Of a DNA stretch of 64,000 bases, positions 1 through 64,000 are shown one piece after another. Source of the stretch: Verrucomicrobiota bacterium. GTDB lineage: Bacteria > Verrucomicrobiota > Verrucomicrobiia > Methylacidiphilales > UBA1321. Numbering within the stretch: position 1 is the stretch's first letter; each line of letters opens with the position of its first letter. The stretch lies in NCBI GenBank assembly GCA_013285645.1, contig JABDHJ010000001.1, positions 192,537 to 256,536 of the forward strand. Reading direction: 5' to 3'. Both the position numbers and the translations under genes were made by a program. Below the pieces are notes generated by a model that was not told the origin of the DNA, ran no database searches, and saw nothing but the letters and a program-made list of their open reading frames with translations.

Positions 1-769
1 GTGCTCCGCCAACCGAAACGTTGACGAAAAGCAGTCCCAGCGTCGCGTACATGAATTTTAGACTGGGCCCGAGCCGATAAAACTCGCGACCAAGCAGCAC
101 CGCGCAGATGGTCATCGCCGCGGGTTCCGTGATGAGCGATCCAAGCAGCGGCCCGATCGTCAGCAGCGCAAACCACCAGCGCGCCGGAGATTTCCCCGCC
201 ACCAAGCCCAAGATTCGCACCGCCGCTTGCACCACCGGTCGGCTCGCCGCAATGGCCATGATCACCACGACGAAAAGCGGTTCCGTGTAGGTCACGGTCT
301 GGTCGATGTAAGTCCGCATCACGTCGGGCCCCTTGGCGATCACGATGGCAATCGCCAGGGGAATCACCCAAATACCGAAGACCGCCTCCACTTCGCCCAG
401 GAAGTGAAGAATCGCAGCGGGAATGCTCTGATGAAAACGATGCGGCACTTTTTCTCCGAGATCGTCACCGTGAATGGCCTTGAGTTTTTCCTCATGCCGA
501 TGCTGGACCTGGTGCGAAAGCTTGAGAATTTTCGGCGCAAAAAAAGTGTGGATAATCGCGAGCAAAAAGATAACGGTCGAGACCAGATTGAACGGTTCCA
601 CCTGGACCCGATGGACCAGAACCGTCCAGACATTCGACGTGTCACCGTCATCATACGAGGCCAGTGGCGGCGGGAAAGCCACCACATCGGCTGACGGCGC
701 CGCAGCGTGAACCGCTGTGGGAAAGAATCCTAACGATGCCAGCACGATAAGAAGAACGAAGCGGCTCAT
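1..769 (-). CDS. Putative Na+/H+ antiporter, N-terminal part (cut by window edge)
   Basis: This reading frame is absent from the ORF track because its 3' end lies outside the window. I read it from the ATG at 767-769 to base 1 without a stop. It begins with a signal-like hydrophobic segment (MSRFVLLIVLASLGFF), then a short outer segment, a membrane helix (NLVSTVIFLLAIIHTFF), a charged His-rich stretch, and further helices (FGIWVIPLAIAIVIA, PLFVVVIMAIAA). The conserved-looking 'FYRLGPSLKFMYATLGLLFVN' region follows. From memory this resembles a putative Na+/H+ antiporter family also found in Chlamydiae, so the role would be cation/proton exchange in the inner membrane. The family assignment is from recall. 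The gene itself is well supported by an open frame of 256 codons with membrane-protein composition. Confidence 0.65.
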   Translation of the reverse strand, partial: MSRFVLLIVLASLGFFPTAVHAAAPSADVVAFPPPLASYDDGDTSNVWTVLVHRVQVEPFNLVSTVIFLLAIIHTFFAPKILKLSHQVQHRHEEKLKAIHGDDLGEKVPHRFHQSIPAAILHFLGEVEAVFGIWVIPLAIAIVIAKGPDVMRTYIDQTVTYTEPLFVVVIMAIAASRPVVQAAVRILGLVAGKSPARWWFALLTIGPLLGSLITEPAAMTICAVLLGREFYRLGPSLKFMYATLGLLFVNVSVGGA

Positions 770-843
770 AATTGACCGCCGTTTGATGACTCGGTTCCGG
801 TCAAAGATCAAGCCTGTTCCACCGCTATGACTGGCACCGTTTA

Positions 844-2466
844 TCAATACCGAAGTTCCGTCGAAGACGTATGTCCTGAATTTCTCAGGCTCACGTCCGG
901 GGAAAGTTGAAGTACGTCGCGCCCTTTTATCTCCATTCCAGCAGGAGCAATATGGTTCTCCTTGATAAATTGGGCCAGTGCCAAGCTGGGGCGTCTTTGA
1001 AATTCATCCATGACCAAGGCATCTCGAAAACGTCCAAGCCCCAGGTAGTCTTGAACCAAGGGTGGAATCACGATTCCAAGCTCGCTCAACGGCCTTTCAC
1101 CGCGATAAAACGCATCCACTTTCTTTTGAGTCAATTTGCCGTTTTGGAGTGCTTTCTGCACCTCTGCTTTAACGGCGGGAAGGTTCGGGCAAGGCCCCGC
1201 CACCAACCGTTCCAAAGCCAACCGTTGAGCGTCTGTAACCAATTCGATACGCCCCATCATGACGCGCGTGATTTCCGTCGGCGCGCCGGTGATCGTCAGT
1301 GGCAACACTTTGTCCACCCACGCACGAGGCACAATGTAGAAGAAGCGCAGTCCGGGACTCTTGAAGTAGGACAACTCCCAAGTCCGCAACATGGCCGAGG
1401 CTTCATCGGGATAGAGGCTCTCTTTTATCAACGCGGCCTGCATGGAGACCTTGAGCTTATTGAGACTGTCGATGCTGAAATCAGAATCGGCAAAGGAAGC
1501 TGGCACATCAGGAAACCGCGCGACCGGGACCGTAACGAATGGCAGCGGTTCGGGATGATCGAGGCAATAATAGGCACAACTCCCATCGGCCCGTATTTGG
1601 ACCATCCATGCCCAATCAAATTTTCCACCCAGGCCTGTGCCCGACATGGGTGAACTAATCGCCAAACCCTGCTTTCCGTTAGTGCTGCCCGGCGATAGAA
1701 AAAGCGGCGAATCAAGATGCCCCACCCCGCGATAAAAGAGAAAATGTTCGGCCTGGATGAAATCGTGCGATCCACCTTTGTTATCCGGTTCTGAGAATTT
1801 GACTTCAAGCAAGGGTGCGCTGACTTCTCGCGGCGTGGTCCAGACCTTGTCGTCCGTCTTAACCGGTTCTCCTCGCAAAGAAGGGTAGGTCTCAAGGTTA
1901 TATTTGTCATCGGTCGGCACCGGTTTTCCTGAAGCCCCAATTTGGACACCCTTCCACGTAAGCCCGGACATGGTGGAGTCGATGATTTTATCCTTAACAA
2001 ACGGTATGCCGCCGTTCAGCGGCACGTCCTCCACTTGGGCATAGGGATAATACTGACTCAGGATTCCTCCGTGAAAGTCGACGTGAACATCGAGCGGTGG
2101 TACTGATCGCGCCGTCTGGCCCTTGGGTGGATAAATATAGAGCACGGGCGTTTCGAGCCGCATCGTCACGGTGGGATCTCCCACCGCCCACCCTTTCCCG
2201 CCCGTCTCCGTGTAGGGCGGCAGGCCGATGTTTTCTTCATTACGCGAATGCGGATTCGTTACAGATACACCCGCCACCTGCCAGACAAAGTCAGGCACTG
2301 GCTCATCATCCACATTAATGCCACCAATGGCCTGTCCCCTTCCGTCCTGCAGCGAAGTGAAAGTGCCCCATTCGTGGACAATGACGGGATTGGCGGCGTG
2401 GAGCGGAATTGCGATCGAGAAAAGCGCAAGGAGGCAGCAGTTGAGGAGAGAAATAATTGTTCTCAT
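844..2466 (-). CDS. Secreted protein of unknown function, 'HEWGTFT' type
   Basis: A 540-residue protein with a clear signal peptide (MRTIISLLNCCLLALFSIAIPLHA), so it is exported. The mature N-terminus carries the striking motif VIVHEWGTFTSLQD at about residues 28-41, followed by GGINVDDEPVPDFVW. I recognise this opening from large hypothetical proteins common in Planctomycetes and Verrucomicrobia, but I know of no assigned function. The rest is mixed alpha/beta with no catalytic motif I can name. The gene stands alone. Downstream, on its own strand, lies the partial antiporter after a 74-bp gap, and upstream is a repeat-bearing gap before fabD. The start is the only one that gives a complete signal peptide. 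Confidence 0.75.
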   Translation of the reverse strand: MRTIISLLNCCLLALFSIAIPLHAANPVIVHEWGTFTSLQDGRGQAIGGINVDDEPVPDFVWQVAGVSVTNPHSRNEENIGLPPYTETGGKGWAVGDPTVTMRLETPVLYIYPPKGQTARSVPPLDVHVDFHGGILSQYYPYAQVEDVPLNGGIPFVKDKIIDSTMSGLTWKGVQIGASGKPVPTDDKYNLETYPSLRGEPVKTDDKVWTTPREVSAPLLEVKFSEPDNKGGSHDFIQAEHFLFYRGVGHLDSPLFLSPGSTNGKQGLAISSPMSGTGLGGKFDWAWMVQIRADGSCAYYCLDHPEPLPFVTVPVARFPDVPASFADSDFSIDSLNKLKVSMQAALIKESLYPDEASAMLRTWELSYFKSPGLRFFYIVPRAWVDKVLPLTITGAPTEITRVMMGRIELVTDAQRLALERLVAGPCPNLPAVKAEVQKALQNGKLTQKKVDAFYRGERPLSELGIVIPPLVQDYLGLGRFRDALVMDEFQRRPSLALAQFIKENHIAPAGMEIKGRDVLQLSPDVSLRNSGHTSSTELRY

Positions 2467-2530
2467 ATCACCGAGCCGCCTTGGGGAACCGTAGATCGCA
2501 CTCGCAATATGGTCAAGAGACCGAGGAAAG

Positions 2531-2572
2531 GCTGACTGAACTGATCCTTCGACAAGCTCAGGATGACAGAAT
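2531..2572. repeat. Dispersed repeat family A (CTGATCCTTCGACAAGCTCAGGATGAC)
   Basis: One of eight copies in this window of a short intergenic element built around 'TCCTTCGACAAGCTCAGGA'. The core is an imperfect palindrome. Other copies are at 6161, 6338, 41133, 43630, 46752, 55672 and 55789. All lie between genes, in both orientations, and twice as inverted pairs. It behaves like a REP/BIME-type or MITE-derived element. Confidence 0.85.
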
Positions 2573-2613
2573 TGTTAAAAAGTAAATTCGTTGAGCTTTT
2601 CATCCCATTCCCC

Positions 2614-2642
2614 TTTTGTGTTCTTTGCGTTCTTTTGTGGCC
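2614..2642. repeat. Dispersed repeat family D (TTTGTGTTCTTTGCGTTCTTTTG)
   Basis: A pyrimidine-rich intergenic repeat with two further copies at 42835-42870 and 43768-43810. All three sit in the same orientation shortly upstream of a plus-strand start codon (fabD, truB, ribF). The rest of this 246-bp gap holds a family A copy and nothing else I recognise. Confidence 0.75.
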
Positions 2643-2712
2643 AACGGCTCCCTTCATGTTTTCCTGTTAAATAAATTCCGGTTTTGGTTATGATGACCAG
2701 CTCACCAAATCT

Positions 2713-3651
2713 ATGAGCACATCCAAACCTCGCGCGCTTCTCTTTTCCGGCCAGGGCGCACACAAAGTCGGCATGGGCGCCGATCTTTTTGACAACAGCC
2801 CTTCCGCCAACGCGCTCTACAAACTGGCCGATAGCCGCCTCGGCTGGCCGTTGAGCGAATACAGTTTCAAGGGCCCCGATACGGTCCTGACCGAGACGCG
2901 CGTCTGCCAACCGGCCCTCTACGCGCATGGACTGGCCATTCTCGCGGCCTTTGAGGATTACGCGAAACGCCCTCTGCGTTTTGAGGCTGCTGCTGGCTTG
3001 TCTTTGGGCGAATACACCGCCCATGCCGCCGCAGGCACGTTTACTTTTCAGACCGGACTCAACCTCGTCGCGGAACGCGGTCGCCTGATGCAGGAGGCCT
3101 GTGACGCGACCGTCGGCACGATGATCACGCTGCTCAGTGCGACTCCCGAGCAGGCCAAGGAAATCGCCGACAAATGCAACGTCGATGTGGCCAATTTGAA
3201 TTGCCCCGGCCAAGTTGTTCTCTCCGGTGGCGTCAGGGAAATGGAAGGCGTGGCCGAGGCGGCCAAGACGCTGGGCATCCGCAAGGTCATTCCGCTCAAG
3301 GTCGCCGGAGCCTATCATTCACGATTGATGGCGGGCGCGGCAACGGGCCTCGCCGAGTATCTGCGCACCGCCGAAATCAGGCATCCCAAGATGCCCGTGG
3401 TGGCCAATTACACCGCCGACGTCACGGAAGGCGTGGACAATATTCTCACCACGCTCGAGATGCAGGTCTGCGGCTCCGTCCGCTGGACTGAATCGATCCA
3501 ACGTCTCATCGCAATGGGCTTTACCGACTTCGTCGAGTGCGGGCCGGGCGGCGTCATCGCCGGACTTTTGCGCCGGATCGACTCCACCGTGAGCTGTTTA
3601 TCATTGGAATCTTACGCCGACATCGTTAAACACGCCGATGCCCTCATCTAA
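2713..3651 (+). CDS. fabD: Malonyl-CoA:ACP transacylase
   Basis: A 312-residue cytoplasmic enzyme that moves the malonyl group from CoA to acyl carrier protein, supplying the extender unit for fatty-acid synthesis. The N-terminal [13 protein letters not shown] loop and the nucleophile elbow [10 protein letters not shown] (catalytic Ser at about residue 98) are typical. The C-terminal part has the expected VVANYTADV and [14 protein letters not shown] segments. Length is normal for the family. The gene opens a fatty-acid gene run: its last 14 bases overlap fabG, and acpP and fabF follow on the same strand. The usual fabH is not here but lies in a separate operon at 27.5 kb beside plsX. Confidence 0.95.
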
Positions 3652-4390
3652 TTTTCTCGCCAACAAAGTCGCCCTCGTCACCGGCGCCAGCCGTGGACTC
3701 GGCCAGGCCATCGCCCTCGCGCTCGCGGCGGAAGGCGCAACCATCGCCGCTATCGCCCGCACGGAAGACGCGCTCAAATCCACCCTCGAAACGATCCGTG
3801 CCGCCGGTGGCGTCGCCGAACCTTTTGCGCTCGATGTCTCCGACAGTGCCGCCTGCGAAGAAACCGTGACGAAAATCACAACCAAGCTCCAGCGCATCGA
3901 TATTCTAGTGAACAACGCAGGAGTCACGCGCGACGGCCTCCTCATGCGCATGAGCAGCGAGGCTTGGGACACGGTCCTCGATACCAATCTCAAGGGCGCA
4001 TTCAATCTCACCAAGCTGGTCGGACGTCTCATGATCCGCGAGCGCGCCGGGCACATCATCAATATTTCGTCGGTCATCGGCCTGATGGGAAATGCTGGAC
4101 AGGCCAATTATGCGGCATCGAAAGCGGGCTTGATCGGCTTTACAAAATCGGTCGCGCGCGAATTTGCGTCACGCGGAATCACCTGCAATGCGGTGTGTCC
4201 CGGCTTCATCGAAACCGACATGACTAAAGATTTGAGTGAAGACTTGAGAAAAAAACTTTTGGCCAGTATCCCCCTGCAACGCCTCGGCCAACCGGCTGAT
4301 GTGGCCGGGGTTGTGGCCTTTCTTTGCTCGCCCGCTGCGAGCTATATTACAGGTCAAGTCTTGACGGTGGACGGAGGTATGGTCATGTAA
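3638..4390 (+). CDS. fabG: 3-oxoacyl-ACP reductase
   Basis: A 250-residue short-chain dehydrogenase that reduces 3-oxoacyl-ACP with NADPH in the elongation cycle. Visible motifs are the cofactor loop [12 protein letters not shown] (about residues 16-27), NNAG, the catalytic Ser in INISSVIG, and the YxxxK pair in [12 protein letters not shown]. It ends with the family's usual [15 protein letters not shown]. The ATG lies inside the end of fabD (14-base overlap), which suggests translational coupling. Full length and position between fabD and acpP support FabG over other SDRs. Confidence 0.95.
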
Positions 4391-4527
4391 AGCAGGTAAA
4401 AACCGCACACCCTGTCAAGCCTAAGTGGAATGGAGCGCAAACTTGACCCAAAGAAAAAGTTTGCCAAAGCGCAATTGCAACCGTAACAACGCACCTACAA
4501 GTAAACGCAAAGGAGCTAGAATTTTTT

Positions 4528-4773
4528 ATGTCCGAAAAGTCGATTGAAGAGAAAGTCAAAGACATCATTGTGGAACAACTCGGCGTCAACCCTGAACAGG
4601 TGACGTCCCAGGCCAAGTTTATCGAGGACCTGGGAGCCGACTCGCTTGACACCGTCGAGCTGGTCATGGCGTTCGAAGAAGAATTTAATGTCGAAGTGCC
4701 CGACGAAGAGGCCGAAAAATTGCAGACCGTCGGAGATGTGGTAAAATACATCGAAGACAAGGGTTCGAAATAA
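4528..4773 (+). CDS. acpP: Acyl carrier protein
   Basis: An 81-residue acidic protein that carries growing acyl chains on a 4'-phosphopantetheine arm. The attachment serine is in the DSL motif of [20 protein letters not shown], at about residue 38. Composition, length and helix pattern are typical. A 137-bp gap separates it from fabG, and the AAAGGAG sequence at 4509-4515 lies 12 bases before the ATG, slightly far for a ribosome-binding site. The gap may hold a separate promoter, which would fit the high expression expected of ACP. A terminator follows. Confidence 0.97.
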
Positions 4774-4800
4774 GCCTCTAAATCCGGCTTATCGAGCAAG

Positions 4801-4832
4801 GCATCCTGTCGTACAGGGTGCCTTTTTCGTTT
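4801..4832 (+). terminator. Rho-independent terminator after acpP
   Basis: The stem GCATCCTGT / ACAGGGTGC with loop CG is followed at once by CTTTTTCGTTTTC. It lies 27 bases after the acpP stop codon, so it would end the fabD-fabG-acpP transcript in front of fabF. Confidence 0.85.
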
Positions 4833-4866
4833 TCATCGGCACAGGCCTTGGTTAGATTAACTACTT

Positions 4867-6114
4867 ATGAATGAACGGCGCATCGTCATCACCGGCTTGG
4901 GTGCGGTCACTCCCCTTGGCCTCGACGTCAACACTTCCTGGACCAACCTGGTGGCTGGAAAGAGCGGCGTGGGCCCGATCACCTTGTGGGACGCCTCCAA
5001 GTTCGACTGTCGTTTTGCCGCGCTGGTGAAGGATTTTGAGCCGAAGATCCATTTCCGGAATGAGAAGGACGCGCGCCGCGCCGACCGCTATTCACAAATG
5101 GCCATGGCCTCGGCCAAGGAAGCCGTCAAGCACGCTGGTCTCGATACAACGCAAATTCCGGCAGACCGCATCGGAGTTCTCGTCGGCTCCGGCATCGGTG
5201 GACTGAAATCGCTGGGTGATCAGGATGAAATTCTCATGACCAAGGGCCCGGGCCGCATCTCGCCTTTCATGATTCCGATGATGATCAGCAACATGGCCGC
5301 CGGATTGATCTCGATGGAATTTGGCTTTGCCGGTCCGAACTTCGCGGTCGTCACCGCTTGTGCGACCTCTAACAATTGCATCGGCGAAGCTTGGCGCTTG
5401 ATTCGCGATAACGAGGCCGACGTCATTCTGGCCGGCGGCAGTGAGGCGGCCTGTGTTCCCTTGGGCATGAGCGGTTTTGCCGCCCTGCGGGCCCTCAGCA
5501 CGCGCAACGACGAACCTGAGCGGGCGTCACGGCCTTTCGACAAGGACCGGGACGGCTTCGTCATGGGCGAGGGCGCCGGTGTGGTCATCGTCGAGGAACT
5601 CGAACACGCCAAGAAGCGTGGTGCGAATATTTTGGCGGAACTGACCGGCTACGGCCTCACCGCCGATGCCTATCACATGACCTCCCCTGCCCCTGGCGGC
5701 ACGGGCGCCGTCAAGGCGATGCAGCACGCGGTGAAGCGGTCAGGCTTGTCGCTGGACAAGATCGATTACATCAACGCCCACGGCACCTCGACGCCGGTCG
5801 GCGATGTCGCGGAAACCGAGGCCATCAAGGTTGTCTTTGGCGACCACGCGAAGAAAGTCCCCGTCAGCTCCACCAAATCGATGACCGGCCATCTCCTGGG
5901 CGCCGCTGGCGCAATCGAAATCATCGTCTGCATCAAGGCGATCGAGCACAACCTCATCCCGCCCACGATCAACCTTGAAAACCCGGATCCGCAGTGCGAC
6001 CTCGACTACGTGCCCAACAAGGCCCGCGAATGCAAAGTCGATGCCGCCCTGAGTAATTCCTTCGGCTTCGGTGGCCATAACGCCACCCTCCTCGTACAGC
6101 GGTTCGTCGGATAG
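4867..6114 (+). CDS. fabF: 3-oxoacyl-ACP synthase II
   Basis: A 415-residue condensing enzyme that extends acyl-ACP with malonyl-ACP. The catalytic triad is visible: Cys in [13 protein letters not shown] (about residue 165), His in [12 protein letters not shown] and His in [12 protein letters not shown]. The C-terminal [13 protein letters not shown] segment is standard. It follows the acpP terminator, so it is probably transcribed from its own promoter within 4833-4866 or by read-through. Length and motifs match FabF rather than the FabB subtype, though the two are close. Confidence 0.95.
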
Positions 6115-6123
6115 GTAGCTGTC

Positions 6124-6146
6124 GACCGCCGGGCGGCGGTGTCTTT
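6124..6146 (+). terminator. Possible terminator after fabF
   Basis: The hairpin ACCGCC-GGGC-GGCGGT is followed by GTCTTTGTTCC, ten bases past the fabF stop codon. The stem is GC-rich but short and the T-run is broken, so the call is tentative. Confidence 0.45.
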
Positions 6147-6160
6147 GTTCCCTTCCCCTT

Positions 6161-6373
6161 CCGTCATCCTGAGCTTGTCGCACACTCGTGTGGCAGGATC
6201 AGTTCCGCCTGTCCCCGCTCCCCTCGTTCCCAAGTTTTACTTGGGAATGTCCGTGTCCCCTCAACTTCGTTGCAAGACGAAGAAGCATAGCTTCGCAGAC
6301 AAGTGCGTTCCCAAGTGCAACTTGGGAACGAGGAAAAAGGCAGACTGAACTGATCCTTCGACAAGGATGACGG
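6161..6373. repeat. Nested composite repeat: inverted family A pair around a CGTTCCCAAG element
   Basis: This fills most of the 290-bp gap between fabF and ubiX. The outer parts are two family A copies in opposite orientation (6161-6211 and 6338-6373). Between them is a segment of about 112 bp bounded by perfect 13-bp inverted repeats, CCTCGTTCCCAAG at 6222-6234 and CTTGGGAACGAGG at 6321-6333. Each end also carries its own small palindrome (CCCAAGTTTTACTTGGG; CCCAAGTGCAACTTGGG). No protein frame in it looks real. The architecture suggests a small mobile element (MITE-like) inserted between, or carried by, family A repeats. Confidence 0.8.
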
Positions 6374-6404
6374 ATTGTTTTTACGAGAATTGAGGAAGCT
6401 ACCC

Positions 6405-6974
6405 TCAATCCTTACTGCGCTCTTCCATCCACCTCTTCGTCAGCACATGATCAACCCCGAGGTGATCGAGGATTCGAGCAACGACCGTATCCACCAAATC
6501 GAGGATGGTCTCCGGCCTGTGATAGAAGGCAGGAATGGCCGGAATAACCTCTGCCCCCGCTTCAAGGACAGTCACGATGTTCCGGGCCTGAATCAGGTTC
6601 CAGGGGGTCTCCCGGGGCACGAGGATCAGCTTCCGCTTTTCCTTCAGGAAGACATCGGCGGCGCGGGCTATGGCGCTGTCCGAATAACCATGCGCAATCC
6701 GGCCCAGCGTCCCCATGGAACAGGGAACGATGACCATGGCATCGAACCGGGCCGAGCCGCTGACAAAAGGGACCTGCATGGAACTGTCTCCATGGACTTG
6801 AAAGCCTTCCGGAATAACCAACTTGCCTACCTCGGCCTGGGCCACTTCCCGAGCGTGGGAACTTAGGGCGACATGCACCTCATGCGGTCCTTTTGGGTCT
6901 TCATTGAGAATCTGTAATAAGCGCTGGGCATAGAGGGAACCACTGGCCCCGGTAATCGCCACGACGAGCTTCAT
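6405..6974 (-). CDS. ubiX: Flavin prenyltransferase
   Basis: A 189-residue enzyme of the UbiX/Pad1 family. It attaches a dimethylallyl unit to FMN to make the prenylated cofactor used by UbiD-type decarboxylases. The N-terminal VVAITGASGSLYAQRLL and the later VPCSMGTLGRIAHGYSD and LVPRETPWNLIQ segments (FMN and prenyl phosphate sites) are characteristic. The ORF track starts at a GTG five codons earlier. I prefer the ATG at 6974 because family members begin 'MKLVVAITGASGS' and a GTGGAA lies just before it. No ubiD is in this window, so the partner decarboxylase must be elsewhere. Confidence 0.9.
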   Translation of the reverse strand: MKLVVAITGASGSLYAQRLLQILNEDPKGPHEVHVALSSHAREVAQAEVGKLVIPEGFQVHGDSSMQVPFVSGSARFDAMVIVPCSMGTLGRIAHGYSDSAIARAADVFLKEKRKLILVPRETPWNLIQARNIVTVLEAGAEVIPAIPAFYHRPETILDLVDTVVARILDHLGVDHVLTKRWMEERSKD

Positions 6975-7134
6975 TTCCACATGATACACGCAATAGGCTT
7001 ATGAACAAGGAATTACGCAAATAGTTACCGCCAATTGATTTGTCAATGCTTGACGCAATGGGCCGTTAAAAAGTAGTTTATCTCTTTAAGCTTCTAGGCG
7101 TTGACCTTTCCTGCCACCGACCTATAGTTGAATA

Positions 7135-7650
7135 GTGGAGCTTTCTAAGATTTTGGTGGCAAGGAGTGCCGCCCTCGGGTTTATCAAGGTTGTTGGCCGC
7201 GGATCCTTTCAGAATTCGGGTTGCCTCAAGGCCTTTTACCAGCAACTCCTGAAGGATGGGGTTCATCGCTTTGTGGTCGATTTGGAGGCTTGTACCTACC
7301 TCGACAGCACCTTTTTGGGCATTTTACTGGGCTTGGGCCTCAAGCTAAAGGAGGGTGGAAACGGCCTCCTCCACATCCTCAATGCCAGCCCCCGCAACCT
7401 CGAGTTGCTGAGAAATCTGGGGCTGGACCGCCTGATCAATATCGATGCCGCCCCTGTCCCGCTTAACGGCATAACCGAAAAGACGCTGGAAGAGATGGCT
7501 TGTCCCACCCCGACGCGACAGGAAGCGGCCCCGACCATCCTTGAAGCCCACGAAGCCCTGATGGAATTTGATCCCCGCAACGTCCCCAAGTTCAAGGACG
7601 TCGTAGAATTTCTGCGGGAAGATCTCGGTCAAATCGCCGGCAAGAATTGA
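7135..7650 (+). CDS. STAS-domain protein (anti-sigma-factor antagonist type)
   Basis: A 171-residue protein. The first 110 residues form a STAS fold with the signature FVVDLEACTYLDSTFLGILLG, where the Ser in DSTF is the usual phosphorylation site of antagonists such as SpoIIAA and RsbV. The C-terminal 60 residues are an extra tail not found in minimal antagonists. Translation starts at a GTG, with no strong ribosome-binding site visible. The gene sits 66 bp upstream of a PP2C-type phosphatase, the classical partner that would dephosphorylate it. The two may therefore form a partner-switching unit, but no anti-sigma kinase or sigma factor is nearby, so the final target is unknown. Confidence 0.85.
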   Translation: MELSKILVARSAALGFIKVVGRGSFQNSGCLKAFYQQLLKDGVHRFVVDLEACTYLDSTFLGILLGLGLKLKEGGNGLLHILNASPRNLELLRNLGLDRLINIDAAPVPLNGITEKTLEEMACPTPTRQEAAPTILEAHEALMEFDPRNVPKFKDVVEFLREDLGQIAGKN

Positions 7651-7716
7651 CCGCAACGGCGCAACGTCCGGCCATAACTCTGATTGACGCCCGGCGGGTT
7701 CTGCTAATCTAGCCGC

Positions 7717-9171
7717 ATGCACATCGCGTGGTACTTTTTCATCATTGGCGCGATCCTGAGCATCTCGGTGTTCATTTACATCCGGAGGAAACTGAAAGTC
7801 AGCCAGGATCTGCAAGTCCAATTGCACAAGGAATTCAACGCCCTCCAGCAGGAAAAGAAGATCATCTACGATTTCCTGCACGATCTCGGCGAGGCCTTTA
7901 CCGAGGAAATCGACCGGGAGTATCTCCTGCTCATCATCGTGACGTGCGCACGCAAGGTGACCGGCGCCAGGGGAGCGGCCATCTATCTTTGGGATGCCGA
8001 CCGGGAAAAACTGATCGCCGCCATCATCAATGGAACGTTCCCACCGCCGCTGAAGGTCGAGAATGCGATCGCCGATCAACTCGCCGCCAAGGCCGAGGAC
8101 CTGGAAGCATTTTTGCGGCTCGAAGCAATTCCCGCCCAGTCAAACACCGTCATAGCGGAGGTGGCGCAAACTGGCGTGGGCATCTATGCGGAGCGGGCGG
8201 AACTGGACGAGCGCTTTCCCTGGTTTCGCCAAAAACCGTTGCAGACGGAGACCTACCTCGCCGTGCCTCTCCACTACCGCGAGGAACAGCTCGGCGTGCT
8301 GGCCCTGGCCAATCGTGAGGACAGCAAATCCTTCAGCAAATCCGACTTTGATTTGATCAAGGCCGTGGCCGACCAAGCCGCCTACTCATTGCAGCACGCT
8401 CAGATTTACACGCAGCTCACGGAGAAAAAGAAGCTCGATCATGAAATCGAAGTGGCCCGCGAAATCCAGCGGATTCTTCTCCCCAGCGAGGCTCCGCACA
8501 TGGAGGGCTTCAACTGCGCCGCCCTGAATATTCCGGCCCAACAGGTCAGCGGCGATTACTTCGATTTTATCCAAGTGGACGAGCAGCGCTGGGGCATAGC
8601 CGTCGCCGATGTCAGCGGCAAAGGCGTGCCCGCCTCGATCATCATGGCGATGTGCCGCAGCGTCCTGCGCAGCAAGGCGCCGGGCAATCCCTCGCCCGCC
8701 CAGGTCTTGCGCGATGTCAATCGCCTGCTTTATCCCGATATCCGCGAGGACATGTTCATCACCATGATCTATCTGGTCATCGACCAATCGGGCACACTCA
8801 CGCTGGCGAGGGCCGGACACGAAGCGGCGCTCTGGTGCCGGGAACATTTCAAGCACATCGAACCCATCGAGGCGCCCGGAATTGCCCTTGGAATTGATGC
8901 TGGCGATGTCTTTGACGAAGTCATTAAGGATGTTACAGTACAACTCTCGCCACAGGACACCGTGGTGGTTTATACCGATGGAATCAACGAAGCGCTGGAC
9001 GAAGAAGGCAATGAATTTGGCCAGGACCAACTGAAGGCCGTTCTCCGCGAGGCAGGCCCGCAAAGCGTCGATTTCCTCGTGCAAGCAATCGTCGACCGGG
9101 TGCAGGACTTCAGCAAAGGCCATCCCCAAAACGATGATATTACGCTGGCAGCAGTGCAACGATCCGATTAA
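7717..9171 (+). CDS. GAF-domain PP2C-type phosphatase (RsbU/SpoIIE family)
   Basis: A 484-residue signalling protein. An N-terminal membrane helix (WYFFIIGAILSISVFIYI, residues 4-21) is followed by a charged coiled-coil region, a GAF domain at about residues 60-230, a short linker helix (LDHEIEVAREIQRILLP), and a PP2C/SpoIIE phosphatase domain to the end. Metal-binding positions are visible in SGDYFDFIQV, VADVSGKGVPAS and HPQNDDITL. The linker motif AREIQRILLP is typical of RsbU-like phosphatases and couples sensing to catalysis. It should dephosphorylate a STAS antagonist, and the gene just upstream encodes one. The GAF ligand cannot be told from sequence. Confidence 0.9.
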   Translation: MHIAWYFFIIGAILSISVFIYIRRKLKVSQDLQVQLHKEFNALQQEKKIIYDFLHDLGEAFTEEIDREYLLLIIVTCARKVTGARGAAIYLWDADREKLIAAIINGTFPPPLKVENAIADQLAAKAEDLEAFLRLEAIPAQSNTVIAEVAQTGVGIYAERAELDERFPWFRQKPLQTETYLAVPLHYREEQLGVLALANREDSKSFSKSDFDLIKAVADQAAYSLQHAQIYTQLTEKKKLDHEIEVAREIQRILLPSEAPHMEGFNCAALNIPAQQVSGDYFDFIQVDEQRWGIAVADVSGKGVPASIIMAMCRSVLRSKAPGNPSPAQVLRDVNRLLYPDIREDMFITMIYLVIDQSGTLTLARAGHEAALWCREHFKHIEPIEAPGIALGIDAGDVFDEVIKDVTVQLSPQDTVVVYTDGINEALDEEGNEFGQDQLKAVLREAGPQSVDFLVQAIVDRVQDFSKGHPQNDDITLAAVQRSD

Positions 9172-9189
9172 TTACATTTTAATTTTAAC

Positions 9190-9783
9190 ATGAAAAAAGA
9201 AGCAGAAAAAAAACACGAACATCCGAAACATTCTCACGGCGAGGAAGCTCCGGCATCCCCTACCCCGGTTGAAATTGTCGAACCTACCGAGAGTGCCGCT
9301 CCCATCGATCCCCTCGAGGCCGCCCAAACGCAGATCGCGGAGTTGAAGGATCGCCTTCTCCGTGCCCAGGCCGAGTGGGACAACTCCCGCAAACGTATCC
9401 TTCGCGACAAGGAAGATGCCGTGCGTTACGCCGGGGAAGCGCTCCTCGAAAAACTGCTGCCCGTCATGGATAACTTTGAGATGGGCATGCAGGCTGCCAA
9501 GACCGCAACGGATACCAAGGCCATCGTCCAGGGATTTGAGATGGTCCAGTCCCAACTAGAAAAAGTCCTGCGCGAAGCCGGAGTCGAGGCCATTGACTCC
9601 GTCGGACACCCCTTCGATCCGCATCGGCACGAGGCTCTTGGTCATCATGAATCAGAAGAACACCCGGAAGGCCATGTGCTGATGCAGATGCGCAAAGGCT
9701 ACAAGCTCAAGGATCGCCTGTTGCGTCCAGCATCGGTTTTTGTCGCCAAACCCCCGGAAGGTAAGGCATCCTCCAAGCCCTAA
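9190..9783 (+). CDS. grpE: Nucleotide exchange factor GrpE
   Basis: A 197-residue co-chaperone that speeds ADP release from DnaK. The first 50 residues are a charged, Pro/Ala-rich arm. A long coiled coil follows (AAQTQIAELKDRLLRAQAEW), then the beta-rich head with VGHPFDPHRHEALGHHES and VLMQMRKGYKLKDRLLRPASV, which are diagnostic. It stands 18 bp after the phosphatase gene and 20 bp before dnaJ on the same strand. dnaK is not in the window. Confidence 0.95.
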   Translation: MKKEAEKKHEHPKHSHGEEAPASPTPVEIVEPTESAAPIDPLEAAQTQIAELKDRLLRAQAEWDNSRKRILRDKEDAVRYAGEALLEKLLPVMDNFEMGMQAAKTATDTKAIVQGFEMVQSQLEKVLREAGVEAIDSVGHPFDPHRHEALGHHESEEHPEGHVLMQMRKGYKLKDRLLRPASVFVAKPPEGKASSKP

Positions 9784-9803
9784 TTTCAGCTGCGAAAGAT
9801 TAA

Positions 9804-10970
9804 ATGGCGACAACCAAACGCGATTATTACCAAGTCCTCGGTGTGGAGCGAAATGCGACTCCCGACGAAATCAAAAAAGCCTACCGCAAAATGGCGGTAA
9901 AATTTCATCCGGACAAAAATCCGGGTGATAAAAGTGCCGAGGACAAGTTCAAGGAGCTCGGCGAGGCCTACGAGATTATCAGCAATCCGGACAAGCGCAG
10001 CGCCTACGACCGCTTCGGGCATCAGGCTTTCACCCAAGGCGGCGGCATGGGCGGTGGAGGCGGCGTGCACGATCCGTTTGAGGTGTTTCGTGAGGTCTTC
10101 GGTGGCGGCGGTCGCGGCGGTGGTGGTGGCGGCATCTTTGAAAGTATTTTTGGCGACGGCTTTGCGCAGGAAGGCGGAGAGCGCGGCGGACGCGGACGCG
10201 GTTCCGATTTGCGCTACGACATGCGCATTACCTTTCAAGAAGCGGCGCGCGGCGTGGAAAAGGAAATCGAAATTGCCAAGCTCCAGGCCTGCGATACCTG
10301 TCATGGTTCCGGAGCCGAGCCGGGCAGCAAGGTCACGACTTGTTCGACCTGCGGCGGCCAGGGACAAGTGGCTGTGGCGCGTGGTTTTTTCAATATCGCA
10401 CAGACCTGCCCTCGTTGCCGCGGCGCGGGCCAGACCATCGAGAAACCCTGCCACACTTGTCATGGCGACGGGCGGACGGAACAGACGTCCAAGATCAAGA
10501 TCAAGATTCCGGCTGGCGTCGAAGACGGCACCCGGCTTCGTTCATCCGGCCAGGGAGAAGGCGGCGCGCGAGGTGGCCCGGCGGGCGATCTTTACGTGGT
10601 CCTGCATGTCGAACCGCATGAGATTTTTCAGCGCGAAGGCACCGATCTCTTTTGCAGCGTGCCGATCAGTTTTGCACGCGCGGCACTTGGCGGCGAAGTC
10701 AAGGTCCCTACCCTAGATGGCAGCGCTGTGCTGAAGGTCCCGGCGGGCACGGCCACGGGCAAGGTCTTCCGCCTTCGCGGCAAAGGATTCCCCGAGGTGC
10801 ATGGGCGCGGCGTGGGGGATCTTCACGTGAAGCTTTACGTGGAGGTACCAACTAAGTTGAATCTCGACCAGAAGCACAAACTGCAAGCTTTTGCCGATAG
10901 CTGTGATGAAAATACGCATCCGGAGGAGGTCTCCTTCTTCCGCAAGGCCAAAGAATTCTTTAACAAATGA
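9804..10970 (+). CDS. dnaJ: Chaperone DnaJ (type I)
   Basis: A 388-residue J-protein that delivers substrates to DnaK and stimulates its ATPase. The J domain (about 5-70) has the HPD motif in [11 protein letters not shown]. Then comes a Gly-rich linker ([11 protein letters not shown]...), the zinc region with four CxxCxGxG repeats ([32 protein letters not shown]; about residues 155-230), and the C-terminal substrate domains. All features of a full type I DnaJ are present. The stop codon overlaps the rsmE start by four bases (ATGA). Confidence 0.97.
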
Positions 10971-11698
10971 AACGCTACTACGCACCCTCGCTGGATCGCG
11001 GCATTCTCGATGCGGAACAATCCCACCATTGCGTACAGGTGATGCGCCAGGCAATTGGCGATCTCTTTGCGGTGTTCGACGGCCAAGGAGTCGAGGCCAA
11101 GGCGCGCATCACGGAGATTGGCAAGGACGAGGTGAAATTCACGGTCCTCGCCAAGGCCCCCTCACCTCGCGCGATCCATCCCGTCTGGCTGGCGCAGGCG
11201 CTGACCAAGCCGAAGTCGATGGACATGATTTTCCAGAAGGCGACCGAACTGGGCGTCTCGGAAGTGGCCCCGCTGCAATCGGACCACAGCATCGCGCAAG
11301 TCGATGACGAGAAGGCCGATGCCAAGGTCGAGAAATGGAAGAAACTCACCATCGAGGCGGCCAAGCAATGCGGCCAGAACTGGCTGCCGGTGGTTCATCC
11401 GCCCGTCGCTCCCAAAGATTTTATTACCGGCATTCCCAAGGGCGCGGTGAAACTGATCGCGTCGCTCCAGCATGAAGCCCGCCCCCTGAAGACAGCGTTG
11501 CGGGAACATCTCCATGGCCTCAAGCCCGGCGCACCGATCGTCGTCATGATTGGGCCCGAAGGCGACTTTACCCCGGCTGAAATCGGTCAGGCCCGTTCCG
11601 CTGGATTTGCCCCGGTGTCGCTCGGCAAAATCATTCTTCGCGCCGAGACCGCCGCCTTCTTCGCCCTAAGCGCCATTGCGTATGAGTTGATGGAATAG
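10967..11698 (+). CDS. rsmE: 16S rRNA m3U1498 methyltransferase
   Basis: A 243-residue SPOUT-class methyltransferase that modifies U1498 of 16S rRNA. Characteristic pieces are the [15 protein letters not shown] region near the N-terminus, [23 protein letters not shown], and the SAM-binding knot [16 protein letters not shown] with [12 protein letters not shown] at the C-terminus. The four-base ATGA overlap with dnaJ indicates coupled translation, and the dnaJ-rsmE order is common in bacteria. Confidence 0.95.
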
Positions 11699-11717
11699 GC
11701 GATACCTCTCATTTCCT

Positions 11718-12215
11718 ATGAACCCCATGGTGAGATTGTTGGCGATTATTTTCGCGACGACCATGGTTCTTTCCATCGCCTCAGCGGACGACAAACCCAA
11801 CGATCCCGCCAGTTCATGGGAGCAGCACCCCGAAGGTATTGCTTTGACCGTAACCCTGACCAGCATCGCGGAAAAGAGTCCACCCAAAAACTCCATCCAG
11901 ATTTACATCAAAAATACATCGGAAAGTGCCAAGACCCTATATGGCCATGGAACCGGGGAAGTTCGCATATTTTATACGGATGACCATAACGCGCAAATTC
12001 CCTTGCGCGCTTATAACGGTGATCTCTTAAGCCCTAAGGGAAATACCGTCCTACAAATGGGCGCAACACTGGGAAAGACCATTAGCTTAGCCCCAAGTGA
12101 ACTCGCATTGATCAAGACACATCCGGTTAAATGCGCTTTTGGCATTTATGATGAAACCTTGAAGAAGGGCTACATCATCGAGTCTTCGCCAAGAATTTTA
12201 GTAAACGAACCATGA
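11718..12215 (+). CDS. Small secreted protein of unknown function
   Basis: A 165-residue protein with an N-terminal signal peptide (VRLLAIIFATTMVLSIASA) and a mature part rich in beta strands. It shows no motif that I recognise. Segments such as IQIYIKNTSESAKTLYGHGTG suggest an immunoglobulin-like sandwich, but that is a guess. It starts 19 bp after rsmE and its stop overlaps the next gene by four bases (ATGA). It is therefore likely co-transcribed and coupled with the ModA-like protein, which may point to a shared periplasmic job. Confidence 0.7.
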   Translation: MNPMVRLLAIIFATTMVLSIASADDKPNDPASSWEQHPEGIALTVTLTSIAEKSPPKNSIQIYIKNTSESAKTLYGHGTGEVRIFYTDDHNAQIPLRAYNGDLLSPKGNTVLQMGATLGKTISLAPSELALIKTHPVKCAFGIYDETLKKGYIIESSPRILVNEP

Positions 12216-13129
12216 AACTATTTTTTCTTTCCCTTGCTCTCCTGGCATTCGGCCTGACGCCCTCGTCTGCGCAAACCGCCATACCCGCACGTCCCGCCGA
12301 TCCCACTCAGGCGATGCCCGCACAACCGGTCGTTCCGATGCCGGTTCCGGCCACGCTTGCTCGTCCTTCATCTGCCCCTTCCGCCGTCGCTCCAGCCCAA
12401 GCGGACACTGCCGCACCTTCAGCTCCCGTCGCTCTTTCCATCATGGCGGACAGCAGCTTAAAGGCAGTCTTGCAGGAACTCGCGCAAAGTTGGGCCGATA
12501 CCCTCGATAACGGTCCGCAGGTGCCGCTCACCCTGACAAATGCCGGGACCATGTATGCCAAAATCCAAAGCGGCTCCGATTGGGACCTGATCATTAGCGC
12601 CGATGTGCAGGACGTGAAGGAGATGACCGGCAAGGGGCTACTTCTCGCCGACGGCCAGCGATCGCTCGCCCGCAATTCCTTGGTCGTCTATGGACGCAAG
12701 GCCCTGATCAAAGACGACGACCTCGATTGGTTCGACCTGATCGGATCGGAATGGAAAAAAGTGGCGCTGGGCGATCCTAATTTAGTGGCATCGGGACGCG
12801 TAGCGCAACGCGCCCTGCAGAAACACAACCTGATCAACGACGACACAAAGAATCTCTTTATTTACGCCCCGACCGAGGCGCGCGCACTGGCCGTCGTTGA
12901 GCAGGAAAAAGCTGATGCTGTGTTCGCCTACAAAACGGATTTGATGGGCGTGAAATTGCCCGGCTTCGAGCCTATCGCGATCAAATCAGAAGATGCACCG
13001 CCGATTTTCTACACCGCCGCCGTCTGTCACGGAGCAAAAAATCAGGCGCAAGCGCAGGCCTTCATCCTCTATTGCGGCGGCGATGCCGCGCGCGCCATCT
13101 GGGCCAAATACGGCTTCGAGACGAATTGA
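12212..13129 (+). CDS. ModA-like periplasmic substrate-binding protein
   Basis: A 305-residue exported protein. A signal peptide (residues 1-21) is followed by a Pro/Ala-rich linker of about 55 residues. The binding domain begins near residue 75 with PVALSIMADSSLKAVLQELA. Later segments (SGSDWDLIISADVQDVKEM, LVASGRVAQRALQKH, EQEKADAVFAYKTD) follow the layout of molybdate-binding ModA proteins. The ligand would be molybdate, tungstate or a related oxyanion. No ModB or ModC transporter genes adjoin it, and the long linker is unusual, so it may serve another transporter or act as a sensor. The gene is coupled to the small secreted protein upstream. Confidence 0.75.
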   Translation: MKLFFLSLALLAFGLTPSSAQTAIPARPADPTQAMPAQPVVPMPVPATLARPSSAPSAVAPAQADTAAPSAPVALSIMADSSLKAVLQELAQSWADTLDNGPQVPLTLTNAGTMYAKIQSGSDWDLIISADVQDVKEMTGKGLLLADGQRSLARNSLVVYGRKALIKDDDLDWFDLIGSEWKKVALGDPNLVASGRVAQRALQKHNLINDDTKNLFIYAPTEARALAVVEQEKADAVFAYKTDLMGVKLPGFEPIAIKSEDAPPIFYTAAVCHGAKNQAQAQAFILYCGGDAARAIWAKYGFETN

Positions 13130-13142
13130 ACCATCTCGACGT

Positions 13143-14285
13143 TTACGGCGCCTCGTAAACGCACTTGCCGCGATGATAAGTCGCCAGCAGATAGGGCGTT
13201 TTTTCGGGCGAGAGCAAGCAGAAGTCAGCGGAGTTACCTTCCGTTAATCCGTGATGGAGATTGAAAAGCGACGCGGGCCGGGTCGAAAAAGCTTTCCATG
13301 CGTCCTCAAGATATAGGCCCGCCATTCGCTCGGCCAGGAAGACGCCTTGAAACGGCGTGAGCGTGGAACCAGCCAGTCGTCCGGAGCCGGGCAGGCGCGC
13401 TGAACCGTCCGCCCCCATTTCGACTTTGATCTCGCCCAGAGTATAGGTGCCGTTTGGCTCCGCCGCCGCGCCCGCCATGGCGTCCGTGGTCAAAAGAAGT
13501 CTGGATGGATTCACCTGATTGAGAAGACGCGCCAGGACACTAAAGGCGTGCGTCGGTAAATGCAGTCCATCGGGAATCAATGACGCATAAAGACCGGACT
13601 GAGCCAGCGCATGGAGAATGACGTTCTCAAATTTTGGGCCCGTGGCCGGGGCGGCGTTGCCGAGATGAGTCCAGCCAGCCGCGCCCGCCTCAACAGCGGA
13701 ACGCAAGGTTTCTCCCATTGCTGCCGAGTGCCCGAGGAAGATTTTTATGTCTTGGTCCACCGCCGCGTGAATGACGCGAAGGCTCGCATCAAGATCGACC
13801 TCCGGCGCCATCGTGATGAGCTTCACCAGGGAACCGGCAATTGCCAGCCACTCATCGAGCAGTTTCACTTCCGGTTTTTGCATCCACTCCGCCCGATGCG
13901 CGCCGCGATAACCGGGATCAGGATTGAGCCATGGCCCCTCCATGTGAAAGCCAAGACAGTTGCGCGAATCGCGATGAATTTGCGCCGACAACTTCGTCAG
14001 CAATTGGCGATAGCCTTCCTCCTGATTGGTAATCAACGCGATGAGAAAGCCGGTGCATCCGTGAGCATAAAGCTGCTGCGTTGCATGATGCCAGGCATCC
14101 TCCGATTCGAGCGGTTGGTTAAAATCGATACCGGCAAAGCCATTGATCTGGATGTCGATCAGCCCCGGGGCGACCCAGGGCAAATCGAGTGTATCGCCCT
14201 TGAGCGTCGTGATCTTTTTGAAAACAGGGCCTTCGATTTGCACTTCGCAAATCGCACCGGAAAGCGTACGCGCGGTGATTTTCAT
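13143..14285 (-). CDS. nagA: N-acetylglucosamine-6-phosphate deacetylase
   Basis: A 380-residue amidohydrolase that removes the acetyl group from GlcNAc-6-phosphate, feeding amino sugars into glycolysis or wall recycling. Metal and substrate motifs are visible: PGLIDIQINGFAGIDFN near the start, GFHMEGPWLNPDPGYRGAH (Glu metal ligand), FLGHSAAMGET (His), and LTTDAMAGAAAE (catalytic Asp). It overlaps the upstream MFS transporter gene by four bases, so the two are coupled. The transporter may bring in GlcNAc or a related sugar. No nagB is in the window. Confidence 0.88.
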   Translation of the reverse strand: MKITARTLSGAICEVQIEGPVFKKITTLKGDTLDLPWVAPGLIDIQINGFAGIDFNQPLESEDAWHHATQQLYAHGCTGFLIALITNQEEGYRQLLTKLSAQIHRDSRNCLGFHMEGPWLNPDPGYRGAHRAEWMQKPEVKLLDEWLAIAGSLVKLITMAPEVDLDASLRVIHAAVDQDIKIFLGHSAAMGETLRSAVEAGAAGWTHLGNAAPATGPKFENVILHALAQSGLYASLIPDGLHLPTHAFSVLARLLNQVNPSRLLLTTDAMAGAAAEPNGTYTLGEIKVEMGADGSARLPGSGRLAGSTLTPFQGVFLAERMAGLYLEDAWKAFSTRPASLFNLHHGLTEGNSADFCLLSPEKTPYLLATYHRGKCVYEAP

Positions 14286-15544
14286 GCTTTCACCTTCAAA
14301 GGTTCACGCATGAAGTGGATGAGCAATCCCCACAGTACCGCGCCCACCACCAACATCGCCGGGAGAATCAATACGCCCTTCTGCAAACTGCCGGTGAAAT
14401 CGGAGACATTGCCGACAATCGCGGGTGAACGCCAATCGCCAAAGAGATGAATGATAAATGTGCAGAGAGCCATGGCATTCGCGCGCAAGTGGACGGGAAC
14501 AATTTCAAACATTTGCGTGCAAATGGGCCCTGTCGGAAGAAAAAGAAAAAACATGCTGACGCCAAGTCCAATGAGCGAGAATGTGGAGTTGCCAACCGTC
14601 AATGCCAGGAAGCAAATGGGCGCGGCGATGATCATGGAGAGGGCCATCACCCACGCATAGCCCGTGGGCGTCCGCTTGCGAAGTTTGGTGGCGAGCAATC
14701 CGCCCAAAAGAGTGGCGACTAGACCGGTACCTGCCAGCATTTCCCCGAAAATAGTGGACGAATAACCCAAAGGCAATTGGTGAATGCGGTTCAGAAAGGC
14801 CGGGCCCCATATCCCAAAAGCTCCAAGGGCAAACGTCTGCGCCGCATAGCCCCAGACCAGAAGATTATAACGCCGGTTAAGCAGCAGGCCGAATATCTCC
14901 GACCAGGCCGCCTTCGGTTGTTCGGCGACCACGCCCTGGATACCGTCCGCTTCACCCCGGGGCGGCTCCCGGAGTAAAAGCAAGCTTAGCGCCAGCAAGA
15001 CCCCGGGAAATCCCGCGTACATAAATGCATGCCGCCAATCGCCTTGTTGCGCAAACCAACCTCCGATGGTGAATCCGATGGCCGAGCCAAACGGAATTGC
15101 CACGTAAAAAAGCGTAAGCGCCGTGTTGCGGCGCGTCGCGGCAAAGAGGTCGGAAATCCAACTCGGCCCCATCGTGACAAAGCAGGCCTCCCCTACCCCA
15201 ACGAAAATTCGAATGATAAAAAGATGCGTGAAACCATGCACAAAACCGCTGCCCGCCGTGGCCAGGCTCCAAACCATCACGCCGCCGAGCATGAGATATT
15301 TTCTCGGGTAACGGTCGCCCAGGTAGCCGAAAACGGGCGCGGAAAGAAAGTAGCCCAGCATGAACGCCGAAGCGACCGATCCGGCGGCGCCGTCATCCAA
15401 TCGCAACTCCTTCTGCATGGGCGTCAACACCGCCGACATCACGTACCGGTCGAGGTAATTGAGCATGTTCAACCCTGAGAGAATCGCCAGGGTGCTCCAG
15501 GCCGCAACGGCACTGGTCATCGGGATCGGTGACGGGGAACGCAT
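14282..15544 (-). CDS. MFS transporter (spinster-like)
   Basis: A 420-residue inner-membrane protein with about 12 membrane helices. The N-terminal half holds LNYLDRYVMSAVLTPMQKEL and the MFS signature GYLGDRYPRKYLM between helices 2 and 3. The NYLDR opening is typical of the spinster-like and related sugar-acid transporter groups. Because nagA is translationally coupled downstream, an amino sugar or a derivative is the likely substrate, but specificity cannot be read from the sequence. The start at 15544 gives a short soluble N-terminus before helix 1. A promoter is expected in the 119-bp gap shared with the divergent exbB-like gene. Confidence 0.85.
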   Translation of the reverse strand: MRSPSPIPMTSAVAAWSTLAILSGLNMLNYLDRYVMSAVLTPMQKELRLDDGAAGSVASAFMLGYFLSAPVFGYLGDRYPRKYLMLGGVMVWSLATAGSGFVHGFTHLFIIRIFVGVGEACFVTMGPSWISDLFAATRRNTALTLFYVAIPFGSAIGFTIGGWFAQQGDWRHAFMYAGFPGVLLALSLLLLREPPRGEADGIQGVVAEQPKAAWSEIFGLLLNRRYNLLVWGYAAQTFALGAFGIWGPAFLNRIHQLPLGYSSTIFGEMLAGTGLVATLLGGLLATKLRKRTPTGYAWVMALSMIIAAPICFLALTVGNSTFSLIGLGVSMFFLFLPTGPICTQMFEIVPVHLRANAMALCTFIIHLFGDWRSPAIVGNVSDFTGSLQKGVLILPAMLVVGAVLWGLLIHFMREPLKVKA

Positions 15545-15663
15545 GAGACGAGGAGTGTGAAGCAGAGTGGATGACCACGCAAGAATCAGCTGGAAACGAG
15601 GTTGCGATAAGTTAACGCGAAAAAGAGTCGCTTCCGCCGCGACCTGCGCTATTTTCGTGGCCT

Positions 15664-16305
15664 ATGTTAGGTTCATGGACTGAAGCTTTTATCTTTTCTT
15701 GGTACGTAATGATCCCCTTGGTGATCTGCAGTATCATCTCACTCGCCATCATTCTTGAGCGCATGATTTCATTGCGAATATCTCATGTCATCAAGCCGTC
15801 ACTCGCCAAGGCGATCCACGATCTACACTACGGCGGGAAGACTACCCTGGTTGAGCAACTCTCCGCGGATGAAGACACCGCCCTATCCCGCCTCGTCCGC
15901 GCCAGCTTGATGTACACCAGTTGGCCCAAGGACGAAAATTCCGATGCCGTTCAGGCCTATGCCCGCCGCGAAGTCATCCGGCTGGAACGAGGAATGGCCT
16001 TCCTTGAGGTTGTCACCGGCCTCGGTCCACTCCTCGGCCTCATGGGCACAATCCTCGGCCTGATCCGCATCTTCGGCTCGGCTGGCCATGCCTCTGATCT
16101 CTCCGCCCAGAGTGCCGAAATCGCGGGTGGTATCGCCGAGGCAATGTATTGCACCGTCGCAGGCCTCATCGTGGCCATTCCGGCCTTGATCGCCTCGACC
16201 TTGTTCGCCCGCCACATTGAGGCGCTCACCATCGATCTCGAAACGCTCTGCTCGGAACTTCTGGGCAAGCTCTACACCCAGGCTGAGGCCTCCGACACGG
16301 TTTAA
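15664..16305 (+). CDS. MotA/TolQ/ExbB proton channel family protein
   Basis: A 213-residue inner-membrane protein with three hydrophobic segments: one near the N-terminus (WYVMIPLVICSIISLAIIL), then LEVVTGLGPLLGLMGTILGLIRIF and CTVAGLIVAIPALIASTLF. The 'GLGPLLGLMGTILG' stretch is the hallmark of ExbB/TolQ subunits. Paired with the ExbD-like gene six bases downstream, it would form a proton-driven motor energising outer-membrane uptake or envelope maintenance. No tonB is adjacent, so ExbB and TolQ roles cannot be separated. Confidence 0.9.
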   Translation: MLGSWTEAFIFSWYVMIPLVICSIISLAIILERMISLRISHVIKPSLAKAIHDLHYGGKTTLVEQLSADEDTALSRLVRASLMYTSWPKDENSDAVQAYARREVIRLERGMAFLEVVTGLGPLLGLMGTILGLIRIFGSAGHASDLSAQSAEIAGGIAEAMYCTVAGLIVAIPALIASTLFARHIEALTIDLETLCSELLGKLYTQAEASDTV

Positions 16306-16311
16306 CGCGCC

Positions 16312-16740
16312 ATGCAATTCACCCGGAAGCGGCGGCGTCCGCCGATGATCAACATCATTCCGTTGATCGACGTTCTCGTCGTCCTGCTCATCTTTTACAT
16401 CGCCACGACTGTCTTCAAGACGGCCCAGCCTATCGTCAAGATCACGGTGCCCGAGTCAACCCAGGCCAAGACGACGCCGGACACGCCCCCCACCATCATC
16501 TTCGTTGATGCCGAGAGCAAAATTTACTTGGGCGACGAACCGGTCGAGGCAGATAAGCTGGGCGAATTGCTCAAGAGTAAAATCGCCGCCGACCCTGGCT
16601 TCAAGGTAGCCATGAAAGCCGATACCAAGGCGCCTTTCGGCGTGATTACCAAGGTGCTCGATGCCGCTCATTTCGCCGGGATCACAAACCTGGATACCTT
16701 CATGGATGCGACCAAAGCCGCTGGAGCTTCGGGACCATGA
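16312..16740 (+). CDS. ExbD/TolR-family biopolymer transport protein
   Basis: A 142-residue protein with a basic N-terminus (RKRRRPPM), one membrane helix that contains the essential Asp (INIIPLIDVLVVLLIFYIATT, Asp at about residue 20), and a periplasmic domain with the usual YLGDEPV and VAMKADTKAPFGVITKVLDAA segments. It forms the motor with the preceding ExbB-like protein. Its TGA overlaps the def start by four bases. Confidence 0.92.
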   Translation: MQFTRKRRRPPMINIIPLIDVLVVLLIFYIATTVFKTAQPIVKITVPESTQAKTTPDTPPTIIFVDAESKIYLGDEPVEADKLGELLKSKIAADPGFKVAMKADTKAPFGVITKVLDAAHFAGITNLDTFMDATKAAGASGP

Positions 16741-17312
16741 TTCGGGAAATCGTTCACTACGACGCACCCGTTTTGCGGGCCAAGGGCAAGGAAGTCGATC
16801 CCACCGCCCCGGCCATCCAAGCCTTGATTGACGATCTTTTCGACACGATGCGTCACGCGCGTGGCGTCGGTCTGGCTGCCCAGCAAATCGGCGAGGCCGT
16901 GCAGGTCGCGGTCATCGATATCTCAGGCGTCAAGGAACGCCCCAGCAAGATGTGGATCAAGGGTGAACCGGTCAACCCGGAAGACTACATGCCGATGATC
17001 CTGATCAACCCGGTGCTCAAACCGACCAAGACCAAGGTCACCAGCCATGAAGGTTGCCTCAGTTTTCCCGGCCTGACGCTCGATATTCCCCGCGCCCAAC
17101 GAGTCAGCGTGAAGACGCGGACACCGGACGGGGGTATTTTTGAGTTCGATGCCGGCGGTTTGCTCGGTCGGGCCGTTCTGCATGAAGTGGATCATCTTCA
17201 TGGACGCCTTTACATCGATCACATCAGCGCGGCGGACCGGCGCGCCATCAAGGAGGACCTTGAGTATATCAAGCGCGGCGAGCCGATTCCGGAGCGCGAG
17301 GAAGAAGAATAA
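16737..17312 (+). CDS. def: Peptide deformylase
   Basis: A 191-residue metalloenzyme that removes the formyl group from nascent proteins. All three family motifs are present: GVGLAAQQIGE (motif 1), EGCLSFPG with the metal-binding Cys (motif 2) and HEVDHLHG with the two metal-binding His and the catalytic Glu (motif 3). An insertion between motifs 1 and 2 (SGVKERPSKMWIKGEPVNPEDY) makes it slightly longer than the E. coli enzyme. It is coupled to exbD by an ATGA overlap. Confidence 0.95.
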   Translation: MIREIVHYDAPVLRAKGKEVDPTAPAIQALIDDLFDTMRHARGVGLAAQQIGEAVQVAVIDISGVKERPSKMWIKGEPVNPEDYMPMILINPVLKPTKTKVTSHEGCLSFPGLTLDIPRAQRVSVKTRTPDGGIFEFDAGGLLGRAVLHEVDHLHGRLYIDHISAADRRAIKEDLEYIKRGEPIPEREEEE

Positions 17313-17369
17313 ATCCCCTTCGGCGCAATCCTCTGGTAAGACATCCTAAAGTCTTTGCCAGCGCTACCG

Positions 17370-17783
17370 ATGAATAAAAGTATGGGATCCGTCGACAGTA
17401 AGAATTATCAGCTTCGCGTTCGCGTCACCGCCGAGGAACACGACTTCTTGAAAAAACTGAGCGCCGAGCGCAAGGCCGGAGAAACGGTCTCCGACCTCGT
17501 GCGGGAAGCCATCTCTCTTTTGGCGAAGACCGGATCGAGCGGTAAAGCCTCCACGCTCACCCCTGCCGTCCAAGCCAGGGTCGAACGTCTTGCCGTTCTG
17601 CTCAAGCGCGAACCGCAACAAGTGGAAGATGCCTGCATCGAAGGCATCCTCGATCTGATCGAACGCAAATGTGAAGTGCCCCTCATCGTGATGGAAACGC
17701 AGCTTCACTTGAAATACCGGAGCAAAGATAGCAAGGAGGAGTTCCCGTGGAACCCTGCCGCTCCTTCCGATCCGCCAGCTTAA
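17370..17783 (+). CDS. Small RHH-like protein of unknown function
   Basis: The track places the start at a TTG at 17355. I prefer the ATG at 17370, which gives 137 residues. The N-terminal part YQLRVRVTAEEHDFLKKLSAE then GETVSDLVREAISLLA has the beta-helix-helix layout of ribbon-helix-helix DNA-binding proteins. The remaining 80 residues hold a helical region (VQARVERLAVLLKREPQQVEDACIEGILDLIE) that looks like a second similar unit. A DNA-binding role is an inference from this pattern. It follows def by 57 bp and is convergent with gltX. Confidence 0.65.
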   Translation: MNKSMGSVDSKNYQLRVRVTAEEHDFLKKLSAERKAGETVSDLVREAISLLAKTGSSGKASTLTPAVQARVERLAVLLKREPQQVEDACIEGILDLIERKCEVPLIVMETQLHLKYRSKDSKEEFPWNPAAPSDPPA

Positions 17784-17807
17784 CCTTGGGAATGAGGGAG
17801 TTCTCCT

Positions 17808-19148
17808 CTACGCGCCTCCCTGCCCCTTCGCCCGCTCCATCCGGCTCAACACCCGCGTCTTCCCCAGCACCTCCAGTAAGTGATACAGGCTCGGTCCCAC
17901 TGACCGACCCGAGACCGCCAAGCGCGCGGGGTGGATGAAGGCGCCGACCTTCTGTCCCGTGGCCGCGGCGAGCGCCTTGAACTCATTTTCCAAATCGGTC
18001 GCAGTGAAGCACTTCTCGTCAACGCCCTGAAGCCGCTCATTCAACTTGGCCAGGTTTGCGAGCCCTTCCGGCGTGAAAACCTTCTTCATCGCCGCCGGAT
18101 CAAAATCAAAATCCTCGCGGAAGAAATAGCCCATCCACTCCGGCAGTTCGCGCCCCAGCTTGATCTTCTCCTTCACGATGGCCAGCGCCGCGCGAAAATA
18201 AACCGGGTCATAGCTCTCGGGTAGGACTCCGCCTTTGCGCAACATCTCGATAGCCAACGGCTCAATCGATTCCAGGCTCGCCGCGCGCATGTACTCGCCA
18301 TTGATCCAGAAAAGCTTGTTAAGATCGAAGTGAGCATTCGAGCGATTGACCTGCGGTAAATCAAACTTCTCAATCACCTCCGCAATGGAAATTACCTCTC
18401 GATTGTCCTTCGGCGACCACCCCAATAGGCAGAGATAATTCACCACGGCCTCATGCAGATAACCCTGCTCCTTGTAGTCGGCGATGGACGCGCCCACATC
18501 CCGCTTGCTCATCTTCGATCCATTCGGATTAAGAATCAGCGGAATATGCGCGTAATGAGGCGGCTTCGCCCCAAACGCCTGAATTAGCGCCAGATGCTTG
18601 TGCGTATTCGAGAGGTGATCCTCACCCCGGATCACATGCGTGATCCCCATTTCAAGATCGTCCACCACATTGACGAGGTGAAACACCGGCGAACCATCCT
18701 TGCGCTGAATCACTAAATCCGGCTCGTTCGTCCGGTCAATCTGACGATCACCGCAAATCAAATCAGCCACATCAATCGGCGTCTTGGGCACACGAAACTT
18801 AATAGCGCCGTCCGACTCATAGGCCTTGTCTTCGGCAAGAAGCCGGTCCACATATTTTTTGTAAATGGCCCCGCGCTGACTTTGAAAATAAGGTCCCTTG
18901 TCGCCCTTGATCGTCCCATCCAGTTGCGGGCCCTCGTCCACATTCATCCCCAGCCACTTCATCCCTTGCAGGATAACATCGACGTACTCCGGCTTGTTCC
19001 GCGCGGCGTCGGTATCCTCGATGCGAAGTACAAAAGTGCCGCCGGTGTGCCGGGCGTAAAGCCAGTTGAAAAGCGCCGTGCGGGCGCTGCCAATATGAAA
19101 CATCCCCGTCGGTGACGGAGCAAAACGAACGCGAACAGAATCCATCAT
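17808..19148 (-). CDS. gltX: Glutamyl-tRNA synthetase
   Basis: A 446-residue class I aminoacyl-tRNA synthetase that loads glutamate onto tRNA. The HIGH motif appears as APSPTGMFHIGSARTALFNW, the KMSKS loop as GSKMSKRDVG, and HVIRGEDHLSNTHKH is conserved. The anticodon-binding C-terminal part is present (VSGRSVGPSLYHLLEVLGK) but the protein is some 20-50 residues shorter than many homologues. Whether it also charges tRNA-Gln cannot be told, as no gatCAB genes are in view. It is convergent with the RHH-like gene and has a 152-bp gap upstream. Confidence 0.95.
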   Translation of the reverse strand: MMDSVRVRFAPSPTGMFHIGSARTALFNWLYARHTGGTFVLRIEDTDAARNKPEYVDVILQGMKWLGMNVDEGPQLDGTIKGDKGPYFQSQRGAIYKKYVDRLLAEDKAYESDGAIKFRVPKTPIDVADLICGDRQIDRTNEPDLVIQRKDGSPVFHLVNVVDDLEMGITHVIRGEDHLSNTHKHLALIQAFGAKPPHYAHIPLILNPNGSKMSKRDVGASIADYKEQGYLHEAVVNYLCLLGWSPKDNREVISIAEVIEKFDLPQVNRSNAHFDLNKLFWINGEYMRAASLESIEPLAIEMLRKGGVLPESYDPVYFRAALAIVKEKIKLGRELPEWMGYFFREDFDFDPAAMKKVFTPEGLANLAKLNERLQGVDEKCFTATDLENEFKALAAATGQKVGAFIHPARLAVSGRSVGPSLYHLLEVLGKTRVLSRMERAKGQGGA

Positions 19149-19300
19149 CGAATCTTGGATGCGTCTTCAAAATAGGGCAAGGCTGCGTTACAATTGGACA
19201 AAGCCTTTTTCCCAGTTTCACAGCGCACCAAACCATGATATTTTTGACCGGATATCCCGCCGTATCTGGATATCAAGCGCTTCTTGAATTAAGTTGAGCC

Positions 19301-19795
19301 ATGAACCGATCCCTTCTTGTCCTGACAATGCTCGCCTGGATGACGGCGTTTGGAATAAGCAACCCCGTTCAAGCCTCCAGTCAACACGTCTGGTACGTGA
19401 CCAGTCCGGATCACGGTCAAACCTACGCCTACGGCTCACGAGAAAACCTCGTCTGGGCGATGCCGGCGCCCAATCATAACCTCGTTTTGTATGCGACCTA
19501 TAGCAACGAGCCCTATGCCCAGGGCGGCAATCGCCGGTACGACTATTTCACAATTAACTTCCCCAACATCACGCTGGGTTCCGACGGCGTAACATTCTTC
19601 TACCACCCGTCCAAGGGCATCGCCCTTCCCGTCGCGGCCAGGCACGACGGCTTTTTGGGCCTGACCGAAACAAAGCTTCTTCCCACCAGCTATCTCACTG
19701 TGAGTAAAGTGCATGGCTACCTTACCTTCGTGCTCGTAGTCGGAGATCATCCCTTCACTCCTGACCCAGATTTCAGGATCGGATTTGATCACTAG
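19301..19795 (+). CDS. Secreted protein of unknown function
   Basis: A 164-residue protein with a signal peptide (MNRSLLVLTMLAWMTAFGI...VQASS). The mature part is rich in Tyr, Asn and Pro (VWYVTSPDHGQTYAYGSREN, YATYSNEPYAQGGNRRYDYF), consistent with a beta-rich extracytoplasmic domain. I recognise no family. It stands alone between gltX (divergent) and the membrane-protein cluster, 50 bp upstream of the next gene. Confidence 0.65.
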   Translation: MNRSLLVLTMLAWMTAFGISNPVQASSQHVWYVTSPDHGQTYAYGSRENLVWAMPAPNHNLVLYATYSNEPYAQGGNRRYDYFTINFPNITLGSDGVTFFYHPSKGIALPVAARHDGFLGLTETKLLPTSYLTVSKVHGYLTFVLVVGDHPFTPDPDFRIGFDH

Positions 19796-19845
19796 CATGG
19801 TTTGACTCTTGTCAGATCATTTCTTTCCCCTGACAATTTCCCCAC

Positions 19846-20874
19846 ATGGCCGACGGCATTCTTTCCTCAACTGCAAATTCCCCTGTTTCCAGCCAGCCAG
19901 CGCCGCGCTCCGGAATCGATCTGCGTCCACTAACGACCAGCGAACTCATCGATCGCGGCTTTTCTCTCTATCGCGCTCATTTTGCCGGATTCCTTTTGCT
20001 CGCCCTGCTTTGCCAAACGGCCCCGCTTCTGAATCAGGTGCTCGTCACCGCCTTTAAGCTCGATCTATCGCAAGTCGATGTCCAGCAGGCAACCTACGCA
20101 TCTTTCATCAAAATGGGGATCAACGCGTTACTGTTTATCATCTCTCATATCATCGTCTTTGGTTTTGAGATGATCATCACTTTTTATATTGCCGATGCCT
20201 ATCTCGGCCGGAATCCGTCCATCAGGGAAAGCATGTATAAATTCGCGACCTGCGTCGGCGCCTCGTTTTGGACCTGTACTCTGAACATGCTTCTGATTGC
20301 GCTGACACTCATTTTCCCGGTCTTGGCTCTCGCCGGGCCCAAACTCTACGCGCAATTTTATCCACCGGCGAATTTGATCGCCTTGTTCCTTTTCGCCACA
20401 GCGACATTCATCCTCTTCGTTGCCTCTCTCGTTCCGGTACTGGTGGTGTTCATGCGCGTGATCCTGGTCGTCCCGGCTCTGGCCCTGGAAAAATTTTCCG
20501 GCTGGAAGGCGATCAAGCGTTCCTCGAGTCTCGTTCGCTATGATCCCGGCCTGGGATTTTTCTATTGGGGCGAAATGCGTTTAAGTTTTCTGCTCCTGCC
20601 GCTTTTCATCATCGAGCTGTTGATCCTCTCGCTCACCTCGCTACCCTTAATTATTTTTAAGATCAGCGAAGCCATGCGCGATGGCTTCGGCGGGGAACTC
20701 GCACCGCCGCCCGACTCCACCATGATCCTCAGCCAGATCCTGACCTTCCTGGGCATCTCGCTCATCCTGCCCCTCTACCCGATTGCGACGACGCTGTTTT
20801 ACTACGACATCCGCATTCGTCGCGAAGGCTTCGACCTCGAAATCATGGCCCAGCAACTAGGAGAAGCTCCATGA
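19846..20874 (+). CDS. Multi-pass membrane protein (GPDPase membrane-domain-like)
   Basis: A 342-residue protein with six or more membrane helices. It opens with LRPLTTSELIDRGFSLYRAHF, a layout I know from 'glycerophosphoryl diester phosphodiesterase membrane domain' proteins and related YckC-like families. These lack the catalytic phosphodiesterase part, as here. The gene is the first of a tightly packed set: the next three genes each overlap their neighbour by four bases, then moxR and DUF58 follow. It probably provides a membrane platform for the MoxR system; its exact job is unknown. Confidence 0.75.
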   Translation: MADGILSSTANSPVSSQPAPRSGIDLRPLTTSELIDRGFSLYRAHFAGFLLLALLCQTAPLLNQVLVTAFKLDLSQVDVQQATYASFIKMGINALLFIISHIIVFGFEMIITFYIADAYLGRNPSIRESMYKFATCVGASFWTCTLNMLLIALTLIFPVLALAGPKLYAQFYPPANLIALFLFATATFILFVASLVPVLVVFMRVILVVPALALEKFSGWKAIKRSSSLVRYDPGLGFFYWGEMRLSFLLLPLFIIELLILSLTSLPLIIFKISEAMRDGFGGELAPPPDSTMILSQILTFLGISLILPLYPIATTLFYYDIRIRREGFDLEIMAQQLGEAP

Positions 20875-21641
20875 ACCGGTGGTCGATTCTCCTTCTAATA
20901 TTTTTCCTGGGGGGCCTCGCCCTCCATGCGCAAGACACTCCCCCTGCCGCCGCACCAACAACGGTGACGGCACCGATCACAGATCCGGCCCAAGTGGCTG
21001 CCCACTTTCGCGAGGTTGTGGCCCGCCCCGAATACCAAGAGAACGAGGAACCCGACCTCGGCTCACGTCTCAAGGACTCCCTCTCCCAGTGGTTTCTGCG
21101 TCTCGGCGCCAAATTCGGCCAGTTCCAATACTCCGGCGAGATGCCCGCCTTCGCCTCGTTGTTAATGACCGTCCTGGTCATGCTTTCCGTGGCAGGTCTG
21201 CTCTACGTCATGGTGCGACTCACCCGTCGCCGGGCCAAAATGGAGATGGAATCCCCAGTTGGAGCAACCGCTCCCAAGACCTTTCACCCACCCGAGTTTT
21301 ACGACGATGAAATTCAACAAGCCACCCGGGACGGAAATTGGCACGGCGCATGGCTGGCCACCTGGCGACAATTTCTCTCCCGCATGGAGAATCGCCATCT
21401 CGTTGAAGCCGACCGCACGCGCACCAATCGCGAGTATCTCGCCCAATTGCGCAGCCACGCTCTTCCAGCCTCCGCACTCTCACTTGTAGTCGGCATGGTC
21501 GATTCCTACGACCGGACGATCTATGGACGCAAACCCGTCGCCGAGCCTGATTGGCGTCAATTTCATGGGCAAATTGAAGAAGCCGGCCTCCTGCTCAACT
21601 TGAGCGACAAGGGCATCCGTCCAACACCGCGCGAGTCATGA
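20871..21641 (+). CDS. DUF4129-type membrane protein
   Basis: A 256-residue protein with a signal or anchor helix (LLLIFFLGGLALHAQ), a periplasmic Pro/Ala segment, then EVVARPEYQENEEPDLGSRL. A membrane helix follows (FASLLMTVLVMLSVAGLLYVMV), then a cytoplasmic domain containing HGAWLATWRQFLSRMENRHL and RTRTNREYLAQL. This order and the R-E-Y segment are typical of DUF4129 proteins found beside MoxR/DUF58 pairs. It overlaps both neighbours by four bases (ATGA), so it is part of a coupled operon. Confidence 0.8.
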   Translation: MNRWSILLLIFFLGGLALHAQDTPPAAAPTTVTAPITDPAQVAAHFREVVARPEYQENEEPDLGSRLKDSLSQWFLRLGAKFGQFQYSGEMPAFASLLMTVLVMLSVAGLLYVMVRLTRRRAKMEMESPVGATAPKTFHPPEFYDDEIQQATRDGNWHGAWLATWRQFLSRMENRHLVEADRTRTNREYLAQLRSHALPASALSLVVGMVDSYDRTIYGRKPVAEPDWRQFHGQIEEAGLLLNLSDKGIRPTPRES

Positions 21642-22849
21642 ACAAGAACATCCTCTACATCCGGGTGCTCTTGGTGATTGTCTCCCTCGCCGTTGTCCTC
21701 ACCTTCATCAATCGCTCGCCCCGGCACAGTCACACCGACGCCTGGCTGCCATCCAGCTTCAATCCCGTCGGATCGGGTTCCATGGCATTCTATCAGACGT
21801 TGCAGGACCTGAATTGGCCCGTCGAACGCTGGCGGGAACCGCTCAGCCGACTCTCGAATTACGGAACGGGAAATGTCCTCGTCATCGCCCGGGCCAAGGC
21901 GGGATCACGCGTCAGTTTTTCCGATCAGGAAACCAACCTGCTTGAGGCTTGGGTGAAGAAGGGCAACACCCTTCTGCTCCTCGGCGCTCTCGACGAATGG
22001 GACGATACCCGAGTGCTTCTTGAAAAGATCGGTTTCGATTTGCCAAAAAAAACCGACACGGTGAGCGATTTTCTCCAGCCATTTTCGCGAGACTTAGGCC
22101 CGACTATTCAGGCTCAACCCGCCGGGGACAGTCAGGTAACCGGCACGCTGGTTCTTCCCCACGCTTCACCTCTACCCCTCACCTTTCCCTCGGATACCCA
22201 CGTGCTCTGGCAGCAGCAGGGACGCCCCTTCATCATCGATGTGCCTCTCGGTACCGGACACGTCATTTGCGGCAGTTCGGCCCAATTACTGAGCAACGCC
22301 ACTCTCAAACAGGGTGATAATCTCTCGATTGTTCTTAACCTGCTCAAGCCCGCGGGCCAAATGCCCAATCGCATTTTCTTCGAGGAAAGTCATCACGGCT
22401 ACTCGGCTGTCTACGCGCTGGCCCGCCTGCTCGGTCATCCGGGAATTGGCTTCGCCGGAATGCTCGCGCTGCTCGGCGCGCTCGCCTTTCTCGGATCTTC
22501 GCTCGTCCGATTCGGCCCCGTCATTCCGCTGCATCGCGAAACCGGGCGCTCCACTCTCGAGTTCATCGACTCAATCGCCGATCTCTATCTCCGTGCCGAC
22601 CTGCGCAACGACACCATGAAATACCTTTTCACCGAAACCCACCAACGCATCTTGCACCGGCTCAATCTTCCTCCCACCGCCTCGCACGAACTGATCGCCT
22701 CGCGCCTGCAACAGACCAACCCGCAACTTCCCCAATGGAAAAAACTGGCGCAACGCTTCGATTCCCCTGATTATGTCGAAGGTTTGCCGCCCACCGGATG
22801 GCTCCGGGTCGCCCGCGAACTGATCGAAATTAAATCTGCCATGGCATGA
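21638..22849 (+). CDS. DUF4350-domain membrane protein
   Basis: A 403-residue protein. Helix 1 (ILYIRVLLVIVSLAVVLTFI) is followed by an extracytoplasmic domain with the DUF4350-like segment NPVGSGSMAFYQTLQDLNWPVE. Then comes a second helix pair (GFAGMLALLGALAFLGSSLV) and a C-terminal cytoplasmic helical domain (YLRADLRNDTMKYLFTETHQ). DUF4350 proteins are a regular part of MoxR/DUF58 clusters. Overlaps of four bases with both neighbours support co-translation. The molecular function is not known. Confidence 0.82.
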   Translation: MNKNILYIRVLLVIVSLAVVLTFINRSPRHSHTDAWLPSSFNPVGSGSMAFYQTLQDLNWPVERWREPLSRLSNYGTGNVLVIARAKAGSRVSFSDQETNLLEAWVKKGNTLLLLGALDEWDDTRVLLEKIGFDLPKKTDTVSDFLQPFSRDLGPTIQAQPAGDSQVTGTLVLPHASPLPLTFPSDTHVLWQQQGRPFIIDVPLGTGHVICGSSAQLLSNATLKQGDNLSIVLNLLKPAGQMPNRIFFEESHHGYSAVYALARLLGHPGIGFAGMLALLGALAFLGSSLVRFGPVIPLHRETGRSTLEFIDSIADLYLRADLRNDTMKYLFTETHQRILHRLNLPPTASHELIASRLQQTNPQLPQWKKLAQRFDSPDYVEGLPPTGWLRVARELIEIKSAMA

Positions 22850-23787
22850 ACTCACTTCTCGCAACCCGTGCTGCCGAAATCCGGCAGGAAATCAAAAAAG
22901 TCATCGTCGGGCAGGAAACGCTCGTTGAAAAAACACTCATCGCGCTCCTCGCCGGTGGCCACGTCATTCTCGAAGGGGTGCCCGGTCTCGCCAAGACGCT
23001 CTTCGCGCGCGCCCTCGCCGCCAGCCTCCACGTCAGTTTCAAACGCATCCAGTTCACCCCCGACTTGATGCCATCCGATCTCATCGGCACAAACGTCTTT
23101 CAGCCCGACTTACACACCTTCAGATTTTTGCCCGGACCGATCTTCGCCGACATTCTCCTCGCCGACGAAATCAACCGCACTCCGCCGAAAACCCAGTCAG
23201 CCCTGCTCGAGGCCATGGAGGAACACCAGGCGACGATTGACGGCGTCACCCACTATCTCCCTGATCATTTCTTCGTCATCGCCACGCAGAATCCCATCGA
23301 ATACGAGGGCACCTTTCCCCTCCCCGAAGCGCAGACCGATCGCTTTCTCTTCAAGATCAAAGTCGACTATCCCACGCCCGCCGACGAGATGACGCTTCTC
23401 CAGCAAAAACCCTTCTCCGGCAAAGTGGAGGACATTATCGAATCCAAGGCCACCGCCGCCGACTTCGCCATCATCCGCAGCGAGATTGAAGCCGTCACCA
23501 TCGACCAGACCATCTACGATTATATCCTGCGGCTCGTCATCGCCTCCCGCCAAAGTCCGCTCCTGGCCCTCGGTGCCAGCCCCCGCGCCGGTCGCAACTG
23601 GATCAAGGCCGCCCGGGTACTCGCCGCCTTGCGCGAGCGCACCTTCATCACGCCTGACGATATCAAGGAACTCGCCTACCCGATCCTCCGCCATCGCCTC
23701 GTCCGCACGCCCGAAACCGAGATCGAAGGTACGACCGTGGAGCAAGTCATCGACCAGTTGCTCGCCTCCGTCGAGGTGCCGAGGTAA
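22846..23787 (+). CDS. MoxR-family AAA+ ATPase
   Basis: A 313-residue ATPase. Walker A is GVPGLAKTLFARAL (about residue 45), Walker B is LLADEINRTPPKTQSALLEAMEE, and sensor 1 with the arginine finger region is ATQNPIEYEGTFPLPEAQTDRF. The C-terminal lid contains GASPRAGRNWIKAARVLA. MoxR proteins act as chaperone-like ATPases that mature or activate partner proteins, usually with a VWA or DUF58 protein encoded next door, as here. It lies in the centre of the coupled operon. Confidence 0.95.
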   Translation: MNSLLATRAAEIRQEIKKVIVGQETLVEKTLIALLAGGHVILEGVPGLAKTLFARALAASLHVSFKRIQFTPDLMPSDLIGTNVFQPDLHTFRFLPGPIFADILLADEINRTPPKTQSALLEAMEEHQATIDGVTHYLPDHFFVIATQNPIEYEGTFPLPEAQTDRFLFKIKVDYPTPADEMTLLQQKPFSGKVEDIIESKATAADFAIIRSEIEAVTIDQTIYDYILRLVIASRQSPLLALGASPRAGRNWIKAARVLAALRERTFITPDDIKELAYPILRHRLVRTPETEIEGTTVEQVIDQLLASVEVPR

Positions 23788-23790
23788 CCC

Positions 23791-24090
23791 ATGACCTCCT
23801 CCACTCCTCCCTGGTTCGTCATCGTCTTTCTTTGCATTATCGCGATCGCGTTCGTTGCCACCGTCGTGGCTATCATCGCGAGCGCCTCACGCCTCAAGCT
23901 AAAGCCACACGCTTCCGCAAATGAACCCGATGAACAGGGATTGCCCCTGGGCTATTCTGCGGATGTTACGGATCCCATGACCACTCCCTCTGCCATGGAG
24001 ACACCCACGCATCATACTCCAATCGACGCGCCCCACCCCGGCCACACCAACGATTCCGCTGGCACCGGTCACGGCAGCACTCATCACTAG
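23791..24090 (+). CDS. Small membrane-anchored protein with His-rich tail
   Basis: A 99-residue protein with one N-terminal membrane helix (WFVIVFLCIIAIAFVATVVAII) and a low-complexity tail rich in His, Thr and Pro (PTHHTPIDAPHPGHTN). It starts three bases after moxR and ends 14 bases before the DUF58 gene, so it is clearly in the operon. I recognise no family. The His-rich tail could bind metal, but nothing else supports that. Confidence 0.6.
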   Translation: MTSSTPPWFVIVFLCIIAIAFVATVVAIIASASRLKLKPHASANEPDEQGLPLGYSADVTDPMTTPSAMETPTHHTPIDAPHPGHTNDSAGTGHGSTHH

Positions 24091-24104
24091 CCGGAATACG
24101 GGCC

Positions 24105-25412
24105 ATGGTTTTTCTGCCCCGCTTCTATTATACGCTGGTGATCGCCATGCTGCTGGCGCTCGCCTCCACGTGGGCGCCTAACGGCCTCGCCACGAGCCTC
24201 CTCCTCACGCTGCTCCTCACTTGCGCGGTGCTCGCCGACGTCGTTCTCATCCCCCGCGATGCCCTGCGCGTAAGTCGAAAAGTCCCCGCCATGTTGCGAC
24301 AGGCCCAGCCCTTCCTCGTTGAGTTGACCCTGCTTAACCAAAGTGACACCACCGTCTCCCTCGACCTCATCGACTCTCCCCCGATCGAGTTCACCGGTTC
24401 CGCGAAATTGATCGTCCTCCAATTGCCGCCGAAACAGGAGACGATCCAAACGTACTCGTTGAAAAGTTATCACCGCGGCAACTTCGCCTTCGGTGCGGTC
24501 TTTTACCGGATCACCGGCCCCCTCGGGTTGATCCAACGACAGGGACGGATCGATCTCCCCAGGGAGGTACAAGTCCTGCCCGATATGTCCGGAGAAGGCT
24601 CACGCGATCTGCAACTAGCCATGGCCGGAGCGATCCAGTCCGGACGAAGAAAGTCGGCACGTCGCGGTGAAGGCCGTGAATTTGAATCGCTCCGCGAACA
24701 TCAACGCGACGACGACTTCCGCCACATCGATTGGAAAGCCTCCGCCAAGCGAGGCAAGCTCATCAGCCGCCAGTACGAAACCGAACGCGATCAGCGCCTC
24801 ATGATCCTGATCGATACCGGTCGCCTGATGAGTCCGAAAATCGGCTCCTATCGCAAACTTGATTACGCGATCAACGCCTCCGTCCACCTCGCGCAGATCG
24901 CATTGCACAAGGGAGACCTCGTCGGCTACGCCATCTTCAACGATGAGCTGTCCGCTTTCGCCGAGCCCAAAAAAGGACAGGCGCAAATGTCTCACTTTGT
25001 GCGCAACCTCACCTCGCTCCAGCCCACGCGGCTCGAATCGGATTACGCCGCCGTCTTCCACCACGTCCTGCGCCATTGCTCCCGCCGTACACTGGTCGTC
25101 TGCTTCACCGACCTGAGCGACGCCCACTCCGCCAACAGCCTTCTAAAATCCGCGCTCCCGCTCATGCCGCGCCACCTGCCCGTCATCGTCACCGTTAGCA
25201 ATTCCGAGATATTGGCAGTCACTCGCAAAACTCCCGACAACGAATTTGAAGTTTATCGCCACGTCGCCGCCATGGAAATCTGGAACGATTACCAGCGCAC
25301 ACTCCTCGGCCTCCGCAGTCGCGGCGTCGCCACCGTCAGCGTCCCCGCCCAGGAACTCAGCACCGCCGCCATCAACGAGTACCTAAGAATCAAAGAGTCC
25401 GCCCGCCTCTAA
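24105..25412 (+). CDS. DUF58-domain protein (VWA-like)
   Basis: A 435-residue protein. Two N-terminal membrane helices (about residues 5-50) are followed by a beta-rich region and the DUF58 signature EFESLREHQRDDDFRHIDWKAS at about residues 190-210. A VWA-like fold comes next, whose metal site LILIDTGRLMSP is a degenerate form of DxSxS. DUF58 proteins are the usual partners of MoxR ATPases and are thought to sit at the membrane. The gene ends the plus-strand operon; a strong palindrome of repeat family B follows two bases later and may end transcription. Confidence 0.92.
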   Translation: MVFLPRFYYTLVIAMLLALASTWAPNGLATSLLLTLLLTCAVLADVVLIPRDALRVSRKVPAMLRQAQPFLVELTLLNQSDTTVSLDLIDSPPIEFTGSAKLIVLQLPPKQETIQTYSLKSYHRGNFAFGAVFYRITGPLGLIQRQGRIDLPREVQVLPDMSGEGSRDLQLAMAGAIQSGRRKSARRGEGREFESLREHQRDDDFRHIDWKASAKRGKLISRQYETERDQRLMILIDTGRLMSPKIGSYRKLDYAINASVHLAQIALHKGDLVGYAIFNDELSAFAEPKKGQAQMSHFVRNLTSLQPTRLESDYAAVFHHVLRHCSRRTLVVCFTDLSDAHSANSLLKSALPLMPRHLPVIVTVSNSEILAVTRKTPDNEFEVYRHVAAMEIWNDYQRTLLGLRSRGVATVSVPAQELSTAAINEYLRIKESARL

Positions 25413-25413
25413 G

Positions 25414-25439
25414 GTAGCCGTCGCACTCCGTGCGACGGT
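25414..25439. repeat. Dispersed palindrome family B (GCCGTCGCAC-N3-GTGCGACGGT)
   Basis: A hairpin of ten base pairs (GCCGTCGCAC / GTGCGACGGT, loop TCC) directly after the DUF58 gene. Related copies occur at 34301-34325 and, as an inverted pair, at 56971-57058. There is no T-run, so any terminator role would be secondary. A second short repeat (GTAGGGACGTGCTCCTGCGCGTCCG) follows at about 25449-25473. Confidence 0.75.
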
Positions 25440-25484
25440 GCATTTCCTGTAGGGACGTGCTCCTGCGCGTCCGTGCCTTTTCTT

Positions 25485-25506
25485 CGTTGCGTCCGTTGCG
25501 CGAAAC
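25485..25506. repeat. Short repeat family E (CGTTGCGTCCGTTGCGCGAAAC)
   Basis: This is closely similar to both arms of the inverted repeat at 27381-27465 upstream of the RDD gene. It lies between the convergent DUF58 and SpoIIM-like genes. Its function is unknown. Confidence 0.6.
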
Positions 25507-25523
25507 CTTCCCCAGCCGCTGGT

Positions 25524-26489
25524 CTAGCGAACCTTCACACTCTTCCCCGTAATCATCAAATAAAGCCAAAAGCACCCGCCCAACGTCAGGCCCAATGCCG
25601 CCTTAAACCAAACCGGCGCATGCGAAGGCGAAACAAACGCCTCAATACATCCCGCCGTGACCAGTGCCGGCACACACGCCACCGCCATCCGCACCGCCGA
25701 CCGCCCCTGCTGCGCCATCGCATCACTCCGCGAATAGGAGCCCGGATTGATTAGTGCATTCGCCACCACCAGCCCGGCGCCACCCGCAATGATGATCGAG
25801 CTGATCTCCAGTAACCCATGCCCCGCAATAAATGCCAGCAACGCCCCCAGCAACCCATAGTCCGCGCAAAGCTTGAAGACCACCCCCAGCATGAAACCGT
25901 TCTGAAAGAGAATCCATCCCGTGATCAGCCCGCCGGACAATCCTCCCGCAAACGCCAGCAGCGCCACGGAAATATTGCTCGTAAAAAGATAAGTCGAAGC
26001 CACCGGCGCGGGCACCACACTGAAGATGCTCCCCGTCCACATCTGCCCCGAGTAAATCGAGTTGAGAATATTATTGGGCAGGATGATTGAGGCCGCCCGT
26101 TCATCGAACTGCACCGCCGAAAGTCCCAGCGCGATCCCCATCAGGAAAATAATCGCCGACCACGTCACCGCCGTCAGATGCTCGCGAATCGCCTGCGGAA
26201 TCTCACTAAAAACAAAGCGCCCAAACACACTAGATGACAACCGGTGCGGCCGATAAATCTGATTATGCGCCCGCGCCACCAACTGCTGCAGGAAAAGCTG
26301 CATCGTGGTCCCACGAAAATGCGTCTGGGCAAAAGCCAGGTCGCCGGTCGTGGCGCGATACAACGCGCTCAGCTCCCGCAAAAACGGACGATCCGTCTTC
26401 GCCGGTCCGCGCGTTTCAATGAACGCAAGCATCGTCTCAAGCCGCTCCCACCGGGGCCGGTTATCACGAACAAAAACACCAAGTGTCAT
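25524..26489 (-). CDS. Stage II sporulation protein M-like membrane protein
   Basis: A 321-residue membrane protein. About 90 soluble residues are followed by several helices (SAIIFLMGIALGLSAVQF, LFTSNISVALLAFAGGLSGGLI, YGLLGALLAFIAGHGLLEISSI). The 'GHGLLEIS' and 'NPG' segments are typical of SpoIIM-domain proteins. In non-sporulating bacteria such proteins belong to MoxR/DUF58/RDD clusters, which is exactly the setting here, so no sporulation role is implied. The gene is convergent with DUF58 and follows the RDD gene on the minus strand after an 84-bp gap that holds a short repeat. Confidence 0.85.
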   Translation of the reverse strand: MTLGVFVRDNRPRWERLETMLAFIETRGPAKTDRPFLRELSALYRATTGDLAFAQTHFRGTTMQLFLQQLVARAHNQIYRPHRLSSSVFGRFVFSEIPQAIREHLTAVTWSAIIFLMGIALGLSAVQFDERAASIILPNNILNSIYSGQMWTGSIFSVVPAPVASTYLFTSNISVALLAFAGGLSGGLITGWILFQNGFMLGVVFKLCADYGLLGALLAFIAGHGLLEISSIIIAGGAGLVVANALINPGSYSRSDAMAQQGRSAVRMAVACVPALVTAGCIEAFVSPSHAPVWFKAALGLTLGGCFWLYLMITGKSVKVR

Positions 26490-26540
26490 AAATCAATCAA
26501 ACCACGTTTTAACATTTCCGTCATCCTGCTGCCTTCCCGC

Positions 26541-26578
26541 AATCCCGTAAATTCCGTTAAACCTTCCCCTGCCCTAAG
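26541..26578. repeat. Short repeat family F (ATTCCGTTAAACCTTCCCCTGCC)
   Basis: A near-identical copy stands at 43691-43728 (ATTCCGTTAAAACTTCCCCTGCC). Both are intergenic and next to family A-like sequence. No coding or regulatory role is apparent. Confidence 0.6.
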
Positions 26579-27353
26579 TCCGCCTCGCCAACTCCGTCAG
26601 CCAATCCTCCGGCGACAACGTCGAAACTTCAAGATCCGTCCCCCGCGCCGCCCGCTTGAGAACTTCATAAATCTGTCGGGCCAGTCGTTGCCGCACCTCA
26701 TCCTGAAATTGCTCCCGCCGATTCAAATAGCGATGCAGCAATTCCCACTGCGCCGAGCTCAGATGAATCCCCGGTGTGTTTGCCGGAACGGGCGCCGCCC
26801 CCGCCTGGGCCTTGACCTGATCAAAGATCGACCAATCAATCGCGGTCTCGTGAATCACCATCGTTCGCGCCATCAAATCCCCCAACCGCTGCGCCTTACG
26901 ATTAACAAAAATCATCAGTAACCCGATCAACCCCATCGGCCCCAGCGTATCGACCGGGCGCGACAAGTTACGTAGCAAAACATCGATCCCGCTCACCGGC
27001 GAGCCATCAACCTTGATCACCCGCAAATGCAGCAACCGCTTGCCCGGCGTCTGCCCGTTCCAAAGCCACTCGAATAAATTGAAGTAGCACCATTGGAATC
27101 CAAAGATCAGCAAAATCAGCACCGTCTTCAGCACATTGGAACTCATCCGGGTAAACCAATCCTCCGTCACGTCATGGGCCAACAATTCCCAAAGGCTATA
27201 AGCGATAAAGAGAACAAGTCCACCCAGCGCAAGGTCGATCAGGATCGCCAACGTCCGGCTACCCACATTGGCCAACTCCACTTGAAGATCGATTTCCTCC
27301 GGCAGCTCCAGCTCAGTCTTGCGAGTATCCCAGGTTGAATTCGGAGTGCTCAT
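26574..27353 (-). CDS. RDD-family membrane protein
   Basis: A 259-residue protein. The RDD domain spans about residues 15-150: VGSRTLAILIDLALGGLVLF is the first helix with the conserved Arg and Asp, and NGQTPGKRLLHLRVIKVDGSPV and LGDLMARTMVI are typical. The last 80 residues form a soluble helical tail (YLNRREQFQDEVRQRLARQIY). RDD proteins often accompany SpoIIM and MoxR genes. It is the first gene of the minus-strand pair, with an inverted repeat of family E upstream. Confidence 0.88.
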   Translation of the reverse strand: MSTPNSTWDTRKTELELPEEIDLQVELANVGSRTLAILIDLALGGLVLFIAYSLWELLAHDVTEDWFTRMSSNVLKTVLILLIFGFQWCYFNLFEWLWNGQTPGKRLLHLRVIKVDGSPVSGIDVLLRNLSRPVDTLGPMGLIGLLMIFVNRKAQRLGDLMARTMVIHETAIDWSIFDQVKAQAGAAPVPANTPGIHLSSAQWELLHRYLNRREQFQDEVRQRLARQIYEVLKRAARGTDLEVSTLSPEDWLTELARRT

Positions 27354-27380
27354 CTTGATTCCGTTATCTTCTACGGGGAA

Positions 27381-27465
27381 GTTTCGCGCAACTACGCAAC
27401 GAACGCAACGTTTCGGATTTTAAAATCAGGTTTTTCGTTGCGACCGTTGCGTCGTTGCGTGAAAC
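27381..27465. repeat. Inverted repeat of family E between fabH and the RDD gene
   Basis: The left arm, from 27381 (GTTTCGCGCAACTACGCAAC), and the right arm, ending at 27465 (CGTCGTTGCGTGAAAC), are inverted copies matching at about 26 of 30 positions, with a 25-bp AT-rich spacer. The structure lies ten bases downstream of the fabH stop on its transcript. It could fold into a long hairpin there. Confidence 0.65.
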
Positions 27466-27475
27466 ATTCTCCTGC

Positions 27476-28459
27476 TTACCACTCGAGCACGGTGCTAGCC
27501 CAAGTCAGTCCGCCGCCAAACGAAACCATCAGCAGCAAATCGCCGCGATTGAATTTACCCAACATGCTGGTTTCATGCAGTGCAATGGGCATGCACGCCG
27601 CCGATGTATTTCCATAGCGTTCCAAATTAATAACAAACCGATCCAGCCCGACATTCATCCGCGTGGCCACCGCATCGACAATGCGCTGGTTGGCCTGATG
27701 CGGAATGAACCAGCGAATCTGGTCCGGCTTGCACCCGGCATTTTCGAGGCAGATTTCCGATGAGCGATTCATCGCGTTGACCGCGTATTTGAAAACCTCT
27801 TTGCCCGACATCTGCAAAAACTGCAGCCGCTGATCCAGCACGGCGGGCGTGATTGGCACCCGGCAACCACTCGCCGGAACCGAAAGAATTTCCGTCTGCG
27901 AGCCGTCCGCGCCCAAGTCAAAAGCCAGCAGTCCACGTGCGCCGGGCCGATGTTGTAAAACCACAGCACCCGCTCCATCGCCAAACAGCACGCACGTATT
28001 GCGGTCCTGCCAATTGACGATCGAAGAAAGCTTCTCCGCGCCAATAACGAGAATGGTTTTATAAACGCCAGAGGAAATGAACTGGCTCGCCGTCACCAAC
28101 GCATAAAGAAAGCCCGAGCAAGCCGCCTGCACATCAAAAGCGGCCGCGCGAGTCGCGCCAATCTTTTGCTGAATATAACAGGCCGTGGACGGGAAAACCG
28201 TATCCGGCGTACAAGTCGCGACAATGATCAAGTCAATGTCCTTGGGATTGATCCCACCCAACTCCAACGCCTGCCGCGCCGCTGCCGCGCCCATGTCCGA
28301 GGTAAATTCATCGTCCGCCGCTATCCGCCGCTCGCGAATGCCGGTGCGCGAAAGAATCCACTCGTCAGACGTGTCGACCATCTTCTCCAAATCCGCGTTG
28401 GAAAGCACGCGGGAGGGAAGATAGGCACCGGTGGAAAGAATAGAGGCACTACGTGGCAC
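27476..28459 (-). CDS. fabH: 3-oxoacyl-ACP synthase III
   Basis: A 327-residue enzyme that starts fatty-acid synthesis by joining acetyl-CoA to malonyl-ACP. The catalytic residues are in VQAACSGFLYAL (Cys at about 115), WFIPHQANQRIV (His) and ERYGNTSAACMPIAL (Asn). Length is normal. Translation begins at GTG. The gene lies 33 bp downstream of plsX, the usual arrangement, and at the end of a long minus-strand housekeeping run. Confidence 0.95.
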   Translation of the reverse strand: MPRSASILSTGAYLPSRVLSNADLEKMVDTSDEWILSRTGIRERRIAADDEFTSDMGAAAARQALELGGINPKDIDLIIVATCTPDTVFPSTACYIQQKIGATRAAAFDVQAACSGFLYALVTASQFISSGVYKTILVIGAEKLSSIVNWQDRNTCVLFGDGAGAVVLQHRPGARGLLAFDLGADGSQTEILSVPASGCRVPITPAVLDQRLQFLQMSGKEVFKYAVNAMNRSSEICLENAGCKPDQIRWFIPHQANQRIVDAVATRMNVGLDRFVINLERYGNTSAACMPIALHETSMLGKFNRGDLLLMVSFGGGLTWASTVLEW

Positions 28460-28492
28460 GATTCCCCGAAGGTAGCATCTCGAACGGATTTG

Positions 28493-29491
28493 TCATGCCT
28501 TGGCTATCGCCTCGACAATAAGCGGATTGACCTTGTGCGCCACCGCTTCACGCGCAACGCGTATCGCATTCTTGATCGCCTTGGGCGAAGAATTACCGTG
28601 CGCCTTGATGCAGATGCCGTTCACCCCGAGCAACGGCATCCCGCCGTACTCCTCAGTATTCGTGCGCCGACGGATCGCCGTGAAGGCCGACTTCGCCAGC
28701 ATCGCCCCGGCGAGCCGCACCACATTCTGCTTCAATTCGATCTTCAGCCACGAAGAAATGGCCTTGGCCAGGCTCTCCGAAGTCTTCAGCAAAACATTGC
28801 CCACGAAACCATCGCACACGACCACATCCACTCCGCTGGCAAAAAGATCGTGCCCCTCGACGTTTCCAATGAAATTGATCGGCGCGGCGGCAAGCTTCTT
28901 ATAGGCCTCTTTCGTCAATTCGTTCCCCTTCCCCGCTTCCGAGCCGATGTTCATCAGGCCGACACGCGGATTTTTAAATTTCAGGACTTCGCGGGAATAG
29001 ACCGAGCCCATGATGCCAAAGTTAAGGAGATGCCCCGGATCCGAATCGACATTGGCTCCCGCATCCAAAAGCAAAAAGAAATGATTTTCAGTCGGCATGA
29101 TGGCCGCGATGCCAGGCCGGTCTACACCCGGCAACATGCGGAGTCGAATGGTCGCCGCCGCCACTAGGGCGCCGGTATGCCCCGCCGAAACGAGTGCATC
29201 CGCCCCACCGTCCGCCAGTAATTCAACTGCCCGAGAAATAGACGAATCCTTCTTGCGCCGGACAGCATCGATCGCGCTATCAGACATCTCCACAACCTGC
29301 GACGCATGATGAATGGAAAGGCGATCAGGTACGGAAGGAGCACCCTGATTCGTGAGCTCCTTCTTGATGCGCGCTTGATCCCCCACGAGGATAAGCTCGA
29401 TATCGGAATACTTCTTGAGCGCCTGCAGGGCGCCCGAAATGGTGCTGGCCGGGGCGGAATCCCCGCCCATGGCGTCCAGAGCGATCTTCAT
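28493..29491 (-). CDS. plsX: Phosphate acyltransferase PlsX
   Basis: A 332-residue enzyme that converts acyl-ACP to acyl-phosphate, the donor for phosphatidic acid synthesis. The start MKIALDAMGGDSAPASTISGAL and the inner segments LVSAGHTGALVAAATIRL and DGFVGNVLLKTSESLA are characteristic. It lies between rpmF and fabH, a very widely conserved order that links lipid and ribosome gene expression. Confidence 0.95.
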   Translation of the reverse strand: MKIALDAMGGDSAPASTISGALQALKKYSDIELILVGDQARIKKELTNQGAPSVPDRLSIHHASQVVEMSDSAIDAVRRKKDSSISRAVELLADGGADALVSAGHTGALVAAATIRLRMLPGVDRPGIAAIMPTENHFFLLLDAGANVDSDPGHLLNFGIMGSVYSREVLKFKNPRVGLMNIGSEAGKGNELTKEAYKKLAAAPINFIGNVEGHDLFASGVDVVVCDGFVGNVLLKTSESLAKAISSWLKIELKQNVVRLAGAMLAKSAFTAIRRRTNTEEYGGMPLLGVNGICIKAHGNSSPKAIKNAIRVAREAVAHKVNPLIVEAIAKA

Positions 29492-29537
29492 ACAGAGACG
29501 CTTTAGAACGACTCAGCGATGCAAGGCATTCGCCAGC

Positions 29538-29723
29538 TTACTCTTCGACCGTGCGGGAGATGACTTGACGGCCCCGATAGGTGCCGGTCTTGGCATCGAC
29601 ACAATGCCCGTGATGACGGTTACCCGTCTTGGGGTCGGTGTAGAGGCCAGGCGATTTAAATGCATTGGCGGCCCGGCGTGTGCGCAGGCGCATTTTCGAT
29701 GTTTTGCGTTTAGGAACTCCCAT
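29538..29723 (-). CDS. rpmF: 50S ribosomal protein L32
   Basis: A 61-residue basic protein beginning MGVPKRKTSKMRLRTRRAANAF and ending YRGRQVISRTVEE, with the expected DPKTGNRHHGHC middle part. It has a single Cys, so it belongs to the L32 type without a four-Cys zinc site. It starts seven bases downstream of the DUF177 stop codon, in the conserved DUF177-rpmF-plsX-fabH order. Confidence 0.95.
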   Translation of the reverse strand: MGVPKRKTSKMRLRTRRAANAFKSPGLYTDPKTGNRHHGHCVDAKTGTYRGRQVISRTVEE

Positions 29724-29730
29724 AAATATC

Positions 29731-30195
29731 TCAATCTTTCGTTTTCAATTTACTCAACGCCTCCCAGACATCCTCGCCGACTAACGAGTCCGAGGCTTCT
29801 GGACGCGGTTGGTAAAACTCACCAGTCACTGGACAACGACCATTCGCACCCAATTGACAGACCGCATTAAGCGGCAATTCAAGCAGGACATCCTCGCGAA
29901 TCAAGGGAGTTAAATCAATGGAATTCGGCACAGGAGCCTCAAAAAGATGTTCCACCTTCGCCCGGAGCGTCATCGGGAACCATTCCGCGCACCGTCCGCA
30001 CGTCAGCGAAACCGGCACCTGCGCCCATCCCGTGACCAGATAATTGCCCTCATCCTCCTTCACCACGAGAAGCTCCGCCCAGATCGGCTTCGTCGCCTTG
30101 GCCGTCGTTTCGTTGAAACCCAAAATCTCAGGAGAAAGCTCGCCCTTCAGGGTAAGCGGGTGCATCTGATCGATCAGTGCAGGAGTAAAGTTCAT
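29731..30195 (-). CDS. DUF177 (YceD-type) protein
   Basis: A 154-residue protein with the family's two Cys clusters, LTCGRCAEWFPMTL and CQLGANGRCPVTGEFY, and the acidic DLTPLIREDVLLELPL between them. YceD proteins are linked to 23S rRNA or ribosome assembly and are nearly always encoded before rpmF. The start codon overlaps the coaD stop by four bases. Confidence 0.88.
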   Translation of the reverse strand: MNFTPALIDQMHPLTLKGELSPEILGFNETTAKATKPIWAELLVVKEDEGNYLVTGWAQVPVSLTCGRCAEWFPMTLRAKVEHLFEAPVPNSIDLTPLIREDVLLELPLNAVCQLGANGRCPVTGEFYQPRPEASDSLVGEDVWEALSKLKTKD

Positions 30196-30695
30196 GGCTT
30201 CACCTCATGAAATTTCTTCTTCAGCGCCGCTTCCACCGCGGGCGGAACAAAGGCCGAGACATCTCCGCCCAGCCGGGCGATTTCCTTGATGATCGTCGAA
30301 CTCAAGTACGTGTACGTATCCCGCGGCATCAGGAAAATTGTCTCGATCGTGTCGGACAATTTCCGGTTCATCAGCGCCATCTGAAATTCAAATTCAAAGT
30401 CCGAAACGGCACGCAGGCCGCGCAAAATCGCATTCGATTTCTCGCTATGAACGTAATCGATTAATAGCCCGCGAAAGGTTGTGACTCGCACCTTCCCCTT
30501 AAAATTAGCTAGCGCAGCCTCGGCCAGAGATTTCCGCTGTTCGAGATCAAAAAGAGGCTTCTTCGTCGAGTCCGCGGCAATGGCCAGCACGACCTCATCA
30601 AAAAGCTGCAAGGCGCGCTCAACAACGTCGAGATGCCCATTGGTGATGGGATCAAACGTGCCGGGATAAACGATCCGGCGCGGACTGGAGCTCAT
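30192..30695 (-). CDS. coaD: Phosphopantetheine adenylyltransferase
   Basis: A 167-residue enzyme of coenzyme A synthesis that adds AMP to 4'-phosphopantetheine. The nucleotidyltransferase motif is VYPGTFDPITNGHLDVVERA, the central segment is ILRGLRAVSDFEFEFQMALMNR, and LSSTIIKEIARLGGDVSAFV is the C-terminal signature. It overlaps murA upstream and DUF177 downstream by four bases each. Confidence 0.96.
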   Translation of the reverse strand: MSSSPRRIVYPGTFDPITNGHLDVVERALQLFDEVVLAIAADSTKKPLFDLEQRKSLAEAALANFKGKVRVTTFRGLLIDYVHSEKSNAILRGLRAVSDFEFEFQMALMNRKLSDTIETIFLMPRDTYTYLSSTIIKEIARLGGDVSAFVPPAVEAALKKKFHEVKP

Positions 30696-31948
30696 CTGAC
30701 CCTCTCGATATCCGCACCCAGTGCGCGCAATTTCTGGTCGATATGCTCATAGCCGCGATCGATATGGTAAACGCGATTGACCTCCGTCGTCCCCCGCGCA
30801 ACCAGACCAGCCAACACCAGCGCCGCCGATGCGCGCAAATCCGAAGCCATCACCGGCGCGCCACTCAGGTACTCCACACCGTGAAGAATGGCAGTCGCGC
30901 CTTCCAGTTCCACCCTTGCCCCCATGCGTCGCAACTCGCTCAAATGCATGAAGCGGCTGGGATAAATCTTTTCGGTGATCGCGCTGATCCCCGGCGTAAC
31001 CGTCATCAGTGCGCAAAGCTGCGCCTGCATGTCGGTGGGAAATCCCGGATAAGTTTCGGTCACGAGATCAATGGAGCTCAGCTTGCGCGGCGCCGACACC
31101 TGAATGCCCTTCGCATCGCTCGTGATCTGCGCCCCGCAACTTTTCATCCGGTCGATGACATTGACGAGATGATTCGCCTCCGCCCCGGCCAAAAAGACAT
31201 CGCCCTGCGTGATAAGCGCCGAGACCATAAACGTCCCCGCCTCAATGCGATCTGGAATGACGGTATGCTCAACTCCATGGAGCGCGTCTACGCCTTCGAT
31301 CTCAAGCCGACGCGTACCATGGCCCACAATCTTGGCCCCCATCTTATTCAGGAAATCGGCCAGATCGCGCACTTCCGGTTCGCAGGCCGCGCTCTCGATA
31401 ATCGTCAGCCCTTTGGCCCGTGTGGCCGCCATCATAATGTTATCCGTGCCCAAAACCGTTGAGCCGGACTTGCCGCCAAGAAAGATTTCCTTGCCGACCA
31501 AATTCGCCTTGGGGATATAGATATTCCCACCTTCGTTGTGTGAGGGCGCGCCGAGTTCAGCCAGCCCCTTCAGGTGAAGATCGATCGGACGATCACCAAT
31601 GGAACAGCCGCCCGGCTCGGAAAAGGTCGCCTGTCCGCAACGCGCAATAATCGGCCCCAGAAAGCAAATCGAGGCGCGCATCTTACGAACGAGATCATAA
31701 GGAACTTCGGAAATGATCTTCTCCGCGCTGGTCGTCACAACACCGTTCTCAAAAGTCACCTTCGCCCCGAGCCGTTGCATGATCTCAATCATGAAGCGAA
31801 TGTCGGATAAATCCGGCACATTGCGGATGACGCAGGTTTCCGGAGTCAAAAGAGTCGCCGCCAAAATAGGCAGGGCGGAGTTCTTTGAACCGCTGATTTG
31901 AACGCGTCCCGTCAGACGGGCGCCACCTTTTACAACAAGTTTATCCAT
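30692..31948 (-). CDS. murA: UDP-N-acetylglucosamine 1-carboxyvinyltransferase
   Basis: A 418-residue enzyme that makes the first committed step of peptidoglycan synthesis. The substrate-binding Lys-Asn pair is in ISGSKNSALPILAATLL, and the fosfomycin-target Cys is in EPGGCSIGDRPIDLHL (about residue 117). Further conserved parts are TEIYPSRFMHLSELRRMGA-like and HIDRGYEHIDQKLRALGA. Its presence argues for a peptidoglycan wall in this organism. It overlaps prmC by eight bases and coaD by four. Confidence 0.96.
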   Translation of the reverse strand: MDKLVVKGGARLTGRVQISGSKNSALPILAATLLTPETCVIRNVPDLSDIRFMIEIMQRLGAKVTFENGVVTTSAEKIISEVPYDLVRKMRASICFLGPIIARCGQATFSEPGGCSIGDRPIDLHLKGLAELGAPSHNEGGNIYIPKANLVGKEIFLGGKSGSTVLGTDNIMMAATRAKGLTIIESAACEPEVRDLADFLNKMGAKIVGHGTRRLEIEGVDALHGVEHTVIPDRIEAGTFMVSALITQGDVFLAGAEANHLVNVIDRMKSCGAQITSDAKGIQVSAPRKLSSIDLVTETYPGFPTDMQAQLCALMTVTPGISAITEKIYPSRFMHLSELRRMGARVELEGATAILHGVEYLSGAPVMASDLRASAALVLAGLVARGTTEVNRVYHIDRGYEHIDQKLRALGADIERVR

Positions 31949-32768
31949 AATATTCCATCACCAGGATTCTCTCCTGCCCGGTTAGATCGGGCAAGACTCG
32001 CATTAAAGCGTAACCAGCCGCCAAACAAAGCGTTTTCACCGCCTCCATCTGGCCATCTCCCAATTCCAAGGCGAGATAACGGGTACGACCCGCGCTCTGA
32101 ACAATCAATCGGCGGATAACATCGAGCCCATCCGCGCCGCCATCCAGGGCCAGACGCGGCTCATGGCGTACCTCTCTCATCAGGCTATCCATCAGGCCGG
32201 TCGGGATGTAAGGAAGATTAGCCACGATCATTTGAAAACGCTCCGGAAGCGCTGTGTTCTCCAATAGATCGCTTTCCAGATGCCTAATATTACCACAGCC
32301 CTCGCAATTGCGAGTGGCCATCGTCAACGCCGCCGGACTCACGTCCACCGCAATGATCTCCAGCGAAGTAAATTTCTTCGCCAGCGCCAGTCCTAAAATA
32401 CCCGAGCCCGTCCCCACATCCAGCACCGGCAATCCCGCCGGATCAATCAGCTCAATCGCGACTTGAAGAAGAATCTCCGTCTCAGGTCGCGGGATAAGCA
32501 CATCCGGCGTAACCAGCACGCGATGCCCTGAAAAAGTAGTCGAGCCGAGCAGATATTCCAGCGGCTCCCCTTCCGCGCGTCGTTTCACCAAAGGCCGCAG
32601 CTTATCGAGAACGGAATCCTCAATCGCCTTGTCGTAATCGAGATAAAGCTGCATACGCGTTTTTTGGAGGGCATCTGCCAGCATCAACTCCACCGTCAGG
32701 CGAGGCGACGGGACGTTATGCTTGGTAAAAAAGGCTGTCGTATTATTGATGACTTCAAGGACGGTCAT
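31941..32768 (-). CDS. prmC: Release factor glutamine methyltransferase
   Basis: A 275-residue methyltransferase that modifies the GGQ glutamine of the release factor encoded just upstream. The N-terminal helical domain contains LMLADALQKTRMQLYLDYDK, and the SAM site is VLDVGTGSGILGLALAKKF. The catalytic loop reads VANLPYIP where most family members have NPPY. The prfA-prmC order is classical, and the eight-base overlap with murA and four-base overlap with prfA point to a single coupled transcript. Confidence 0.92.
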   Translation of the reverse strand: MTVLEVINNTTAFFTKHNVPSPRLTVELMLADALQKTRMQLYLDYDKAIEDSVLDKLRPLVKRRAEGEPLEYLLGSTTFSGHRVLVTPDVLIPRPETEILLQVAIELIDPAGLPVLDVGTGSGILGLALAKKFTSLEIIAVDVSPAALTMATRNCEGCGNIRHLESDLLENTALPERFQMIVANLPYIPTGLMDSLMREVRHEPRLALDGGADGLDVIRRLIVQSAGRTRYLALELGDGQMEAVKTLCLAAGYALMRVLPDLTGQERILVMEYYG

Positions 32769-33850
32769 GACGCAGCGGATTCGAGTTCCGCCAGTTTCTG
32801 CTCCAGCGCGTTGGTCGCCAGAACATCGAAAATCTCGTCCAGATCGCCTTCCATGACATAAGACAAATTATGCGCCGTGTACCGAACGCGATGATCGGTC
32901 AGGCGATTGTCCGGAAAATTGTAAGTGCGAATCTTCTCGTTGCGATCCCCATTGCCGATCTGCGTCTTGCGATGCTCCGCGTACTTCGCCTCTTCCTCTT
33001 CCTGGCGCTTCTCCAAAAGGCGCGAACGAAGAATGCCCATCGCCTTCTCCTTATTCTTCAGCTGGGAACGTCCATCCTGGCAGCGCACTGTCAGCCCGCT
33101 CGGCTTGTGCGTAATCTGCACCGCCGAATCGGTCGTGTTGACCCCCTGCCCGCCTGGACCACCCGATCGGCAAACGCTAATCTCGAGTTCATCCGGGCGA
33201 ATCACGACATCGACCTCATTGGCCTCCGGCAAAACCGCTACGGTCGCCGTCGAGGTATGCACCCTGCCTTGCGCTTCAGTGGCCGGAACGCGCTGCACAC
33301 GATGCACGCCGCTTTCATAACGCAGCTTCTTGAAGACATCGTTCCCATTGATCTGAAAAATCATTTCCTTCACGCCGCCTTTTTCCGAGGGGCTCAGATC
33401 CATCGTCTCAACCTTCCACCCCACCTTTTCGGCATAGCGAGTGTACATCCGCGCCAGTTCCGCTGCAAAAAGTCCGGCCTCGTCTCCACCTACTCCTGCG
33501 CGAATTTCCACAATCGTATTGCGCGAGTCATTTTCATCCGGGGGAACGATGGCGAACCGCAACGTCTGCTCGGCTTTTTCATAGGCCGGGCGAAGCGTCG
33601 CCAATTCCTCTGCCGCCATCTCGGCTATCTCAGGCTCGGCAGTATTCTTGGCCATCGCTTCGGCCTCGGCCAGGTCACGCTTCAGCTTCAGCCAGTTCTG
33701 GCCGTCCGCCACCGACTGCTTCAGGCGCGAATGCTCCCGCGTCAGGTCCTGAGCCCGCTTGGGATTGTCATACAGGTCCGGACGTGCCAACAGCTCTTCC
33801 AGTTCGGCAAAGCGCTTCGCAAACCGGTCAAGATGAGGCATTAAATCCAT
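32765..33850 (-). CDS. prfA: Peptide chain release factor 1
   Basis: A 361-residue factor that ends translation at UAA and UAG. The codon-reading tripeptide lies in VPATEAQGRVHTSTATVAV (P-A-T type, so RF1 not RF2) and the GGQ motif in SGGPGGQGVNTTDSAV. The track begins at 33907, but the extra 19 residues (MMRQLRPFCFYVLPP...) overlap the terminator hairpin and do not fit the family. I take the ATG at 33850, giving MDLMPHLDRF. It heads the prfA-prmC-murA-coaD coupled run. Confidence 0.94.
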   Translation of the reverse strand: MDLMPHLDRFAKRFAELEELLARPDLYDNPKRAQDLTREHSRLKQSVADGQNWLKLKRDLAEAEAMAKNTAEPEIAEMAAEELATLRPAYEKAEQTLRFAIVPPDENDSRNTIVEIRAGVGGDEAGLFAAELARMYTRYAEKVGWKVETMDLSPSEKGGVKEMIFQINGNDVFKKLRYESGVHRVQRVPATEAQGRVHTSTATVAVLPEANEVDVVIRPDELEISVCRSGGPGGQGVNTTDSAVQITHKPSGLTVRCQDGRSQLKNKEKAMGILRSRLLEKRQEEEEAKYAEHRKTQIGNGDRNEKIRTYNFPDNRLTDHRVRYTAHNLSYVMEGDLDEIFDVLATNALEQKLAELESAAS

Positions 33851-33884
33851 GAGAAGTGGGTAGGGTGGCAAGACGTAAAAACAA

Positions 33885-33924
33885 AAAGGGCGCAGTTGCC
33901 GCATCACGGCAGACTGCGCCCTTT
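33885..33924 (-). terminator. Rho-independent terminator after rpmE
   Basis: On the minus strand the stem AAAGGGCGCAGTCTGCCG / CGGCAACTGCGCCCTTT (one bulge, loop TGATG) is followed by TTGTTTTT. It lies ten bases after the rpmE stop codon, so it ends that transcript and separates it from prfA. Confidence 0.88.
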
Positions 33925-33933
33925 AAAAGTTAA

Positions 33934-34188
33934 CTATTTCTTCGTAGCTGGCGTGGGAGTGGTTCCCGCGAGGCGCTTTTCGGTCATCTTGCTCGTGCCG
34001 AAGCGACGAGTGAATTTCTCAACACGGCCTGCCGTATCGACAAACTTCTGTTGGCCGGTGAAAAAGGGATGGCACGCCGCGCAAATGCCGAGGCGAAGGT
34101 TCTGCTTGGTGGAGCGAGTGTGATAGACCGCGCCGCAGGCGCAGACAATCTGGCTTTCCACATATTCGGGGTGGATATTAGGTTTCAT
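33934..34188 (-). CDS. rpmE: 50S ribosomal protein L31
   Basis: An 84-residue protein. I choose the ATG at 34188 (MKPNIHPEYVESQIVCACG) over the track's start 13 codons earlier, because L31 begins 'MKxxIHPxY'. The zinc-type Cys set is visible (VCACGAVYHTRS, GICAACHPFFTG), so this is the Cys-containing form. KFVDTAGRVEKFTRRF is standard. The tail GTTPTPATKK is an added low-complexity end. A strong terminator follows. Confidence 0.94.
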   Translation of the reverse strand: MKPNIHPEYVESQIVCACGAVYHTRSTKQNLRLGICAACHPFFTGQQKFVDTAGRVEKFTRRFGTSKMTEKRLAGTTPTPATKK

Positions 34189-34300
34189 GGGAGTCGAGAA
34201 CCATACCCCAATCGGAACCAGACGCAAGTACCATTTAAAGCCCCCCCGCCAACCATCGCCCCGATGAAGGGTCAGCCTCCGGCGTGACCCATTCTACAGA

Positions 34301-34325
34301 GTGCCGTCGCACGCTGGGCGACGGT
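34301..34325. repeat. Palindrome family B copy
   Basis: GCCGTCGCAC-GCT-GGGCGACGGT forms a hairpin matching the copy at 25414. It sits between rpmE and the AT-rich sulfotransferase-like gene, near a composition boundary. Confidence 0.65.
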
Positions 34326-34355
34326 TCAGCCTGCCTGCCTTCGTTCCGGGCGGCG

Positions 34356-35285
34356 TTATTTTGAGAGATTTAAAACGTCCGATTCTTTCGGCTTTATGCA
34401 ACTGGCATAGGTACCAAACAAGGCTTTGTTTGATTGATCAAATGTTGATCTAATTTTGGACTTCATGGGCAGTTCGCCCATTCGATCGTCACGGTAAAAC
34501 AAGCCAAGAAAAGAGTTTACCAGCCACCTCAGTTGAATTAATAAAAAATTCGTTAGATATCCGACTTCTTTATCATGCGGGAGAAGTGCGTTCAACTCTC
34601 GAATCATTTCCGCTCTTTGGGGCGTAAGAGATTTGTTGGTTCTTAAGACTTTCTTATACCTTGAGGTATCATGCACTCCCAGAAGGCGCGCGAAATCATC
34701 GCAGATATCATTATTTACCATTTTGCTATAATCCCTGACTACGATGCTTTCTTTTCCAAAAACGCACGCCCAAGGCTCCAATAATTTGTAATAGTTAAGA
34801 TAGCCATTGTCGATATGTACGGGATCGTCTGTTAATTTCTCCCTCCTGCCATTAATGATGGCTGTGCTGTATGACGCGTAATAGAGCTCGTACTGCTCTC
34901 TCATGTAAAAAATGATGTACACATCAAACGCATCCAATGCGTCTCTAAGTTTTTCTATATGATCACGCGATGTCAGCCTTGATGAAAAATGTTCGGACGA
35001 AAGTATGACGTTTCTTTCCTCATTTGATAAATCCTTCTTAAATCGAGATAACATGTCTTGATTGGGTACATGTTCTGAAGGAAATACAAAATCTGGCGGT
35101 TCATGAAAAAAACTCGCTACGATTGGAGAATGGGCATTTCTGTGCTCTGAGTAATAGAGCTTATTCTCAGTAAAATAGGTAAAACCCGCTCTATTGAGTT
35201 GCTCACTATTGTTCGCCAGGAATTGCCGCAAGCTTGAGGTACCGGTTTTCTCAGATCCAATATGCAAATACAAAGTGCGTTCCAC
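34356..35285 (-). CDS. Sulfotransferase-like protein, AT-rich and probably acquired
   Basis: A 309-residue protein whose N-terminus YLHIGSEKTGTSSLRQFLAN matches the 5'-phosphosulfate-binding loop of sulfotransferases. ILSSEHFSSRL at about residue 95 fits the 3'-phosphate-binding strand. It would transfer sulfate from PAPS to a sugar or other acceptor, perhaps a surface polysaccharide. Translation begins at GTG. The gene is visibly richer in A and T than everything around it, in silent positions too (runs such as AATAAAAAATTCG), and no sulfate or glycan genes adjoin it. That suggests horizontal transfer. The acceptor cannot be predicted. Confidence 0.75.
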   Translation of the reverse strand: MERTLYLHIGSEKTGTSSLRQFLANNSEQLNRAGFTYFTENKLYYSEHRNAHSPIVASFFHEPPDFVFPSEHVPNQDMLSRFKKDLSNEERNVILSSEHFSSRLTSRDHIEKLRDALDAFDVYIIFYMREQYELYYASYSTAIINGRREKLTDDPVHIDNGYLNYYKLLEPWACVFGKESIVVRDYSKMVNNDICDDFARLLGVHDTSRYKKVLRTNKSLTPQRAEMIRELNALLPHDKEVGYLTNFLLIQLRWLVNSFLGLFYRDDRMGELPMKSKIRSTFDQSNKALFGTYASCIKPKESDVLNLSK

Positions 35286-35496
35286 TGCCGGCCTAATTGT
35301 TTAATGTTGGCAAATAATGTTGCTTGAAACGGTAGTAAGTCTTACCGCGCAGCTTGGTTCCTCGATTAAGACGCTTGTTCCACCCTCCTAGTTACGGAAA
35401 GTTGAAGAAAAGGGATTAGGAGCCTTTTCAGTTTTATTTTCGAGACAGGCGGGAAAGCAGATTCATCCGCGTGCCGTCAACGGCACCCAACTCCCC

Positions 35497-35700
35497 TCAC
35501 TGACTGCTTTGCGCCGTATCCAGAATATTGGCCAGGCCGCTGAAGATAATGGCGATCTGGGTATCTAGCAGCCCGTAAACCGCGATGGCCACAATGGAAA
35601 GAACGACCATGATCAGCGAGTATTCCACCAGCGTCTGGCCTCTTTGCCGGGATCGGGACGCGCGCATCCGTGCGAATAGAGGTTGCATCAGGGCTTTCAT
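35497..35700 (-). CDS. Class III-type (Flp-like) pilin, copy 2
   Basis: A 67-residue prepilin: a basic leader (FARMRASRSRQRG), then QTLVEYSLIMVVLSIVAIAVYG with the conserved Glu five residues after the expected cleavage site at Gly21, then a short tail. The same QTLVEY signature, leader length and total length occur in the gene 118 bp upstream. Such small pilins are built into thin fibres by Tad/type IV-like machines after prepilin peptidase processing. No assembly ATPase, secretin or peptidase gene is in the window. The overlapping 77-residue frame at 35477 is a shadow. Confidence 0.82.
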   Translation of the reverse strand: MKALMQPLFARMRASRSRQRGQTLVEYSLIMVVLSIVAIAVYGLLDTQIAIIFSGLANILDTAQSSQ

Positions 35701-35773
35701 GGTAAAACACGGAAAACTAAAAGCGAAAGAGAAAAAGGAAATGAGGCGGGAACCGATGAGAAATCGGAAAGAA

Positions 35774-35799
35774 ATTTGAGAGAATGGAACTTCTCAAAT
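35774..35799 (-). terminator. Hairpin between the two pilin genes
   Basis: On the minus strand ATTTGAGA-N10-TCTCAAAT forms a perfect eight-pair stem followed by TTCTTTCC. Placed 20 bases after the first pilin stop codon, it could be a partial terminator that sets a higher level of the first pilin than the second. Confidence 0.5.
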
Positions 35800-35818
35800 C
35801 TCTGAGCCAACATAAGAG

Positions 35819-36022
35819 TTAGTGGCTGCTTCCGGCGTACGACAACTGGCTGCTGATCGTCGTGAAGACACCCTTGACCTGGTTGCCCAAGGCAATCAGG
35901 ACCGAGATGGCGACCACGGAAATGAAGGCGAGAATCAAGGCGTACTCCACCAGAGTTTGGCCCTTCTTGCTCTTCATACGGCGCAGCGCAACTTTGGCGC
36001 TAGTAATAATTTTGTTGATCAT
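35819..36022 (-). CDS. Class III-type (Flp-like) pilin, copy 1
   Basis: A 67-residue prepilin. The track extends it to 36094, but a strong ribosome-binding site (GAGAGGAGGTGAAAAAACA) directly precedes the ATG at 36022, which gives MINKIITSAKVALRRMKSKKG then QTLVEYALILAFISVVAISVLIAL. Cleavage after Gly21 would leave a 46-residue subunit. With its excellent ribosome-binding site it is probably the major pilin. The neighbour upstream is a roadblock/MglA module, suggesting the fibre is under polarity control. Confidence 0.87.
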   Translation of the reverse strand: MINKIITSAKVALRRMKSKKGQTLVEYALILAFISVVAISVLIALGNQVKGVFTTISSQLSYAGSSH

Positions 36023-36090
36023 TGTTTTTTCACCTCCTCTCAATAAAAAAAGTGTATCGAAATCTTTAATTTGCCTGCTTCTCCTGCTGG

Positions 36091-36105
36091 GCAATTTGTC
36101 TACCA
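36091..36105 (-). promoter_or_regulatory. Candidate sigma-54 promoter of the pilin gene
   Basis: On the minus strand TGGTAGACAAATTGC has the exact spacing of a -24/-12 element (GG-N10-GC) and keeps TGG and TTGC of the consensus TGGCACGNNNNTTGC. Transcription would start near 36079, about 57 bases before the pilin ATG. Sigma-54 control of major pilin genes is known in several bacteria. One element of this size may occur by chance. Confidence 0.5.
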
Positions 36106-36338
36106 GTGATCATTTCACATGCCAACTGAAAAAACCAGCATCAAATCATTCTTCGACATGAACAATACCCTAGTAAAATCTGTAGTAACCTATTTTCTTG
36201 TAGCCACTTGTAACTATTAGCCAAAAATGAAAATTAAAGAACTCAATCGGAGATGGCTACCAAAAAAGTGTAACTGAAAGACCCAGATGTCTTGAATATG
36301 GACGTGCGGGACCTTTTTGCCGGGCCAGCCCTGTTCCT
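36106..36338. other. AT-rich gene-free stretch upstream of the pilin promoter
   Basis: With the pilin leader this makes a gap of 316 bp without a gene. It is AT-rich, has no believable frame and no hairpin that I would call a terminator. Its position, upstream of a candidate sigma-54 promoter, is where an enhancer-binding activator would bind, but I see no clear repeated operator. Confidence 0.5.
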
Positions 36339-36809
36339 TTAGGTAATTGCTGCCGTATCGTTCATGAAATCGCCATCCAACAAAAGCGGTCCAGCTGCCG
36401 CTTCTTTTTCACGGGCAATATGCAAAAGTTCATTGAGCGAGACGGTTACCTGCTGGGAATAAAACCGGACCAATCCGATATTGGTCTTCTCCCCAAAGAT
36501 GGTGACCAGGAGGCATTCGTGATGAAGCGCGCTCATCAGGATGTGTTGCCCATGTCCCTCGTGATAGAGCGCACTGAATTCAGATTCCCCAAGACGCTTG
36601 GCCAATTCGTGCGTGGCGGCAAAGGAACCGGCGGCGAGAGCCGAAAGAATGCTCAGGTCGAGCGCTCCGGTTTCGCCCTTTTGGGCAAAGAGATTGCCGC
36701 CCTTGTCGACCAAGGCGGACCATTGCGCTTCCGACTTGGCGAGAAAATCGCCCAGGCGCTGTTCGATGGCCATCTGATCTTCGGCCGTGAGCATTCCAAT
36801 TCCAGTCAT
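36339..36809 (-). CDS. Roadblock/LC7-domain protein
   Basis: A 156-residue protein with the roadblock layout: an N-terminal helix (MAIEQRLGDFLAKSEAQWSAL), a strand pair (ALVDKGGNLFAQKG), a middle helix (LSILSALAAGSFAATHELAKRL), strands ending in HECLLVTIFGEKTNIGLVRF, and a C-terminal helix. Roadblock proteins bind MglA-type GTPases as activators or scaffolds (MglB is the known case). The MglA-like gene lies 13 bp upstream on the same strand, so the two should form a pair. Confidence 0.82.
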   Translation of the reverse strand: MTGIGMLTAEDQMAIEQRLGDFLAKSEAQWSALVDKGGNLFAQKGETGALDLSILSALAAGSFAATHELAKRLGESEFSALYHEGHGQHILMSALHHECLLVTIFGEKTNIGLVRFYSQQVTVSLNELLHIAREKEAAAGPLLLDGDFMNDTAAIT

Positions 36810-36822
36810 ACGTAGTTCCTAT

Positions 36823-37512
36823 TCAGGCTGCAGCGCTGCCCGGCGCAACCTGGGATTCTTCCGCAGGCGGGGGTACGGTGACAGCAGCATTGGGTTGGGC
36901 CAAGCCCGTGACATTGGCATTGGGGGTCTTCGAGTATTTGGCCAGGAGAAGCCGCGCGGCCGCGTTCAACGTTTCCAGTACGCCGGAACCCGTCGAAGCC
37001 ACGGCTTCGAAAGCGAGCGTGCGGTTGGCCCGGTTGTTGAAGGTAAATTCGAGATAGTTGACCGGGGCGGCATTGGGAATGTCCCGCTTATTGTACTGCA
37101 ACACGTAGGGAATCTGCACCAGGCTCAAGTGATTCTCGATCAGGTTTTCCTGGAGATTGGCGAATGACTCCACGTTGTCTGCCATCTTTTCCCAATGCGA
37201 ATCGACGCAAAAGATGATGCCGTCCACTCCCTTGAGCACCAACTGCCGCGTCGTGTTATAAATGGCCTGTCCGGGAACCGTGTAGAGTTGAAACCTCGTC
37301 GTGAAGCCCGGCAGCGTTTTCGTATTCAGCGACAAAAAGTCGAAGAAAAGCGTGCGGTCGGCGTCGGTGGCCAACGAAACCAGCTCGCCTTTTTGCGCGT
37401 GGGTGATCTGTTTATGCAGCGTAACCAGATTGGTCGTCTTGCCGCAAAGAGCGGCGCCGTAATAGACGATCTTCAGCTGAATTTCGCGGCTGGAGTAATT
37501 AATGAAAGCCAT
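36823..37512 (-). CDS. MglA-like small GTPase
   Basis: A 229-residue GTPase. The P-loop is IVYYGAALCGKTTNLVTLHK (about residues 15-34), the switch region carries FQLYTVPGQAIYNTTRQLVL, and the base-specificity motif is LQYNKRDIP. These features match MglA, the polarity switch that controls gliding and type IV pili in Myxococcus and related systems. A Pro/Ala-rich tail of about 35 residues is added at the C-terminus. The flanking genes encode one free roadblock protein and one large protein ending in a roadblock-like domain, which are both candidate partners. Confidence 0.92.
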   Translation of the reverse strand: MAFINYSSREIQLKIVYYGAALCGKTTNLVTLHKQITHAQKGELVSLATDADRTLFFDFLSLNTKTLPGFTTRFQLYTVPGQAIYNTTRQLVLKGVDGIIFCVDSHWEKMADNVESFANLQENLIENHLSLVQIPYVLQYNKRDIPNAAPVNYLEFTFNNRANRTLAFEAVASTGSGVLETLNAAARLLLAKYSKTPNANVTGLAQPNAAVTVPPPAEESQVAPGSAAA

Positions 37513-37530
37513 ACGTGCAATCTCGGCTAA

Positions 37531-40014
37531 CTATTCTTTCCGCATGCTCAAGGCAGCCAGGACAAAGCGGGCGACCTTAAGATGCCGTTCAGGCATTTGA
37601 GGCAACCTGCAAAGGATAATGAGGTAAAGGTCATTGTCGCGGAAAATGTGATAGCTCGTTCCCGCAGTCGGAATGATCAGGTCGTTGGTTTCCTTGCCCG
37701 CGATTTCCGAGAACGACTTGTTCAGCGACTCGAACATCCGCGGCACAAAGGCAACCAGCGCTGCTTTGTCCAGGCCTTTGGGAGTATGCCCCACCAGGGA
37801 CAGTCCGCTGCCTTGGCTCAAGACGCAACCGGTGACATCCGGCCAGCAGCATATACGATCCGTGACTTCCTTGAGGGAAGGCCGTTGATCCGCCGGAAAG
37901 CCGAGAAGCTCGTTGATCGTGAGCGGTATCCGGTTGGCAGGCGGAGTTTCCCCAGTGAGGTTCGTATAAGCGTCTTTTGTGATTCCGGGCACATCCAATA
38001 GGTCTTCGATCCTTTGAAACGACCCAATCGCCTTCCGATGCTTAATGATCGATTCAGCCAGTTCCCGGTTGCAGCCGGGTATCTGGAGCAACTCCTCGAC
38101 TGTGCAGGTATTGAGATTGAACGCTCCGGATTCTTCAGGAGTCGGCTCCTTTTCGGCGGTAGTAGGCAAGGGCTTCGTTAGCACCGCCTCAGGATTAACA
38201 ATCGATGTGGGTGCCTGCACAGCCGGAGTTGGCGGCGGCGTATAGGCAACCGGCGCCGGAGCAGCAACCGGAGTGGGCACTGCCACGGGAATGGAACGCA
38301 CAGGTGCGGTAGCCACAGGCGCGGGTGCGATAGGCAGCGGCGCGGGGGTGAATACCGGCGCAGGCGGCTGGATCAGCGGCGGCGGTGTGAAGGCCACAGG
38401 CGCGGGCGTCTCGATGGGAGCAGGCTCCTCCACCGGTTCCGGCGGCGTATAGGCAACGGGTTCGGGCTCAGGTTCAGGTTCCGGAGCGGCGACGGGAATG
38501 GGCAGGGTCTCCTCCTGTACTGGGGGCGTATAGGCCTCGGGCTCGGGATTGGCGATGGGAGCCGTCTCAGCCGTGGCGAGCAGATCGGTGGAGGCGCTTT
38601 CCGGTTCTTCGCTTTCACCCATTTGCGCCATGGCCAATGCAGCCAAGCGCTGGAGATCGTCGGCAGCCGCATCAGGCACGCCCGGAGCGGGTTGCTCGAC
38701 GGGAGACGTTGCCGCAAGCTCTTCAGGAACTGGAGCCTCAACCGGGGCTGGAGGGGCCTCAGCCACCATGGGAGCGGGCGTAGGTCTAGGAGCAGGTTGT
38801 GGAGGAGCCTCAGGCTGCACCGGAGGCATCTGCGGTTTCGGCAAAGACTGGGTCAGGCGAGGCACCGGCGGAATGGGAGCGGGCGGCATTGAGACCATCG
38901 AGCGCGGGGTCGAAGCCATCGGAATCGGAGCCGTCGGCTGGGGCAACATCGGTGCCTGCATCTGAGACGTGACCGCCGCCTGGGGCCGGGCCGGAATCGC
39001 GGCAGTCGCCCGCGTCGGAGCCGGAAGTGTCCCTGAAGGAGAAATCGTGCGTGCGCTGACACTCGGAGACGCCGGGGCGACCGATCCCGGCAAACGTGAG
39101 GGTGGCTTGGGAGGAGGCGGAAGTTGACCGCTGGCCGAGACCGAGGATACGATTCCCGGAGCAGTCGGCCGCTGTGGTGGCGCAATCGTCTTCGGCGCGG
39201 CCGTGGGAACAAATGCCTCGCTCTGCGGAACCTGGCTTTCCTCGATGATATTATTCTGAGTCGTTTGACGACGCGCGGCTTCCGCTTGTTCGCGCAAAAT
39301 CTCCTCCGTGAAGGGATCCGCCATGTTGATCACGGAAGCATCGACCCCTTTTTGATCGGGACGCAAGGCAAGCAGATCAGGCGGGATGCGCATGACCACA
39401 TCCATCAGCGGTAAATTGACGACCGTCGGCAGATAGTTGGTAATGGAAGCCGTGGGCTGGAGGTAGCCGGGCGGAAAATGAGGAACCAGGTCCGCCAGCG
39501 TCATCTCCACCTTGCCGGAAGGGAGTTGACTTAAAATCATGTTCATCGGCAGGCCGATTTCCGTGGCCGCAGTACCGGCGGCCTCAAATTGGGCAATGTC
39601 AGCCGCCAAGACTTCCGGGGGAAGGCAGCGCAGAATCATTCCCACCGGCAGGTTGATCCGTCCCGCCGGGGCAGCTGCCGCAGGAATAGGAAGAGATTTA
39701 GTGCTGCTAGTCGGTTTGCCCAAGCCGCCGGGCAGAACAATGCGCTGGGTTGAGCGCGTCGATTGCACGACCCCGGGGCGGGTCGGTTTGAGGCCCGAAG
39801 CGGTGCGCGGCATGACCATCGGCTGTGTAGTCGCAGCACCGGAAGTCATCCCCGATGTGGGAATCAAACCGGAAGGCTGGGGAGGCTTGACGGTGGGGAT
39901 GTTCGCCACGCCCGGAGGGGTTTGAATCTTCGGCGGAGTCGGCGGCGCTTTTGCAACAGGGGCAGTAGCTTCCGTGGGGTTTTTATCTTTTTTACCGAAG
40001 AAAGAGAATGCCAT
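37531..40014 (-). CDS. Large Pro/Ala-rich protein with repeats, HhH domain and C-terminal roadblock-like domain
   Basis: An 827-residue cytoplasmic protein with no signal peptide. Residues 1-115 are low complexity. Residues 120-216 hold three or four repeats of a short motif (NLPVGMILRCLPPEVL, GLPMNMILSQLPSGKV, ADLVPHFPPGYL, NLPLMDVVMRIPPDLL). Residues 250-625 are a disordered Pro/Ala-rich linker. Residues 630-690 form a ComEA-like helix-hairpin-helix region (FNLNTCTVEELLQIPGCNRE, SFQRIEDLLDVPGIT). The last 125 residues resemble a roadblock fold (VTGCVLSQGSGLSLVGHTPK, RDNDLYLIILC). It stands 18 bp upstream of mglA on the same strand. The build suggests a long scaffold tying the GTPase to something else; the HhH part may bind DNA or protein. 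Confidence 0.8.
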   Translation of the reverse strand: MAFSFFGKKDKNPTEATAPVAKAPPTPPKIQTPPGVANIPTVKPPQPSGLIPTSGMTSGAATTQPMVMPRTASGLKPTRPGVVQSTRSTQRIVLPGGLGKPTSSTKSLPIPAAAAPAGRINLPVGMILRCLPPEVLAADIAQFEAAGTAATEIGLPMNMILSQLPSGKVEMTLADLVPHFPPGYLQPTASITNYLPTVVNLPLMDVVMRIPPDLLALRPDQKGVDASVINMADPFTEEILREQAEAARRQTTQNNIIEESQVPQSEAFVPTAAPKTIAPPQRPTAPGIVSSVSASGQLPPPPKPPSRLPGSVAPASPSVSARTISPSGTLPAPTRATAAIPARPQAAVTSQMQAPMLPQPTAPIPMASTPRSMVSMPPAPIPPVPRLTQSLPKPQMPPVQPEAPPQPAPRPTPAPMVAEAPPAPVEAPVPEELAATSPVEQPAPGVPDAAADDLQRLAALAMAQMGESEEPESASTDLLATAETAPIANPEPEAYTPPVQEETLPIPVAAPEPEPEPEPVAYTPPEPVEEPAPIETPAPVAFTPPPLIQPPAPVFTPAPLPIAPAPVATAPVRSIPVAVPTPVAAPAPVAYTPPPTPAVQAPTSIVNPEAVLTKPLPTTAEKEPTPEESGAFNLNTCTVEELLQIPGCNRELAESIIKHRKAIGSFQRIEDLLDVPGITKDAYTNLTGETPPANRIPLTINELLGFPADQRPSLKEVTDRICCWPDVTGCVLSQGSGLSLVGHTPKGLDKAALVAFVPRMFESLNKSFSEIAGKETNDLIIPTAGTSYHIFRDNDLYLIILCRLPQMPERHLKVARFVLAALSMRKE

Positions 40015-40099
40015 ATGCCGGGTATTTTCGTGGAAAGCTTGTCAAGCCGGTTTGATGGTGCACTATTATCTTTCAGTTGCAACAGCAAATATCGTCGCG

Positions 40100-41113
40100 A
40101 TGAGTTATCCGAATAGCACTCCGTTTTCTGAATCAGACCTACCGGTTTCGTCCGGTTTTAATACCCAATCCCAGATGGGATTGGCCGAAGTCCTGCAGAT
40201 GTGCTGCCTGAGCCACCGCAGCGGCCAGATCACCTTCCGGTCCGGCGAATCCCACGGATTTGTCTTCATCCAGCAGGGCAACGTCCTCCACGCCATGTGC
40301 GGTCCCATCGAGGGAGCGGAAGCCATCTTCACCATGCTCACCTGGCCCGGAGGCGGATTCTCGCTAAATGAAGATATTTTACCTCATAAGAAAACGGTGA
40401 CATTGACCTGGGAGCAACTACTCTTTGAAGGTGCCCGCCGCGCGGATGAAGGTATCAGTACGCCTTCCGGCGCTCCGGTTGTCACCGCCGAACCAGTTGT
40501 TAGTACGCGTGCCCACGAGAGCCAGCCGAAACTAATCATAACCCGTCCCGACCTCCCTCAGGCCGCTTACGAGTTGGTCCAGGAATACACCCATTTAGGA
40601 CGGGCTGCGGGCAACGAGATCTCCCTCCCCTACCCCTCCATTTCCGGTCGCCATTGCATCTTCATCCTCAGCGGTCCGGATGTTGTCGTGCGCGATCTCA
40701 ACTCTTCCAACGGCACCCTGGTCAACGACGAGACCATCAGCGAACAGGTCCTGCGACCCGGCGATATCATCCGAGTCGGAGTCGTCGAGATCAAATTTGA
40801 AGCTGGCATGAAGCGCCCCAAATTACGCACCAACGCTCCGGCTCAAAGAACTGCGGAGTCTCTCAAGGAAGTGCCGTTCAATCCGCTGATCTCCCACTCG
40901 ACAGTCAAGCTACCCGGCGCAAGAAGCGCGGACGGTGCCGCTCCCAAAGCCAAGAACGACAGCGCTTACGTCAAAGGCGTGTCCGCCATCAACTACAGCG
41001 ATCTCGCCAAGCCCGAAGTTAACGAGAAAAAAGCCCCTTGGATGATCATCTTCATCGTCGTAGTGTTAGTCCTCGGTGGAGCCGCCTGTTACTTCTTCCT
41101 CCTCCGGCATTAG
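40100..41113 (+). CDS. DUF4388-FHA membrane-anchored protein
   Basis: I take the ATG at 40100 (337 residues, MSYPNSTPF); the track's start at 39974 would overlap the divergent gene. Residues 25-95 are a DUF4388 domain (MGLAEVLQMCCLSHRSGQIT, GFVFIQQGNVLHAMCG), a module known from Myxococcus-type signalling proteins. Residues 155-235 are an FHA domain with the phosphothreonine-binding pattern LGRAAGNEI, SISGRHC and NSSNGTLVND. Residues 311-333 form one C-terminal membrane helix. It should read a phosphorylated protein at the membrane. It is divergent from the HhH/roadblock gene with an 85-bp shared promoter gap. Confidence 0.87.
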   Translation: MSYPNSTPFSESDLPVSSGFNTQSQMGLAEVLQMCCLSHRSGQITFRSGESHGFVFIQQGNVLHAMCGPIEGAEAIFTMLTWPGGGFSLNEDILPHKKTVTLTWEQLLFEGARRADEGISTPSGAPVVTAEPVVSTRAHESQPKLIITRPDLPQAAYELVQEYTHLGRAAGNEISLPYPSISGRHCIFILSGPDVVVRDLNSSNGTLVNDETISEQVLRPGDIIRVGVVEIKFEAGMKRPKLRTNAPAQRTAESLKEVPFNPLISHSTVKLPGARSADGAAPKAKNDSAYVKGVSAINYSDLAKPEVNEKKAPWMIIFIVVVLVLGGAACYFFLLRH

Positions 41114-41132
41114 CGCCCCGGCCTCTTTTAAA

Positions 41133-41171
41133 ATTCCGTCATCCCGAGCTTGTCGAGGGATCAGACTCGTG
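41133..41171. repeat. Family A repeat copy
   Basis: ATTCCGTCATCCCGAGCTTGTCGAGGGATCAGACTCGTG lies between the convergent FHA and NUDIX genes. It is a slightly diverged copy (CCCGAG for CCTGAG). Confidence 0.75.
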
Positions 41172-41249
41172 TCCACCGCAACAAACCGCGCACGATTGCT
41201 GAACGGTCTCCTCTTTCAGCCCCCGGTGATTTCCAGAGTTATTGTCACA

Positions 41250-41672
41250 TTATTTTAAGCGCAACCTCAACCGCCCAAGCATGCCCTTCCTACCGGAAGA
41301 CCCGCGTAAAATCAGAAGTCGGAATCCAACCCAAATCCAACAAAGTCGGCGGACTCGAAAAGCGTCCCACATAAAACCGCCGTGCTTTTCAAAGTAAGTT
41401 TCCTCGGACGCCGAATAAAGGTAATCAATGGCCTCTCCAAGACACTCCCCTATATCGATTTCAACCCCACATTCCTCCCTGACTTCCCTCGCTAGGGTAA
41501 CTTGTTCCGTCTCGCCCGGTTCGCATCCACCGCCAGGGAGAAAGTACGTCTCCCCGTCACGAATAGCAGCAACCCCGCGCTCACCATCCAAAACTACAAC
41601 ATAAACGCCACGTCGAATGACGTAGTCGATGCCAGCCTGCTTTTCACCAAATGTCGGAATTGTGGAAGGCAT
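41250..41672 (-). CDS. NUDIX hydrolase
   Basis: A 140-residue protein with a complete Nudix box, GGGCEPGETEQVTLAREVREECGVEI (Gx5Ex7REVxEExGV), at about residues 47-72. Such enzymes cleave nucleoside diphosphate derivatives; the substrate is not evident. The C-terminus (FRLLILRGSSGRKGM...) is unusually basic and may be altered, since in the family this part is normally acidic. It stands alone and is convergent with the FHA gene. Confidence 0.85.
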   Translation of the reverse strand: MPSTIPTFGEKQAGIDYVIRRGVYVVVLDGERGVAAIRDGETYFLPGGGCEPGETEQVTLAREVREECGVEIDIGECLGEAIDYLYSASEETYFEKHGGFMWDAFRVRRLCWIWVGFRLLILRGSSGRKGMLGRLRLRLK

Positions 41673-41843
41673 AAATTGCCGGTTAATGTCAAAGCTCTCT
41701 CCGTCATCCTTGCATGTCGAGAATCAGTTCCTGCGCCTTTTCCATATTAATTTGCACCTCGGTTCCCGCATAAGATCGAGACGCCACCAGTTTTAGGATA
41801 GACTCCCCTCCCCCTATCTCCGTAAGATGATCGTTTTCCGCTT

Positions 41844-42818
41844 ATGCTAAATCCCGATTCGATCGCGTCCCTCCAGAAGCTTTGCTCCCAGCACGAGCGC
41901 TTCCTGATTATTTCCCACGTCCGCCCGGATGGCGACGCCTACGGTTCCACCCTCGCCCTCGCCTTGAGCCTGCAGGCCATGGGCAAGGACGTGCAGGTCG
42001 TGAATGCAGATGGCCTCATGCCCTCCTTTGAATTTCTCCCCGGCAGCAAAAGCCTGACCGCCACCTCACCCGAGGCCCCGGAGCCCGATCGCCTCATCAT
42101 TTCCGTCGATTGCGCCGATCAAAAGCGGCACGGCGCGGCGTTCGATCAATGGAAGCGCTTGCCCGACGTCAGCATTGATCACCACGTCAGCAATCCCGGT
42201 TATGCCGCGTTAAATCTGATCGATGCCGATTCCCCCGCCACCGCGCAGGTTCTCTTCGACATCATCACCACTCTGAAATGGCCGCTCACCGCCGAAGTCG
42301 CCGCCAATCTTTACGTTGGCTTGATGACCGATACGGGCAATTTCCGTTATCGCCAAACCACCGCGCGCACCTTTGAAGTCGCAGCCCGTCTGGTCGAGGC
42401 CGGCGCAGATCCCACCAACCTGGCCCAAAGTTGCTATTCCAGTTTTCGTGCCGAGCGCCTTCTCTTGATGAAAGAAGTCTTCAACAGCATCCATTTTGCC
42501 GACCACAACCGTGTGGCCTGGTTTTATCTCACCCCGGAAACCTACGCCAAAAGCGGCGCCATTCCCGACGAGACCGAAGGCCTGATCGAATACCTGCAAA
42601 TGGTCCGCACCGTCGAGGTGGCCTTCGTGCTCGAATCATTGCCCGACGGCCTCACCCGGGGGAGTATGCGTTCGCGCGGCAACGTCGATGTGCAAAAGAT
42701 TTGCCAGGAATTCGGAGGCGGCGGTCATCGCCTCGCCGCCGGCCTAAGAACCAAACTCTCTCCCACCGAGCTGGAAAAGAAACTCTTGGAATCCATCGCC
42801 AAACAGCTACCTGAGTAA
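41844..42818 (+). CDS. nrnA: DHH-family oligoribonuclease / pAp phosphatase
   Basis: A 324-residue phosphoesterase. Metal motifs are ISHVRPDGDAYGSTLALA (DxD), ISVDCADQKR, SIDHHVSNPGYAA (the DHH triad) and GLMTDTGNFRY. The C-terminal DHHA1 domain ends in GGGGHRLAAGLR. NrnA degrades very short RNAs and dephosphorylates 3',5'-pAp. Here it is followed by truB and ribF, a context often shared with rbfA and infB, which are not in view. Confidence 0.92.
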   Translation: MLNPDSIASLQKLCSQHERFLIISHVRPDGDAYGSTLALALSLQAMGKDVQVVNADGLMPSFEFLPGSKSLTATSPEAPEPDRLIISVDCADQKRHGAAFDQWKRLPDVSIDHHVSNPGYAALNLIDADSPATAQVLFDIITTLKWPLTAEVAANLYVGLMTDTGNFRYRQTTARTFEVAARLVEAGADPTNLAQSCYSSFRAERLLLMKEVFNSIHFADHNRVAWFYLTPETYAKSGAIPDETEGLIEYLQMVRTVEVAFVLESLPDGLTRGSMRSRGNVDVQKICQEFGGGGHRLAAGLRTKLSPTELEKKLLESIAKQLPE

Positions 42819-42834
42819 CCCATTCCCCCAGAAA

Positions 42835-42870
42835 TTTCTTTGTGCTCTTTGCGCTCTTTTGCGGCTAATC
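42835..42870. repeat. Family D repeat copy before truB
   Basis: TTTCTTTGTGCTCTTTGCGCTCTTTTGCGGCTAATC ends 28 bases upstream of the truB ATG. It is the same pyrimidine-rich element as before fabD and ribF. Confidence 0.75.
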
Positions 42871-42898
42871 TATTTCCCTTCCAGTAAAATATAAAATT

Positions 42899-43615
42899 AT
42901 GATCGAAGCAGACGGAGTCCTCCTCATCGACAAACCAACCGGTTGCACCTCCCACGACGTGGTGGATTACGTGCGCAATCGCTTTCACTTCAAAAAAGTG
43001 GGCCATTGCGGAACGCTCGATCCCCTCGCCACCGGCCTGCTCATGCTCGTCATCGGCAAGGCGACTAAAATCCAGGACCTGCTCATGGCCGAGGACAAGG
43101 AATACGCCGGCACCATGAAGCTCGGCGCGACCACCGACTCCCAGGACGGCGACGGAAAAATCCTCGAGGAAAAACCGGTGCCCGAACTCACGCGCGAGCA
43201 ACTCGAAACCGCTTTCAAAAAATACACCGGCGACTTCTATCAGATCCCGCCCATGGTCTCCGCACTCAAGCAGGGTGGCGTGCCGCTCTATAAATTGGCC
43301 CGTGCCGGAAAAACCGTCGAACGCGAGCCGCGCCTCGTCCACATCGGCAGCTACATAATCGACGACGTCGCCATGCCGCTGATCAAGTTCCGCATTCAAT
43401 GCAGCAAGGGCTTTTATGTCCGCACCTATTGCCACGACATCGGCCAGGACCTAGGCTGCGGAGCGCATCTCGTCCAATTGAGCCGCCTCAAATCCGGCAA
43501 CTTCTCCCTGGAGCGCGCCCTCAGTTGGGAACAACTCCAGAAAACCACCGATGCCCGCGAACTGCTTCCCTCCCTCCTCACCCTCCCCGAAGTCTCCCGC
43601 CTACGCAGAAGATAA
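42899..43615 (+). CDS. truB: tRNA pseudouridine-55 synthase
   Basis: A 238-residue enzyme that makes the universal pseudouridine in the T-arm of tRNA. The opening DGVLLIDKPTGCTSHDVVDY and the catalytic motif VGHCGTLDPLATGLL (Asp at about residue 42) are diagnostic, as are YAGTMKLGATTDSQDGDG and RIQCSKGFYVRTYCHDIG. It lacks the C-terminal PUA extension of the longer E. coli enzyme, like many homologues of this size. Confidence 0.96.
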   Translation: MIEADGVLLIDKPTGCTSHDVVDYVRNRFHFKKVGHCGTLDPLATGLLMLVIGKATKIQDLLMAEDKEYAGTMKLGATTDSQDGDGKILEEKPVPELTREQLETAFKKYTGDFYQIPPMVSALKQGGVPLYKLARAGKTVEREPRLVHIGSYIIDDVAMPLIKFRIQCSKGFYVRTYCHDIGQDLGCGAHLVQLSRLKSGNFSLERALSWEQLQKTTDARELLPSLLTLPEVSRLRRR

Positions 43616-43629
43616 CCAATATATCATTA

Positions 43630-43668
43630 GTCATCCTGAGCCCGTCGAAGGATCAGTTCAGCCTTCCC
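43630..43668. repeat. Family A repeat copy
   Basis: TCATCCTGAGCCCGTCGAAGGATCAGTTCAGCCTTCCCC, 15 bases after truB. It is followed by a family F copy and a family D copy before ribF, so three repeat types are packed in this 204-bp gap. Confidence 0.78.
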
Positions 43669-43690
43669 CATCTCAAAACCCTTCTCCAAA

Positions 43691-43728
43691 AAATTCCGTA
43701 ATTCCGTTAAAACTTCCCCTGCCGTAAT
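43691..43728. repeat. Family F repeat copy
   Basis: AATTCCGTAATTCCGTTAAAACTTCCCCTGCCGTAAT matches the copy at 26541-26578 almost base for base. Confidence 0.6.
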
Positions 43729-43767
43729 TTAGATAATTTGGAAATTTGGCCCTTCCTTGTTCCCCTC

Positions 43768-43810
43768 AATTTCTTTGTGCTTTCTGCGTTCTTTTGTGGC
43801 TAATTCTTAA
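43768..43810. repeat. Family D repeat copy before ribF
   Basis: TTTCTTTGTGCTTTCTGCGTTCTTTTGTGGCTAATTC ends about ten bases before the ribF GTG, so it would be in the messenger leader. Confidence 0.72.
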
Positions 43811-43819
43811 TCCCCTCCC

Positions 43820-44731
43820 GTGCTAATCGGCCCCGTCCCCCTCACCCAACTCGCTCCGCATCCCGGCGTGACCGGTCTCGCCATCGGCGTCTTTGATGGT
43901 GTCCACCTCGGCCACCAAGCCGTCGTCCGCAGCCTTAAGGGAAAAGTCGCCGCTCTCACCTTCGAGCCGCATCCCCTCAGCATCATCGCCCCAGACCGCG
44001 TCCCTCCTCGCCTTACCACCCTCGAACAAAAAGTCGCCTACCTCCGCGCACAAGGCACCGTCGCCGTCATCGCGGTCAAATTTGATGAGGAGTTGCGCAA
44101 ACTTTCCCCCGCCGCCTTCGTCGATGAAATCGGTCGCGTCTTCCCCGATCTCAAACAAGTCGCCATCGGCGAAAGCTGGTCCTTCGGTCGCAATCGCGAA
44201 GGCAACGCCACCCGCCTCGCCGAATTGGCGCAGACCCATGGCTTCACCGTAAAGGCCATCGTCCCCGTCATGCTCGAAGGCGCGCCGGTCAGCAGTACGC
44301 GCATCCGCGAAGCCATTTCCCAAAAGCGATTTGCCGATGCCGCCCGTCTCCTCGGACGTTCCCATGCCATCACCGGCTTGGTGATCCACGGCGACGAACG
44401 CGGACGTCTCCTCGGTTTTCCCACCGCCAATCTGTCCGGTGTCGAGCAATTGCTACCTCCCCGCGGCGTCTACGCCGTCAAGGCTCGCGTCGCCGGAAAC
44501 CTCACCAAGTATCGCGCCGTCATGAATCTGGGCCAACGCCCCACCTTCACCTCCAACGGCACCGATTCCCTCGAAGTGCATCTCCTTGATTTCGACGCCG
44601 ACCTCTACGACCAACGCCTCTGGGTCTCCGATTTCAGCTGGATCCGCGACGAGCAAACTTTCGCCGGCCCCGAAGCCTTGAAAGCGCAAATCACCTCCGA
44701 CATCGCCAAGGCGCGTTCGGTCCTCTCCTAG
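43820..44731 (+). CDS. ribF: Bifunctional riboflavin kinase / FAD synthetase
   Basis: A 303-residue enzyme that converts riboflavin to FMN and then FAD. The N-terminal adenylyltransferase part has LAIGVFDGVHLGHQAVV, IGESWSFGRNREGN and SSTRIREAISQKRF. The C-terminal kinase part has GRLLGFPTANL and PPRGVYAVKAR, then MNLGQRPTF. Translation starts at GTG. FMN made here is also what UbiX and the flavin oxidoreductase need. Confidence 0.95.
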   Translation: MLIGPVPLTQLAPHPGVTGLAIGVFDGVHLGHQAVVRSLKGKVAALTFEPHPLSIIAPDRVPPRLTTLEQKVAYLRAQGTVAVIAVKFDEELRKLSPAAFVDEIGRVFPDLKQVAIGESWSFGRNREGNATRLAELAQTHGFTVKAIVPVMLEGAPVSSTRIREAISQKRFADAARLLGRSHAITGLVIHGDERGRLLGFPTANLSGVEQLLPPRGVYAVKARVAGNLTKYRAVMNLGQRPTFTSNGTDSLEVHLLDFDADLYDQRLWVSDFSWIRDEQTFAGPEALKAQITSDIAKARSVLS

Positions 44732-44782
44732 TCCCGGATGAGCGTCTTGATGGCGTACCCTGCAATATCTAGCGGCCCTTTT

Positions 44783-45616
44783 TCAACTCTCCGGCGCTTG
44801 CAATTGTTCGACGCGCTGGAGGATCTCTGCGGACAACGGCGCGGCGTTGGTGGCGGCCTTCAAGTATTCGTCCAAATTCGCAAGTGAAGCCGTGCCGCCA
44901 ATTGTGGTCCGGATCACGGGTTCGCTGGCGGCAAGCCTCAGGTTGAATTCCGTGGCATTGCGACAGCCGGAGGCGTTGATAAGTTCGGCAAGTTTCTCGG
45001 ATGTCGAGCTGTTGTTTTTATCGGAGGGCCCGCCCCCCAAAGTACGCAGGGCGAGGACGGGAATTTTCTTCGCGCGGATGGCGGCCCACGCGCTATCGCT
45101 GCAATCCCGCTGGCAGGCGTTCCAGTATAGGGTCACTCCCTCGATCAAACCGCTCTTCATCGCCTCGACGGCGGCATCGGAGTTTTCCGGGGTCAGGAAC
45201 AAGACGGCCTGACGGATCAAGCCGCGCGCGCGGAGCGAGGCGAGTTCATCGGCCAACGGGCCGCCGCCACCTCGCAACTGGTCGATAAGATTGCCGGGAT
45301 TTGGGTCCATGGACACAAGCTGCGCCACATCGATGACGTCGAGCCCGAGTCGGCGACAAGTGTCCTCGACCTCAAAACGCATGAGCGGCACAGAGGCGTC
45401 CCGTACTTTGATCATCATCTTCGGCACCCGATTACGGTTCTCGTCAAAGGCCATGCGCAGGACCATGAAGGTGAACCCCTGGTTATAAGTCGGGCTGGAA
45501 TGAAAAGAGACCCCGGCTTCCATCGCCCGCCGCGCTACGATCAAATCCTGGGCCACATCCGCCGGATTCCGGCCTAGGGACATGGTACCGAAGGTGTAGG
45601 GGGTAAGTGACATCAT
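44783..45616 (-). CDS. Aldo/keto reductase-like protein with degenerate active site
   Basis: A 277-residue protein with the beginning of an AKR barrel (TPYTFGTMSLGRNPADVAQD) and the order of AKR strands. The usual DTA/S-Y segment reads VSFHSSPTYNQG, so the catalytic Asp is replaced, while the Tyr is kept. The Lys strand is MMIKVRD, and the active-site His found in normal members seems lost (VAQLVSMDPN). It may be a reductase with altered chemistry or a non-catalytic relative. It is alone, with a terminator hairpin upstream. Confidence 0.7.
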   Translation of the reverse strand: MMSLTPYTFGTMSLGRNPADVAQDLIVARRAMEAGVSFHSSPTYNQGFTFMVLRMAFDENRNRVPKMMIKVRDASVPLMRFEVEDTCRRLGLDVIDVAQLVSMDPNPGNLIDQLRGGGGPLADELASLRARGLIRQAVLFLTPENSDAAVEAMKSGLIEGVTLYWNACQRDCSDSAWAAIRAKKIPVLALRTLGGGPSDKNNSSTSEKLAELINASGCRNATEFNLRLAASEPVIRTTIGGTASLANLDEYLKAATNAAPLSAEILQRVEQLQAPES

Positions 45617-45660
45617 CCGTGTAGGATATCGGACAACCCGCGAAAATCAGAATCAAAATT

Positions 45661-45686
45661 CTCTATTTCTAAAAAGAGAAATGGAG
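45661..45686 (-). terminator. Terminator after the small membrane protein gene
   Basis: On the minus strand CTCCATTTCT-CTTTTT-AGAAATAGAG forms a ten-pair stem with one wobble, followed by AATTTTGATT. It lies 17 bases past the stop at 45704 and would isolate that gene from the aldo/keto reductase gene. Confidence 0.65.
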
Positions 45687-45703
45687 TTTGGGAACGAGGG
45701 AAA

Positions 45704-45934
45704 TTAATTGTTTGGAAATATCGCAAGATAGGCTTTCAAGATGGAGACCACTAGCAAGCACATACCTGCAAATTTAAGGTTCCGTTTTTTCCTTTCAAAA
45801 GTCTCTCCCTTGGATTTAAGAAACCATGTTGGTTTGAAAATCAAAGCCAAGCCTAAGGCAAAGAAGAGAATTGATTCTGGAAATTTTACTAAAATGAGAT
45901 AGGCAATCCCCTCAAGGAAGTCGCGAAAGCTCAT
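45704..45934 (-). CDS. Small membrane protein of unknown function
   Basis: A 76-residue protein with two membrane helices (SILFFALGLALIFKP and FAGMCLLVVSILKAYLAIF) separated by a basic loop (KSKGETFERKKRNLK). It shows no known family. The gene is more AT-rich than its neighbours. It lies 47 bp downstream of the GYF_2-PH gene on the same strand and may share its transcript; a hairpin follows it. Confidence 0.6.
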   Translation of the reverse strand: MSFRDFLEGIAYLILVKFPESILFFALGLALIFKPTWFLKSKGETFERKKRNLKFAGMCLLVVSILKAYLAIFPNN

Positions 45935-45981
45935 CGAGTTATCTTGCCCTAGAATAAAAACCAGGATAACGGAGGCTTGAA

Positions 45982-46689
45982 CTAAGCCTGCAGCTTCTTC
46001 ACCAAATCCCGCACGGCGCCGGCGCCGGAAACGGCGGTGAAAACCACATCGACATCGTCACTGGCTGCGCTGGCGAATTCGATATTCCCGTAGCCTAGAA
46101 AATTGATGTGCGCGGCAATGCTGCGAATGTCCTGAATCCGCAATTCGCGCGAGGTCTTGTTGAAGATGCCGCTTTCCACGCTGACGCGTTTGTTGGTGAC
46201 GCTATATTTGGTCGAGGTCCTGGCCAGATAGATATAGATGAAAATGACAAGGGCAATGGGCAACATTGCCAATGCGTACAGACCATAGTTTGGCAGAAAA
46301 AGATAAGTGCCGACGGGTACCAGACACAGAACCAGCGCCAGTCCCAATAGCGACGCCCATTTCCACCACGTCGGATAGCCGGTCCACTCCACCTGCTCCA
46401 CATGGGATTCCGCAGAAACGAGCGCCGGTGCGGAATTGGCAGTGGTTTGGGGGTGTGCTTTTTTGATGAGGATTTGTTGGACGGTCGGCACAACCGCGGT
46501 TTTTTCCAATAGGGCTGCCGGTATCGACGGCTCAATAGTGGAGAGGATGGTGCTCAGCGGTTGCCAATCGGCATTTCCTTCCTGCCAGAAAAGGGTCAGG
46601 GCGGTGATATGCCCCTCATTCCACATTGATTGGACTTGCTGCAACGTGTACGGGCCGGCCTGGGCTTCGTTGAGCCATAGGTAGTACAT
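45982..46689 (-). CDS. GYF_2-domain membrane protein with bacterial PH domain
   Basis: The track begins at a TTG; I take the ATG at 46689, preceded by CAAGG (235 residues, MYYLWLNEAQAGPYTLQQVQ). Residues 1-50 are a GYF_2 domain, a likely peptide-binding module (GPYTLQQVQSMWNEG, ALTLFWQEGNADWQPL). Two membrane helices follow at about 125-165 (WASLLGLALVLCLVPVGTYL, ALAMLPIALVIFIYIYLA). The rest is a bPH_2 domain (YSVTNKRVSVESGIFNKTSR, IRSIAAHINFLGYGNIEF). The function is unknown. A second GYF_2 protein is encoded at 53.5 kb. Confidence 0.83.
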   Translation of the reverse strand: MYYLWLNEAQAGPYTLQQVQSMWNEGHITALTLFWQEGNADWQPLSTILSTIEPSIPAALLEKTAVVPTVQQILIKKAHPQTTANSAPALVSAESHVEQVEWTGYPTWWKWASLLGLALVLCLVPVGTYLFLPNYGLYALAMLPIALVIFIYIYLARTSTKYSVTNKRVSVESGIFNKTSRELRIQDIRSIAAHINFLGYGNIEFASAASDDVDVVFTAVSGAGAVRDLVKKLQA

Positions 46690-46751
46690 GCGCAAACCTT
46701 GAGAGGTCTCCGGCGTGGTGTCGAGCCATCAGTTCTGCACGTCGAGTAAAA

Positions 46752-46795
46752 GGCAGGCTGAACTGATCCATCGACAAGCTCAGGATGACTAATGA
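46752..46795. repeat. Family A repeat copy
   Basis: AGGCTGAACTGATCCATCGACAAGCTCAGGATGACTAATGA lies in the 218-bp gap between divergent genes. I see nothing else of note in that gap. Confidence 0.78.
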
Positions 46796-46907
46796 TTTTG
46801 GTGGGAGTTGGCTGGCTCGCTACGCTCGAGAAAGTCTCAAGAGTAACGCTACAGGGGAGGGCTGCATTCCTTCTCGCGATTTGATTTAGGTCGCGTAAAG
46901 TGGCGAT

Positions 46908-47336
46908 ATGAATATGGGCTGGCTTGGCTGGGCTTTCCTTTCGGCGCTTTTTGCCGCGCTCACGGCCATTCTCGCCAAGGTGGGTGTGACGGATATCAAT
47001 CCCAATCTCGCCACGGCGATTCGCACGAGCGTCATCCTCGTTTTTACGTGGGGACTTGTCTTCTGCCTCGACGGCAAGGCCGACTTCACGGGCATCACCA
47101 CGCGCTCGTGGATGTTCCTGGTCGCCTCGGGACTGGCCACAGGCCTTTCCTGGATCTGCTATTTTCGCGCCCTGAAACTGGGCGATGTCGCGAAGGTCGC
47201 GCCGGTCGATAAATTGAGCGTGGCCATCGCCATCATCCTTGCGGTGATTTTTCTCGGGGAAAAAGTCAAAACGCAGGAAGCCATCGGCGCGGCGATGATC
47301 GTCCTCGGCGTCGTGGTGATGGTGGTCAGGCTTTAA
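46908..47336 (+). CDS. EamA-family small transporter
   Basis: A 142-residue membrane protein made of a single EamA unit with five helices (WLGWAFLSALFAALTAILAK to AIGAAMIVLGVVVMVVRL). Conserved parts include AKVGVTDINPNLATAIRTSV and VAPVDKLSVAIAIILAVIFLGE. Half-size members like this are common and probably work as dimers to export small metabolites. The substrate is not known. Its stop codon overlaps the end of the convergent DUF4177 gene by four bases. Confidence 0.85.
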   Translation: MNMGWLGWAFLSALFAALTAILAKVGVTDINPNLATAIRTSVILVFTWGLVFCLDGKADFTGITTRSWMFLVASGLATGLSWICYFRALKLGDVAKVAPVDKLSVAIAIILAVIFLGEKVKTQEAIGAAMIVLGVVVMVVRL

Positions 47337-47536
47337 GGCGTGACCGAAACGTCTTCGCGCTTGAGAAAGAGCCGGATTTGCTCCATGTCCTGCGCGACGG
47401 AAACCAATTCCCAGCCATCCTGCCCCATCTTGTTAAGGACCTTGCGGACCTGATGGCTGATTGAGCCCTGACTCGAAACATCCGATACTTCGGTTTTCAT
47501 GTAGACCACATCGTATTCAAATTTTCTCATACTCAT
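47333..47536 (-). CDS. DUF4177-type small protein
   Basis: A 67-residue protein of the pattern MRKFEYDVVYMKTE...LNKMGQDGWELVSVAQD...LFLKRE, which is the DUF4177 layout (a strand, a helix ending in GxxGWELV, then strands). The second ATG, two codons in, is an equally possible start. The function is unknown. It is convergent with the EamA gene and 38 bp divergent from the next oxidoreductase gene. Confidence 0.8.
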   Translation of the reverse strand: MSMRKFEYDVVYMKTEVSDVSSQGSISHQVRKVLNKMGQDGWELVSVAQDMEQIRLFLKREDVSVTP

Positions 47537-47574
47537 AACTTGCGGCTGATTCGCGACAACGCAAATATAAGCTT

Positions 47575-48630
47575 ATGCCCTACGCCCCTCATCCCAAACC
47601 TGTTCCTGTCGTTAAACCCAGTGAGTTCATTTTCGCGGCCAGTCATTTGGATCACGGCCATATCAACGGACAATGCGAGGGCCTGATCGAGGCGGGCGGC
47701 GAGCTTCGCTATGTTTACGATACGAATCCCGAACGGCTGGCTGCATTCTGTAAGAAATTTCCAACGGCTCGCGCCGTCGATTCGTTTGATCGTATTCTGG
47801 ACAACCCCGAGATCAAACTGGTGACGTCAGCGGGCGTTCCCAACGAGCGGGGCCCTATCGGCTGTCGCGTAATGGAGGCGGGAAAGGATTACTTCGTGGA
47901 CAAGGCGCCATTCACCTCCTTGGAACAATTGGAAGATGCCCGGAAAGTCGTGGCGGCAACCGATAGGATATACGCAGTCAATTATTGTGAACGGATATAT
48001 TCCGAGTCCGCCATTTTTGCCGGGCAATTGATCGAACAGGGCGCCATCGGACGCGTCCTGCAGGTGGCTGGTTTTGGTCCTCATCGGTTGAACGCACCGT
48101 CCCGTCCCAGCTGGTTTTTCGAGCGCGCCAAATATGGAGGCATCCTATGCGACATCGGAAGCCATCAGGCCGAGCAGATTCTCTTTTACACCGGTGCCAC
48201 CGACGCACGGGTCGCCCATGCGGCTGTGGCCAATTACAATTCAAAGGACTACCCGGAACTGGAAGATTTCGGCGAGGCGTCCCTCGTTCTTAATAACGGT
48301 GCTTCCGGCTATTTTCGGATCGACTGGTTCACACCGACCGGGCTGGGTAATTGGGGCGATGGGCGCGTGATCATCCTTGGGACAAAGGGCTATATCGAGT
48401 TACGCAAGGCTCTCGATATTGGCCACGACAAGGAAGGGGAGCATCTCTATCTCGTCGATGAACAGGGACAACATCACTTCGCGGTGAAGGGGAAAGTGGG
48501 ATTCCCCTATTTCGGTCAATTGATTCTCGATTGCCTGAACCGGACCGAAACTGCAATGCCCCAAACGCATACCTTCAAGGCCGCCGAGATTTCGTTACGC
48601 TGTCAGGCGGCTGCCATCCGGCTGGAATGA
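47575..48630 (+). CDS. Gfo/Idh/MocA-family oxidoreductase
   Basis: A 351-residue NAD(P)-dependent oxidoreductase. The Rossmann part runs from FIFAASHLDHGHINGQCEGL to VTSAGVPNERGPIGCRVMEAG. The usual EKP motif is replaced by VDKAPFTS. The C-terminal domain holds GGILCDIGSHQAEQILFYTG, where His and Asp positions fit the catalytic site. These enzymes act on sugars, sugar acids or inositols. The gene opens a region of carbohydrate genes, so a sugar substrate is likely, but it is not coupled to them. Confidence 0.85.
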   Translation: MPYAPHPKPVPVVKPSEFIFAASHLDHGHINGQCEGLIEAGGELRYVYDTNPERLAAFCKKFPTARAVDSFDRILDNPEIKLVTSAGVPNERGPIGCRVMEAGKDYFVDKAPFTSLEQLEDARKVVAATDRIYAVNYCERIYSESAIFAGQLIEQGAIGRVLQVAGFGPHRLNAPSRPSWFFERAKYGGILCDIGSHQAEQILFYTGATDARVAHAAVANYNSKDYPELEDFGEASLVLNNGASGYFRIDWFTPTGLGNWGDGRVIILGTKGYIELRKALDIGHDKEGEHLYLVDEQGQHHFAVKGKVGFPYFGQLILDCLNRTETAMPQTHTFKAAEISLRCQAAAIRLE

Positions 48631-48657
48631 GCCGGACGGCCAAACGAATTTAATGAC

Positions 48658-49119
48658 CTAAGCGCTCGCGGTAGCGTGCTTTTCTTCCTTATGGGCCGCT
48701 TTTATCTTGGCCAGGATCGGGGCCACGGAGGGGTCGAGCTTCAACATGGCAACCTGCATTTTTTGCTCATGCTCTTTTGCCTGCATTTTCAACGCCTTCT
48801 TGTCGTCCGTTGAGGCACTGGCGCCCTGACTTTTGAGCGCTTTATGCTGCGCTTTGAGGTTGTCGGCCTCGGTCTTGAGGTCTGGGTTGGCGGCCAGGGC
48901 CGCGGCCATGTCCTTGTCCAACTGCGCTTTTTCGGCAGGAGTGAGCACAGACTCAAGGTTATGTTTACCCTTACCGGTTGGAGGCGGAGTGGTAGGCGTT
49001 GTCGAGGCCGGGGTTGTCGTTGTCGTAGGAGTGGTCTGCGCGAACGCCGCTGTGACACTTGCGGTTCCGAGCGCAAGGGCCAGCAGGGCGATTCGACGGA
49101 ATGACTGAGTGTTTTTCAT
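48658..49119 (-). CDS. Secreted helical protein, tandem paralogue 1
   Basis: A 153-residue protein: a signal peptide (FRRIALLALALGTASVTAAFA), a Thr/Pro-rich linker (TTPTTTTTPASTTPTTPPP) and a helical, Lys/Ala-rich domain. The domain (TPAEKAQLDKDMAAALAANP ... LDPSVAPILAKIKAAHK) is clearly related to the next upstream gene, so the two are a duplication. A ribosome-binding site (CTAGGAGTG) precedes the ATG. The domain's charge and helix periodicity recall periplasmic chaperone-like (Spy/CpxP type) proteins, but no motif confirms that. Confidence 0.72.
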   Translation of the reverse strand: MKNTQSFRRIALLALALGTASVTAAFAQTTPTTTTTPASTTPTTPPPTGKGKHNLESVLTPAEKAQLDKDMAAALAANPDLKTEADNLKAQHKALKSQGASASTDDKKALKMQAKEHEQKMQVAMLKLDPSVAPILAKIKAAHKEEKHATASA

Positions 49120-49180
49120 AGATACACTCCTAGAGACTCCAGCCGGGCAAAGGTTACATTACAGCCGCGAAATCCAAATC

Positions 49181-49591
49181 CTATTTGGAGGGATGGGCTG
49201 CAGCCAGTTTTGCCAGGATTGGAGCGATGCTGGGGTCGAGCGCAAGCATGGCGGCGTGCACTTTCTGCTCATATTCTTTGTGCATAGCCTTTATGTCATC
49301 CTTATCGGCTTGGGAGGCATTGGCGCCTTGGGCTTTAAGCGCGTCGGATTGCTTCTTCAAGTTGTCTCCCTGGGTCTTGAGATCAGGGTTGGCGGCCAGG
49401 ACGGCGTCGTGGTCCTTGGTCAACTGGGCCTTTTCGTCCGCAGTCAACAGAGGTGCATGGGTACTGCTACCTGCAGTCGAAGTTCCCGGAGTTGAGGCAG
49501 TTTGCGCAACTGCCGCCGTGACTCCTGCAATCCCAAAGGCAACGGATAACAGAGTGATTCGTGAAAGAAGTGAGATGGTTTTCATAACCAT
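49181..49591 (-). CDS. Secreted helical protein, tandem paralogue 2
   Basis: A 136-residue protein with a signal peptide (LLSRITLLSVAFGIAGVTAAVA) and the same helical domain as its neighbour (TADEKAQLTKDHDAVLAANP ... LDPSIAPILAKLAAAH). The match extends through LAANPDLKT, ALK-QGA-AS and EQK-AML-LDPS-APILAK. A good ribosome-binding site (AAAGGAGTCTTTA) precedes the first ATG. The 61-bp spacing suggests one transcript for both paralogues. The function is unknown. Confidence 0.72.
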   Translation of the reverse strand: MVMKTISLLSRITLLSVAFGIAGVTAAVAQTASTPGTSTAGSSTHAPLLTADEKAQLTKDHDAVLAANPDLKTQGDNLKKQSDALKAQGANASQADKDDIKAMHKEYEQKVHAAMLALDPSIAPILAKLAAAHPSK

Positions 49592-49669
49592 TAAAGACTC
49601 CTTTAATCGAAAAGTTGCGACTGCAGCTAAAAATAGTTGCTCCGCCCACCAGTCATGGAAAGCAGGGGA

Positions 49670-51148
49670 TTACTCCTTTTTGCCGCTCTTGATGAGCTTG
49701 AGCGCGGGTGCATCCTCGAACGTCTTATAATAGTCGTCCAGTGGATAGCAACCTGAGCGCAGACCGTTGCGGGGTGCGGTGGTGCAATCGCTGAAGGTGC
49801 GACAAATCAGCTTCGGCTCGAGTAATTTCCCGGCGGATGTGGCATCGGCGAGCATGTGCGGATAGGAAAGAACCATCCGGCCCAGGCCCACGATATCGAC
49901 GTGGCCTTCCCGCACATAATGTTGCGCGACGTGTGGTAGATATTCCTGCAGATAGGAATAGCCCGAGCCGACTAAAATCAATTTAGGGAACGCAGCCTTC
50001 AATTCCGCCACGACCTTGATCTGGCGGACCACGGAGATGAGCGGATCTTCATGCGGTTGATAACCGTCCGAGGGAGGATAGGCGGCAGGCCGCTGGATGT
50101 GCGGATTATAATAGGGACTGCCCGCGGAAAGATTCACGAGATCGATGCCGAGGTCGGTGAACAGTTGAAGGAGTTGCTTGGTCTCGGTCAGGTCGTACTC
50201 GAGCGGATTTTCCCGGTTAATGCCGAACTGATATTGGTAGGGCAAGAGATGGGCGAAATCCTCGGGCATACCCGGTCCCGGCTTGCCCGGTTGGGAAAGT
50301 TCCGGGTTCGGCTTGAAGGGGACAAAATCAAACGCGCTCAGGCGCACGCCAATCCCAAGGTTGGGAGCAACGGCGCGGATGCCCTCGGTGATTTCGCGGA
50401 TAAGTCGCGTGCGATTCTCGAACGAGCCGCCGTAAGGTCCGGAACGGGTGACGGCGCCAAGAAATTCGTGAAGCAGGTAGCCATGGCAATGCTTGATATC
50501 GACGAAGTCCGCGCCGATCTCCGCAGCGATCTTGGCCGAGGCGATATAGCAATCCACGAGACGCTTCAGGTCATCATCGGTGAGGATTTGATCGTCGCCG
50601 GTGACGCTGAATTTTGCGTCGAGAATCGGATGGCGATAGGCGATGCGGGATTCCCACTTTTTCTTGTCGTTGGGGCGGCAGAATCGGCCCGAGTGAGTGA
50701 GCTGAAATCCGATGATGAGATCGTCGGTCTTTCCAAATTTTTCCTTGTGTGCGGCAATAAGCGTCTCGCGCAGTCCGGCGATGCCTGCCTTGTTTTCCTC
50801 ATTGATAATGAGCTGGTTCATGTTGGCGCGACCATCGGGGCGCACCGCCATGGCCTCGCCGCCCCAGATCAATTTCGCGCCGCTTTCGCCGAAGCGTTTC
50901 CAGCGACGGATCATTGGCTCGGTTACGCCGCCCGTGGTGGTGCCGTCCCAGCCTTCCATCGGGTGAATCGCCCAACGATTGCCGATGGTGCGTCCACGCC
51001 ATGTCGTCTTTTGCAACAAGGGCGAGGTATCGCCCTGAATGATCTCGTCGTCCAGACCGAGATCGAGATTGAGGCTTTGCAAGTGAGTACGAAAATCGGC
51101 GACAGATTTAAGCGCGGCGACACGGACCAATTTGAAGGGAGTGGACAT
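49670..51148 (-). CDS. NADH:flavin oxidoreductase (old yellow enzyme family)
   Basis: The track extends to 51412, over the divergent gene. I take the ATG at 51148 (492 residues, MSTPFKLVRVAALKS). The TIM barrel has NRWAIHPMEGWDGTTTGGVT for FMN binding, ADFVDIKHCHGYLLHEFLG with the His pair, and RSGPYGGSFENRTRLIREI. A C-terminal Cys set (ICRTFSDCTTAPRNGLRSGC) recalls the iron-sulfur segment of larger relatives but does not fit it. The enzyme would reduce an activated C=C bond. The divergent GntR gene, 111 bp away, probably regulates it, which suggests a role in the uronate or aromatic pathway around it. Confidence 0.85.
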   Translation of the reverse strand: MSTPFKLVRVAALKSVADFRTHLQSLNLDLGLDDEIIQGDTSPLLQKTTWRGRTIGNRWAIHPMEGWDGTTTGGVTEPMIRRWKRFGESGAKLIWGGEAMAVRPDGRANMNQLIINEENKAGIAGLRETLIAAHKEKFGKTDDLIIGFQLTHSGRFCRPNDKKKWESRIAYRHPILDAKFSVTGDDQILTDDDLKRLVDCYIASAKIAAEIGADFVDIKHCHGYLLHEFLGAVTRSGPYGGSFENRTRLIREITEGIRAVAPNLGIGVRLSAFDFVPFKPNPELSQPGKPGPGMPEDFAHLLPYQYQFGINRENPLEYDLTETKQLLQLFTDLGIDLVNLSAGSPYYNPHIQRPAAYPPSDGYQPHEDPLISVVRQIKVVAELKAAFPKLILVGSGYSYLQEYLPHVAQHYVREGHVDIVGLGRMVLSYPHMLADATSAGKLLEPKLICRTFSDCTTAPRNGLRSGCYPLDDYYKTFEDAPALKLIKSGKKE

Positions 51149-51196
51149 GGTAGGTTCCGGAGATGAACGACAAGGGTTAGGGTTTGACGGGATAAT

Positions 51197-51212
51197 ATAA
51201 GATATATGATAT
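51197..51212. promoter_or_regulatory. Possible operator between the flavin oxidoreductase and GntR genes
   Basis: ATAAGATATATGATAT is an AT-rich imperfect palindrome (12 of 16 positions symmetric) in the 111-bp divergent gap. FCD-type GntR proteins often bind such AT-rich palindromes in their own promoter region. The evidence is only position and partial symmetry. Confidence 0.35.
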
Positions 51213-51259
51213 GGCTTCTGGCTTCGGCAAGCCCTATCTTCGAGGCTAGGCACTTTCTT

Positions 51260-51910
51260 ATGACACTTACCCTGACCAAGCAACAGGCGATTTATCAGCA
51301 TCTCAAGGAGCGCATTCTCGATGGCAAGCTCCCTCCCGGGCAACGGTTGATTATCGACGACATTGCCGAGGACCTCGGCCTGAGCATCATTCCGGTACGG
51401 GAAGCCTTGCATTTATTGCAGGCGGAAAGACTGGTGGAAATTCGGCCCCACGCCGGGGCGACTGTCTCCGCAGTCACGCCCGAAAGCATTGAGGAAGTTT
51501 TCACCATTCTTGAGGGGATGGAGGCGATGGCTGTCCGGCGGGTGGCGAAGCGCATGTCCGGCAAGCTGGACGCGATCCTTGTGAAATTGATCGCGCAAAT
51601 GGATACGGCGGAACATGCGAATAACGTGGAAAAATGGTCGGCGCTTAACATGGAGTTTCATCTCGCGCTCAGCGATGCCACCGGAATGCCATGGCTGCGG
51701 GAGATCACCGAGCGGGCCCTGGGCAATTGGGACCGCATCCGCCGCCACTTCTTTCGCGGGGGTAGCGAGCATCGGTTCACCGAGGCGCAGCGCGAGCATC
51801 ACGCGATCCTGAAAATGTTACGCAAGGGCGACGCGGACCAGGCGGAGAAGCTGATCCGCCAACATAACCAACGCGCCTCCCAACACTACTCTCTTATCCG
51901 GACAAGCTAA
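51260..51910 (+). CDS. GntR-family regulator (FadR/FCD subfamily)
   Basis: I take the ATG at 51260 (216 residues). The winged helix-turn-helix is at about 5-72 (QAIYQHLKERILDGKLPPGQRLI, EDLGLSIIPVREALHLLQAERLVE). The ligand-binding FCD part has VFTILEGMEAMAVRRVAKRM, NMEFHLALSDATGMPWL and EHHAILKMLRKGDADQAEKL, with the metal-binding Asp/His positions. FCD regulators commonly sense sugar acids. With GH88, Eda and KdgK nearby, a uronate-derived ligand is a reasonable guess. A terminator follows. Confidence 0.9.
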   Translation: MTLTLTKQQAIYQHLKERILDGKLPPGQRLIIDDIAEDLGLSIIPVREALHLLQAERLVEIRPHAGATVSAVTPESIEEVFTILEGMEAMAVRRVAKRMSGKLDAILVKLIAQMDTAEHANNVEKWSALNMEFHLALSDATGMPWLREITERALGNWDRIRRHFFRGGSEHRFTEAQREHHAILKMLRKGDADQAEKLIRQHNQRASQHYSLIRTS

Positions 51911-51913
51911 ACA

Positions 51914-51937
51914 CCCCGGAGTAAGTTCCGGGGCATT
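51914..51937 (+). terminator. Terminator between the GntR and GH88 genes
   Basis: CCCCGGA-GTAAGT-TCCGGGG followed by CATTTTAA, three bases after the GntR stop codon. The strong seven-pair stem would serve both convergent genes. Confidence 0.7.
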
Positions 51938-51980
51938 TTAAGGAAGCAGCAGCAAGCTTCGGGGAATTCAACCCGACAGA

Positions 51981-53366
51981 TTAAAATCGGATGTCAAAGA
52001 AGCGGAGATCGCTTTGCCCGGTAGCGGCGCGATGTAGCATCACGGCCAGTTCGCGGGCATGATAATCGCCCCACATGGAGGCCTCGCCGCACGGCACTTG
52101 CTGGCCTGGCGGAACATAATCCCAACCGTTCGGACGGTGGTAGACGGAGTGAAGAATAAGGCCCTCGTGCGTCGTGTCAGTTGAGAGATACGGCTCCTTG
52201 AAGAGCGTGCGTGCGACGGTCAGTCCCGCTTGATAATAACGAGCGCCCTGTTCGGCCTGGCCCGTCCGCTTCAGATAAGAACCGAGTCGGAGAAGACCTT
52301 GCGCGGCAATCGCGGCGGCGCTGCTATCGACCGGTTCGTGTTCGTTGTAAGGCTCGGCGGGACGGTCGAGATAATTGCCGAGGTAGGCGAGGCCGGGGGC
52401 GCCGGTATCCCAGTAAGGAATGCCGTCGATCGGCGTATGCTGCAGATAAAAATCGGCCACGGCTTCGGCCACGCGAACGAAGCGGGAAATCACCTGCTGC
52501 TTGCCGCCAAACGGGGCCAGTTCGGTTTCAGGAAGAGTCTCGAGAAATTCGATTTCCTCTGGATAACCGCAGAGAATCCAGGCCAGTCCGCGCGTCCAGG
52601 TGGAAAACGGCGAGTAACCCTGCTGGCTGTTCGGGCAGCGATAGGCGCCGTCGTTGACGTTGAAAATCGATTCATGCGCCGTGCGACCGCGCAGATCGTA
52701 GGCGTCGCGACCTTCCCCATAGTAAACAGCAAAGCGGGCGGTCGTCTCCGCATGTTGCAGCAAACGCGCCAGCAACGAAATCGGGCGATCCATCTCGCCC
52801 ATGAGTTTGTGATTGAGTTGATGACTGACCGCAAGCGCGCGCAACGAGCGGATCGTATCGGCGAAAAGGGAATGAGGTCCGTTAAAGGAATAGATGTAGC
52901 CCAACTCCGGAGTCAATTCGGTCCAACGCACAGCCTGCACAGCGCCGGTCGCCTTCAGCGCCAGTTCGTAAAAGTTCTTCTCCCAGGCATTGAACGGAAT
53001 GGCTCCCGACGCCATGAGGCGTAGCAGATTACCATAGGTGCTGACGTTGTTGAATCCGTGATCATGGACGCCGATGTGGGTGATATGCGACGCCATGAGT
53101 TCGACCGTATTGCGACGACCAATGTCGAGGAAGGCCTCATCTTTGGTGACCTCAAACTGATAGATCGCGCCACCGAACTGGAAGCCCTGCGTCCATTCGG
53201 TCCAACCGCGTGAGGTGTATTCGCCTTTCACGGTGAAAACCGGGGTCCCGCGCGCCGGGTTCCAGCGATTTTGCAGGCGATGAATCTTTTCGCCGGAAAG
53301 CGCGAAGAGCTGTTTGACGGAATCGTGAAGGGCGGCAGGCGTCAGTTGGTAATCGATCTGGATCAT
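51981..53366 (-). CDS. Glycoside hydrolase family 88 (unsaturated glucuronyl hydrolase)
   Basis: A 461-residue (alpha/alpha)6-barrel enzyme without a signal peptide, so it is cytoplasmic. Conserved parts are WNPARGTPVFTVKGEYTSRG, WTQGFQFGGAIYQF, HIGVHDHGFNNVSTYGNLLR (active-site Asp region), NVNDGAYRCPNSQQGYSPFS and TWTRGLAWILCGY. GH88 enzymes remove the unsaturated uronic acid that polysaccharide lyases leave on oligosaccharides, which then becomes 5-keto-4-deoxyuronate. The nearby Eda and KdgK would take that product to pyruvate. No lyase is in the window. Confidence 0.88.
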   Translation of the reverse strand: MIQIDYQLTPAALHDSVKQLFALSGEKIHRLQNRWNPARGTPVFTVKGEYTSRGWTEWTQGFQFGGAIYQFEVTKDEAFLDIGRRNTVELMASHITHIGVHDHGFNNVSTYGNLLRLMASGAIPFNAWEKNFYELALKATGAVQAVRWTELTPELGYIYSFNGPHSLFADTIRSLRALAVSHQLNHKLMGEMDRPISLLARLLQHAETTARFAVYYGEGRDAYDLRGRTAHESIFNVNDGAYRCPNSQQGYSPFSTWTRGLAWILCGYPEEIEFLETLPETELAPFGGKQQVISRFVRVAEAVADFYLQHTPIDGIPYWDTGAPGLAYLGNYLDRPAEPYNEHEPVDSSAAAIAAQGLLRLGSYLKRTGQAEQGARYYQAGLTVARTLFKEPYLSTDTTHEGLILHSVYHRPNGWDYVPPGQQVPCGEASMWGDYHARELAVMLHRAATGQSDLRFFDIRF

Positions 53367-53494
53367 GGGGAAGATTACCCTAGCGAAAACGCCGCGAGTT
53401 TAAAAGCTTCTCCTTACCGAGCTGTTTGCTTTATATGTTTTGAAGAATTTAAAGGGCCGGAACTCTGCCGATTGTTTCCAAGGAAAAACGAATC

Positions 53495-54187
53495 ATGTAT
53501 TACCTCGTCATTGACGGCGCTCAACAGGGGCCTTATCCGCTCGAACAAGTGCGGGAGATGCTGGCTTCGGGCGGGATCAATTCCGATACGCTCATTTGGA
53601 CGGAAGGACAGGCCGAGTGGCAACCCGTGGAGCATATTCTGGGATTGCCGCCGCAAGCTCCGCCGGTTCAGCCGCCAGTCGCAACATCAGCCGAAGTAAC
53701 CAGGGTCGGCATATTTTCGTTTTTAGGCGGAGTGGGAATGACCCTTGCCGTTGTCGGGGCGATTTTGCTGGGGCTGCTGGTTCTGGTTGGTGGATTCATT
53801 GGTTATATGGTCTACGCCGGAAGCGGCCTCGATAAATCGAGCAAGGCCTATGTCGATGAATCCATCCCGGCGATTGTCACCGGTTGGTCTCCGGACGAAT
53901 TGGTCAAGCGCGAGAGCAAGGCGTTTCAAAAATCGACGAGCGATGAGCAACTCATGAAGCTCTTTACCGTTTTTCGCAAATTGGGCGCCTTGAAAAACTA
54001 TGAGGGCTGCAAGGGCGACTCGAACGTCAGCTATACGTCGGAATCTGGCAAAGTTATCACGGCGACTTATCTTGGGCGCGCCACTTTTGACAATGGCGAA
54101 GCCGAAATCAAGGTCATCCTCATCCAGGAAGATGGGGCGTGGAAAATCCAAGGCTTCCGCATCGATTCGCCCGTATTTCTGAATTAG
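53495..54187 (+). CDS. GYF_2-domain membrane protein
   Basis: A 230-residue protein. Residues 1-50 are a GYF_2 domain (MYYLVIDGAQQGPYPLEQVR, DTLIWTEGQAEWQPVEHILG), similar to the one at 46 kb. A Pro-rich linker follows, then a membrane helix (GMTLAVVGAILLGLLVLVGGFIGYMVY, about 85-110) and an extracytoplasmic domain of about 115 residues (WSPDELVKRESKAFQKSTSD, ATYLGRATFDNGEAEIKVIL). That tail resembles DUF4864-like or DUF4019-like small folds, but I cannot confirm it. It lies divergent to GH88 and convergent with the SDR gene. Confidence 0.75.
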   Translation: MYYLVIDGAQQGPYPLEQVREMLASGGINSDTLIWTEGQAEWQPVEHILGLPPQAPPVQPPVATSAEVTRVGIFSFLGGVGMTLAVVGAILLGLLVLVGGFIGYMVYAGSGLDKSSKAYVDESIPAIVTGWSPDELVKRESKAFQKSTSDEQLMKLFTVFRKLGALKNYEGCKGDSNVSYTSESGKVITATYLGRATFDNGEAEIKVILIQEDGAWKIQGFRIDSPVFLN

Positions 54188-54196
54188 CCGTCGTTT

Positions 54197-54994
54197 TTAC
54201 AGCCGTCGGAGATGAAAACCGCCATCGACATTGATCACGTCGCCGGTTGAAAACGGGAAGTGGCCTTCGAGAATCGCCTTGACGGCGAGTCCGACATCCT
54301 GCGGATTGCCCCAGCGCTTTTGAGGGACTAGGCCTTCGGCGAGAAGTTTATCGTATTTGTCTTTGACGCCGGAGGTCATATCGGTGGCCATGATGCCGGG
54401 ACGAATCTCGAGCACCTGTACGCCCGCATCAGCGAGCCGCACGGCCCATAGTTGCGTGGCCATGCCGAGTCCGGCTTTGGAGATGCAGTACTCGCCGCGA
54501 TTGATCGAGGCCGTGTTGGCCGAGAGTGACGTGACGAAGAGAAGTTTGTAGCCGCCCGGAACGCGGCTCTTGCCGGGATTCGCCAGCCAGTAGCGGGCCG
54601 CGAGTTGGGAGAGGAAATAGGGGCCCTTCAAGTTGATGCCAATCACCTCGTCGAAAATATCTTCGGTTGCTTCGGTGATATCGGCGCGAACTCGCGGAGC
54701 GACGCCCGCGTTATTAACCAGCGCATCGAGATGACCATAGGCGGCAATCGTTTCATCAAAAAGGCGCTGGCGATCCGAGGCCAGTCCGATGTTCCCACCG
54801 ACGATGGCAAATTTTTGTTCAGGATTGGGCGCCAATTTCTGGCAGACCGCCGCGGTGGCTTCCGCCGCTTCCTTGTTGCTGGCATAATGAACCGCCACGG
54901 AGAAACCAGCTTGAGCGAGCGTTTCCGCTACGCCACGACCGAGACCGCGTGATGAACCGGTGACGAGAACGACAGGAGGAGGAGAAGTGGGCAT
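54197..54994 (-). CDS. Short-chain dehydrogenase, probably in uronate catabolism
   Basis: A 265-residue SDR. VLVTGSSRGLGRGVAETLAQ is the cofactor loop, NNAG is followed by VAPRVRADITEATEDIFDEV, the catalytic Ser is in LLFVTSLSANTASINRG and the YxxxK pair in YCISKAGLGMAT. The C-terminus is the usual GDVINVDGGFHLRRL. It starts one base after the eda stop codon, so it shares the operon with KDPG aldolase. A role such as reduction of a 5-keto-4-deoxyuronate or a 2-keto-3-deoxy sugar acid intermediate is likely, though not shown by sequence. Confidence 0.82.
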   Translation of the reverse strand: MPTSPPPVVLVTGSSRGLGRGVAETLAQAGFSVAVHYASNKEAAEATAAVCQKLAPNPEQKFAIVGGNIGLASDRQRLFDETIAAYGHLDALVNNAGVAPRVRADITEATEDIFDEVIGINLKGPYFLSQLAARYWLANPGKSRVPGGYKLLFVTSLSANTASINRGEYCISKAGLGMATQLWAVRLADAGVQVLEIRPGIMATDMTSGVKDKYDKLLAEGLVPQKRWGNPQDVGLAVKAILEGHFPFSTGDVINVDGGFHLRRL

Positions 54995-54995
54995 A

Positions 54996-55643
54996 TTATT
55001 TATTACGAGCCTTGGCGACGGCGGCGATGAATTGTCCGGCGAGATCTGTCAACTTGGCCCAGTCTTTATTCTTGAGAATGTCTTTGCTGACGAGCGTGCT
55101 CCCTGCGGCGACTGCGACGCAACCGGCCTTGATGAAGTCGCCTGCTGTGTTCACATCGACGCCGCCGGTGGGGACGATCTTCAAATGCGGGAGGGGGCCG
55201 CGAATCGATTGGATATATTTAGGACCGAGACCTTCCGCCGGGAAAATCTTGATGAAGTCTGCACCGAGTTCGTAGGCGGTTTGCGCCTCGGTCGGCGTGT
55301 AACAACCAGCGAAGATCGGCTTGCCCGCGCGATTGCAGAAAGCGATGACCTCAGGCTTGAGCACGGGAGTGATGACGTATTCCGCGCCTGCAGCCAGGGC
55401 GGCTTCAGCGGTTTTCACGTCAAGAACGCTGCCGACGCCGACAAGGGCCTTGTCGCCGAAAACGCGGCAGACATCCGCAATGACCTTGAGCGCGTTCGGC
55501 GTGGTCATGGTGACTTCGATGCCGGAAACGCCGCCATCGATTAGCGCGCGGCTGGCGTCGATAAGTTGCTCGGAATTATCGGCGCGAATGATCGCGACGA
55601 CGCCCGGTGTGAGAAGGCCGGAGATGATTTGGTCTTTAGTCAT
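54996..55643 (-). CDS. eda: KDPG/KHG aldolase
   Basis: A 215-residue class I aldolase that splits 2-keto-3-deoxy-6-phosphogluconate to pyruvate and glyceraldehyde-3-phosphate. The Schiff-base Lys is in ADFIKIFPAEGLGPKYIQ, the catalytic Glu in GGVSGIEVTMTTPNALKVI, and GPLPHLKIVPTGGVDVNTAG is the phosphate-binding part. It lies between kdgK upstream (216-bp repeat-filled gap) and the SDR. Confidence 0.94.
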   Translation of the reverse strand: MTKDQIISGLLTPGVVAIIRADNSEQLIDASRALIDGGVSGIEVTMTTPNALKVIADVCRVFGDKALVGVGSVLDVKTAEAALAAGAEYVITPVLKPEVIAFCNRAGKPIFAGCYTPTEAQTAYELGADFIKIFPAEGLGPKYIQSIRGPLPHLKIVPTGGVDVNTAGDFIKAGCVAVAAGSTLVSKDILKNKDWAKLTDLAGQFIAAVAKARNK

Positions 55644-55671
55644 GAGAGTAAATTAGAGTTTAAAAAGAAAT

Positions 55672-55823
55672 CCGTCATCCTGAGCTTGTCGAAGGCTCAG
55701 ACTCATAAGCACGGTGAAGTTCCAGCCCGCGAATGCTGAAAGCGCCGACAATTGACGTAGAAGTCGTAATCTGGGCTGCAACGGTGCATGCGTGTCTGAT
55801 CCTTCGACAAGCTCAGGATGACG
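55672..55823. repeat. Inverted pair of family A repeats between kdgK and eda
   Basis: CCGTCATCCTGAGCTTGTCG at 55672 and its inverted copy ending at 55823 (CGACAAGCTCAGGATGACGG) enclose about 80 bp with no believable frame. The pair could fold into a long hairpin in the kdgK-eda transcript, so it may weaken or end read-through. Confidence 0.85.
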
Positions 55824-55859
55824 GGCTTTTTTGAATAGAGTAGTGGCATTATGATCGCC

Positions 55860-56879
55860 TTATCGTTGCACGCGGCCAGAACCGTCGCCGCCCAGCAAGC
55901 CCTCGACTTCGGAGAGCTTTACCAGATTGAAGTCGCCGCTGATGGAGTGCTTCAGGCAGCTCGCGGCCACGGCGAATTCGATCGCATCCTGCGCCGACTT
56001 CTTTTTGCCGAGTGCGTAAATCAGGCCCGCCGCGAAGGAATCTCCGCCACCGACGCGATCAACGATCTCAAGATCATAGCGGCGGCTGAACTGCGCCTTG
56101 CCGCCAGTGAAATAGAGGCCAGACCAGCCATTATGCGAGGCTGAGAAACTTTCGCGCAACGTGATCGCCACGCCCTTGAACTTGAATCGTTCAGTCAGTT
56201 TCGTTGCAACTTCCACATAACGACTGTGATCGAGCTTTCCTTCCGTCACTTCAGTTGCGCCGGCTTTGACGCCAAAAACTTTTTCCGCGTCCTCTTCATT
56301 CGCGATGCAGATATCGACGAACTCCATGATGGGGGCCATGACCTGCCCGGCCTTTTCGCTCGTCCAAAGTTTTTTGCGGTAATTCAAATCGCAGCTCACG
56401 GTCAGGCCGAGTTTCTTTGCGGCGCGCGCGCCTTCGAGCGACGCCTGTGCCGCCTTGTCGGAGAGTGCTGGCGTGATCCCGGTGAAATGAAACCAGTCGG
56501 CGCCCTTGAGGATTTCGTCCCACTTCAAGTCAGCAGGGTTGATCTCCGAAATGGCACTGTGGGCACGATCATAGGTGACAGTGGAGGCACGCTGGGAGGC
56601 ACCGCTCTCCAGAAAATAAATTCCGATCCGATCGCCACCGCGTAAAATGGAACGCGTATCGACACCCAACCCGCGAATCTTCTGGATGCAGGCTTCCGCG
56701 ATATCGTTTTTCGGCAGGCGCGTGATAAAGGCCGCTTCCTCGCCGAACAAAGCGAGCGAGACCGCGACATTGGCCTCTCCGCCGCCAAAGGTCATCTCCA
56801 AAACCGGGGTTTGATTCAGGCGCAAATGACCAGGTGTGGCCAGGCGCATCATGACTTCTCCAAACGTGATTACTTTCAT
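55860..56879 (-). CDS. kdgK: 2-keto-3-deoxygluconate kinase
   Basis: A 339-residue PfkB-family kinase that makes KDPG from 2-keto-3-deoxygluconate. MKVITFGEVMMRLATPGHLR and TFGGGEANVAVSLALFGEE are the substrate-side motifs. VSCDLNYRKKLW is conserved in sugar-acid kinases, and DRVGGGDSFAAGLIYALG holds the catalytic Asp. With Eda just downstream the reaction order KDG to KDPG to pyruvate is complete. The C-terminal tail (GGDGSGRVQR) is slightly longer than usual. Confidence 0.9.
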   Translation of the reverse strand: MKVITFGEVMMRLATPGHLRLNQTPVLEMTFGGGEANVAVSLALFGEEAAFITRLPKNDIAEACIQKIRGLGVDTRSILRGGDRIGIYFLESGASQRASTVTYDRAHSAISEINPADLKWDEILKGADWFHFTGITPALSDKAAQASLEGARAAKKLGLTVSCDLNYRKKLWTSEKAGQVMAPIMEFVDICIANEEDAEKVFGVKAGATEVTEGKLDHSRYVEVATKLTERFKFKGVAITLRESFSASHNGWSGLYFTGGKAQFSRRYDLEIVDRVGGGDSFAAGLIYALGKKKSAQDAIEFAVAASCLKHSISGDFNLVKLSEVEGLLGGDGSGRVQR

Positions 56880-57286
56880 GCGGTTGAGTCTTTCTAAGAT
56901 ATTCGAGGTGGAAAAGAGCGAGTATGATCAGTCACGGGCGCGTCGTCGAATGTGTTTTTTTGGATTCTTGTCCGAGGTAGCCGTCGCAGTCCCTTGCGAC
57001 GGTCAGTCCTATGAACGGAAAAGACACCATCGCAAGGGACTGCGACGGCTACCTCGGACACTCAAACATAATCCTTGCTACTTTGCGCGGGAAAGGTAGA
57101 GTGACCTCGGTTTAGTGAGCAGAAGCTCATCGGTTTTTATCGGCCCAGTGGCCAAAATCGCCCCCTAGTTGTCTTTCGATGAGAGATCGTTCAGGGCCAT
57201 AACACCTCATCGACAACATTTAATTGCGGCCTGATGCCGGCGATTTATCGCCCGCATTTGCGCTCCAATTTCTACAGACAGCACAT
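56880..57286. other. Gene-free region between kdgK and the DEAD-box gene
   Basis: About 400 bp without a credible gene. It holds the divergent promoters, the large family B palindrome (56971-57058), and a leader of possibly 200 bases before the helicase ATG at 57287. A small hairpin GAGC-AGAA-GCTC followed by ATCGGTTTTTA occurs at 57117-57137. Long leaders on DEAD-box genes are often regulatory in the cold, but no cold-box motif can be claimed here. Confidence 0.5.
56971..57058. repeat. Long inverted repeat made of two family B copies
   Basis: The left arm from 56971 (TCCGAGGTAGCCGTCGCAGT) and the right arm ending at 57058 (ACTGCGACGGCTACCTCGGA) are inverted copies of 33 bp with a single mismatch, separated by a 22-bp spacer. 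Each arm itself contains the smaller GCCGTCGCA/TGCGACGG hairpin. It is the longest near-perfect palindrome I found. Confidence 0.92.
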
Positions 57287-58675
57287 ATGAACACCAACAG
57301 TACAGTTATCCCCAGCCCCCTCCCCGCTACCACCACGCCTTCCGTGATGTTCGCCGACCTCGCCCTAGCGGAACCACTTTTGCGCGCACTCAACGAAAAG
57401 AATTATACCGAGCCCTCGCCCATTCAGGCGCAGTCCATTCCGTATCTTTTGCAAGGACGCGACATGATCGGCGTCGCGCAGACCGGCACCGGCAAGACCG
57501 CCGCGTTCGCGCTGCCCATCCTGCAACGCCTCTCGGCCAATCCCGCTCCCGCGATGCCGCGTCGTCCCCGGGCATTGATCCTCGCGCCGACACGCGAACT
57601 CGCCGCGCAGATCGCGCAGAGCTTCGGCACCTACGGAAAATTCCTCAAGCTCACGCACTGCGCAGTCTTTGGCGGCGTCAGCCTCTCGCCTCAAATTCGC
57701 GCCCTTCAGCGCGGTGTGGATATCCTCATCGCCACGCCGGGCCGTCTCACGGACCTCGAACGCCAGAAGCATCTGAGCCTCGACAAGGTTGAAATCTTCG
57801 TCCTTGATGAAGCTGATCGCATGCTCGATCTCGGCTTCGTACATGAGATCAAACGCATCATCACCAAGCTTCCCCCCAAGCGCCAGTCGCTCCTGTTCTC
57901 GGCCACCATGCCGCCTGCGATCCAGGAACTCGCCGCATCGATTGTCCACAATCCGGCCCGCGTCGAAGTCACTCCCGCCTCCACCACGGTGGAACGGATC
58001 GACCAGCAGGTCGCCTTCGTCAATCGCCATGACAAATCGAAGGCGCTCGTTCACTTCATCAATAATCATCCGAAAGGATTGGTCCTCGTCTTCGTCCGCA
58101 TGAAGCACATGGCCAATAAGCTGGTTGATCAGATCGCGAAGGACGGCATCAAGGCCGATGCCATTCACGGCAATAAATCGCAGGGTGCCCGTCAGCGCGC
58201 GCTGGAAAATTTCCGCAGCGGTCACAGCCGTGTTCTCGTGGCGACCGATATCGCCGCTCGCGGCATTGACGTCAAGGGCATCACGCTGGTCGTGAATTTC
58301 GACCTGCCCGAAGAGCCGGAGTCCTACGTCCACCGCATCGGACGCACCGCCCGAGCCGGTCTCGACGGCCAGGCGATCGCATTCTGCGACAGCTCGGAAC
58401 GTAATCTCCTTCGCTCCATCGAGCGCCTCATCCGCCGCACGATTCCTGTTCTTAAGGGTCATCCTTTTGAAGGAAATGCGAACCAGCCGGATCAGCCCCG
58501 CACCACCACGGGATATGCTGGTTCGGGTATTGATCGCCCTCACCGCCCCGCGCCGCGCTCGGGTGGTTTCCGCCCCAACAACCCTTCCTCAGGCAATCGC
58601 TTCGGCGGCGCACGTTCTGGCGGCGACAACAGCCAGCGCGGCGGATTTGCCCGCGCCGGACGCGCTCGGTTCTAA
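57287..58675 (+). CDS. DEAD-box RNA helicase (RhlE type)
   Basis: I take the ATG at 57287 (462 residues) rather than the track's start 21 codons earlier. Core motifs in order: Q motif NYTEPSPIQAQSIPYLLQ, AQTGTGKTAAFALP (I), APTRELAAQ (Ia), VLDEADRMLDLGF (II), LFSATMPPAIQEL (III), then VATDIAARGIDVKGITLV (V) and HRIGRTARAGLDG (VI). The C-terminal 80 residues are Gly/Arg/Asn-rich (SGGFRPNNPSSGNRFGG), an RNA-binding tail typical of RhlE proteins. It unwinds RNA in ribosome assembly or decay. Confidence 0.94.
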   Translation: MNTNSTVIPSPLPATTTPSVMFADLALAEPLLRALNEKNYTEPSPIQAQSIPYLLQGRDMIGVAQTGTGKTAAFALPILQRLSANPAPAMPRRPRALILAPTRELAAQIAQSFGTYGKFLKLTHCAVFGGVSLSPQIRALQRGVDILIATPGRLTDLERQKHLSLDKVEIFVLDEADRMLDLGFVHEIKRIITKLPPKRQSLLFSATMPPAIQELAASIVHNPARVEVTPASTTVERIDQQVAFVNRHDKSKALVHFINNHPKGLVLVFVRMKHMANKLVDQIAKDGIKADAIHGNKSQGARQRALENFRSGHSRVLVATDIAARGIDVKGITLVVNFDLPEEPESYVHRIGRTARAGLDGQAIAFCDSSERNLLRSIERLIRRTIPVLKGHPFEGNANQPDQPRTTTGYAGSGIDRPHRPAPRSGGFRPNNPSSGNRFGGARSGGDNSQRGGFARAGRARF

Positions 58676-58750
58676 GCGATTTGGAATGGAGGCGCTCCTG
58701 CACCTCCGCTGACGACCGGGAGGTTGTCCTTCCAAGAGCAACTCTATGTG

Positions 58751-58781
58751 TCGATTACGTGACAATTTGTCACGTAATCGA
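58751..58781. promoter_or_regulatory. Perfect palindrome upstream of the RND pump gene
   Basis: TCGATTACGTGACAA-T-TTGTCACGTAATCGA has 15-bp perfect arms around one central base, 93 bp before the pump ATG. Short outer matches (TTCCAAGAG / CTCTGGAA) extend the symmetry. No T-run follows, so it fits an operator for a dimeric repressor better than a terminator. Pump genes are often controlled by TetR or MarR proteins, but none is encoded nearby. Confidence 0.65.
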
Positions 58782-58874
58782 TGGCTCTCCCTCTGGAAAG
58801 TTGTATCGAGACTTAACGACGCCGAGAACAACTTTTACGGAAGTCTGGGGTTATAGTTAAGTCTTCCTATTCCT

Positions 58875-61800
58875 ATGACACTGGCTGATCTCTCCATCAA
58901 ACGTCCGGTTTTTGCTTGGATGCTGATGATCGGCATTATCATGTTTGGGCTGATTTGCTATCAGCGGTTGGGCGTCAGTTACATGCCCGACATCGATTAC
59001 CCGACCCTCGCCATCAGCGTGAACTGGCCGGGTGCCGCGCCGGAGGTTATTGAAAGCGAACTGGTCGATCCCATCGAACAGCGGGTCGTTGCGGTGGAAG
59101 GCGTGCGCCAGGTCCGCTCCAGCATCGGGCAAGGTTCGGCCTCCATCACGCTTGATTTCGACATCAACCGGAATGTCGATAACGCCCTGCAGGAAGTGGA
59201 GGCGAACGTGCAGCAGATCCGTCTTCCGCTAAACGTCCGGACGCCCACCATCTGGAAGCGCAATCTTGAGGACGATCCGATCATCCGAGTCGTGGTCTAC
59301 GGCGACAAACCGCTGCGGGACATGGCCGATTACGTCGATAAATATCTGCAGACCACGCTCCAGACCGTCGATGGCGTGGGCGACGTGAGCGTCGGCGGAT
59401 TCGGCTCGCGCCAGCTCCGCATCTGGATCAACAACGACAAGCTCAAGCAATACCAACTGACCGTGCAGGACGTGCAGCAGACGATCGAGGACCAACACGA
59501 GGAAACGGCCGGCGGCTACCTGGAAAATGCCAAGAACGAAATCAATGTCCGCACCATGGGTGAAGGCCTGACCGCAGACCAGGTCGGCAATGAATTGATC
59601 CTGAAACGAGGCGGCGAATCGATTTATAACTCGACCATTCACATCCGCGATGTGGCGCGAGTGCAGGACGATCTCAGCGATCGACGCAACATCACGCGGG
59701 CCGATGGCCAGCCCGCCGTCGTGGTGAATATCAAGAAACAGCGCGGCTACAATGAAGTCGCCGTCGCCGATAATGTGCTGGCCAAGCTGAAAGAACTTCA
59801 GGGTGCCCTTCCCCCGGGGATGAAGGCCCAAGTTGTGGTCGATTACACGCAGTTCACTCGAACGGCCGTGGCCGAGACACTCCATGAATTAATCATGGCG
59901 GGCATCCTGACCTCGATTATCTGCTACCTCTTCCTGGGAACGTGGAGTTCCGCCGCCAACGTCCTCGTGGCAATTCCGACCTCCGTCATCGGAGCGTTCA
60001 TGGCTCTCTACATGCTGAATTTCACGCTGAACTTGTTCACGCTTCTCGCGCTGGCACTGGCGATCGGCATCGTGGTCGATGACGCGATCATGGTGCTGGA
60101 AAATATTGTCCGGCATTACGACATGGGCAAGAGCCGCAAAAAGGCCGCCCAGGATGGCGCGCGCGAAATCACCTTTGCGGCAGTGGCGGCGACGGTCGCG
60201 GTCGTGGCGATTTTCATTCCTGTCGCCTTCATGAGCGGAATTATCGGCCGCTTCTTCTTCCAATTTTCGGTGACGATGACCGTGGCTGTCCTCTTCTCCC
60301 TGCTCGAATCCATCACGCTCACGCCGATGCGCTGCTCCAAGATGCTGGGCAAAAGTGACAAGGAAAGCTATCTGACTCGGCATGCGGACCGGCTCTTCCG
60401 AGGCTTGGCCGCGCGTTATCGCATCGCTCTCATCTGGGCGTTGAATCGGCGCTGGCAGGTGCTGGGCGGCTCATCTCTTCTCTTTGTGCTCTCGCTCTTC
60501 GCCGTTATGTTTTTGCGGCAGGAATTCGTCCCGCCCCAGGACCAGAATTTCTTTCATATCCGGCTTGAAGCGCCGATGGGATCCTCCCTGACCTACATGG
60601 ATGCGAAGGTCAGCCGGATCGAGCAGTACATCAAGACCAACCCCGAAGTCGCCCATTACGTTTCCGGCACGGGCGATGGAGGCCGGGCGAATGTTGCCAA
60701 CTTCGATGTCGTTCTCGTCGATAAATCAAAACGGAAAGTCAGCCAGGCCGACCTGATCCTGAAGTTTCGGGCCGACATCAAAGCCATGCCTGAAATGGCG
60801 GGACTTTGGACGAGTTTTTCGGATCTCTCCGGTCGCGGGCTTTCCACATGGCAGACTTCTCCCGTGGCCTTCACCGTTCGAGGGCTGGAATATGACAAGC
60901 TCAACGAAATTACAACCCAGATCATGGCCAAGCTCAATGCCAGCGGCTTGGTCACCGACTTGAACAGTAACTACCGCACCGGCATGCCCGAGGCCCAGGT
61001 TTTCCCAGACCGGGACGCGGCTTCCCAGCGGGGAGTTTCCGTCGATGCCATCGCCCAGGCCGTCAACGTGGCTATCGGGGGCACGGCGGACGGCCAGTTC
61101 ACCAGCAGCGGTCACCGTTACGACATTGATCTTCGCCTGGAAGGTCTCGAGCGCGGGCAACCCGCCGACATCCAGAAACTTGATGTGCGTAACGAATACG
61201 GAGAGCTCGTTCCCTTGAGTGAAGTTACGAAAATCGAAATTCATCCCACACTCCAAACTGTCGCCCGCATCGATCGGCAACGGGCCATTTCAGTCGGCGG
61301 CGGACTAGCTCCTGATGCCTCCCAGGCCAAAGTCCTGGCCTTGACGGAGGAGATCGCCAAACCGCTTTTGCCGCCCGGTTACGAGTTTCATTTCGACGGC
61401 GGCGCTTCCGGATACAAGGAGACCTTTAACAGCCTTTGGTTCGCGCTCATTCTCGGAGTGGCCGTTGCGTACATGGTCCTGGCTACGCAATTCAACAGCT
61501 TCCTCCACCCAATTTCCGTGCTGCTCGCGCTTCCCTTCAGCTTGACCGGCGCACTGTTGGCGCTTTGGGCGACGAATGAATCTCTCAATATGTTCAGCAT
61601 GATCGGCATCATCCTGCTCATGGGCATCGCCAAGAAAAATTCGATCCTGCTCGTCGAGTTCACCAACCACGTCCGCACCCAGGACAAGCGTCCGTTGCGC
61701 GCCGCGTTGCTCGATGCCTGCCCGATCCGGTTGCGCCCCATTTTGATGACCTCGCTGGCCACGATGTCCGCCGCTATTCCCTCCGCGCTGGGATTCGGCC

Positions 61801-62003
61801 CCGGCTCGGAAACCCGCATGCCGATGGCCACGGCGGTCATCGGCGGTATTCTCGTCTCGACCTGCTTTACCCTTTTTGTCGTTCCCTGCGCTTACAGTCT
61901 CCTGGCCCGCTGGGAAACAGAACCCGATGATGACGAAGACAGTGACGCCGAGTTGACCTCAACTTCGTCTGCTGCTTCCGACGAAACTTCGCTGGTAAAA
62001 TAG
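58875..62003 (+). CDS. RND-family efflux pump, inner-membrane subunit (HAE1/AcrB type)
   Basis: A 1042-residue proton-driven transporter. Helix 1 (VFAWMLMIGIIMFGLICYQRL) is followed by the first periplasmic loop (YMPDIDYPTLAISVNWPGAA). The proton-relay Asp pair in helix 4 is in LAIGIVVDDAIMVLENIVRH, and RPILMTSLATMSAAIPSALG lies in the C-terminal half. Length and order match full AcrB/MdtC-like pumps. It exports drugs, lipids or other amphiphiles with a periplasmic adaptor and an outer-membrane channel. No adaptor or TolC gene is next to it, so the partners are encoded elsewhere. It is convergent with the aquaglyceroporin gene, with 11 bp between. Confidence 0.92.
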   Translation: MTLADLSIKRPVFAWMLMIGIIMFGLICYQRLGVSYMPDIDYPTLAISVNWPGAAPEVIESELVDPIEQRVVAVEGVRQVRSSIGQGSASITLDFDINRNVDNALQEVEANVQQIRLPLNVRTPTIWKRNLEDDPIIRVVVYGDKPLRDMADYVDKYLQTTLQTVDGVGDVSVGGFGSRQLRIWINNDKLKQYQLTVQDVQQTIEDQHEETAGGYLENAKNEINVRTMGEGLTADQVGNELILKRGGESIYNSTIHIRDVARVQDDLSDRRNITRADGQPAVVVNIKKQRGYNEVAVADNVLAKLKELQGALPPGMKAQVVVDYTQFTRTAVAETLHELIMAGILTSIICYLFLGTWSSAANVLVAIPTSVIGAFMALYMLNFTLNLFTLLALALAIGIVVDDAIMVLENIVRHYDMGKSRKKAAQDGAREITFAAVAATVAVVAIFIPVAFMSGIIGRFFFQFSVTMTVAVLFSLLESITLTPMRCSKMLGKSDKESYLTRHADRLFRGLAARYRIALIWALNRRWQVLGGSSLLFVLSLFAVMFLRQEFVPPQDQNFFHIRLEAPMGSSLTYMDAKVSRIEQYIKTNPEVAHYVSGTGDGGRANVANFDVVLVDKSKRKVSQADLILKFRADIKAMPEMAGLWTSFSDLSGRGLSTWQTSPVAFTVRGLEYDKLNEITTQIMAKLNASGLVTDLNSNYRTGMPEAQVFPDRDAASQRGVSVDAIAQAVNVAIGGTADGQFTSSGHRYDIDLRLEGLERGQPADIQKLDVRNEYGELVPLSEVTKIEIHPTLQTVARIDRQRAISVGGGLAPDASQAKVLALTEEIAKPLLPPGYEFHFDGGASGYKETFNSLWFALILGVAVAYMVLATQFNSFLHPISVLLALPFSLTGALLALWATNESLNMFSMIGIILLMGIAKKNSILLVEFTNHVRTQDKRPLRAALLDACPIRLRPILMTSLATMSAAIPSALGFGPGSETRMPMATAVIGGILVSTCFTLFVVPCAYSLLARWETEPDDDEDSDAELTSTSSAASDETSLVK

Positions 62004-62014
62004 CGGGACCGATT

Positions 62015-62839
62015 TCAAGGCGAAATGGTTTTATAACCCGGCTTGAGCAAGAGCGTATAAGCCGCTCCTCCCAGCCAGCCACCGAAGATCGGCGCAAGCA
62101 CATACACCGTCAACCAACCCCAGCCATTGACGGTAAAAGGAAGACTTCCCCAACCCGCCCAGGAGGAAAATAATCTGGGTCCCAGGTCTCGCGCGGGATT
62201 AAAGCAAGCCATGGTGATCGGCCCGAAAAGAGAAATGAGCATGGTAATGGTCAGACCGATGGCCGCCGCTGTCAGGATTTGAGGACGGCTTCCATTTTGC
62301 TCATCCGTTACGGCGAGGATCACCATCAGTAGAATCGCAGTCCCCACGACTTCGGTGAAGAATGCTTCCGGTTGACTCGTAATGGAGGGGGCCACCGACA
62401 GAGGTCTGCCGCCGGGATTGGGAAAGTACTCCCCAAAGATCATCGCGCTGGCTTCGCTGCCAGGAAGACCTCGCGTGATACCGTTCTTTTGTTCAAACAC
62501 GGTAAGCGCACCCGCAAAAATAAGATAAAGCACGCAAGCGGCCAGAATCGAACCGAATAACTGGCAGAGGATGTACGGTACGATACGCCGCAGTGGAAAA
62601 TCTCTCCACACGGCGAAACTGAGGGTCACGGCAGGATTGAGATGCGCCCCGCTTAACGATCCCGTCAGGTGGATGGCAGTGGCAATTCCCAATCCCCAAA
62701 TAATGGCGACTTGAAATATTCCTACCTGCGCACCCGTCAACACGGCAGAAGCCACGCTTCCGCAACCGAAAAATACGAGCAGGAAGGTGCCAACAATCTC
62801 TCCCCATATCCACGCAGGAATGGTCTTCGCTACTGTCAT
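62015..62839 (-). CDS. Aquaglyceroporin of the arsenic operon (AqpS-like)
   Basis: A 274-residue MIP channel with six membrane helices and the two half-helix motifs, HLNPAVT (about residue 66) and FNPARDLGPR (about residue 207). The Asp after NPAR marks the glycerol-conducting type with a wider pore. I take the ATG at 62839, which overlaps the upstream stop by four bases (ATGA). The operon position after two arsC genes suggests that it lets arsenite leave the cell down its gradient, as known for AqpS in Sinorhizobium. No arsB or acr3 pump is in the window. Confidence 0.9.
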   Translation of the reverse strand: MTVAKTIPAWIWGEIVGTFLLVFFGCGSVASAVLTGAQVGIFQVAIIWGLGIATAIHLTGSLSGAHLNPAVTLSFAVWRDFPLRRIVPYILCQLFGSILAACVLYLIFAGALTVFEQKNGITRGLPGSEASAMIFGEYFPNPGGRPLSVAPSITSQPEAFFTEVVGTAILLMVILAVTDEQNGSRPQILTAAAIGLTITMLISLFGPITMACFNPARDLGPRLFSSWAGWGSLPFTVNGWGWLTVYVLAPIFGGWLGGAAYTLLLKPGYKTISP

Positions 62840-63300
62840 GAGCAACAACTGCTCTCAGTGGAACAACAAGATGAATTACTGCTTTCAAGACCACACTGTT
62901 CTTTAGCCAGACAATCTGTGTGCTTGGTTGTCAAACGAAAGACAACTGCATCGCCATCCGCTTCGGCGGATTCAATCGGAAACTGGGAGATGTAAGGAGC
63001 TTCAAATTCAACTTCGACCTCCAATTCATCCGAAGGCAAAATTTTTCCGGCTAACTTCAAAATCGAGGCAAGCTTGCCCGCCGTTAGCGCATGGTCTTCA
63101 TCATTGGCCGCCACCCACGCTTGAAGAACACATGAGGAAGTGGACCTCCGAGTTCCACCGCAGTCGATGAAGTCTTTCTGCACATGGCCGACTTCTGTGA
63201 TGTGAAAATGGACCGGGATGGTGACTTGATCCGGCAAGTGGAAGACGATGCCCTTGGCGGCATTTTGTTCGAGGATGGATTTGAGTTCGGTGATGTTCAT
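62836..63300 (-). CDS. DUF6428-like arsenic-operon protein with Cys-rich tail
   Basis: I take the ATG at 63300 (154 residues, MNITELKSILEQNAAKGIVF). The earlier start in the track lies inside arsC. The core IPVHFHITEVGHVQKDFIDC and SSCVLQAWVA is a pattern I associate with a small family (DUF6428) found in arsenic operons. The last residues, SSNSSCCSTESSCCS, hold four Cys in two CC pairs, with two more Cys shortly before (CLAKEQCG). Such a tail could bind arsenite or another soft metal. Its function is unproven; a carrier that hands arsenite to the channel is one idea. Confidence 0.7.
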   Translation of the reverse strand: MNITELKSILEQNAAKGIVFHLPDQVTIPVHFHITEVGHVQKDFIDCGGTRRSTSSCVLQAWVAANDEDHALTAGKLASILKLAGKILPSDELEVEVEFEAPYISQFPIESAEADGDAVVFRLTTKHTDCLAKEQCGLESSNSSCCSTESSCCS

Positions 63301-63304
63301 AACT

Positions 63305-63736
63305 TTATTTCTTTTCGCGGTAACCAGTGGCATACGCCTCAAAGACGAGTTTGATTTGGTCTCGCACTTGGCGGAACACGGCCAAAATTTCCTCATCCGT
63401 TCCTTGGGCATGAGCCGGATCGTCAAACCCCCAGTGATAACGATTCACCTGCCCGGGAAACATGGGACAAGCTTGGTCCGCGTTGCCACACACCGTGATG
63501 ACGGTATCGATCTCGCGATCAAGAAATTCATTCAGGGATTTCGAGGTGTGCCCGGAAATATCGATGCCAATCTCCCTCATCACTTCCAGGGCCTTGGGAT
63601 GCACGTAGCCAGCAGGCTTCGATCCCGCGCTATAAACATCGAAGAGATCACCCGCCGCGTGACGGAGAACTCCCTCTGCCAGATGGCTGCGGCAGGAATT
63701 GCCAGTACAAAGAATCAGGATGGAAGGATTGCTCAT
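63305..63736 (-). CDS. arsC: Arsenate reductase, low-molecular-weight phosphatase type
   Basis: A 143-residue enzyme that reduces arsenate to arsenite. The P-loop [20 protein letters not shown] has the nucleophilic Cys and Arg (CX5R). The second redox Cys pair lies in [17 protein letters not shown], and [16 protein letters not shown] is typical. The three-Cys set suggests the thioredoxin-coupled type. It lies four bases before the DUF6428-like gene and 17 bp after a second arsC copy, on the same strand. Confidence 0.93.
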
Positions 63737-63753
63737 CTTGTTTGGAGTGAATA

Positions 63754-64000
63754 TTAATTTTGTGGAAGGCGTTCCTTTTCACCGATGCCGCCTACCGCCT
63801 GCTCAAGTTTGATCCGTTCCATCTTCTCAAAAGGCAGGGAACAAAAAAGGTCAAGGCGTCGCTGAATCTGCATCGCCACTTGCACAGTCTTTTGAAACTT
63901 CTCATCCTCGTTGCCTTCAAATGTCGCCGGGTCAGGAGAACCCCAATGTGCAACGACCGGTTGCCCCGGCCAAACCGGACAACTTTCCCTGGCATTATCA
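63754..64000 (-). CDS. Second ArsC-type arsenate reductase, C-terminal part (cut by window edge)
   Basis: Absent from the ORF track because its start lies outside. Read from the right edge, the frame gives [21 protein letters not shown] then [20 protein letters not shown] and ends KERLPQN at the TAA at 63754-63756. The '[13 protein letters not shown]' segment is typical of LMW-type ArsC proteins and carries a redox Cys. It is a different subtype from the complete arsC downstream, as the two share only scattered identities. It appears to be an upstream member of the same minus-strand operon. Confidence 0.85.

Follow-up and report, generated by a model that had tools for sequence, protein, structure and literature searches.

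Which role is played by a long, proline-rich protein encoded directly upstream of mglA and mglB in a member of the Verrucomicrobiota is the question raised by this locus. Herein, the window means the whole stretch of 64,000 nucleotides that was analyzed, and the gene is referred to as the scaffold gene. The ORF was confirmed with the position and length given by the first-pass annotation, on the minus strand and with an ATG start (Table 1). Only 18 bp separate it from the co-directional mglA downstream, and mglB comes next, so an MglA-type GTPase and MglB are encoded together at the locus. On the other side lies a divergent gene for a DUF4388 (PATAN)-FHA protein, whose reading frame opens at 39974, with the ATG at 40100 as the likelier start. 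In the window's taxonomic order, the conserved arrangement runs from the nrnA-truB-ribF side through the FHA gene and the scaffold gene to mglA and mglB. Beyond mglB, at least one Flp-type pilin-like gene was located directly on the 3' side in the window and in six further loci (L031-L033 and L035-L037), and none was found at this place in families other than that of the window. The window also has a sulfotransferase-like ORF (34356-35285) flanked by the L31 gene and the Flp pilin-like gene; in the compared relatives, it was not seen at that position.

Table 1. Features of the scaffold gene, its product, and its neighbors in the window (residue numbers refer to the scaffold protein)
Feature	Position	Strand	Remark
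Scaffold gene ("SCAF")	37531..40014	-	ATG start, 827 aa; real ORF with orthologues
N-terminal tip MAFSFFGKKDKN	39979..40014	-	Short, aromatic/hydrophobic plus basic; candidate membrane anchor
ATTQPMVMPR motif	39805..39834	-	Disordered-tail motif; conserved within the window's family
RSTQRIVLPG motif, (S/V/I)TQR[IL]	39727..39756	-	Candidate phospho-threonine ligand of the FHA partner
LP-repeat domain and conserved RPDQK...DPF tail, residues 120-240	39295..39657	-	No match in Pfam, PDB sequences, or PDB folds
Repeat unit 1, residues 122-136	39607..39651	-	Best-four-unit search
Repeat unit 2, residues 155-169	39508..39552	-	Best-four-unit search
Repeat unit 3, residues 171-185	39460..39504	-	Best-four-unit search
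Repeat unit 4, residues 201-215	39370..39414	-	Best-four-unit search
Pro/Ala-rich linker, residues 241-625	38140..39294	-	Sequence poorly conserved
ComEA-like double helix-hairpin-helix (HhH), residues 630-690	37945..38127	-	Hairpin glycines degraded in the window's order
C-terminal roadblock (Robl_LC7) domain, residues 696-825	37540..37929	-	Clade distinct from MglB
mglA	36823..37512	-	Ras-like GTPase with TVPGQ G3 motif; M. xanthus MglA match 5.8e-63
mglB	36339..36809	-	Stand-alone roadblock protein; M. xanthus MglB 7.4e-16; Robl_LC7 3.5e-8
DUF4388 (PATAN)-FHA protein	40100..41113	+	C-terminal TM-like segment; divergent from the scaffold gene
Flp-type pilin-like gene	35819..36094	-	Downstream of mglB; neighbor in the window's genus only; candidate module member

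Scaffold matches were obtained in 21 of 60 relatives, the window's own genome included; the 11 further members listed for its family all have one, in G011 as a contig-end fragment only. The architecture common across the Verrucomicrobiota comprises a tail, one or two LP domains, a variable linker, an optional HhH region, and the roadblock domain. The scaffold gene is adjoined by mglA in 16 of the 20 loci of the window's order and in 27 of 31 loci elsewhere in the class and phylum, mostly together with mglB. Among 289 genomes of the phylum, 30 matched an improved LP-domain profile and 27 encoded MglA (E below 1e-40): 26 genomes had both, 4 the domain only, 1 (G288) MglA only, and 258 neither (Fisher 1e-31, for genomes that are not phylogenetically independent). 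When collapsed to families, the LP-domain and MglA sets coincided (16/16); neither profile had been built by selecting for MglA. The proposed link to a GTPase complex is thus strongly supported by synteny, with mglA and mglB beside the gene in most relatives, and by co-occurrence in 26 of the 27 MglA genomes. That the scaffold is a component of the verrucomicrobial MglA/MglB module is well supported.

Several loci depart from this arrangement. Four genomes of one family (f26), in which a profile scan detected no MglA, encode stand-alone LP-domain proteins of ~150-160 aa (L121:4340-5326, L122:5191-5679, L123:5311-5760, and L124:5149-5616; the L121 ORF of 328 aa probably has an overlong start), indicating that the LP domain is not strictly tied to MglA. 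L046 and L047, from one genus, possess the scaffold and show no mglA or FHA match beside it, and in L043, from a further genome of the genus, mglA is present but diverged (38% identity). At L041 (7682-9088, genome G015), a scaffold relative of 468 aa consists of HhH and roadblock regions with no detectable LP domain, and there was no mglA match in the 17 kb examined. At L044:7520-9559, a frameshift or an assembly error leaves the scaffold as two ORFs, an N-terminal one of 539 aa and a C-terminal one of 117 aa. L054 and L057, titled Bacteroidetes and Betaproteobacteria, carry the verrucomicrobial scaffold locus and are probably mislabelled MAGs.

The C-terminus has the fold of a GTPase regulator. 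Its AlphaFold2 (AF2) model matched roadblock folds in Foldseek at a probability of 1.0, with TM scores by target length of 0.68-0.80 against M. xanthus MglB and 0.68-0.83 when archaeal roadblocks were included. Robl_LC7 (PF03259) matched 13 of 20 orthologues (best 8.4e-7), and the window's copy alone reached only 0.1 and stayed below the gathering score; a profile search with the scaffold C-terminus found a Robl_LC7 structure at 1.5e-6. The C-terminus is therefore a true roadblock domain, as the first-pass annotation had suspected, and no match to another fold emerged. When 110 roadblock sequences from the loci were placed in one tree, the scaffold domains and the MglBs were split (98%, support 0.93), and the scaffold roadblock did not group with MglB, of which the locus has its own separate copy. 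This near-complete separation indicates an old second roadblock rather than a recent copy of the neighboring mglB. When the scaffold roadblock profile was aligned by hhalign with the window's single MglB sequence, no match was obtained (probability 0.9), so the relatedness rests on fold, Pfam, and tree. The domain thus shares the fold and the profile match with the MglB/Robl_LC7 family, but differs in its fusion to a large scaffold and in forming a clade apart from the co-encoded MglB.

The motif noted earlier over residues ~120-216 was found where reported, its four phrases corresponding to four repeat units. In 63 LP domains from across the phylum (Neff 41), the consensus hPhxxhLxxLPxxhL recurred in four 15-column units starting from columns 1, 34, 50, and 79. 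Exactly these units came out when the four best-scoring 15-column segments were searched for exhaustively, with a summed score of 53.5; in 200 column shuffles, the maximum averaged 10.1 (sd 3.1) and never exceeded 19.1. Shuffling also removes local amphipathic periodicity and is thus a lenient null, but the observed score lies above it by a very wide margin. The four-fold repeat exceeds chance expectation by far. In an alignment of 19 orthologous domains, prolines P4, P13, P37, P62, and P83 were invariant and most motif prolines were kept. The repeats also proved conserved in other genomes by profile search, their spacing and inter-unit positions being kept through the phylum, and duplication affects the whole four-unit domain, with one or two copies per protein. 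AlphaFold2 with 11 family sequences gave a pLDDT of about 83-94 over residues 119-208 and low confidence outside, and the model alternates short strands and helices; the LP repeats are thus predicted to be one compact domain of ~105 aa with four strand-helix units. No credible match was found in Pfam or PDB sequences, and Foldseek retrieved no PDB fold relative (best E 9.9) and no viral fold relative.

The tail preceding this domain starts with a tip that has similar counterparts in many scaffold relatives. Further on, all orthologues from the window's order that have the LP domain and a complete N-terminus carry (S/V/I)TQR[IL], while the surroundings of this motif were hardly alignable between families; G015, noted above for its missing LP domain, does not have the TQR motif either. 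Of the 18 loci that contain an FHA gene, 17 have the motif upstream of the LP domain, versus 3 of the 42 loci without such a gene; this association comes largely from one order and is confounded by shared ancestry. L099, from another order, has both TQR and FHA and supports the association; L106 has FHA without TQR and speaks against it. By eye, the window's FHA domain retains the canonical GR, SxxH, and NG residues, and the genome to which the window belongs encodes six Ser/Thr kinases. Recognition of pTXXI is within the abilities of FHA domains (PMC4037201). With a conserved threonine, an accepted residue at +3, and a disordered setting, TQR[I/L] is, judging from sequence, a candidate phospho-threonine docking site for the FHA partner.

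A PATAN protein is the usual partner of the scaffold. DUF4388 (PATAN) was detected in 21 of 26 genomes with both scaffold and MglA versus 8 of 263 others. The domain fused to it varies: FHA in the window's order and L099, REC in L077, L079, and L103 (once with MshEN), and PAS in L080, L083, and L131. At L077:3946-5766, adjoining the scaffold gene, PATAN is combined with MshEN (of the PilB/MshE N-terminal type) and receiver domains, a fusion that hints at a pilus-motor link. The window's own incomplete genome (G000) has ten DUF4388 matches, compared with one or two in most others. In cyanobacteria, PATAN regulators bind PilB1, and PilB/PilC are the targets of PATAN proteins of the PixG type (PMC12288463); a 2014 survey had already pointed out PATAN genes in the vicinity of MglA/MglB (PMC4316618). 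The window's partner shares its domain with Synechocystis PixG, but in the window's protein, PATAN is joined to FHA and to a TM-like segment, and its action on pili is putative. PilT-family ATPases are encoded in 287 of the 289 phylum genomes; co-occurrence is therefore uninformative on a pilus link and was dropped as an argument, leaving the type IV pilus link indirect. A pilus connection is plausible, solely through the PATAN partner and the neighboring Flp pilin genes. Hence, of the tether suggested by the first-pass annotation between a GTPase complex and another structure, the GTPase side held in synteny and co-occurrence, whereas the pilus as the other end is only plausible.

Other readings of the protein were weighed against its domains. 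The earlier proposal, which takes the repeats for short linear docking motifs strung along a flexible chain, fits their shortness and flanking prolines in a Pro-rich protein, but since AF2 packs them into one confident strand-helix domain whose spacing is conserved phylum-wide and which duplicates as a whole, they are better taken as structural units; the proposal is very improbable and was rejected on the model and the conservation. The linker, noted earlier as nearly 400 residues long, measured 385 aa (26% Pro and 17% Ala), from which composition disorder is inferred. Behind it, the ComEA-type HhH region was recovered: residues 631-688 match Pfam HHH_3 (PF12836) at 1.1e-15, giving the double HhH motif of ComEA, and the whole-protein comEA model gave a weak similarity (1.2e-9, 38 bits) that did not reach its cut-off of 152. 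Such an HhH could bind DNA, and the protein would then tether the GTPase module either to the nucleoid, in segregation, or to DNA entering the cell, in competence. This is in keeping with the HHH_3 match, the weak comEA similarity, and the intact G-h-G hairpins of several distant members (L080, L130, and L140). However, the hairpin glycines are changed in the window's order (PGCNR and PGITK), and many scaffold members have no HhH, including four loci of that same order. Differing from ComEA in architecture, degenerate in its hairpins there, and dispensable in the family, the region makes a DNA tether an improbable explanation, and as a general function it was discarded.

A stronger rival, though still an unlikely one, is that the roadblock domain heterodimerizes or acts with MglB as a co-GAP or GEF, resembling RomY or Ragulator, with the rest serving as a localization tail. 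Roadblock proteins are often found in heteromeric GEF/GAP complexes (PMC9481161), and the module has two separate roadblock domains per MglA; however, the conserved LP domain, the HhH, and the tail motifs imply more than a passive tail. That the gene is an ordinary neighbor of mglA and mglB with an unrelated function is hardly credible. In three families (f41, f45, and, for one genome, f26), it lies away from mglA, but even where unlinked, the scaffold stays with MglA genomes (26/27), and the protein carries a GTPase-regulator fold.

Our preferred reading, held with moderate confidence, is a conserved single-chain scaffold of MglA/MglB, comparable to RomR plus MglC, with proposed anchoring, docking, and PATAN output. 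Its observed basis is the domain identities, the linkage to mglA/mglB, and the co-occurrence, and it is the most economical because the protein joins a presumably disordered scaffold to a roadblock domain of its own. The roadblock would dimerize and dock on the MglB dimer or MglA, in the way that MglC connects RomR with MglB. Through the amphipathic tip MAFSFFGKKDKN and the long, presumably disordered linker, the complex might be kept at a membrane or pole site, and the LP-repeat domain could bind a localization landmark or a downstream effector. In the window's order, phosphorylated TQR(I/L) in the N-terminal tail would recruit the divergently encoded FHA-PATAN protein, and the PATAN domain would relay the signal, most likely to the type IV pilus motor; in other lineages, a PATAN partner with a REC or PAS input domain would take the place of FHA. 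The protein is probably the missing scaffold of a cell-polarity or pilus switch in the Verrucomicrobiota. A more far-reaching version, an independently wired Ras-like GTPase polarity system built on the single-chain roadblock scaffold, with a new, pole-recognizing repeat fold, interchangeable FHA/REC/PAS-PATAN adaptors, and phospho-TQR(I/L) docking in the FHA lineages, is offered tentatively and is the less likely of the two.

In M. xanthus, assembly at the pole starts from RomR, made up of a receiver domain, a disordered region, and a Glu-rich helix, and MglC, a roadblock protein, links RomR with MglB (PMC10329633). The verrucomicrobial protein likewise places a long scaffold, judged disordered from its composition, and a second, MglB-distinct roadblock on the MglA/MglB module, but does so in one chain instead of two, with an LP-repeat domain and often an HhH, and homology extends to the roadblock fold only. 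Pfam gave no Response_reg match in the window's scaffold, so no counterpart of the N-terminal receiver of RomR was found there. Actinobacterial conservons (CvnA-D) also encode a roadblock protein and a Ras-like GTPase with partner signaling proteins; beside the window's locus, no conservon histidine kinase or CvnC was seen, and a scaffold with a fused roadblock is present instead. The accessible text of the 2014 survey of prokaryotic small GTPases describes variable neighborhoods for Group 1 and 5 MglA and no such scaffold, and it lists Verrucomicrobia under Group 5, whereas the TVPGQ motif of the window's MglA is the one given there for the other group (PMC4316618). No published description of the scaffold protein was found in the open-access literature. 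The component family and its domain are new, and the MglA/MglB class of systems is already known.

Among the Ras-like polarity switches of bacteria, MglA/MglB is the best known, and its scaffold in M. xanthus, RomR, is a separate protein. The LP repeat adds a domain without a solved relative. Roadblock proteins recur as parts of larger GTPase regulators, and the family carries this theme further. A scaffold that spans the phylum and has a second roadblock fused to it allows the wiring of such switches to be compared in a testable manner.
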